From positions 1 to 34,878 of the forward strand of contig JAJZTY010000005.1 of assembly GCA_021847325.1 (NCBI GenBank): a stretch of DNA of 34,878 bases, given 5' to 3'. The position numbers were made by a program, and so were the translations under genes. Of the stretch, positions 1 to 34,878 are shown in pieces. The first letter of the stretch is position 1. Every line of letters begins with the position of its first letter. The stretch comes from Bacillota bacterium. Lineage in GTDB: Bacteria > Bacillota_I > Bacilli_A > Erysipelotrichales > Erysipelotrichaceae. The notes under the pieces were generated by a model. That model did no database searches and was not told where the DNA came from. It saw only the letters and a program-made list of their open reading frames with translations.

Positions 1-560
1 CCATAAGTTGATAATGGTGCTGGTAGTTTATTAACACGAATTAAGTCAATTGCTGCTTTAGATATAAAATTTTGTAAATATAAATCTTTTGCCTGTTCAA
101 AGAGTTCAATACTCTTAACATAAATAAAGGCTCCATTCGAGAATTGAATCTTATCTGCTTCAACAGAAAACAAATCTTGATTCGATAAATAGTTAAAGAT
201 CGCTTCATCTTGATTTTCATAGATAAAATTAGTCTCTACTTCAGATATAAAGATATCTTCCCCAAATCCTAACTTTGTATTCGGAAAATCTGCTTGGTAT
301 CGACTTAAATAAACACTCTCTAAAAATGATTCAGTATCCGCATCATCACTTAAAACACCTATAAGTTGTTCCTTCTGGTATACCTTTTGAACTTTTGTAT
401 AGGTTGTATTAATGGATAATATCGTTTGAGGAATAATTGAATCTTCTTGAACTACATCAAGATTCAAATTGGCATATGTGTTATATTCAATTGTTTCATT
501 TAACGAAACAATCCCAATAGCGATAATGAGTGAGAAAAGTATAGGTAAAATCTTACGCAT
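1..560 (-). CDS. Exported protein, N-terminal part only (possible LysM/M23-type cell-wall protein)
   Basis: An open frame of about 186 codons starts with ATG at 560-558 and runs off the left edge, so the C-terminus is missing. The ATG overlaps the stop of dnaB by one base (TAATG), which indicates translational coupling. The first 20 residues (MRKILPILFSLIIAIGIVSL) form a positively charged, hydrophobic signal peptide or membrane anchor. The rest is soluble, acidic and mixed alpha/beta, with the stretches KLGFGEDIFISEVET and IQFSNGAFIYVKSIE. In Erysipelotrichia the gene after dnaB is often a large exported peptidase with LysM, G5 and M23 domains, and this N-terminal region resembles what I recall of those proteins. 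None of the diagnostic LysM, G5 or M23 motifs lies inside the window, so the family call is inference; export is well supported. Confidence 0.55.
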   Translation of the reverse strand, partial: MRKILPILFSLIIAIGIVSLNETIEYNTYANLNLDVVQEDSIIPQTILSINTTYTKVQKVYQKEQLIGVLSDDADTESFLESVYLSRYQADFPNTKLGFGEDIFISEVETNFIYENQDEAIFNYLSNQDLFSVEADKIQFSNGAFIYVKSIELFEQAKDLYLQNFISKAAIDLIRVNKLPAPLSTY

Positions 561-1912
561 TAAGATCCTCCTTGAGTTGTACTTTCAGAGAAATTATAGA
601 ATGCGTTGATATTAGATTCAAACGCTAACTCAACTTGACCAATAGGTCCATTACGATGTTTAGAGATTAGAACTTCTGTTTTTTCAGTAGAAGGTCTTTC
701 TTCATCCTTTTCATAATAGGCATGACGATATAAGAAAATAACCAAATCGGCATCCTGTTCAAGTGCACCAGATTCACGTAAGTCTGAAAGTTGAGGACGT
801 TTATCAGCACGTTGTTCAACACTTCGAGACAACTGAGATAATGCGATTACAGGAACATTCAACTCACGCGCTAATGCTTTTAATCCACGCGAGATTTCTG
901 ATACTTCTTGTTGACGATTTTCACCACTGCTCTTAGAACTACTTGTAATTAATTGAATATAGTCAATTACAATTAAACCCAACGGGTGTTCAGTTTGAAG
1001 TTTTCGACATTTTGAAAAGATTTCTGCGACACGAATAGTTGGTGTGTCATCGATATAGATCTTAGTTTGTCTTAAATCAGCTGCAGCTTCATTTAAGGCA
1101 TTCCATTCATTATTTGAATTTAATTGACCCGTTCTAAGAATCGAACCCGTAATTCTAGATTTAACTGATAACATACGTGTGATTAACTGTTCAGCTGGCA
1201 TTTCCAATGAAAAGATAGCAACCGCTTGTTTAGTAATCTGAGCTGCATTTAAACCAATGTTCAACGCAAATGCAGTCTTACCCATAGATGGACGAGCCGC
1301 AAGGATAATCAAATCTCCACGTTGGAAACCATTCGTCATACGATCGAGTGCTCTAAATCCACTAGTTGTACCTGTTACACTGCTGTGCTGTGTACTCATT
1401 TTTTGGATGTTATCTAATACATCTTTTACAACATCACGTGCTGCTCTAAACTCAGAAGTGCGACGTGTACGTGTTACATTCAATAATTGTTTCTCTGCCT
1501 TGTCCATGACATCATCCAAACTGACGGATGTATCATAACCATCTTGAGCAATTTGTTGAGCTGTAATAATAAGATTACGTAAATACGCTTTATCTTGAAT
1601 TAACTCAACATAGTATTTTGTATTCGCAGATGAAACAGAAGTATCGGATAGTTCTAAAATAAAACTCATTCCACCTACTGCATTTAACATCTTCAAATCA
1701 TTTAATCTTGCTAATAATGAAGGAGGATCAATTGGTTTTCCTTCTTCAAACATCGTCATCATTACCCCATAAATACGTTTATGAGCTTCCACGTAAAAAT
1801 CATCGGCATGTAAACCGAGTTCAATTGCAGTCTGTACGCTATTCGGATACGACAACATACTAGAAATTAAGGCTTGTTCAGCTTCTGTACTATTCGGTAA
1901 TGTTTGATTCAT
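560..1912 (-). CDS. dnaB: Replicative DNA helicase DnaB
   Basis: Hexameric 5'-3' helicase that unwinds the replication fork (called DnaC in Bacillus subtilis). The 450-residue protein has the usual family length. The N-terminal primase-interacting domain covers about residues 5-110 (NSTEAEQALISSML). The RecA-like ATPase domain begins near residue 180 (TTSGFRALDRMTNGFQRGDL). Walker A is ARPSMGKTAF, the Walker B strand is LIVIDYIQL, and the later conserved motif SDLRESGALEQDADLV is present, as is the KHRNGPIG element near the C-terminus. The gene starts 4 bases after the rplI stop and is last but one in the rpsF operon as far as the window shows. No intein or insertion interrupts the motifs. 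Confidence 0.97.
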   Translation of the reverse strand: MNQTLPNSTEAEQALISSMLSYPNSVQTAIELGLHADDFYVEAHKRIYGVMMTMFEEGKPIDPPSLLARLNDLKMLNAVGGMSFILELSDTSVSSANTKYYVELIQDKAYLRNLIITAQQIAQDGYDTSVSLDDVMDKAEKQLLNVTRTRRTSEFRAARDVVKDVLDNIQKMSTQHSSVTGTTSGFRALDRMTNGFQRGDLIILAARPSMGKTAFALNIGLNAAQITKQAVAIFSLEMPAEQLITRMLSVKSRITGSILRTGQLNSNNEWNALNEAAADLRQTKIYIDDTPTIRVAEIFSKCRKLQTEHPLGLIVIDYIQLITSSSKSSGENRQQEVSEISRGLKALARELNVPVIALSQLSRSVEQRADKRPQLSDLRESGALEQDADLVIFLYRHAYYEKDEERPSTEKTEVLISKHRNGPIGQVELAFESNINAFYNFSESTTQGGS

Positions 1913-1916
1913 AGGT

Positions 1917-2363
1917 TTATTGTGCTTTTAGTTGAATTTTTATTGTCGCAATTACTTGTTTGTGAAGTTCAATCTTAACATTGTAGAATCCTACTGTGTT
2001 AAATGGTCCTTCATCTAAAATCTTGCGTTTATCAATAGTTAATTTATGTTTCTTAAGTAATTCTTCCGCAATTTGTTTAGAACTTACAGATCCGAATACT
2101 TTACCATTTTCACCAGTCTTTACTGGAAAGACTAAGGTTAATTCAGATAATTTAAGCTTTAATGCCTCCGCATTACGAATATCTTCTTTTTCTTGTTCAA
2201 TCTTTTGTTGTTTTTGTTGTTCAAGAATTAATTTACTTTGTTCAGTAGCCGCAACAGCAAGTTTATTACGAATCAAGAAATTACGTGCATAACCATCCGC
2301 TACTTCTAAAATATTTCCTTTTTTACCAACATTCTTTACATCTTCAAGTAATATTACCTTCAT
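1917..2363 (-). CDS. rplI: 50S ribosomal protein bL9
   Basis: Large-subunit protein bL9, which binds 23S rRNA and helps reading-frame maintenance. The length of 148 residues is standard. The N-terminal globular domain carries the signature [14 protein letters not shown] and the GYARNFLI segment. A long charged helix follows at about residues 42-75 ([19 protein letters not shown]), then the C-terminal domain with [11 protein letters not shown]. The start ATG overlaps the end of gdpP by four bases (ATGA), so translation is probably coupled. The order gdpP-rplI-dnaB is the classical Firmicutes arrangement. Confidence 0.97.
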
Positions 2364-4321
2364 TGTTCATCCTCTTGTGCTAACCATTGTTCAATAACAA
2401 GTTCTAATTCAACAAGTACTTGTTCAACACTGGTGTTATCTCTTTGTAATGCAGCTGCGGTAAAGTGACCGCCTCCACTCATTTTTTCCATTATAACATG
2501 AACATTAATATTCCCGTTCGAACGAGCAGAAATACCCACTGTTTTTTCACTAATTTTTGATACGACGAAAGATGCTTCTATATCTTTAATAACAAGTAGA
2601 CTATTTGCGACTTGAGAGATTAAAGCACGATCAAGAATTGTATCATCTTGCATAGACGCAACCACAATACCTTTCTTATATCTTCTTAAGCTTTGCATTA
2701 ATTTTGTTTTAAGTATGAATTCTTGATAATTATCTTTTAAGTAATTATCACACACACTCGGATCTGCTCCAAACTGTTTTAATAAGGCAGATACTTCAAA
2801 TGTACGACTACCGGTTCGAGTACGGAAACGATTCGTATCGATTAATATACCAGTTAACGCAAAATTAGACTCATTCTCCGTTAACTCAACACTATTTTGT
2901 TGATAAGGTATTAATTCTGTTACCATTTCTGTTGTACTTGATGCGGCTGTTTCCATATAAACTAAAATTGGATTGAAACTAAAGTCTTGATTTCTACGAT
3001 GATGATCAATAACTACAATCTTCTTAACTTTCTCAAGAATTTGAGGTAAGGATGATTGTGAAGCTAAATGATGATCTACCATAATTAACAACGTTTTATC
3101 ATTGATTAATGCATATGTTTCATGTTCTTTTATAAAATGATGATCTTTATCAAAACTATCTCTCTCTTTGGCATACGCCATAGATAGTTTATTCTCTAAT
3201 GCACCATGCATAATAATTGATACTGGAACATGATAAGAATGTATTATCTTACTAAGTACTAATGCAGACCCGAAACAATCAAAGTCCATATCTCTATGTC
3301 CAAGAATAATAACATTCCCAGCATTCACAATTAATTCTTTTAATGTTTGAGCAATCACTCGAGCACGTACTTTACTACGTTTCTCAACCGCTTCACTACT
3401 ACCACCCATATATACAACATCTTCACCATACGACTTAATCGCAACCTGATCACCACCACGACTTTGTGCAAGCGCAAGCGCTCCATTTACCATTTCCTCT
3501 AACTCAGGAAACTCTAATGAACCTCTCGCAAACGCCATAGACAGTGTTATCGCCACATCCAATTGGCTTGATGCTTCACGTATATTCTTTAATATTGAAA
3601 ATTGTTCGTCCATCATCTGCTTAAATAACAACTCATTCAATACTAACAACATTCGATTATTTCTTAAACGTTTGATAAATATTCCACGTTCATTTGCCCA
3701 ATTATAGACCGATTGACGAATCTTACTATCAATTAATGAAATTCTTTGTTCTTCTTCGTACTGAGTCGTTTCATCATAATTATCAAAATGAATAAGTCCT
3801 AAAACAATTTGTTTATCATCACTAGCCATCTTAGTAATGGTTAAATCAGTCACATCCTTAAAGAATAATGTCTGTCCATTTTCTTTACGTCGAATTTGAT
3901 AGATATGATCATTAATCGTAACTTGAACCATATCTGCTTCGTTATTAAATAATAACTTGGTTTCTGGTAACCAATTCATAATCTTTTGGCCTATGACATC
4001 ATACATTCGTTTATGTAATAACTCACTGATCCAAGTAATCTCATAATTGTGATCAATTGTTAATAAGCCTAATTCTCCAAAAATAAATGCTTCTTGTGAA
4101 TCTTTACCTAATATTTTAGATATAGTAAGAATTCTTTCGTTATGATATTCCTCTGAATATTCCATAAACACAATGAGTAATACGATATTCACGATCACAA
4201 AGAATCCATCGACAATAGAAAAAGGCAGTCTAAATAATGTGTGACTGGTAATTAAAGCGATAACTTCTATGATTAAAACTAACCATACAAGACGTTTTAC
4301 CTTTTTATATTGATTAAGCAT
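2360..4321 (-). CDS. gdpP: Cyclic-di-AMP phosphodiesterase GdpP
   Basis: Membrane-bound phosphodiesterase that hydrolyses the second messenger c-di-AMP, which controls potassium and osmolyte transport, cell-wall stress and beta-lactam tolerance in Firmicutes. The 653 residues match the family (about 650-660). Two membrane helices lie at about residues 10-55. A PAS-like domain (about 80-150) and a degenerate GGDEF domain (about 170-300, without a GGDEF signature) follow. The DHH domain carries the metal-binding elements GHRDMDFD (H342, D346, D348), VDHH (D416), IDHHRR (D439-H441) and ILIDTN (D495). The C-terminal DHHA1 domain has [10 protein letters not shown]. All catalytic positions appear intact. 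The gene sits between the yybS-like gene and rplI, with 2 bases to the former and a 4-base overlap with the latter. Confidence 0.95.
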
Positions 4322-4323
4322 AT

Positions 4324-5232
4324 TTATAGTGTGATTAATTCAATTCTCTTACGAATATCCGTAAAACAATCAAGAAGTCCTAAACCAATAAAACCATAGA
4401 TTAGAACCGTTGGCAAGAGTATAAGTGCTAACATCGCAAAAGTTGGAAGATATTTACGATTCGTTCTTTTACCATAGATTGCGATTAGGATAAATGCATC
4501 TCCAATAATGATAAGAGCAGATACAAATAATATTAATGAAGCTACGATTTGAAGATTCTGATCACCAGATTGATATAAGATCGTGCTACTAAATAAACCC
4601 AGTAACGCAATAAACCCTAACCACTTTGGTAATTGAATATGTTGTAGAGGTTTCATTTTTCGAACTACTATATTTAATCGTTTTAAAAGTGTAACAGATA
4701 AAAGATGTGTCATGAGTGCTTGTAAGAATCCTGTTAACAATAAAATAATTGGAGTGATCGCAAGTACTTGTGCCATAAAATTATCAGGTAGAACTAAACC
4801 CTCTATTCCTTTTAAGGATTCAATCAGTGCTTCTGTATCTTTATATAAATCATATCCAATAAATGCGGCTAATACATACGTCTCAACAAACAGACTAATC
4901 GCATTAATAAGTGTTGAAACAAATAATAACCAATCATTACTTTTGTTTGAATTAACACCATAACCATACGCTAATCCAACCAATAATCCTCCACCAATAT
5001 AAAATAGAGTAATGATATTACCTAGCATGATGGATAGAAACACAGCCCCAAAACTCACAACTAATCCACTTTTAAATCCATAACGTATTGTATAAATAAG
5101 AATGGGTAAAGGTATAAAGATAATAAAATAGGTTTGTAGGATTCCTGCAAACTGTAAATTTAAAAATAGGAATAATCCTATGATGGCTAACATCATGGAT
5201 CCTTCAGTGATTGTTCGTACTTGTTTTTTCAT
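4324..5232 (-). CDS. YybS-like DUF2232 integral membrane protein
   Basis: A 302-residue, very hydrophobic protein with about eight predicted membrane segments, starting MKKQVRTITEGSMMLAI. The order rpsR / this gene / gdpP equals the rpsR-yybS-yybT neighbourhood of Bacillus-type genomes, and the N-terminus fits the DUF2232 (YybS) family, whose function is not settled. Its Shine-Dalgarno GGAGG (5246-5250, minus strand) lies 13 bases upstream of the ATG, inside the 3' arm of a hairpin, so translation may depend on that structure opening. It ends 2 bases before the gdpP start, which suggests the two membrane proteins are made together. A role connected to c-di-AMP signalling would be inference from position only. 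Confidence 0.85.
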   Translation of the reverse strand: MKKQVRTITEGSMMLAIIGLFLFLNLQFAGILQTYFIIFIPLPILIYTIRYGFKSGLVVSFGAVFLSIMLGNIITLFYIGGGLLVGLAYGYGVNSNKSNDWLLFVSTLINAISLFVETYVLAAFIGYDLYKDTEALIESLKGIEGLVLPDNFMAQVLAITPIILLLTGFLQALMTHLLSVTLLKRLNIVVRKMKPLQHIQLPKWLGFIALLGLFSSTILYQSGDQNLQIVASLILFVSALIIIGDAFILIAIYGKRTNRKYLPTFAMLALILLPTVLIYGFIGLGLLDCFTDIRKRIELITL

Positions 5233-5243
5233 ATATAAAGATA

Positions 5244-5268
5244 AACCTCCACCGACAGTGTGGAGGTT
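5244..5268 (-). promoter_or_regulatory. Intercistronic hairpin between rpsR and the yybS-like gene that encloses a Shine-Dalgarno
   Basis: Read on the minus strand, AACCTCCAC and GTGGAGGTT form a perfect 9-bp stem with a 7-base loop, directly after the rpsR stop. The downstream bases are TATCTTTATAT, a poor T-tract, so it is a weak terminator at best. The GGAGG of the next gene is buried in the 3' arm. The hairpin may separate ribosomal-protein expression from the yybS-gdpP part by attenuation, mRNA processing or SD occlusion. Confidence 0.6.
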
Positions 5269-5275
5269 ATAGTTT

Positions 5276-5506
5276 TTAGTCGGCTACGTAAGGTAGTAAA
5301 GCCATTTGACGTGCACGTTTAACTGCAGTTGCTAATAAACGTTGGTACTTAGCTGCTGTGCCAGTTACACGTCTTGGTATAATCTTGCCATTAGAAGAAA
5401 TAAAACGTTTTAATAATTCTAAATCTTTATAGTCAATGACAGTGATATTGTTTTTTGTGAAGTAACATACTTTTTTACGTGCTACTCTTTGTTTTTTGAA
5501 TGCCAT
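5276..5506 (-). CDS. rpsR: 30S ribosomal protein bS18
   Basis: Small-subunit protein bS18, which binds 16S rRNA as a heterodimer with bS6. The 76 residues carry the family signature [19 protein letters not shown] followed by [12 protein letters not shown] and the basic C-terminal [11 protein letters not shown]. An N-terminal Cys (C14, KKVCYFT) is present in the region that in some bS18 proteins holds a zinc site, but a full four-Cys set is absent. The start is supported by AAAGGAG six bases upstream. It follows ssb by 15 bases. Confidence 0.97.
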
Positions 5507-5521
5507 GAGACGCTCCTTTCG

Positions 5522-5968
5522 CTAAAATGGAAGATCATCGCTAGAAATATCTAGTAATGGTCCTGTGTTGAAATCATCATCAGAAACATCGTTATCCGCA
5601 AAGTAACCTGTGGACTTCGGTGCTTGTTGATATGTTTGTTGTGTTTCGCTAGAATTGCGAGATCCGATAAGTTGGACATTATCTGCAGTCACATCCGTCG
5701 TATAGACTTTCTTGCCTGTAGTTTTATCATCATAACTTCCCGTTGTAATATGACCTTCAACACCCACAGTATTTCCTTTTTTAGCATATTGATTTAAGAA
5801 GTCAGCTGTCTGACGCCAAGCAATACAACTAATAAATGAAGTTTCTTCGTTCTGTCCATATTTACGATTTACTGCAACAGTAAAGCGTGCATAGGATATT
5901 CCGGATTGGGTCTTAAAGTATTGAGGATCTCTTGTAAGATTGCCTACCAATACAACACGGTTAATCAT
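5522..5968 (-). CDS. ssb: Single-stranded DNA-binding protein
   Basis: Binds and protects single-stranded DNA in replication and repair and recruits partners through its acidic tail. The OB-fold covers about residues 1-105 with the start MINRVVLVGNLTRDPQ and the ISCIAWRQTADFLNQYAKKG core. A Gln/Ser-rich linker follows, and the protein ends in DDLPF, the conserved interaction tip. The 148-residue length is normal. It lies between rpsF and rpsR as in most Firmicutes. AAAGGGG lies seven bases upstream of the ATG. Confidence 0.97.
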   Translation of the reverse strand: MINRVVLVGNLTRDPQYFKTQSGISYARFTVAVNRKYGQNEETSFISCIAWRQTADFLNQYAKKGNTVGVEGHITTGSYDDKTTGKKVYTTDVTADNVQLIGSRNSSETQQTYQQAPKSTGYFADNDVSDDDFNTGPLLDISSDDLPF

Positions 5969-5980
5969 AATTTCCCCTTT

Positions 5981-6271
5981 TTACTTTTCGTCTAAGTTTA
6001 ATACTAAGAAACGTACAACATTTGTGTTAATGCGTGCTAGACGATCGAATTCTTTCACCGCTGCTGGTGTAGCTTCAACCTTAATAACACTGTAATAACC
6101 CTTCGTCATATCATCGATTGGGTACGCAAATTCGCGAAGTCCCCACTCATCAACATGCTTAACTGATCCGCCTTCTACTGTTAATAGTGCGTGTAAGCTT
6201 GTGACAAGCTCTTGACGTGCAGCTTCTTCTAATGAAGCCTTGACGATGTACATGATTTCATAATTTCTCAT
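5981..6271 (-). CDS. rpsF: 30S ribosomal protein bS6
   Basis: Small-subunit protein bS6, partner of bS18. The 96-residue protein starts MRNYEIMYIVKASLEE and has the conserved WGLREFAYPIDDMTKGYYSV core and the LARINTNVVRFLVLNLDE end. It is the first gene of the operon rpsF-ssb-rpsR-yybS-gdpP-rplI-dnaB. It has its own strong promoter (6344-6372) and a short leader whose hairpin covers the Shine-Dalgarno, which suggests autoregulation by the bS6:bS18 dimer. ATG is preceded by AAGGAGG at seven bases. Confidence 0.97.
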   Translation of the reverse strand: MRNYEIMYIVKASLEEAARQELVTSLHALLTVEGGSVKHVDEWGLREFAYPIDDMTKGYYSVIKVEATPAAVKEFDRLARINTNVVRFLVLNLDEK

Positions 6272-6278
6272 GTGTTCA

Positions 6279-6314
6279 CCTCCTTGTGGTCAATTGGCCT
6301 TTTCAGGCAAGGAG
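6279..6314 (-). promoter_or_regulatory. rpsF leader hairpin, candidate bS6:bS18 autoregulatory element
   Basis: On the minus strand CTCCTT (6309-6314) can pair with AAGGAG (6280-6285), which is the rpsF Shine-Dalgarno. Inside lies a second stem GCCT/AGGC (6305-6308 with 6297-6300) closed by a GAAA tetraloop. The 11 bases 6286-6296 (CAATTGACCAC) bulge only on the 3' side. Two stems with a 3'-side asymmetric internal loop is the known layout of the S6:S18-binding mRNA motif. The characteristic CCG triplet of that motif is not seen; the bulge has ACC instead, so the identification is tentative. The pairing itself is direct. Confidence 0.6.
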
Positions 6315-6343
6315 TAAATAATTTTTATCTACTCGTGCTTAAG

Positions 6344-6372
6344 ATTATACCATTCTAAGATTGAAATGTAAA
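6344..6372 (-). promoter_or_regulatory. Promoter of the rpsF operon
   Basis: Minus strand: -35 TTTACA (6367-6372), 17-base spacer, -10 TATAAT (6344-6349) preceded by TGG, giving an extended -10. Transcription would start near 6337, leaving a leader of about 65 bases before rpsF. Confidence 0.8.
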
Positions 6373-6384
6373 CAATAAGCTTGA

Positions 6385-6410
6385 CTTAAGATTTACACTT
6401 AAGATTTACA
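6385..6410 (-). repeat. Perfect 13-bp tandem repeat upstream of the rpsF promoter
   Basis: Two head-to-tail copies of CTTAAGATTTACA (plus strand, 6385-6397 and 6398-6410) lie 12 bases upstream of the rpsF -35 box. A third, imperfect copy (CTTAAGATTATAC, 6338-6350) overlaps the -10 box. The repeat contains the palindrome CTTAAG. It could be a binding site for a regulator or only a local duplication. Confidence 0.7.
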
Positions 6411-6491
6411 CTGGAAATCATAGTCTAATCTCTCTTATATTATACGATTATTGACACTAACTTTCCTCTTTTAATGGTTATAACTTAATCA

Positions 6492-7304
6492 TTAAATTTC
6501 GAAATAGTCTAAAACATACTTCCCAAAACCAGATTCATTATGATCCAATGCTATATAATCTGCTTTACTCTTTAAGAAATCATCCCCATTCTCCATAACA
6601 ACCCCAACCTTACAACCAACTATCATTTCTAAGTCATTTAGATTATCACCAAAAGCCATCACATTCTCGAGCTTTAATTGAGCATAATCACAATAGGTTT
6701 GAATTCCAGCACATTTATTTACGTGAATATCCATAAATTCAAATAAATGTTCTTGCGATCTAAATCCTCTATATCTTGGATCATTCATCTTTAGACAGAA
6801 TTCTTCAATTGTTTTCATATTCATTGGATCACAAGCCAGCAATAATTTCTCCACATCATGTTTAATAAATGTATAGAGATCTTCTACACACGCTTCGATA
6901 TTATTCTTTTTACTGACTCTGTTCATGAAATCATCCAACTTTTGTCCGATGAGTTTTCCTTCATAATATAAACAAAAGTTCCCAGGCATTTCTTTATATT
7001 GGTCTAAAATATCAAATACTAATTCTTTTGATATAAGGTTCGACATGAACATAGGCCCTGAATTTACCGATACTTCTAATCCATTATTCGCAATAATTAC
7101 ATCAACATATTCTTTTATCCCCCATAAATCTAGAAAGGGTTCTATTGAGAAATAAGGTCTTCCTGTTGCCAATCCAAATTGAATATTATTTTTTTTCAAC
7201 TTAATGATAGCTTCTCGATTTATATTACTAAGTTTTCCTTGTTTGTCTAAGAGTGTTCCATCAAGATCTGAAACTACAAGCTTGATTGAGTTTAATTTCT
7301 TCAT
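6492..7304 (-). CDS. HAD-superfamily (Cof-type, IIB) phosphatase
   Basis: The 270-residue protein has the complete HAD set: motif I VSDLDGTLLD (D13, D15), motif II in FGLATGRP, and motif IV AFGDNLNDLEMI near residue 220. The cap region between residues 85 and 185 is the size expected of the Cof/subfamily IIB sugar phosphatases. It is the last gene of the PTS operon and starts 2 bases after the upstream GH1 stop without its own Shine-Dalgarno, so it is probably translated by coupling. A reasonable inference is dephosphorylation of a sugar phosphate or pyridoxal-type substrate, possibly relieving sugar-phosphate build-up from the two hydrolases. The substrate cannot be read from the sequence. 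No convincing terminator follows it. Confidence 0.88.
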   Translation of the reverse strand: MKKLNSIKLVVSDLDGTLLDKQGKLSNINREAIIKLKKNNIQFGLATGRPYFSIEPFLDLWGIKEYVDVIIANNGLEVSVNSGPMFMSNLISKELVFDILDQYKEMPGNFCLYYEGKLIGQKLDDFMNRVSKKNNIEACVEDLYTFIKHDVEKLLLACDPMNMKTIEEFCLKMNDPRYRGFRSQEHLFEFMDIHVNKCAGIQTYCDYAQLKLENVMAFGDNLNDLEMIVGCKVGVVMENGDDFLKSKADYIALDHNESGFGKYVLDYFEI

Positions 7305-7306
7305 TA

Positions 7307-10303
<2,997 letters not shown>

Positions 10304-10313
10304 TTTTTGCTTA

Positions 10314-11636
10314 TTAGTTAGATTCTGCTTCTTTTGATTGCTCAAGTTTAACGTTTTCAGCATCCATTTTCTTAATAAATGGATAATAACCAACAATTGA
10401 CCAAACAATAATAACTGCTTGAAGTAAAGCGGCTCTCCATCCACCAGTAATGAGACCACTGATGATAGGTGGAGTTGTCCAAGGAACTGTAATACCACCA
10501 TAATAAGGAACCAAACCAAATTGAATTGCTAAGTAACTACCAACCGCTGCTACAACAGGTACGTAGATAAATGGCAACAATAAGTATGGATTCAATACAA
10601 TTGGTGTACCAAATAAAATTGGTTCATTGATATTAAAGAATGAAGATGGTAACGCTAATTTCCCTAAAGTCTTAAATTGTTTTGATTTAGCCAATAACAT
10701 CGCAATTACGATGCCGAATGTAATACCTGAACCCGTAATTCTCCAAATAGCATCGACTTGAGTTGTATAAACTACTGCGCCGTTAGCTGCAGTCAATGGT
10801 AAACCAGCATCTAAGATAGCTTGATTCGCTAACATATTAGCAGTAACAATACCACTTGTAATACCACCAACTAATGATGCTCCATGAACACCAAACCACC
10901 ACAACAATGAAACCATAGTTGAGAAGACAATAACGCCAGGCAATGAATCTGTAAATCCAGATAATGGTGTCTGAATCATTTTATAGATCCAGTCAACTGC
11001 AGTAGTCCCCATAACATTCACGAAGAATGCATTAACTAAGAATGCTGCTGTAAATAATACTGCACCAGGTATTAATGCTGCAAATGAGTTCGCAATATTT
11101 GGTGGAACACCTTCAGGCATTTTTACTGTGTAACCTTTTGATAAGAAGAAATCATAAACAGCTCCAACGATTACCCCAATAATTAACGCTGAAACCATAC
11201 CTTTAGAACCGGTATAAGACATTGGTAAAATGTTTGACGCAACTAAACTAACAGCTTCTTGACTTGTTGCAGCAACCCCACTTACTGTTTGTGTATGAGG
11301 AATTAGAGTAAAAAATACAACTTCTGCTAAGATACCTGCTGCTAACCCATCTTTACCTGAGTGTTTTGCATATTGAAACGCAACCGCAAACACCGCAACG
11401 AATGATAAAATGTTGAAGGATGCACGATATACTTGCATCATGTGTTGTTGTAATCCGATCGTAATGAACAATTGTTTAATTGGTTCATACGGGAAGTTTG
11501 CTAATAGTAAGAAAATCGCTCCAATAACTGTTAAAGAAATCGTTGCAATCATTCCATCTTTAATTGCAGTAATTGGCTTTGAGGTTACGAAATTCATAAC
11601 CGCAGGAAATACTTTATCATTAAAATATTCTTTCAT
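10314..11636 (-). CDS. PTS EIIC, lactose/cellobiose family
   Basis: Membrane permease subunit of a cellobiose/beta-glucoside-type phosphotransferase system. The 440 residues have about ten membrane segments. The start MKEYFNDKVFPAVMNFVTSKPITAIKDG and the segments GVHGASLVGGI, SSFFNINEPILFGTPIVLNP and YGGITVPWTTPPIISG are the family landmarks; the NEP(I/L)xFG loop contributes to sugar binding. The start has GGAGAGGAG shortly upstream. It lies 25 bases after the EIIB gene. The exact sugar cannot be decided from sequence; the two GH1 phospho-beta-glucosidases suggest cellobiose or aryl/oligo-beta-glucosides. Confidence 0.93.
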   Translation of the reverse strand: MKEYFNDKVFPAVMNFVTSKPITAIKDGMIATISLTVIGAIFLLLANFPYEPIKQLFITIGLQQHMMQVYRASFNILSFVAVFAVAFQYAKHSGKDGLAAGILAEVVFFTLIPHTQTVSGVAATSQEAVSLVASNILPMSYTGSKGMVSALIIGVIVGAVYDFFLSKGYTVKMPEGVPPNIANSFAALIPGAVLFTAAFLVNAFFVNVMGTTAVDWIYKMIQTPLSGFTDSLPGVIVFSTMVSLLWWFGVHGASLVGGITSGIVTANMLANQAILDAGLPLTAANGAVVYTTQVDAIWRITGSGITFGIVIAMLLAKSKQFKTLGKLALPSSFFNINEPILFGTPIVLNPYLLLPFIYVPVVAAVGSYLAIQFGLVPYYGGITVPWTTPPIISGLITGGWRAALLQAVIIVWSIVGYYPFIKKMDAENVKLEQSKEAESN

Positions 11637-11661
11637 TGAGTTCTCCTCTCCTTTAAATAAG

Positions 11662-11991
11662 TTAATCTTCTACACTTCCATCCCTTTTTTGAAATAATTC
11701 TAAAGCATAATCCAAAACAACTGCTCCATTTACCATGCCATAGTCTTGCATTCGAATTATGGCAACTGGAATTTTCAGTGGATCCGCAAATCGCTTTGCA
11801 TCTGACATTAGGTAAATAAGTTGTGGACCTAATAACACCACATCTGCTGACGGAACTTCTCTTTCAAGTGTATTGGCCGAGTACGCCTTGATAAAACAAG
11901 AAATTCCACGAGCTTGAGCCGACTGATTCATTTTATGAACCAACAATGAAGTAGACATACCAGCTTGACAGAATAATTTGATGATGACCAT
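11662..11991 (-). CDS. PTS EIIB, lactose/cellobiose family
   Basis: Cytoplasmic phosphocarrier that passes phosphate from EIIA to the sugar entering through EIIC. The 109-residue protein starts MVIIKLFCQAGMSTSLLV; C8 followed by the xAGMSTS phosphate-binding loop is the active site. The VVLLGPQLIYL strand and the C-terminal ...PVAIIRMQDYGMVNG are also typical of the Lac/Cel IIB fold. GGAGGAAGT stands directly before the ATG. It is encoded between EIIA and EIIC as in lic operons of Bacillus. Confidence 0.94.
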   Translation of the reverse strand: MVIIKLFCQAGMSTSLLVHKMNQSAQARGISCFIKAYSANTLEREVPSADVVLLGPQLIYLMSDAKRFADPLKIPVAIIRMQDYGMVNGAVVLDYALELFQKRDGSVED

Positions 11992-12013
11992 ACTTCCTCC
12001 ATTTCACATTGAT

Positions 12014-12328
12014 TTAACGAAACGTTTTATAAATGTGTAAAATCTCTTCGGCAACTTCTGACATCACAATCGCCATCCCAAGATGATCTTGAGCATGAAC
12101 CATAATGATATTCATATCAACTGGTTCACCACAAATTTCTGCTTGACTTAATGTCGTCTGAATTAAGTGAGCTTGATTCAGATCTTCATGAGCTAAAGCG
12201 ATAAGTTCAACCGCTTCATCCATCTCACCTGCTCTTGCCTTCTTCATCGCTATCATTGATTTTGACTTAGAATTACCCGCATGTAAGATGATTTGAAAGG
12301 CTAATTGATATCGAGTATCATCCATCAT
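12014..12328 (-). CDS. PTS EIIA, lactose/cellobiose family
   Basis: First phosphocarrier of the PTS; it takes phosphate from HPr. The open frame extends seven codons further upstream (to 12349), but that ATG has no Shine-Dalgarno, whereas the internal ATG at 12328 has AGAAAGG nine bases upstream. With this start the protein is 104 residues, the usual family length, and the active-site His of VHAQDHLGM falls at residue 78, the same number as in the well-studied lactose EIIA. The FQIILHAGNSKS motif near the N-terminus is also conserved. It is the first gene of the operon EIIA-EIIB-EIIC-GH1-GH1-HAD. Confidence 0.93.
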   Translation of the reverse strand: MMDDTRYQLAFQIILHAGNSKSKSMIAMKKARAGEMDEAVELIALAHEDLNQAHLIQTTLSQAEICGEPVDMNIIMVHAQDHLGMAIVMSEVAEEILHIYKTFR

Positions 12329-12390
12329 TTCACCTAGCCTTTCTAACATTAATCTGAATTAAGACTTTGTTGGTCATTAACCTATTTCCT

Positions 12391-12418
12391 ATTCTATCTA
12401 ATATAGATTTTATTTCAA
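12391..12418 (-). promoter_or_regulatory. Promoter of the PTS operon
   Basis: Minus strand: -35 TTGAAA (12413-12418), 16-base spacer, -10 TAGAAT (12391-12396). The predicted start near 12384 gives a leader of about 55 bases. The sub-optimal boxes fit an activator-dependent promoter. Confidence 0.6.
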
Positions 12419-12430
12419 TTTGTACTTTTT

Positions 12431-12444
12431 CCATAAGGTTATGG
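12431..12444. promoter_or_regulatory. Palindromic site CCATAA-GG-TTATGG, candidate LicR-type activator site
   Basis: A perfect inverted repeat with 6-base arms and a 2-base centre lies between the divergent promoters. Its centre is about 20 bases upstream of the -35 box of the PTS operon, a usual place for an activator, and about 35 bases upstream of the regulator's own -35. Binding by the adjacent PRD regulator is inferred from position. Confidence 0.5.
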
Positions 12445-12470
12445 TATTTTTGCAAATCAAAACGACTTGT

Positions 12471-12499
12471 TTGTTTAAAAATAAACTCTATACTATAAT
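12471..12499 (+). promoter_or_regulatory. Promoter of the LicR-type regulator gene
   Basis: Plus strand: -35 TTGTTT (12471-12476), 17-base spacer, -10 TATAAT (12494-12499). Predicted start about 12506, some 40 bases before the ATG. Confidence 0.7.
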
Positions 12500-12545
12500 A
12501 AGTCGGATAAATATTTTAATATGCATAATATAACGAAAGAAGTTT

Positions 12546-14447
12546 ATGAAAGAAACTAGGATTAAGAAAATATTTGATCTTCTAAGTGAACATCACACCT
12601 ATATTACAGGCGAGAAATTAGCTCAGCTTCTTTCAGTTAGCACAAAAACAATTCGTAATGAACTTAAAACACTAGACACTATTTTTAGTAAGAATGGTGG
12701 TAGAGTGGATTCTAAATCAGGCTTAGGTTATCATTTTGAAGTAACCGACATGGAAATGTTTCGTACATTTATCGCCAATAAATGGCATGAGTACGCTTTT
12801 GAAGAAGATACCTTAGTTTATAAATCCAATCGAGTTATTTTCTTATTAAAAATTATGTTATTTGAGAAAGATTATATTAAGGCCATTGATCTCTGTGATC
12901 GCCTTCAAATCTCGAAATCACAACTTAGTACCGATTTACAATTACTCCGACAAAAAATAGAACCCTTCCAACTCCATTTGGATGTAAGACCCCATCATGG
13001 AATGAAGATTATTGGTAAAGAATTAAATCTTAGATTATGCATCGCAAATGTTGTATACAATGAAAAACAACTTCTTGATGAAGAAGAGTTTGAAACTCAA
13101 TTTATTTTGAGTGAAATTCGATCTAACATCTTACGAGTCTTTAATCATTATCACTATGAAACCAGTGAATTAGTTTTCCATAATCTTGTGATTCATTTAT
13201 TTGTCGCATTAGAAAGAGTTAAGATTGGTGAATCCATTGTGATGGAATCGCAACTCCTAGAAACATTAAAACAAGATAATGAGTACCAAATAGCTCATGA
13301 TATTATTCATGAAATAGAAAAATTATTTGGTTACTCATTCCCAGAAGATGAAAAAGGTTATGTTTCTATGCATTTATCGGGGAAACGTGTCTTTGGCCAA
13401 TCTGAACAAGAATCCAATGTCGTAAGTAGTGAAGTTGATGAACTTGTAATGAATATGTTGGATCGAGTACGAGTTGTGATGGATATCGATTTAACCAAAG
13501 ACTTAGATTTACGTATTGCTTTAGGCTTGCATTGTGTTCCTTTAGTAAAACGTATTAGTTATAACCTTATGATGAAGAATCCCTTATTGGATGACATCAA
13601 GAAACATAAACAAGCTTATTTAACGGCTGAGATTGCGTCTGAAGTCATCGAACGTCGCTATTTGATTAAACTCAGTGAAGATGAAATTGCTTACTTTGCG
13701 CTTCATTTCTATGTCGCATTAGAGCGTCATAAAGTTACGATTAATCGAAAAAAAGTATTGCTGGTTTGTTCTACCGGTCATGGGACCGCAAAATTATTAC
13801 AGTTTAGATTCAAACAAGAATTTGATCCATTCTTAGAGAATATTGTGACGAAAGACGCATTATCACTCAATCAAATCGATCTTAATCATTTCGATTTAAT
13901 TGTTTCAACAGTACCCTTATCCGTTAAAACAATCACACCAATTATCTATGTATCAACTTTATTAAGTGATCATGATTTACAAACCATTCGTCATCGTTTT
14001 AATCAGAATGATATGTCAATTGCAGAATACTTTGATCGTAAATTATTCTATAAAGATATTGTGGCAAATACTAAGGAAGATGTTATCTTCTTTATGTCAA
14101 ATAAGATTAGTGATTTATACAACTTTAGACCAGGTTTCTATGAATCCATATTGCGACGTGAAGCATCCGCATCTACAGAGTTTGGGAATTTGATTGCGAT
14201 CCCTCATCCAGACCAAGCCTTTAGTCATACAACTTTTGTATCGGTTGCGGTATTAAAAAAACCAATCTTATGGAATGAAAGAATGGTTCAATTAGTCTTT
14301 ATGTTGTCCTATGGTGATAATGAGAACGATAATTTGGATGTCTTCTTTGCGAAGAGTGCACAGTTCTTAACCAGTGCTAAAGATATTCAAGCTGCGATTG
14401 ATGCCAGTGATTACGATGATTTTATTCGTTTAATCGATAAGACTTAA
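12546..14447 (+). CDS. LicR-type PTS-regulated transcriptional activator (HTH-PRD-PRD-EIIB-EIIA)
   Basis: A 633-residue DNA-binding regulator whose activity is set by phosphorylation from the PTS. Order of domains: winged HTH at about 1-60 (LAQLLSVSTKTIRNEL), a second helical HTH-like region to about 160, PRD1 at about 190-290 (H213, H217, H276), PRD2 at about 300-395 (H329, H387), an EIIB-like domain with the active Cys C408 (LLVCSTGHGTAKLL), and a fructose-type EIIA domain with H554 (IAIPHPDQ). This is the full architecture of LicR of Bacillus, the activator of lichenan/cellobiose PTS genes, and not of the shorter antiterminators. It is divergent from the PTS operon, which is its likely target. 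It ends tail to tail with a lipoprotein gene, the two stops overlapping at TTAA. Confidence 0.93.
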   Translation: MKETRIKKIFDLLSEHHTYITGEKLAQLLSVSTKTIRNELKTLDTIFSKNGGRVDSKSGLGYHFEVTDMEMFRTFIANKWHEYAFEEDTLVYKSNRVIFLLKIMLFEKDYIKAIDLCDRLQISKSQLSTDLQLLRQKIEPFQLHLDVRPHHGMKIIGKELNLRLCIANVVYNEKQLLDEEEFETQFILSEIRSNILRVFNHYHYETSELVFHNLVIHLFVALERVKIGESIVMESQLLETLKQDNEYQIAHDIIHEIEKLFGYSFPEDEKGYVSMHLSGKRVFGQSEQESNVVSSEVDELVMNMLDRVRVVMDIDLTKDLDLRIALGLHCVPLVKRISYNLMMKNPLLDDIKKHKQAYLTAEIASEVIERRYLIKLSEDEIAYFALHFYVALERHKVTINRKKVLLVCSTGHGTAKLLQFRFKQEFDPFLENIVTKDALSLNQIDLNHFDLIVSTVPLSVKTITPIIYVSTLLSDHDLQTIRHRFNQNDMSIAEYFDRKLFYKDIVANTKEDVIFFMSNKISDLYNFRPGFYESILRREASASTEFGNLIAIPHPDQAFSHTTFVSVAVLKKPILWNERMVQLVFMLSYGDNENDNLDVFFAKSAQFLTSAKDIQAAIDASDYDDFIRLIDKT

Positions 14448-14815
14448 TTTGATTGTTTCTCTAACTCTATTTCTTCAATAATGAGGGAATAGAGTTTTTT
14501 ATCGATTGTTGTCTGATAGAAAATATCTTTAATTTGATACGTTAATATTCCTTCTTTATTGATGAAATATGTTTCATCTTCCTTATTTTCAAATTGAAAG
14601 TTAATCAGAACAGAATCAATCCCGAAAAGTAAATCATCACTTATCCTACGATTAAACTTTGCATTATCAATCGCATCATAGACTGTTTGACAGATATCTT
14701 GGTTCGACTGTCCAATATAACTTGATATCAGTACTCCATAATGACAAGACTTTATATCCGGTATTTTTGCGCAAGAGCTTAACACTATAATTAATCCAAT
14801 GATTAGCTTTTTCAT
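14444..14815 (-). CDS. Small lipoprotein of unknown function
   Basis: A 123-residue protein with a clear lipoprotein signal: MKKLIIGLIIVLSSC, lipobox LSSC with the modified Cys at residue 15. The mature part is short and rich in Ile, Asp and Tyr, with two further Cys residues (CHYGVLI and DICQTVY) that could form a disulfide outside the cell. I do not recognise a family. GGGGGAAG stands four bases before the ATG. It follows the ispD-like gene by 22 bases and is probably co-transcribed with it. Its 3' end carries the terminator of the convergent regulator gene. Confidence 0.75.
   Translation of the reverse strand: MKKLIIGLIIVLSSCAKIPDIKSCHYGVLISSYIGQSNQDICQTVYDAIDNAKFNRRISDDLLFGIDSVLINFQFENKEDETYFINKEGILTYQIKDIFYQTTIDKKLYSLIIEEIELEKQSN
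14463..14500 (+). terminator. Terminator of the regulator gene, located inside the convergent lipoprotein gene
   Basis: AACTCTATT (14463-14471) pairs with AATAGAGTT (14488-14496) over a 16-base loop, followed by TTTT and an interrupted T-tract, 15 bases after the regulator stop. The same bases encode the C-terminal part of the lipoprotein on the other strand. Confidence 0.6.
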
Positions 14816-14837
14816 TCAACTTCCCCCAAGTTAAATA

Positions 14838-15479
14838 TCATCGAACATCTTCTGGTGTTGTGATTTTAATGTTGTCGTATGATCCCTTTACAACTTTAAT
14901 TGGTACATTACTATAACGTTCGATAAGTTGAGCATCATCCGTAGCCTTGAAGTTATCTTCTTGAGCTTGGTGAATACAATCTAATAAAAGACTCGTCTTA
15001 AAAGCTTGTGGTGTTTGTGCATTCTTTAAACACTCACGATTAATGGTCTTTACCACATAACCATCTTTAACTTCTTTAACTGTATCTTTCACATCAATTG
15101 CTAAGAAAGCAGCTTGTTCAGTCTCCATCGCAAGTAATAGTTCATCAATTAATTCAATCGTACAATAAGGACGAGCCGCATCATGGACTAACACAATATC
15201 TTCAGTGACACACATTAAACCGTTATAAACGGAATCTTGACGTGTTGCGCCACCTCCAACATTTACAATTCTTCCCATTTCATGGGTTTGTGTTACCTTA
15301 TGTAAATCGTGTGGATTGGTCACAATTACAAGTTGTTTACATCGCACATCATCCACGAATAATTTAACAGTCATATCTAAAACGGTCATTCCATCTTTTA
15401 ATGGATAAAACACTTTATTATATCCAAGCCCCATCCGTTCGCCTTTTCCGCCTGCTACTATAAGTACCGAATAGTTCAT
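14838..15479 (-). CDS. ispD: IspD-family cytidylyltransferase
   Basis: Predicted 2-C-methyl-D-erythritol 4-phosphate cytidylyltransferase (MEP isoprenoid pathway), transferring CMP from CTP. Motifs in order: VAGGKGERM with K22 for nucleotide binding, GGGATRQDSVYNGL, VHDAARPY, NAQTPQAF, ATDDAQLIE and NIKITTPEDV. At 213 residues it is some 10-20 shorter than the usual enzyme, because TGA follows PEDVR where the family continues with a final helix. The related TarI (ribitol-5-phosphate cytidylyltransferase) shares most motifs and cannot be excluded. No other MEP or teichoic-acid gene is nearby. GAGGG lies seven bases before the ATG. Confidence 0.82.
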   Translation of the reverse strand: MNYSVLIVAGGKGERMGLGYNKVFYPLKDGMTVLDMTVKLFVDDVRCKQLVIVTNPHDLHKVTQTHEMGRIVNVGGGATRQDSVYNGLMCVTEDIVLVHDAARPYCTIELIDELLLAMETEQAAFLAIDVKDTVKEVKDGYVVKTINRECLKNAQTPQAFKTSLLLDCIHQAQEDNFKATDDAQLIERYSNVPIKVVKGSYDNIKITTPEDVR

Positions 15480-15514
15480 AATGTCCCTCTTAATTTATTC
15501 TATTCTATCAAAAT

Positions 15515-15528
15515 TCAAAGCGTTTTCA
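15515..15528. promoter_or_regulatory. cre-like site between ispD and the B12 riboswitch promoter
   Basis: TGAAAACGCTTTGA (minus-strand reading) matches the CcpA operator consensus TGWAANCGNTNWCA at all but one position. It lies about 35 bases before the ispD start and about 25 bases upstream of the -35 box of the B12 operon. A single site with one mismatch can occur by chance. Confidence 0.25.
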
Positions 15529-15551
15529 CATAATTAATATCTCTATTAACA

Positions 15552-15580
15552 TTGTTTATGCACAAAAACTAGCCTATAAT
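15552..15580 (+). promoter_or_regulatory. Promoter of the B12 operon
   Basis: -35 TTGTTT (15552-15557), 17-base spacer, -10 TATAAT (15575-15580). The predicted start near 15587 coincides with the first base of the riboswitch P1 stem. Confidence 0.8.
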
Positions 15581-15586
15581 GAAATT

Positions 15587-15740
15587 GCTTAGATTGGTGC
15601 TAACGCATAATAGGGAATTCGCAATAAACGAAGCTGTCCCAGCAACTGTAGATCTGGACAAGAGGAAGTATCCACTGTAAAACGGGAAGGATCCTTGAGG
15701 ATGAACGATCAGCCAGTAGACCTGCCAATGATAAGCGTTG
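15587..15740 (+). ncRNA. Cobalamin (B12) riboswitch aptamer
   Basis: The conserved landmarks occur in the correct order: TTGGTGC, TAATAGGGAATTC, GAAGCTGTCCCAGCAACTGT, CCACTG, CGGGAAGGAT and the B12 box AGCCAGTAGACCTGCC (15711-15726). The closing stem pairs GCTTA-G-ATTGG (15587-15597) with CCAAT-GA-TAAGC (15725-15736). Adenosylcobalamin or another cobalamin is the known ligand of this class, and binding normally shuts expression off. The genes behind it (transcobalamin-like protein, ECF S component, adenosyltransferase) agree with B12 regulation. Confidence 0.95.
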
Positions 15741-15812
15741 TTTTATCTTCTGGGAACAAGATAAAAAGACATTAGCCTGTCTTTTTTGTACACATCCAGA
15801 TGTGTATTTTTT
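15741..15812 (+). terminator. Riboswitch expression platform with tandem terminators
   Basis: Three hairpins follow the aptamer. The first, 15741-15766, has a 9-bp stem (TTTTATCTT / AAGATAAAA). Terminator 1, 15763-15786, has a 9-bp stem AAAAAGACA / TGTCTTTTT with loop TTAGCC and further T. Terminator 2, 15789-15806, has TACACAT / ATGTGTA with loop CCAG and six T (15807-15812). The first stem and terminator 1 share bases 15763-15766, so they exclude each other in part. Terminator 2 is independent. The first gene's GGAGG (15821-15825) comes after both. Confidence 0.8.
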
Positions 15813-15833
15813 ATTGTAAAGGAGGCTTAGTTC

Positions 15834-16277
15834 ATGAAGAAAAATTTAGTTCGTATTGGTATAGCAGTTGTCTTATTAGTTGGTTCATTATTTGTATATA
15901 ATCAATTCTTTAGACAAGGAAATGAAGGTTCAAAAGAAGTACAAATCATCTTAACGGTTGATCAAGATGGTCAAGATGTGGTTATTCTAGATGTGACACA
16001 ACGCACAGATGATGAAATGTTAGGCACATTCTTGGAAACTGTACTAAAAGATGAAAATCTAGAATATAACTTTTCTGGTAGTGTATCTGATCCATATGGA
16101 CGATATATTGTCGGAATTGGGGAATATGAGACGAAAGATAGTGCTGTAGGTCCTTGGTGGTTATTTAATTCCACAACCAATAAAGATTGTGTGAGTGCTG
16201 GTTTCTGTCCTGGAATCGATATTACTCCACTTTACGATAAAGACGTATTTACATTTGAATTTACAGCGAGTTACTAA
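15834..16277 (+). CDS. Membrane-anchored transcobalamin-like (DUF4430) protein
   Basis: A 147-residue protein with a short cytoplasmic end, one membrane helix at about residues 6-24 and an extracellular domain. No lipobox Cys is present, so the anchor is a helix rather than a lipid. The outer part has the DUF4430 pattern: a beta-rich start (KEVQIILTVDQDGQDVV), SDPYGRYIVGIGEYE, then the hallmark VGPWWLFNSTTNKDC and SAGFCPGIDITPLYDKD with a final beta strand. The domain is related to the beta-grasp C-terminal domain of animal transcobalamin and intrinsic factor. Two Cys (NKDCVSAGFC) could form a disulfide. As first gene behind the B12 riboswitch and 3 bases before an ECF S component, it is probably a cobalamin-binding surface partner of the importer; that function is inferred. 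Confidence 0.85.
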   Translation: MKKNLVRIGIAVVLLVGSLFVYNQFFRQGNEGSKEVQIILTVDQDGQDVVILDVTQRTDDEMLGTFLETVLKDENLEYNFSGSVSDPYGRYIVGIGEYETKDSAVGPWWLFNSTTNKDCVSAGFCPGIDITPLYDKDVFTFEFTASY

Positions 16278-16280
16278 TGT

Positions 16281-16784
16281 ATGTTTAATGTCCGTAAACT
16301 CGTTTTATTAGCCTTACTTGCGGCAGGTGCGCTTGCCTTACAAGTATCTCTTTCTTTCTTACCGAATGTGGAGTTAGTCACATTATGGTTTTTAATCATT
16401 GGATTAAGTTTAAGTTTTAAGGAGAGCGTCATTGTGGTATTTGTGTTTACTCTTCTTGAAGCGTTAGTCTGGGGATTTGGAGATTGGGTATTAGGTTATT
16501 TATGGATATGGACAGTTTGGATTATCATGATTCGTTGTTTTAAACCAATCTTAAAAGACAAAACACATTTATGGGCGCTGCTGGGTGCGTTCTATGGTTT
16601 TGTCTTTGGTTTTCTATTTGCGGCTCAACATGCTCTCCTATATGGCCTTAATATGGGGATAGTTTATTGGATTCGGGGCATAAGTTTTGACATTATCCAC
16701 GCTTTCTCGAATTATAGTCTTATACTAATTTTATTTACACCGATATTAAAGGTGTTTAATAATTTAATAAGAAAGTGGGGTTAA
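16281..16784 (+). CDS. ECF transporter S component, predicted cobalamin-specific
   Basis: A 167-residue integral membrane protein with about six helices, starting MFNVRKLVLLALLAAGALALQ. The pattern (SFLPNVELVTLWFLI, an acidic helix LLEALVWGFGDWVLGYLWIW, FGFLFAAQHALLYG, WIRGISFDIIHAFSN) is that of the small substrate-binding S subunits of energy-coupling factor importers. The alanine-rich first helix fits binding to the shared T subunit. No EcfA/A'/T genes are in the window, so a shared energising module encoded elsewhere is expected (group II ECF). The riboswitch upstream and the adenosyltransferase one base downstream argue for cobalamin or a precursor as substrate. Its Shine-Dalgarno is weak, so translational coupling to the upstream gene is likely. 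Confidence 0.85.
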   Translation: MFNVRKLVLLALLAAGALALQVSLSFLPNVELVTLWFLIIGLSLSFKESVIVVFVFTLLEALVWGFGDWVLGYLWIWTVWIIMIRCFKPILKDKTHLWALLGAFYGFVFGFLFAAQHALLYGLNMGIVYWIRGISFDIIHAFSNYSLILILFTPILKVFNNLIRKWG

Positions 16785-16785
16785 T

Positions 16786-17250
16786 ATGCCAGTCACAACT
16801 AAAACAGGAGATCGTGGTTTTACAAGTATTAAAGATGGACGTGTTTCTAAGGATGAACCCGTTATTGATGCGCTTGGAAATTTAGATGAGTGCAGTAGTT
16901 TAATCATCCATATGCAAGCTCAATTGGAGCTTGATAAAGAACCTTGGGAAAAGATTGTCAAGGAATTGTATGATATATCCGCTTATGTCGCAGGCTATAA
17001 GAAAACGATTGATTTAGAGGATAGTATTAAACGTTTAGAGACGTTTATTGAAGCCAATCAATCTCGTTATTCTAACTTTATTTATCCATTTAACCAAAAG
17101 AAAGCTGCTTTCTTACACTATGTTAGAACGGTTGTAAGAAGAGCTGAAAGAAGCTTAGTTAAGGTGAACGAAACACAGCTTATTGATACAGCTGTTTTAC
17201 AATATATTAATCGATTATCTGATTATTGTTTTGTGAATGAATTAGTTTGA
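16786..17250 (+). CDS. Cob(I)alamin adenosyltransferase, PduO type (divergent, short)
   Basis: Transfers the 5'-deoxyadenosyl group of ATP to cob(I)alamin to make adenosylcobalamin. Family marks are the N-terminal TKTGDRGFTS (residues 5-14), the DGRVSKDEPVIDALGNLDECSS region, VRTVVRRAER (R118, R119, E121, R122) and INRLSDYCF (142-146). At 154 residues it is about 20-30 shorter than most family members, and the usual PGG before the catalytic helix reads PFN here, so it is a divergent member; the key Arg and Asp residues remain. It starts one base after the S-component stop with GTGGGG as Shine-Dalgarno. The following class II ribonucleotide reductase needs exactly this product. Confidence 0.88.
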   Translation: MPVTTKTGDRGFTSIKDGRVSKDEPVIDALGNLDECSSLIIHMQAQLELDKEPWEKIVKELYDISAYVAGYKKTIDLEDSIKRLETFIEANQSRYSNFIYPFNQKKAAFLHYVRTVVRRAERSLVKVNETQLIDTAVLQYINRLSDYCFVNELV

Positions 17251-17298
17251 TGAAATATTGAATGTAAACAACTTTCAGAAATTGAACTTAATTTTGTA

Positions 17299-17307
17299 TG
17301 TTAGAAT
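17299..17307 (+). promoter_or_regulatory. Possible extended -10 promoter in front of nrdJ
   Basis: TG-T-TAGAAT (17299-17307) fits an extended -10 element 25 bases before the nrdJ ATG, but no good -35 box stands 16-18 bases upstream. No terminator was found between the adenosyltransferase and nrdJ, so read-through from the riboswitch operon is also possible. Confidence 0.3.
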
Positions 17308-17332
17308 TGAAATTACAAAAAGGGGTGTTTTT

Positions 17333-19849
17333 ATGAGCTATACACAATCAACCATAGAAAAATTGAACGCGGATATCCGACATAACTTTCATCATATCTT
17401 TCCAATAGAGAATGAATTTAAATTAACTCATGCAGGTGTGAGTCGTTTAGTTATGTTAGATCGATATTCCCAAAAGGATCGTAGTTTAAAAACACTGGGT
17501 GTAAATGATATTGTCGTAACGATTGTTAAGGAAGATCCAAAATTCCCATCACGTGGGATTGGTTTAGTTCTTGATGTCGATTATGAACATGAGTATGTCA
17601 CGCTTAAACTTGAAGAAGAGTTTAGAGCATCATTAGAGAACGAAGTTGAAGCAAGTACTGGAATTATTACACGTCCATTTAAACAAGTGGATAAGCCATT
17701 AGAGATATTTTATGAACAAATAGCGAAACGTGTTGGTAAATCATTAGCTTCGACTGAATTATCAGAAGATTTTAGAGATCATTATGGTAAAGTGTTTGCG
17801 GAAGAATTAGCTGAAATGAATGTCATTCCTGCAGGTCGTGTTTTATATGGTGCAGGATCTCAAACTCAAGTAACGTATTTTAACTGTTTCGTTATGCCAT
17901 TTATTCATGACTCTCGTGGTGGTATTTCCAATCATCGTAAAGAAGTTATGGAGATTATGTCACGTGGGGGTGGTGTTGGGACGAATGGTTCTACACTACG
18001 TCCTAAATCAGCGCCTGCTAAAGGGGTTGGTGGTAAGTCTAGTGGTGCAGTGAGTTGGCTAAATGATATTGCGAATCTAACGCATCTTGTGGAACAAGGC
18101 GGTTCACGTCGTGGTGCACAGATGATAATGTTAGCGGATTGGCATCCAGATATTATTGAATTTATTATCTCGAAGATGCAAAATCCTAAAGTATTGAAGT
18201 GGTTAATCGAAAATTCAAAAGATGAACAAATCAAATATGAAGCAGAGAAGAAATTAAAATTCGTACCTCTCAGTCGTATTGATAAAGAAATATATGAATC
18301 ATTAGCAGACAATAAGAACGTACCAGTTCATGTATCTGATTATGCTCGTGAACAATTGGCAAATGGTGGAACCTTAAGTGTATCAAATCCTGAATTCTTA
18401 TCAGGTGCTAATATATCCGTTACATTGACTAAAGATTTCATGGATGCGGTTAAGAGTGATTCTAACTTTGATTTACGTTTCCCTGATCTTGAACATTATA
18501 ATCCTGAACAGAAGGCTACTTATGATGAACATTGGCATGAAGTAGGTGATGTTCGGGAATGGGAAGCTCTAGGTTATCCTGTTAAAACATATCGCACTAT
18601 TCGTGCACGTGATTTATGGGATTTAATTAGCTTCTGTGCAACCTATTCTGCAGAACCTGGTATCTTCTTTATCGATAATGCGAATGAAATGACCAATGCG
18701 AAAGCTTATGGACAAAAAGTTGTCGCAACAAACCCTTGTGGTGAACAACCATTAGCGCCATATTCAGTATGTAATCTAGCTGCGATAAATCTTGCGAACT
18801 TTGTGGATCGTAAGACAGGTGAAGTTTTATATGAAAAACTCAAAACGACCGTTGCGGTTACCGTTCGTATGCAAGATGATGTTATTGATGATACACCTTA
18901 CTTCCTAGAACCTAATAAGAAACAAGCTCTTGGCGAACGTCGTATTGGTTTAGGGGTTATGGGTTTACATGATTTACTTATCTGGGCTCGTAAACGTTAT
19001 GGTTCTCCTGAATCGATTGAAACAATTGATTTAGTGTTCAAGACGATTGCGGAAACTGCTTATAGTACTTCCGTAGAACTTGCTAAGGAAAAGGGTTCAT
19101 TCCCATTCTTAGAAGATCGTGAAGCATTTATTAATTCTGGATATATGAAGACATTAGATGAATCTATACGTCAAGATATTCTAAAATATGGTATTCGTAA
19201 TTCTCACTTATTAACAATCGCTCCTACTGGTTCTACTGGAACCATGGTTGGGGTTTCTACAGGTCTAGAGCCTTACTTCTCCTTCTCTTACTTTAGAAGT
19301 GGAAGACTCGGTAAGTTTATCGAAGTTAATGCGAAGATTGTGGAAGATTGGTTGGAACTCAATCCTGGGTATACTAAACAAACACTTCCTGATTACTTCG
19401 TAAGTGCTATGGAATTAACCCCAGAGGAACATGCGGATACACAATGTGCCATTCAACGTTGGATTGATTCTTCCATATCTAAAACAGTCAATGCGCCTCG
19501 TGGATTCTCTGTTCGACAAGTCCAAAAGATTTATGAACGTCTCTATGATGGTGGCGCTAAAGGTGGTACCGTTTATGTGGATGGTTCACGTGATTCTCAA
19601 GTTCTATCGTTATCCAATGATGATGAAAGCAACTGGGCTCAAATGGACATCGTTCATGACTTTGGTATTAACGTAAAAGAAAAACAAGTAGAAGAGAAGA
19701 AAACGGATTTAAGAGCTGACCGTCAAGATCGTAATATCGGTGTTGAGGTTGGGGATATCTGTCCGATCTGTTTAGAAGGTACTGTTGAAGAAATCGGTGG
19801 ATGTAATACCTGTACCAACTGTAATGCACAGTTGAAATGTGGTCTATAA
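17333..19849 (+). CDS. nrdJ: Class II (adenosylcobalamin-dependent) ribonucleotide reductase
   Basis: Reduces ribonucleotides to deoxyribonucleotides with a thiyl radical generated from adenosylcobalamin; works with or without oxygen. The ATG at 17333 is chosen because AAAGGGG lies seven bases upstream; a TTG 75 bases earlier has no Shine-Dalgarno. Of 838 residues, the first redox Cys is C185 (YFNCFV). The radical/substrate site N467-C469-E471 lies in NPCGEQPL, and the second redox Cys is C480 (VCNLAAINL). RRIGLGVMGLHDLL and APTGSTGTMVGVS are further family motifs. The C-terminus holds paired Cys (CPIC, CNTCTNC, KCGL) that form the usual re-reducing/zinc-like tail. There is no adjacent NrdEF or NrdDG. 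The gene is the natural consumer of the cofactor made by the upstream genes. Confidence 0.95.
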   Translation: MSYTQSTIEKLNADIRHNFHHIFPIENEFKLTHAGVSRLVMLDRYSQKDRSLKTLGVNDIVVTIVKEDPKFPSRGIGLVLDVDYEHEYVTLKLEEEFRASLENEVEASTGIITRPFKQVDKPLEIFYEQIAKRVGKSLASTELSEDFRDHYGKVFAEELAEMNVIPAGRVLYGAGSQTQVTYFNCFVMPFIHDSRGGISNHRKEVMEIMSRGGGVGTNGSTLRPKSAPAKGVGGKSSGAVSWLNDIANLTHLVEQGGSRRGAQMIMLADWHPDIIEFIISKMQNPKVLKWLIENSKDEQIKYEAEKKLKFVPLSRIDKEIYESLADNKNVPVHVSDYAREQLANGGTLSVSNPEFLSGANISVTLTKDFMDAVKSDSNFDLRFPDLEHYNPEQKATYDEHWHEVGDVREWEALGYPVKTYRTIRARDLWDLISFCATYSAEPGIFFIDNANEMTNAKAYGQKVVATNPCGEQPLAPYSVCNLAAINLANFVDRKTGEVLYEKLKTTVAVTVRMQDDVIDDTPYFLEPNKKQALGERRIGLGVMGLHDLLIWARKRYGSPESIETIDLVFKTIAETAYSTSVELAKEKGSFPFLEDREAFINSGYMKTLDESIRQDILKYGIRNSHLLTIAPTGSTGTMVGVSTGLEPYFSFSYFRSGRLGKFIEVNAKIVEDWLELNPGYTKQTLPDYFVSAMELTPEEHADTQCAIQRWIDSSISKTVNAPRGFSVRQVQKIYERLYDGGAKGGTVYVDGSRDSQVLSLSNDDESNWAQMDIVHDFGINVKEKQVEEKKTDLRADRQDRNIGVEVGDICPICLEGTVEEIGGCNTCTNCNAQLKCGL

Positions 19850-19852
19850 CAT

Positions 19853-19880
19853 AAAGTGTTTCGAAAGAAACACTTTTTTT
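19853..19880 (+). terminator. Strong terminator after nrdJ
   Basis: A 10-bp stem (AAAGTGTTTC / GAAACACTTT) closed by a GAAA loop is followed by four more T, three bases after the nrdJ stop. It ends the B12/RNR unit. Confidence 0.92.
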
Positions 19881-19893
19881 AACGCTAACTTAA

Positions 19894-19922
19894 TTGACTT
19901 TAAAATCAACTAACCTTAAAGT
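19894..19922 (+). promoter_or_regulatory. Promoter of the ABC exporter operon
   Basis: -35 TTGACT (19894-19899), 17-base spacer, -10 TAAAGT (19917-19922). An inverted repeat ACTTTAA...TTAAAGT (19897-19903 and 19916-19922) spans the promoter and may be an operator or coincidental. Confidence 0.5.
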
Positions 19923-19945
19923 AAGAACTAGAGATTGGAGGATTT

Positions 19946-20860
19946 ATGATACTAGAAGTAAAAGGAATTAATAAGAGCTTCTCTGGTAAACAGATCTTAC
20001 ATGATGTTTCATTCACAGTCACATCCGGTAAGGCAATGGGATTTCTTGGAAGAAATGGAGCAGGTAAAACCACTACCATACGTACTTTAATGGATGTATT
20101 CAAAGCAGATAGTGGTGAGTTTATTCTTGATGGAAAACCATTTGTGCCCACTCATTATCGTGTTGGATACCTTCCAGAAGAAAGAGGCTTATACGGTAAA
20201 GAAAAGATACTAGACCAATTGATTTATTTCGCTACCTTAAGAGGTGCTAACCATAAACAAGCTAAAGAAAGTGCAGAATATTGGATTGAAAGATTCGAAT
20301 TAACCTATGCCAAAAACCATAAGTTAGAAACTCTTTCTAAAGGTAACCAACAAAAGATTCAGATTGCACAATCCTTATTGAATGATCCTGAGATTGTGAT
20401 ATTGGATGAACCCTTTAGTGGATTAGACCCTGTTAACTCACAAATCTTAAAAGAAGTCATTGTGGAATTGATACAAAAAGGTAAATTGGTGATTTTCTCA
20501 AGTCATCAAATGAATTATGTCGAAGAATTCTGTGATGAAATTACGTTGATTGATAAAGGTAAAGTTATCTTAAGTGGTAACCTTAAACAACTTAAATCAG
20601 ATATGGGCCAAAGTCGTTTAAGACTTAAGGCAAATCATGTAAGTCAAAATGAATTGATTTCTACACTAAAAGAACATGTAAAAGATATATCCATTGATTA
20701 TGATAAGCATTCACTCATTATTGAATGTTTGAATCATAAAACTAAACAAGATTTATTAGAAGACATTGTTCGATTAAAAATAGATGTTGAATTATTCACC
20801 CATTATGAACCAAGTCTTAATGACATATTTGTGATGAAAGTAGGTGAAGAACATGCATAA
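19946..20860 (+). CDS. ABC transporter ATP-binding protein, NatA-like
   Basis: ATPase of a two-gene ABC exporter. The 304 residues carry Walker A GRNGAGKT (35-42), the ABC signature LSKGNQQ (near 130), Walker B VILDEP (151-156) with the catalytic Glu, and the switch His in FSSHQM. The C-terminal region after residue 215 (about 85 residues, with LTHYEPSLNDIFVMKVGE-like ending) is the extension found in NatA/YhaQ-type exporters. GGAGG lies five bases before the ATG. The permease gene overlaps its end. NatA/NatB of Bacillus extrudes sodium, but the family also handles other substrates, so specificity is open. Confidence 0.92.
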   Translation: MILEVKGINKSFSGKQILHDVSFTVTSGKAMGFLGRNGAGKTTTIRTLMDVFKADSGEFILDGKPFVPTHYRVGYLPEERGLYGKEKILDQLIYFATLRGANHKQAKESAEYWIERFELTYAKNHKLETLSKGNQQKIQIAQSLLNDPEIVILDEPFSGLDPVNSQILKEVIVELIQKGKLVIFSSHQMNYVEEFCDEITLIDKGKVILSGNLKQLKSDMGQSRLRLKANHVSQNELISTLKEHVKDISIDYDKHSLIIECLNHKTKQDLLEDIVRLKIDVELFTHYEPSLNDIFVMKVGEEHA

Positions 20861-22094
20861 TGTATTCAAAGTCTTAAAGTTTGAACTGATGAGTATACTA
20901 AGTAAGAAATCCGTACAAGTTACTACGCTAATTATGTGTGTTGTGGTAGTACTAGCGACAAGTATTCCTACTGTTATGAATTTCTTTGATGATAAAAGTA
21001 ATTCGGATGATGAAACCACAATCACATATGAAGATCTTGGTTTTATGTCTAAATCAAGTGAAGTATCAATTGATTCATTAACGATATACTTTGGGAATGA
21101 TTTAAATGTTTATACGGATGAATCAAAACTAAGAGAAGATGTTCAAAGTGGTGTTATCAATAATGGTTATATTATAGAAGATACTCAAACAATTCGTAGT
21201 ATCGTTCAGAATAAAGGAATGTATAGTTCTACAGACCAAATGATGATCTCTATCTTACAACGTATTCAAAGAGATAAAGCATTCACTGAATTAGGGATTG
21301 ATCCAATGGTTGTGGATACCTTATCCAATACACCTATTACCATTAATGAAGAAGTACTCGGTAAAGATGCACAGTCCAGTTTCTTAATCTCTTATATCTT
21401 GATGTTTGCGGTGTATATGTTAGTCATTATGTATGGATCGTTTGTATCTACTTCTGTTGCACGTGAAAAAGATAACCGTACGATGGAAATACTCATCACA
21501 TCCACTCAACCGAGTGCTTTGATTGTTGGTAAAGTACTTGCGAATGCGATTGGTGGATTAGCTCAGTTCTCAGTGATATTAGCTGCAGGATTTATTGGGT
21601 ATTTTATTAACCAAGCAAGCTATCCAGAGTTTATTAGTCAAATGTTGTTTACGGGATTATCCTGGGATTCTATTCTTATTTTCTTAATATTTACAGCGAT
21701 TGGATATTTATTATATCTATTCCTATATGCATCTTTAGGATCACTCGTATCTAAAGTTGAAGATGTTGGTACATCTGTTACACCGATTACATTACTGTTC
21801 ATGGTTGCGTATATTACCGCATCGATCGGAATTAATGCGCCAACAAATATATTCGTAAAAATTGGTTCATTTGTACCATTTGTCGCAATCCTAGCGATGC
21901 CGATACGTTATTTCCTAACATCTGTTCCATTCATTGAATTGCTTATATCTATGGTATTAATGATTCTAACCAGTATTGGATTAGCTTATTTATCGATTAA
22001 GATTTATCGTTTAGGATCACTCAGTTATGGAAATAAGTTAGGATTTGTGAAGGCACTTAAGTTAATCTTTGCGAAAGATAATATTGATATATAA
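20853..22094 (+). CDS. ABC exporter permease, NatB/YhaP-like
   Basis: Membrane partner of the preceding ATPase. The ATG at 20853 with AGGTG six bases upstream is preferred to a GTG at 20844; the gene overlaps the ATPase by 8 bases. Of 413 residues, the first membrane helix is at about 20-42 and is followed by a large extracellular domain (to about 175), then five helices. The ABC-2 family segment STSVAREKDNRTMEILITSTQP lies just before the membrane core. This architecture is that of NatB-type sodium/antimicrobial exporters. Function beyond export is not determinable. Confidence 0.9.
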   Translation: MHNVFKVLKFELMSILSKKSVQVTTLIMCVVVVLATSIPTVMNFFDDKSNSDDETTITYEDLGFMSKSSEVSIDSLTIYFGNDLNVYTDESKLREDVQSGVINNGYIIEDTQTIRSIVQNKGMYSSTDQMMISILQRIQRDKAFTELGIDPMVVDTLSNTPITINEEVLGKDAQSSFLISYILMFAVYMLVIMYGSFVSTSVAREKDNRTMEILITSTQPSALIVGKVLANAIGGLAQFSVILAAGFIGYFINQASYPEFISQMLFTGLSWDSILIFLIFTAIGYLLYLFLYASLGSLVSKVEDVGTSVTPITLLFMVAYITASIGINAPTNIFVKIGSFVPFVAILAMPIRYFLTSVPFIELLISMVLMILTSIGLAYLSIKIYRLGSLSYGNKLGFVKALKLIFAKDNIDI

Positions 22095-22117
22095 AAATGG
22101 AGACTTTCTCTCCATTT
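22095..22117. terminator. Bidirectional terminator between the ABC permease and the M15 peptidase genes
   Basis: A 9-bp stem AAATGGAGA / TCTCCATTT with a 5-base loop has a T-run on both strands, and it sits between two converging genes (stops at 22094 and 22120). Confidence 0.9.
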
Positions 22118-22119
22118 TT

Positions 22120-23277
22120 TTATTTTTGAATTTTAGGCAATCCACTAAAGTTATTCTCAATATAATAATTACCATTACTGCCATTCCATACTATGGATAA
22201 ATCATTGAAATGCCACCATTCTGAAGCAATAGGAATTAATCCAGAATTAGTCGCATATTTTTGAAGTTTTATAGCATATTCATTCATGTGATCAGATAAT
22301 TCTGATTCTAGCCATGCAGTTGTTGATTTTGAATCGACAGGCATTTTGAATGTTACTGCATCAACACTTAGTTCATGAATTTCTGTAGGCATATCATACT
22401 CAGTGTAGTCTGTTACAACTTTATACTCGTAATCTCCTGCCGTTCGAACTTCGATGTTATTGACTTTGCCTAAACTCATATCAACAGCCAATCCTTTTTG
22501 ATGGTTTGAAACACTTGTAGAGATAAACCATCCAATGTTCCAAGGATATGTTGTAAGGCCTTCTAAAACCTTACTGTTATCTATAGAAAGTTGTCTTAAA
22601 TTATCCACAATTCTTTTTTGGACTTCGAGAGGTCTAAAGGCTTCATAAACAATAAGAGTATTCCCTTCTTTTAATGCTAATTGTTGAGTTTGAAATATCT
22701 TTGGTGCCATCTCATATAATATAGGCACAATATACATGTCTTTATTAAACCGTTTACTATATTCTTGAGCATCATAATGAGAGAGATTTGTTACATTAGG
22801 TATATCCAAATAAGATGATTTTAGTTTAGACGAATAAGAGTTTGAAATATCATAAACAATAGACGGAATTATATCAGGTAGATTGATAAAACAATTATCA
22901 TGCAACACCCACCCTAACTCATTTTCAAAGTTAATTTGCCACCAATCTCCTTGTTCAGATAAGATAGTAAATCCATAACCTGGATTAACTCTATAAATAA
23001 TATCCGAACTTGTATTAGGTTGGGAATAGATAGTTAGTGGAGCTGACGCAAATCCACTTGATCCATTAATCGGTAATTCAAGTTTTCCACCTTCATCAAG
23101 ATAGTTAATATATACTTTTTCTTTAACTGGATTATCCACTATAATTTTCTCATTATCAAATTCATTATTTTGAAAGTAAATCTTATACACAATAAAAGAC
23201 AAAGCAAAAATAATTATTAGACTTAAAAGACCAATAATCCATTTTAATTTATTTCGCTTTAATCTTTTTCGTTTCAT
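22120..23277 (-). CDS. Membrane-anchored VanX-like M15 D-Ala-D-Ala dipeptidase with SH3-like domain
   Basis: A 385-residue extracellular zinc peptidase. The ATG at 23277, one base after the TraX stop, is preferred to a TTG at 23289. One membrane helix lies at about residues 11-34 after a very basic start (MKRKRLKRNKLK). An SH3-like domain follows at about 70-130 (TIYSQPNTSSDIIYRV, GDWWQINF, GWVLHDNC). The M15D domain shows the catalytic set R215 (YEAFRP), H259 and D266 (SNHQKGLAVDMSL), E353 and H356 (EWWHF). The distance from D266 to E353 is longer than in VanX, so an insertion lies between them. It probably trims peptidoglycan stem peptides or dipeptides outside the membrane; unlike VanX, which is cytoplasmic, it is exported, so glycopeptide resistance should not be assumed. 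Confidence 0.85.
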   Translation of the reverse strand: MKRKRLKRNKLKWIIGLLSLIIIFALSFIVYKIYFQNNEFDNEKIIVDNPVKEKVYINYLDEGGKLELPINGSSGFASAPLTIYSQPNTSSDIIYRVNPGYGFTILSEQGDWWQINFENELGWVLHDNCFINLPDIIPSIVYDISNSYSSKLKSSYLDIPNVTNLSHYDAQEYSKRFNKDMYIVPILYEMAPKIFQTQQLALKEGNTLIVYEAFRPLEVQKRIVDNLRQLSIDNSKVLEGLTTYPWNIGWFISTSVSNHQKGLAVDMSLGKVNNIEVRTAGDYEYKVVTDYTEYDMPTEIHELSVDAVTFKMPVDSKSTTAWLESELSDHMNEYAIKLQKYATNSGLIPIASEWWHFNDLSIVWNGSNGNYYIENNFSGLPKIQK

Positions 23278-23278
23278 T

Positions 23279-24016
23279 TTAGTTTCCAAATAGTTGAGAT
23301 AATGTAGTAAATTTGTCTATAAAATATAAAACTAATAAATGTAAAGGATAGAAAACATAAAAGAATAGTGATGAAAATTTTGATTTCTTTCCTAATTTCC
23401 CATTGTACATAGCAATAAATGGAATAGCAAGTACAAAAGCCATTTGGTACCAATGTGGGTATACAGAGTGATTGAATCCATAATTTACAAATGTTGGGAT
23501 TAAATGAAATATCAATCCAATAATAACAAACGAATAGATTTGGTATTTAAGATTATTGCGAAACACTCCAAACCCTACAATCCAAAGAACCGCTACATAG
23601 TTCCAGTTCGCTCTTAGAGAAAAGAAACAAGCAAGTAACAATACAATGACTTTAACAAACCTATTATACCGATCATCCTTTATCACGATTAATGCGATTA
23701 ACCCCATTGCTAGACTCCAAATCACACTAGTGGCTTGAAAGAATTCAAAACCGAATAGCAAGTTATAAGGTATATGCGACACTAGTGCGAAGAGAAGTAA
23801 TCGTGATGCATATCTGTACTTATTTGACGTATAAAAATAACCTTCAGCAATAAAATAACAAATAATTGGTGCAGATAATCGTCCTGGAACTCTTAATAAA
23901 ATTCCTAGGATTGTATCATGCGGGTAAAAAACTGCAATAAAATGGTCAAAAAACATAGCAATTATAGCAATTGTTTTTAGTTTATTTGCAGTGAGTAATT
24001 GTGGAAGTTTCATCAT
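23279..24016 (-). CDS. TraX-family membrane protein (putative acyltransferase)
   Basis: A 245-residue protein with about eight membrane helices. The ATG at 24016 with AAAGGA nine bases upstream is preferred; the longer frame (to 24067) would overlap the ATPase gene. Family marks are LKTIAIIAMFFDHF near the N-terminus, LRVPGRLSAPIICYFIAEGY in the second to third helix, and the conserved FALVSHIPYNL. TraX acetylates F-pilin in conjugative plasmids, but chromosomal homologues are common in Firmicutes and their substrate is unknown. Here it sits between a metal ATPase and a cell-wall peptidase, one base from the latter, so a modification of a surface molecule is plausible inference. No conjugation genes are near. 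Confidence 0.85.
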   Translation of the reverse strand: MMKLPQLLTANKLKTIAIIAMFFDHFIAVFYPHDTILGILLRVPGRLSAPIICYFIAEGYFYTSNKYRYASRLLLFALVSHIPYNLLFGFEFFQATSVIWSLAMGLIALIVIKDDRYNRFVKVIVLLLACFFSLRANWNYVAVLWIVGFGVFRNNLKYQIYSFVIIGLIFHLIPTFVNYGFNHSVYPHWYQMAFVLAIPFIAMYNGKLGKKSKFSSLFFYVFYPLHLLVLYFIDKFTTLSQLFGN

Positions 24017-24032
24017 TATTGAATATCCTTTG

Positions 24033-25925
24033 TCATCTAAATTTTCTATCATAGAGCAAGGCTGCATTTAATACAATTAATACAGATCCTGCATTGTGAA
24101 CAAGTGCTCCTGCAATAGGATTAAGTAAGCCAAGAACAGACATGCTTACTGCAATTACATTTATTATCATAGACATTGTAATATTAAACTTTATCGTATT
24201 TATCGTAGCCTTAGATAATCTTTTTAAATAGGAGATATTTGTTAAATCATCATTCATCAGTGCGATATCTGCAGCCTCTATCGCAATATCACTTCCCATA
24301 CTACCCATTGCGACCCCAACGTGTGCTGTTTTTAAGGCTGGCGCATCATTAACCCCATCTCCAATCATACAAACAATATGACCTTCTTTTTGAAGCAACT
24401 CTATTTTACTAACTTTTTCATCTGGTAATAAATCAGAGTACACAGAACTTATCCCAACACTTTGTGCAATATGATTTGCGGTAATCGTATTATCACCAGT
24501 TAACAATATAGTATTAGTCCCTAACTCTTTTAAATTGCGAACCATATCTAGTGCATTTAATCGAATAGTATCAGCTAATGAAATAACTCCAACACAATTA
24601 TTATTTATACCAACGAGAATTGTCGCTTTGCCCTCACTTCGATATTGTTCCAACTTATCGTAAACTATTTGTTCAATAGTAATACCTAAACTTAATAAGT
24701 ACTTTTCATTACCGCAGATTACATTATATTCATTTACTTTTGCTTGAACACCTTTTCCTGGTATCATTTCAAATTGAGTTGAACTTAAAACATCGATTCG
24801 TTGATTTCGAGCATACTCAACAATTGCTTTAGCAATCGGATGTTCACTTTTTGATTCTGCAGATGCTGTTAAGGATACTATATCTTCAATCAACACGTTG
24901 TTAAATGAAGTTATTTCATCAACGGTTAACTTCCCGTGAGTAATGGTACCAGTTTTATCAAACGCTATCGTATCTACATGTCCCATATTCTCTAAAGCAA
25001 TACCTGATTTAATGATGATACCACGCTTTGTAGATTGACCGATTGCAGCAACTATTGAAGTTGGGGTTGCTAATGATAACGCACATGGACAGAATACAAT
25101 TAACACTGTTACAGCACGATTAAGGGCACCAGTTGCATTTACTCCTAGAAATAATGCAATAAAATAAGCACTTATTGCTATTAGCAATGCAATTGGTACT
25201 AACCAAATTGCCCACTTATCTACAATTCTTTGGGTAGGAGCTTTATTATTTTCAGCTTCTTTTACTAAATTTATAAGTTTTTGCAAAGATGAATCTTGCC
25301 CAACATTGGTTGCTTCAATATCAATTGATCCAAAACAATTAACAGTTCCACAGAAAACTTTATCACCAACAGATTTATCAATAGGTAATGATTCACCTGT
25401 CACAATTGATTGGTCGACAGAAGTATTTCCATTCACAATAAGACCATCTACAGTGATAGCTTCACCTGGTAAAATTCTTATAATATCTTTAACTTTAATT
25501 TCATTAAATGGGATAATTTCTTCAACTTCTTTTCCGTGTATTACTTTAATGCGTCTTCCTTCTGTTGGAGTTAATGAGATTAAATTCTCTAACCCTTTTT
25601 TAGCACGATTGATGGTTAGATCTTCTAGGATTGCACCAATAGCCATAATAAAAGCTACTTCACCGGCAGCGAATATTTCACCAATATAGATTGATGCTAT
25701 CATTGCAATAGAAATCAGAAGCGCAGAAGATATCCATTTTTTATAAATTAATCGTGTAATTGCGAGATACAGTAAAGGGTAACCTGAAATTAATATTGTG
25801 ATCCAGGCTGGATCAAATGCTAATTTCTTTCCGCTAAGTAATAATAATAAACTTACAAGCAAACTGATTCCTGATACAATAGTCATCTTTAATCCTGAAA
25901 AATAATCACTAATATTTAATAACAT
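24033..25925 (-). CDS. P1B-type heavy-metal-transporting ATPase without N-terminal HMA domain
   Basis: An ATP-driven metal exporter of 630 residues. It has TGES (176-179) in the actuator domain, the membrane metal site C279-P-C281 (VFCPCALSLATPTS), the phosphorylated D323 in DKTGT, SEHP in the nucleotide domain and GDGVNDAP in the hinge. No CxxC heavy-metal-associated domain or His-rich stretch precedes the first helices. The last two helices carry an N-rich segment (FNITMSMIINV) and HNAGSVLIVLN, which differ from the plain copper (YN / MxxSS) and zinc/cadmium (K / DxG) patterns as I know them, so the metal is left open. A TetR gene is divergent from it and probably controls it. Confidence 0.92.
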   Translation of the reverse strand: MLLNISDYFSGLKMTIVSGISLLVSLLLLLSGKKLAFDPAWITILISGYPLLYLAITRLIYKKWISSALLISIAMIASIYIGEIFAAGEVAFIMAIGAILEDLTINRAKKGLENLISLTPTEGRRIKVIHGKEVEEIIPFNEIKVKDIIRILPGEAITVDGLIVNGNTSVDQSIVTGESLPIDKSVGDKVFCGTVNCFGSIDIEATNVGQDSSLQKLINLVKEAENNKAPTQRIVDKWAIWLVPIALLIAISAYFIALFLGVNATGALNRAVTVLIVFCPCALSLATPTSIVAAIGQSTKRGIIIKSGIALENMGHVDTIAFDKTGTITHGKLTVDEITSFNNVLIEDIVSLTASAESKSEHPIAKAIVEYARNQRIDVLSSTQFEMIPGKGVQAKVNEYNVICGNEKYLLSLGITIEQIVYDKLEQYRSEGKATILVGINNNCVGVISLADTIRLNALDMVRNLKELGTNTILLTGDNTITANHIAQSVGISSVYSDLLPDEKVSKIELLQKEGHIVCMIGDGVNDAPALKTAHVGVAMGSMGSDIAIEAADIALMNDDLTNISYLKRLSKATINTIKFNITMSMIINVIAVSMSVLGLLNPIAGALVHNAGSVLIVLNAALLYDRKFR

Positions 25926-25946
25926 AATGATTTTCTACCTATTTAT

Positions 25947-25966
25947 GATACACTCTATTCAGTATC
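25947..25966. promoter_or_regulatory. Candidate TetR operator between the ATPase and regulator genes
   Basis: The inverted repeat GATAC - 10 bases - GTATC lies 22 bases upstream of the ATPase ATG. A second CAGTAT element (26035-26040) matching its right half (25960-25965) lies 36 bases before the TetR ATG. The spacing suits a TetR dimer; assignment is by position only. Confidence 0.4.
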
Positions 25967-26075
25967 TTATATATTGTACCTTATTTATAGTATGTTTATT
26001 ATAAATTATGAAGAGTCAAAAGTATTAATATATACAGTATTGAACATTATTTAACATTTGTCTATTGGAGGATAT

Positions 26076-26645
26076 ATGGATCGAAGACAATTAAAAACCA
26101 AACAATCTATACTTAGTGCTTTTAGCCAACTTTTGTCATATAAGAATTATTCTAAGATAACGGTTCAAGATATTATTGATGAAGCTAACATTGGTAGAAG
26201 TACTTTCTATTCACATTTTGAAACTAAGGATGCATTATTAAAGTCTATTTGTGAAGAAATATTTGAACATGTTTTCTCTGATAATCTTGATAGTGAAAAA
26301 ACACATGATTTTTCATATTCAAATGGCGATATTCATTCGATGATAACTCATATTTTGTATCACTTAAAAGATAACAAGAATAATATTATAGGAATACTAA
26401 AAGGCGAGAGTAGTGAGATGTTTATATTTTTCTTTAAACAATATCTTAATGAAAGAATTATTTCAAAAATTCTCATTTCGCAAAATAAACAAAATAGTAT
26501 ACTACCCTTTGATTTTTTGACGAATCATATTTCGGGTAGTTTTGTAGAAATGGTTCATTGGTGGATCACAAATGATATGAAACAAAAGCCAGAAGATTTA
26601 TCCTTTATGTTTATGAGTGTTATATCCCCAATATTTAAGGGTTAA
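26076..26645 (+). CDS. TetR/AcrR-family transcriptional regulator
   Basis: A 189-residue dimeric repressor-type regulator. The ATG at 26076 is supported by GGAGG four bases upstream; a TTG at 26058 is not. The HTH is at residues 28-54 (ITVQDIIDEANIGRSTFYSHF, followed by the typical KDALLKS). The C-terminal ligand domain is poorly conserved, with an ending like TetR members that carry TetR_C_8-type domains (SGSFVEMVHWWI). It is divergent from the P1B ATPase operon, whose control it likely provides; metal ATPases are more often run by ArsR, MerR or CopY proteins. It converges with the ChrB-like gene with an 11-base overlap at the 3' ends. Confidence 0.9.
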   Translation: MDRRQLKTKQSILSAFSQLLSYKNYSKITVQDIIDEANIGRSTFYSHFETKDALLKSICEEIFEHVFSDNLDSEKTHDFSYSNGDIHSMITHILYHLKDNKNNIIGILKGESSEMFIFFFKQYLNERIISKILISQNKQNSILPFDFLTNHISGSFVEMVHWWITNDMKQKPEDLSFMFMSVISPIFKG

Positions 26646-27066
26646 TATGTGACATTTGCTTAAAATATGAATAAAGAGCATCATATAAATGAAATTCGCG
26701 CTCTAAAGTTACATTATCATTTTCAGCGTTTAAACGATAACCTGTTGCGAAAACATCTAATGCATATGCTAATGCATTTTCATTCCCTCTATCTGTATCC
26801 GCAAATCTAACAATTTCTTGTAGTTTTACTAACGCTATATCATTTGTTAAATTATATTTTTTTACGATCGCATCAAATGAACAATCATCACCATGATGCC
26901 CAAGTTCTACACCTTTCATGTCAAATGGTATACCGTCTAGTATAGTCAGTGGATCTGTATCTTTTGGTACAAATACAAATTCTGCATCTTTATCCACAAA
27001 ATTCTTAATCAACCAAGGACATGCAACTCTATCCACATGTACATGTTCGCGTGTTACCCATTTCAT
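26635..27066 (-). CDS. Stand-alone ChrB C-terminal-domain protein
   Basis: A 143-residue protein matching the C-terminal domain of the chromate-resistance regulator ChrB: WVTREHVHVDRVACPWLI at the start, then DAEFVFVP, GVELGHHGDDCSFDAIV, and a C-terminal DRGNENALAYALDVF region. The conserved His, Asp, Arg and Cys residues suggest a metal- or oxyanion-related or redox role, but biochemistry of this domain is thin. The N-terminal DNA-binding half of full ChrB is absent and no ChrA transporter is in the window. The ATG at 27066 has AAGGAG nine bases upstream; an ATG eleven codons earlier is unsupported. It has its own promoter region with an inverted repeat. Confidence 0.85.
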   Translation of the reverse strand: MKWVTREHVHVDRVACPWLIKNFVDKDAEFVFVPKDTDPLTILDGIPFDMKGVELGHHGDDCSFDAIVKKYNLTNDIALVKLQEIVRFADTDRGNENALAYALDVFATGYRLNAENDNVTLEREFHLYDALYSYFKQMSHINP

Positions 27067-27123
27067 TATTTGGTTCTCCTTAAAGGAATCTGAGTTCATT
27101 TAAGTATAAACACTATATTTCAA

Positions 27124-27158
27124 ATTATACAAACTATTTGATAATTATTTAAATAGTT
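27124..27158 (-). promoter_or_regulatory. Promoter region and inverted repeat of the ChrB-like gene
   Basis: Minus strand -10 TATAAT (27124-27129) with a weak -35 TTAAAT 17 bases upstream. The inverted repeat AACTATTT - 11 bases - AAATAGTT (27132-27158) covers the -35 region and spacer, the usual place for a repressor operator. It is very AT-rich, so chance is possible. Confidence 0.4.
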
Positions 27159-27200
27159 ACTCTTTATTCTACTTACATATTTGATATTATTCCAAGTAAT

Positions 27201-27226
27201 AAAAAACACGTTGTTTATAACGTGTT
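27201..27226 (-). terminator. Terminator of the tilS-lysS operon
   Basis: Minus strand: AACACGTT / AACGTGTT stem (27219-27226 with 27205-27212), loop of 6 bases, followed by a T-run (27201-27204), 15 bases after the lysS stop. Confidence 0.85.
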
Positions 27227-27240
27227 GATTAAATTAAATA

Positions 27241-28731
27241 TTAATCTCTATGTCTCATGTGTGGGAATAGGATAACTTCACGAATGGTTTCTGAGTTCGT
27301 TAACAACATAACCAATCGGTCAATCCCAATACCTAATCCACCCGTTGGAGGCATACCATATTCTAGGGATTCTACGAAATCGACATCCATTTCATTGGCT
27401 TCATCGTTTCCTAGATCCTTTTCTTTCATTTGTTCCTCAAAGCGTTCTCTTTGATCAATTGGATCATTGAGTTCTGAGAAGGCATTAGCGTATTCACGTC
27501 CATCTATAAAGAGTTCAAAACGATCAGTGAATCGTGGATCTTCTTGGTTCTTCTTCGCAAGTGGAGAAATTTCAATTGGATGACCATATACGAATGTAGG
27601 TTGAATCATTGCCTTTTCTGCATAGTGTTCAAAGAATAGATTCAAGATATGACCAAAGGATTGTTGGTGTTTAAGAACTTCAATGTGATGTTCCTTCGCA
27701 ACTTTGAGAGCTTCTTCAATCGTATTGATTTTGAAGAAATCTACTCCACTGGTTTCTCTAACCGCATCGACCATATGAATTCTGCGGTATGGTCCTTTTA
27801 GTTCAATCATTTTATCTGCCCATGGAACTTCAGTTTTACCTAATACTTCCATAGCGACAGATTCTAAACAGTTTTCAATAACTTCCATCATACCTGGCAT
27901 ATCTGAGTAGGCTAAGTACGCTTCTACGGTCGTGAATTCAGGGTTATGTTTAGGACTCATACCTTCATTTCGGAATAAACGTCCAATTTCATATACACCT
28001 TCTAGTCCACCAACAATTAATCGTTTGAGAGGTAATTCTGTAGCGATTCTTAAGTAAAAATCCATATCTAAGGTATTATGATGGGTCACGAAAGGACGTG
28101 CAGCAGCACCCCCTAGAATCGGTTGTAGAACAGGTGTTTCAACTTCAATCATGCCTAAACCATCAAAATAGTGTTGAAGAGCACGAATGATTCTTGGACG
28201 CAACATCGCAACACGACGAGCATTTTCATTTACGATAAGATCGACATAACGTCTACGATAACGTTCTTCCACATCAGCTAAACCATGGAATTTATCTGGT
28301 AATGGTCTTAATGCTTTAGTAAGATGCGTTAATTTCTCAGCTTTAATAGAAATCTCACCATGGTTTGTTCTAAAGACATGGCCTTCAATCCCAACAATGT
28401 CTCCTAAATCTGCTTCAGTAAAAATTTCAAACTCTAATTCTGATACTGAATCTTTACGAACATACACTTGAATTTGACCATCACGATCTAATAAATGCAT
28501 GAATCCTGCTTTACCCATTTCACGTTTGGTCATAATACGACCTGCGATAATCACATGCTCATTGACTTCCGCAATCTCTTCTTTTGTGTTATGTTCATAC
28601 TTATTTAGTATTTCTAAACTATGATGCGTCGTCTTAAATGCAGAACCAAAAGGATCAACTCCCTTATCTTTTAATGCCTGCATTTTCTCGCGTCTTATAC
28701 GCTCATACTCATTTAATGTGTGTTCTTCCAT
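27241..28731 (-). CDS. lysS: Lysyl-tRNA synthetase, class II
   Basis: Charges tRNA-Lys. The 496 residues are standard for the bacterial class II enzyme. An N-terminal OB-fold anticodon domain covers about 55-150 ([23 protein letters not shown]). The catalytic core holds motif 1 ([16 protein letters not shown]), motif 2 ([21 protein letters not shown]) and motif 3 ([14 protein letters not shown] near the C-terminus). It is the last gene of the operon, 2 bases after dusB, and is followed by a terminator. Confidence 0.97.
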
Positions 28732-28733
28732 TT

Positions 28734-29717
28734 TTACCTCGCAGACTCACCAATTTGTGAGTCATAATAATCCTTCAATATTCTATCAAATTCTTGAAAA
28801 CTTTTCATCTGTGATATTCTATCTTTTACTTTATGACTATTAGGCAATCCCTTAAGATACCAACTTAAATGACTCCTCATCTCTTTTAAGGCAATATCTT
28901 CACCCTTTAATTCTATCAGTTTTAATGCATGTTTACGTGCACTATCAAATCGATCTATCATAGTAAGTTCAGACACAGGATTACCATTTAATCCTTCTAT
29001 CAATTCACGCACTAGCCAAGGCTGCCCTAAGACACCTCTACCAATCATAATCGCATCACATTTAGTATACCCAAGAACCCATTTAGCTTGTTCAACGGTA
29101 GTAATATCTCCATTCGCAATAATTGGGATATTCGCATTCTCTTTAACTTGCTTGATTAAATCAAATGTCGCATTTCCACTATACATTTGAGCTCGTGTAC
29201 GACCATGAATCGCAATTGCGCTCGCACCTGCAAGTTCTAATCCTTTTGCCATATGTAGAACATTAATTGATTTATCATCCCAACCTAAACGTATTTTAAC
29301 CGTAACAGGTTTCTTAACATTCTTGACGATTTCTTCTACGATTCTAAAGGCATGTTCAGGTGTTTTCATTAAAGAAGCACCACCAGAACCTTTCACAATC
29401 TTTGGGACTGGACATCCCATATTGATATCAATGATATCGCATTGGGTTTGAGTATCTAGATACTTTGCGGCTTCTACCATTGATTCAATATCTTCCCCAA
29501 AAAGCTGTAAAGCGATAGGATGTTCATCCTCAAACACTTGAGTCATTTCTATTGTTTTAACATTCTTATATACAATCGCTTTATCCGATATCATTTCACT
29601 GTAAATTAATGCCGGTTTATATTGAGCCACAATCGAACGAAAAGCTGGATTACTTACTCCAGCCATTGGCGCAATTACGATAGGATTACTAAACTCTATT
29701 TCTCTAATTTTCCACAT
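28734..29717 (-). CDS. dusB: tRNA-dihydrouridine synthase, DusB type
   Basis: FMN-dependent enzyme that reduces uridine to dihydrouridine in tRNA. The 327-residue TIM-barrel protein starts with [17 protein letters not shown], has the catalytic Cys in [11 protein letters not shown], and the FMN-phosphate elements [22 protein letters not shown] and [14 protein letters not shown]. Position before lysS and behind hslO is common in Firmicutes. The start overlaps the hslO stop by one base (TAATG). Confidence 0.95.
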
Positions 29718-30586
29718 TAACTCTTATTAAGAATTGACTTCAATTCATCCTCACTAAAATGGTAACTTTCATTACAGAAATGACATGTTATTTCTGTTCC
29801 ATGATCTTCATGAATCATCGCTTGAATTTCAGTCTTAGAAACAGTTGAAAGAGCTTCAAACATACGATCACGACTACATGAACATTTAAATTGTACTGTA
29901 CTCATTCCAAGTACTTCTACATCTTGAAACAAACTCTCAATTAATGTATTAGGCGTAAATCCTTCATGAATTAATTGTGAGATTGGTTTTAAATGCTTGA
30001 TGACATCTTCGGCAATTAAAATATCTGTCTCTGTCGCATGTGGCATCATTTGAATTAGTATACCGCCTGCCGCAACTACTTCACTGTTTTCGTTAACCAA
30101 TACACCTAAGGATACTGCAGATGGAGTTTGTTCACTTAGTGTAAAATAATACGCAAAGTCTTCCGCTATCTCCCCTGTTTGAAGTTGTACAGTTCCAGTG
30201 AAATCATCTTTTAAACTTAAATCTTTTATAACTCGTAATGTCCCATCACGCCCTACTGCAGCCCCAACATCTAATTTCTTTGTTTGTTCATTCATAATGT
30301 GAACTTCAGGATTAGCAACAAATCCACGAACTTCACAATGACTATTTGCGTCAACTAAGATTGTGCCTAAAGGACCACCACCATTAATCTGAATCATTAC
30401 ATTTTCTTTCTCAGACTTTAACATTGAACCTAAAATAGCACCTATGGTGAGTGTTCTTCCTAATGCGGCTGAAGCGGTTGGAAACGTACGATGTCTTTCA
30501 CATGCTTCTTTAACCGTATTGGTTGAATCAACAACAATTATTCTTATAGCTCCTTCATGAGCTAAACCCTTAATTAAAGTATCCAT
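29717..30586 (-). CDS. hslO: Redox-regulated chaperone Hsp33
   Basis: Holdase chaperone switched on by oxidation and unfolding. The ATG at 30586 gives MDTLIKGLAHEG, which lines up with the N-terminus of known Hsp33 proteins; a GTG five codons earlier is less likely. Of 289 residues, the N-terminal domain includes the PTASAALGRT motif, and the C-terminal zinc switch is C235-x-C237 (KCSCSRDR) with C268-x-x-C271 (ITCHFCNES). The gene follows ftsH, separated by a hairpin with a T-run, so its expression may be lower than that of ftsH or partly independent. Confidence 0.95.
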   Translation of the reverse strand: MDTLIKGLAHEGAIRIIVVDSTNTVKEACERHRTFPTASAALGRTLTIGAILGSMLKSEKENVMIQINGGGPLGTILVDANSHCEVRGFVANPEVHIMNEQTKKLDVGAAVGRDGTLRVIKDLSLKDDFTGTVQLQTGEIAEDFAYYFTLSEQTPSAVSLGVLVNENSEVVAAGGILIQMMPHATETDILIAEDVIKHLKPISQLIHEGFTPNTLIESLFQDVEVLGMSTVQFKCSCSRDRMFEALSTVSKTEIQAMIHEDHGTEITCHFCNESYHFSEDELKSILNKS

Positions 30587-30601
30587 ATGTTCTCTTTCCA
30601 C

Positions 30602-30624
30602 AAAAAACCCCTGTTATCAGGGGT
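30602..30624 (-). terminator. Hairpin with T-run between ftsH and hslO
   Basis: Minus strand: ACCCCTG / CAGGGGT, 7-bp stem with loop ATAA, then TTTTTT (30602-30607). The first stem base is the middle of the region right at the ftsH stop (TAA 30624-30626). It looks like a full intrinsic terminator, yet hslO starts only 16 bases later with no clear promoter of its own, so partial read-through is expected. Confidence 0.85.
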
Positions 30625-32474
30625 TAAACTCCTTCAACAGGAGCAGATTCGTTATAAGCTCTACCCTCAACAATATTCTGAATATTTTCAGCTGTTAAAG
30701 TTTCGAATTCAAGCAAAGCATCCACAAGACGATCCATCAATTCACGATTTTCCTGAATTAATCGTTTCGCATGATCATACGCTTCATCAATAATACGTCT
30801 TACTTCTTTATCGATTTCAAACGCAATTTGTCCTGAATAATTACTTGAATTACTATAATCTCTTCCTAAGAATACATTTCCACCACTATGTTCATATTGA
30901 ATAGGTCCTAAATCAGACATACCATAAGACATAACCATTTCACGCGCAATTTTGGTTGCACGTTCAATATCAGAGGAAGCACCTGTCGAAATTTCATTGA
31001 ACACGATGTCTTCCGCAACACGTCCACCTAATAAACCAGTAATACGAGCAGATAAATCTGTCTTCGTTAACATGAATTTTTCTTCACGAGGTGTCATTAA
31101 GTTATATCCACCAGCTTGTCCACGAGGAATGATTGTGACCTTTTGAACCATATCAGAAGATTCAAGTTTTAAACCAATAATAGTATGACCCACTTCATGA
31201 TAAGCAACTAAACGTTTTTCACGGTCGCTGTATACCTTTGATTTCTTAGCTGGTCCACCCATAACACGATCAATCGCTTCATCTAAATGATTCATCGTGA
31301 TTAAGTCAGCACTTTCACGAACAGCTAGAATCGCAGCTTCATTTAAAACATTCTCTAAATCAGCTCCACTGAAACCAGGGGTACGTTTAGCCAATGCGTT
31401 TAAATCAACTGTTGAATCTAACTTTTTATTACGTGCATGTACTTTCAAGATAGCCTCACGACCTTTACGATCAGGTAAGCTAACTGTAATTTGTCTATCA
31501 AAACGACCTGGTCTTAATAAAGCAGGATCCAATACATCTGGACGGTTAGTCGCAGCGACAATGACCACTCCAGAGTTATCTTGAATACCATCCATTTCAA
31601 CTAATAATTGGTTAAGTGTTTGTTCACGTTCATCATGACCACCGCCTAAACCAGTACCACGTTGACGACCTACCGCATCAATCTCATCAATAAATATAAT
31701 ACAAGGCGCTGTAGCTTGAGCACGTTTAAACATATCACGTACACGACTTGCTCCAACCCCAACAAACATTTCAACAAAATCAGAACCTGAAATGGAATAG
31801 AAAGGAACCTCAGCTTCACCCGCAACTGCTTTTGCCAATAAAGTCTTACCTGTACCAGGAGCCCCTACCATCAATACACCCTTTGGAATACGAGCACCCA
31901 TTTTCGCAAATTTCTTTGGATTCTTGAGGTACTCAATGAGTTCTTGCATTTCTTCTTTTTCTTCATCACATCCAGCCACATCTTCAAAACGCACTTTAAT
32001 CGCGCCTTCTAAACGAGCTTTAGATTTACCGAATTCGAATGCTTTATTGTTATTTCCACCATTCATACGGGATAACATAAAGAATGCGAAAGCTCCAAAA
32101 ATAAGTAATGGTAATACATTAGACACAATATCCCAGAATGGATTTGTTTCATATGCATCAATAACCTTTACTTCTTTACTCTTTTCATTAATTAACTCAA
32201 TGATGGTATTGTTTTGAAATTCTGTATTAGGAACTGTTAAAGAATATACATTTTGTACTCCTTTAGAATCCGCATAAATACCTTCAATTGTTAATACGAC
32301 TTCACTCACTGTCACATTACTTGTGACGACTTGTTCTTTGTTTAATAAATCGACATACTCTTGATACGTAATATCCGTTTCAGTATTTCCGATATTCATA
32401 AACATTAAACTCATCACCGCTACTAACACAAAAAGATATGGAATTAATGCGGCTAACTGTTTATTGTTTTTCAT
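30624..32474 (-). CDS. ftsH: ATP-dependent zinc metalloprotease FtsH
   Basis: Membrane-anchored AAA+ protease that degrades misfolded membrane and regulatory proteins. Of 616 residues, two membrane helices lie at about 8-27 and 112-134, flanking an extracellular domain. The AAA domain has Walker A GAPGTGKT (204-211), Walker B FIDEID (261-266) and the second region of homology [20 protein letters not shown]. The protease domain has H426-E-V-G-H430 as zinc site. The C-terminal tail is short. It follows hpt by 17 bases, the usual Firmicutes tilS-hpt-ftsH order. Confidence 0.97.
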
Positions 32475-32491
32475 TTAAACACTCACTCCTT

Positions 32492-33031
32492 TTATAAATA
32501 ACATTCGTCTTTTAATACACCTACATAGGGTAAACTACGATATTTTTCATTAAAATCTAAACCAAACCCAATCACAAACTCATTTGGAATTGTGAAACCT
32601 ACATAATCCGCATCAATCTTTACAACACGTCTTGAAGGTTTATCTAAAAGACTTACGATACGAAGTCTTTCACATCCTTTATTCTCTAATAATTCTTTGA
32701 CAGAATTTAATGTTCTTCCTGTATCGACTATATCTTCTACTAGAAGAATTGATTCACCTTTAATCGAACGATCCAAGTCTTTGATAATTCGAACATCACC
32801 AATTGACTCTGTTCCTTCATAACTTGATACATCCATAAAATCAATCTCTACATCTAACTCGATATAAGGCATTAATTTTGCTAAAAATGGGACAGATCCT
32901 TTAAGCAAGGATACTAAAATAGGAACTTCACCAAGTTCTAAATAATCTTTTGTGATTTGAGCACCTAGCTCTTTACAACGTTGTTCAATTTCTTCGCTTG
33001 ATACTAATACTTTTTTTACATTTTTATGCAT
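32492..33031 (-). CDS. hpt: Hypoxanthine phosphoribosyltransferase
   Basis: Purine salvage enzyme making IMP (and GMP) from hypoxanthine/guanine and PRPP. The ATG at 33031 has GGAGG five bases upstream; the ATG four codons earlier has none. Of 179 residues, the PRPP loop is ILLVEDIVDTGRTL, with LVSLLKGSVPFLAKL near the N-terminus, the flexible-loop segment DVSSYEG and the base-binding VGFGLDFNEKYRSLPYVG at the end. It sits between tilS and ftsH. Confidence 0.96.
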   Translation of the reverse strand: MHKNVKKVLVSSEEIEQRCKELGAQITKDYLELGEVPILVSLLKGSVPFLAKLMPYIELDVEIDFMDVSSYEGTESIGDVRIIKDLDRSIKGESILLVEDIVDTGRTLNSVKELLENKGCERLRIVSLLDKPSRRVVKIDADYVGFTIPNEFVIGFGLDFNEKYRSLPYVGVLKDECYL

Positions 33032-33050
33032 AAACGCCTCCATAATACGC

Positions 33051-34259
33051 TTATTTTAACATATAACAATCCATTGTGTCAGTCGAAACACCATGTTCGT
33101 ATCCAACATCCAAAATGTATATTAACTCATTTTTATGATTAAATACAAGTGGCCACATTTCTCGATCTTGAATTGGTATTTTATTCTTTATAAACCAACG
33201 GGATAGTTTTGTATAGATATTTGACTGTAAACTGTTTCTACATGATCTTAAATTAGTTATTGTGAGCGGAAAACTATCTTTGGAAATCTGAACTTTTGTA
33301 TACCCTGATTTCTTTTCGTAACTTAATTTAATCCGTTCATCTAATGTTTGGTTTATATTTACCCTGTATTTATAATCCTCCATCTCTTCGATAATCTGAA
33401 TCATATCATATTGTTTAATTAGTCTGTATTGTTTGCTTAATCTAAGCTTCACACTCTTAGCATGCACTAGTTGACGATCCAGTTCTAGAATAAATTTATC
33501 TGATAAGGCTTTTACATCTGTCTGATACCTTAACCATTCTAAAAGGAACCAGTTTCTATTATGTGACAGACTTATGTAAATATTATGTGATATTGATGTT
33601 TGATTGAGTAATTTTTCAAATGTTTGAATAAAGCTATCTCGTTTTTGGTTATATTCATTTTTTATTTTATATAGTTCATCTATCTCATTTGGTTTTAATT
33701 CATTAAGTTCAAAACGAATCTTATTTCGTGTATAGACAAGGCTATGATTGCTTTCATCAATTCCATAGTTAATTGAATTATTATGACAATAATCAACTAA
33801 CTCTTTTTTTGTATAACTTAATAAAGGACGATCGACTCTAATCCCAAAAATATAGGTCGAGTGTGATAAACCATAATAAGCTACTTTAGAATTACGTTTA
33901 ATCTGAAAAATCAATGTCTCTAAATCATCATCTTTATGATGTGCAACTAGGACTCCTTGTGCACTAACCTGATTAACCAATTCTTTTATTTTGGTATATC
34001 TAAAAATTCTTGCGTTATCTTGAAAATTACCCTTAAAATCTGGAGAGTCATAAACAAAACAAGGAATATTATTTTTTGCACAATACTCCTGCACAATCAT
34101 CTGATCTCTTAGAGCACTTTCTCTTTTATGATAATTTACATGTAAAACATAGATATCAAGATTAGATTTAAAAGCTAGATCTAATAAAGCCATAGAATCA
34201 GGCCCACCAGAAACAGCAATTACCCATTTTTGATTTCTATACTGAAATAAGTTTTCCAT
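33051..34259 (-). CDS. tilS: tRNA(Ile)-lysidine synthase
   Basis: Modifies C34 of the minor tRNA-Ile (CAU anticodon) with lysine so that it reads AUA. The 402-residue protein has the PP-loop SGGPDS at residues 17-22 (VIAVSGGPDSMALLDL), the HHKDDDLET motif and DESNHSLVYTRNKIR used in tRNA recognition. The C-terminal domains are diverged, as is common. It is 15 bases downstream of the PemK-like gene and 19 bases upstream of the chosen hpt start. Confidence 0.94.
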   Translation of the reverse strand: MENLFQYRNQKWVIAVSGGPDSMALLDLAFKSNLDIYVLHVNYHKRESALRDQMIVQEYCAKNNIPCFVYDSPDFKGNFQDNARIFRYTKIKELVNQVSAQGVLVAHHKDDDLETLIFQIKRNSKVAYYGLSHSTYIFGIRVDRPLLSYTKKELVDYCHNNSINYGIDESNHSLVYTRNKIRFELNELKPNEIDELYKIKNEYNQKRDSFIQTFEKLLNQTSISHNIYISLSHNRNWFLLEWLRYQTDVKALSDKFILELDRQLVHAKSVKLRLSKQYRLIKQYDMIQIIEEMEDYKYRVNINQTLDERIKLSYEKKSGYTKVQISKDSFPLTITNLRSCRNSLQSNIYTKLSRWFIKNKIPIQDREMWPLVFNHKNELIYILDVGYEHGVSTDTMDCYMLK

Positions 34260-34274
34260 TGAATAAAGTATACC

Positions 34275-34847
34275 TTAGCGAACTCCTTCTTTAAATAGAC
34301 AAAACCCAACACGCTTTTGAATCTTCAAAAAGAAGTTATCATTAACATCTAAATGTCCAACTATTTCAATAATTCGAGTCGGATTGATAAACTTACAATC
34401 ATTGATGAAAAGTACTGATTCTCGATTCAAACCATTTCTTTGGCCAAAACGCATTAAGTGTTTTCTACCATTTGGATTCTCATACCGATCATATGCTTGT
34501 GCATATGTGTATGCATTAGATGTCATAGGTACGACAAATACTTTTCCATTCAATTTAGACAAGACTAAACCAAAATGTTGAAATCCAGATTCATTCAAAT
34601 AGGCTTGCCCAAAATCAATATAACAAACATCTCCCACATGAACTTCAAAAGTTTCATGTATCTTTAGTGTTGAGCGTTGAATATAATTTTGAGTACTTAA
34701 TAGTATTTTAGCCGCATCTTTACCATTTAATTTTGAGATGTGTTTTTGAAACTCTTGAATTGTTTCTTCTATAATATCTTCTGTAAATTCTGTATTCTCT
34801 TCTTCCTGCAAAGTATCAATCAATGTATTAATGAGATTAGAACGCAT
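34275..34847 (-). CDS. PemK/MazF-fold protein with N-terminal helical extension, no antitoxin
   Basis: A 190-residue protein. Residues 1-65 are acidic and probably helical (DTLQEEENTEFTEDIIEETI). From residue 70 on the protein follows the PemK/MazF plan: VGDVCYIDFG (71-80), SGFQHFGLVLS (87-97), VFVVPMTS (103-110) and a C-terminal strand-helix. In active MazF toxins a catalytic Arg stands in the segment that reads QHFGLV here; that Arg is missing, while the Thr-Ser of PMTS is kept. No antitoxin gene is visible on either side, and the gene lies immediately before tilS. A strong AGGAGG stands four bases before the ATG. It may be an RNA-binding protein of the translation operon rather than a toxin; this is inference. 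Confidence 0.75.
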   Translation of the reverse strand: MRSNLINTLIDTLQEEENTEFTEDIIEETIQEFQKHISKLNGKDAAKILLSTQNYIQRSTLKIHETFEVHVGDVCYIDFGQAYLNESGFQHFGLVLSKLNGKVFVVPMTSNAYTYAQAYDRYENPNGRKHLMRFGQRNGLNRESVLFINDCKFINPTRIIEIVGHLDVNDNFFLKIQKRVGFCLFKEGVR

Positions 34848-34878
34848 AAATCCTCCTATTCCTTTTTATGCATTCAAA

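Follow-up and report, generated by a model that had tools for sequence, protein, structure and literature searches.

Among the closest known counterparts of the locus described here is a cluster from Lactobacillus delbrueckii with the gene order nrdJ-cbrS-cbrT-pduO (PMC5997447, eLife 2018), in which CbrT, predicted by comparative genomics in 2009 as cited in this paper, acts as the S component of an ECF transporter: ECF-CbrT (PDB ID: 6FNP) bound cobalamin at 9 nM and transported both cobalamin and cobinamide. In case of Lactobacillus rhamnosus, a DUF4430 protein (LGG_02295) is encoded beside rtpR, and an "additional lipoprotein component of putative cobalamin ECF transporter" is also given (PMC9963975), from which we infer that cbrS of L. 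delbrueckii encodes a DUF4430 protein. In the animal carrier transcobalamin, cobalamin is held between an alpha-alpha toroid and a beta-domain; the latter, the C-terminal domain of the carrier, belongs to the SLBB beta-grasp superfamily, which is widespread in low-GC Gram-positive bacteria (Burroughs et al. 2007, PMC1796856). The same study described toroid fusions, second SLBB paralogues as neighbours and operons with CbiO/CbiQ, predicted that bacterial extracellular transcobalamin-like domains in ECF operons scavenge B12, and proposed that animals gained their B12 carriers from Gram-positive bacteria; riboswitch control is absent from its text (0 occurrences). A likeness of concept exists to BtuG-BtuB of Bacteroides, an outer-membrane TonB system in which surface capture of B12 feeds a membrane transporter and for which the affinity has been measured (PMC6143338). 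The literature searched yielded neither cobalamin-binding data for bacterial DUF4430 proteins nor a functional test of a bacterial transcobalamin-like protein.

The window analysed here, a stretch of 34,878 nucleotides from a genome of the Erysipelotrichaceae (81% complete), contains a four-gene unit on the forward strand behind a cobalamin riboswitch. It resembles the L. delbrueckii cluster in its CbrT-type S component, PduO, NrdJ and an extra gene beside the S gene, with a shared ECF module expected in both, whilst the order differs (riboswitch-DUF4430-S-PduO-NrdJ). The aptamer (RF00174, 15579-15743; cmscan 76.5 bits, E 2.4e-17, full-length model 1-189) ends 90 bases before the first ATG, which opens the gene of a 147-aa, N-terminally helix-anchored, extracytoplasmic DUF4430-like protein of the transcobalamin beta-domain type (CbrS-like; 15834-16277; open reading frame, profile, model, Foldseek and hhalign). 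After 3 bases follows a 167-aa ECF S component and CbrT homologue (16281-16784; profile to 6fnp_A, model and Foldseek). The initial annotation had covered only this pair, but the unit extends past it with a PduO-type cob(I)alamin adenosyltransferase (16786-17250; PF01923 E 1e-37, TIGR00636 above cut-off) and with NrdJ, an adenosylcobalamin-dependent class II ribonucleotide reductase (17333-19849; NF005991 1382 bits, above cut-off; PF02867 1.7e-107). The first three genes follow each other closely, and coordinates and alignment place an 82-base gap (17251-17332) 5' of nrdJ. Elsewhere in the window (7307-14447), glycosyl hydrolase family 1 and PTS EIIC genes lie near a PRD/EIIA transcription regulator, which represents an ordinary and unrelated sugar uptake locus.

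The 147-aa protein possesses an ATG start, an N-terminal hydrophobic helix and no lipobox, and hence is anchored differently from the lipoprotein component described in PMC9963975. Alone, it matched neither PF14478 (DUF4430) in the Pfam scan nor any NCBIfam model, and ferritin, CARD and PrlF matches from single-sequence Pfam, NCBIfam and PDB searches were rejected as noise; the family assignment therefore rests on profiles and structure. DUF4430 was weakly present in three homologues (E ~0.09, 13.7 bits) at scores below the gathering score of 23.8. As the window protein alone also falls below this score, which distinguishes it from the transcobalamin-like clade of Burroughs et al. and from Pfam DUF4430, we refer to it as DUF4430-like. 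A profile from the alignment of the protein with 14 relatives (A1) matched PDB entry 3u7z, a DUF4430 protein from Ruminococcus gnavus, at E 8.8e-8, with human intrinsic factor in second place at a non-significant E of 0.39, and a comparison of the family by hhalign with 16 further DUF4430 proteins from the phylum gave 99.1% (E 8e-19) over 128 columns.

An AlphaFold2 model of the protein (pLDDT 87.4) comprises an N-terminal helix (residues 3-29) and a beta-grasp domain. In a Foldseek search with this domain, ranks 1-16 all went to 3u7z or to structures of intrinsic factor and transcobalamin, among them the isolated human transcobalamin beta-domain with cyanocobalamin (5np4), after which the E-value dropped to 0.15. 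The human beta-domains (5no0, 5np4, 2pmv, 2bb6) share the fold at a probability of 1.00 and E 8e-5 to 4e-4, but the window protein differs from them in being membrane-anchored, in its sequence (12-15% identity) and in having no alpha-domain in either the protein or the operon. At 0.43-0.58 (by query length; rmsd 3-6 Å), the TM-scores were moderate and thus support the fold without lending support to binding-site details. A transcobalamin-type beta-grasp fold for the outer domain, as the initial annotation had proposed for structure prediction of the protein alone, is hence supported at the level of the model. A mark of the transcobalamin clade is a beta-hairpin insert after the helix, with a hydrophobic residue that stacks on the cobalamin base; at this point the model shows only E78-81 before strand E91-95. 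The invariant residues of the A1 alignment (W109, S113, C119 and C125) are not known cobalamin ligands. Both cysteines lie in a loop after strand 108-112, with a CX5C spacing found in most of the DUF4430 subfamily; the aligned region of 3u7z lacks this loop. They may form a disulphide, which is the simplest guess, or have a role in ligand binding.

The 167-aa protein has six predicted helices and matched no Pfam or NCBIfam model in the single-sequence scan. A profile of its family (A2, 17 sequences), however, matched a single chain, 6fnp_A, in a search of the entire PDB, with E 6.3e-15 over 163 positions. The model of the protein (pLDDT 91.9) also exhibits six helices, and Foldseek returned ECF S components (4huq_S, RibU and ThiT) at probabilities of 0.98-1.00, albeit with weak E-values of 0.1-0.3. 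In S components, an AxxxA motif in helix 1 mediates docking to EcfT, and the sequence ALLAA at residues 11-15 fits this motif. The source genome encodes one EcfT of the CbiQ family (E 2.8e-45), on which the ECF module was scored, and at its 81% completeness contains no BtuC-type permease above cut-off. Homology and gene context thus support its assignment as the S component of an ECF importer for B12, with cobalamin as its probable transport substrate. Both genes of the pair are consequently as the initial annotation had them, a helix-anchored DUF4430-type protein as the first riboswitch-controlled gene and a small S component directly after it, with the qualification that the former is recognised by profiles and structure and not by single-sequence Pfam.

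The region between the aptamer and the first gene can fold into two U-tailed, terminator-like hairpins, whose function is predicted from the fold. A putative part of the expression platform is the hairpin at 15763-15786 (AAAAAGACA-UUAGCC-UGUCUUUUU; -14.6 kcal/mol, z -2.2 in a single-strand fold of 15738-15800), which was missed by a consensus scan that requires 3 G-C pairs; the second (15790-15812, ACACAU-CCAG-AUGUGU-AUUUUUU; fold z -3.5) lies 5' of the ribosome-binding site. Cobalamin riboswitches usually repress. With nrdJ inside the riboswitch unit, an OFF switch would be consistent only with an additional promoter for nrdJ, possibly within the 82-base gap: a gap of ~80-100 bases is kept 5' of nrdJ in relatives, whilst the upstream genes abut or overlap. 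The conserved gap would permit such a promoter, although a consensus scan of it gave no support, with no sigma-70 promoter found.

The pairing of the two genes is not confined to the window. The complete arrangement of riboswitch, DUF4430-like gene, S component, PduO and NrdJ recurs in 7 further genomes from this family (G001, G002, G003, G005, G006, G012 and G014), so that the check proposed in the initial annotation, a search for the pair behind B12 riboswitches, gave a positive result. Other family genomes have the S gene before the DUF4430 gene, sometimes behind another PF01923 adenosyltransferase; divergent PF01923 members lie 5' of the S gene in L030 (5231-5749), L031 (3494-3937) and L034 (4795-5289). 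Across the phylum, Pfam DUF4430 and A2 matches were both present in 30 of 295 genomes and lay at most 4 kb apart on the same strand in 28 of these 30, and such recurrence of adjacent genes argues against a chance pairing. Further B12 genes found beside the pair are MetH (L131, L135 and L186), CobA/BtuR (L136) and PF01923 adenosyltransferases (L030, L031, L034, L133 and L134). Among 60 related genomes, the DUF4430-like gene was present in all 10 with NrdJ as opposed to 6 of the 50 others (Fisher p 1e-7; p 0.004 with one genome per genus), with these p-values being indicative only because the sampled genomes are related. In two genomes (G027 and G032), NrdJ is located on another contig and the DUF4430-like gene is still present.

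A census of the same 60 genomes identified 34 cobalamin riboswitches, 33 of them above the family cut-off, with the downstream genes counted by hand. A unit containing a DUF4430 gene is headed by 28 of the 34, which suggests that cobalamin riboswitches in this order act mainly on such units; were this the case, it would aid the annotation of many unnamed genes. Of the remaining riboswitches, four precede nrdD (anaerobic ribonucleotide reductase), one is followed by a solitary S gene (G046:C26) and one by an EcfT-EcfA-S set, beyond which a DUF4430 gene lies in the same orientation (G019). Dedicated ECF sets were also observed in L130, L176, L187, L188 and L192, where each DUF4430 gene precedes EcfT, EcfA and S genes of its own, with a riboswitch upstream in all except L130. 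The genomes with a riboswitch before nrdD (G000, G006, G027 and G032) are all NrdJ genomes; G000 is the source genome itself, whose second riboswitch (G000:C46:2651-2823, L036) is followed by genes confirmed as NrdD and its radical-SAM activase (2896-5142 and 5117-5626). NrdD is a class III, B12-independent enzyme and NrdJ is the sole PF02867 ribonucleotide reductase found in the source genome at 81% completeness; the presence of a riboswitch before nrdD in NrdJ genomes suggests that B12 drives a change between the class II and the class III enzyme.

Related units reveal what could be the other half of transcobalamin. In a sister family, the order is riboswitch, secreted toroid-like protein, DUF4430 and S. 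Such secreted toroid genes stand directly 5' of DUF4430 and CbrT-type S genes, mostly in riboswitch-led units, in L132 (5566-6741), L131 (3623-5203), L175, L179-L182, L184 and L191, and the L132 protein matches Prenyltrans at 1.6e-7. A toroid profile (A5) detected this component in 16 of the 60 relatives, all from the sister family, and none in the window operon or in the genome or genus of the window; within the window's own family, a related gene occurs in a riboswitch unit of G013 alone (profile A4, 1e-15). A separate toroid gene next to a DUF4430 gene may possibly represent a split transcobalamin, in which the alpha and beta parts are encoded separately. In Acholeplasma-type loci (L119-L129), a lipoprotein of ~400 aa (DUF4430 plus probable toroid) is followed by a second anchored DUF4430 gene and then by S, with a riboswitch upstream in 6 of the 6 loci scanned (L119, L120, L121, L123, L124 and L125). 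The C-terminal half of these lipoproteins (~280 aa) aligns with the L131/L132 toroid proteins at 91% in hhalign, whereas a PDB profile search gave 1ks8 as the best match at E 0.07 and Pfam offered no support; it is thus only probably a toroid, by virtue of the hhalign result and the Prenyltrans match of L132. A full transcobalamin in the window was considered and rejected, as neither the protein nor the operon contains a toroid and PF01122 was above cut-off in 0 of 295 genomes; two weak PF01122 matches (L139 and L140) fall in loci of ordinary, unrelated genes. The window operon therefore contains only the beta half of the transcobalamin sandwich. As toroid and beta-domain are the two halves of transcobalamin, the presence of the toroid in related units nevertheless strengthens the B12 reading for the family as a whole.

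It is well supported that the window holds a real and coherent B12 uptake operon of the type predicted in 2007. From its gene order, the fold and homology of its parts, the riboswitch, the recurrence of the pair and the co-occurrence with NrdJ, we read it, with a probability of roughly two in three, as a B12-scavenging operon in which the outer beta-domain would capture corrinoid and pass it to the S component; binding, contact between the two proteins, hand-off and the direction of the riboswitch response are what we infer. Low intracellular adenosylcobalamin would leave the unit switched on, and the 147-aa protein would be placed on the outer face of the membrane, with its N-terminal helix as anchor and the transcobalamin beta-type domain outside. 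With the surface by which transcobalamin holds one side of the cobalamin molecule, the protein could then capture or concentrate scarce corrinoid beside the importer and hand it to the CbrT-like S component for import with the shared EcfA/A'/T module, after which PduO would adenosylate the corrinoid and NrdJ would use it for DNA-precursor synthesis. In a further form of this model, which we regard as unlikely though worth stating, the beta-domain would serve as an outer lid of the importer, with the S component replacing the toroid so that both sandwich the corrinoid in the manner of the two domains of transcobalamin. If so, the ECF importer would possess an extracytoplasmic receptor dedicated to it, and the units would form a series from toroid, beta-domain and S to beta-domain and S.

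CbiN/NikN-type extra proteins serve as accessories in cobalt and nickel ECF systems, and the DUF4430 protein could likewise be a structural or catalytic accessory that acts on the S component from the outer side, by gating or stabilising it, instead of a receptor that captures the ligand. The almost invariable position of DUF4430 next to the S gene, its membrane anchor and the existence of ECF transporters with extra extracytoplasmic subunits would all agree with such a role, as would the nanomolar affinity of CbrT alone, given which a partner need not bind. The strongest counter-evidence to capture is indeed that purified ECF-CbrT transports in proteoliposomes without CbrS (PMC5997447): capture by a partner is not obligatory, and any contribution of the outer domain is likely to be one of raised affinity, rate or selectivity at low B12. 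This, together with the 2007 prediction (PMC1796856), also weakens the idea that a surface B12-binding partner, as proposed in the initial annotation, would be distinctive or needed. We nonetheless consider a purely accessory role rather improbable, since the fold specifically matches a domain known to grip cobalamin, and since the toroid of related units is the other half of this grip and would be left unexplained by pure gating.

Two further explanations concern the ligand itself. The outer domain could select or pirate corrinoids, by taking them from carrier proteins or filtering analogues, as opposed to simply concentrating free B12. Gut-type relatives within the family (Longicatena, Faecalicoccus and Holdemania) and the precedent of BtuG, for which piracy from intrinsic factor has been shown (PMC6143338), speak for this; however, the closest relatives of the window are metagenome-assembled genomes of unspecified habitat and piracy would still need binding as in the scavenging model, and we regard it as highly improbable. 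Least probable of those considered is that the domain binds another ligand, such as a metal, nucleotide or polysaccharide, and that its linkage to B12 genes is incidental. The deposition of 3u7z as a putative metal-binding protein, the diverse ligands of the wider beta-grasp superfamily (PMC1796856) and the two invariant cysteines of the DUF4430 subfamily could be read in this way, but this is opposed by the census, with its 28 of 34 riboswitches before DUF4430 units, by the several kinds of B12 genes linked to the pair and by the co-occurrence with NrdJ.

Compared with the clade of Burroughs et al. (PMC1796856), the pairing with a CbrT-type S component and the co-occurrence with NrdJ are documented here. 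These, the riboswitch census and the separate toroid gene appear to be new, in that no paper stating them was found in a literature that was covered in part. The operon presents itself as a small and self-contained test case: the outer protein has 147 aa, a relative of the S component has been characterised, and an effect on growth is likely by way of NrdJ. Should both binding and hand-off hold true, a receptor-assisted mode would be added to those of ECF importers.
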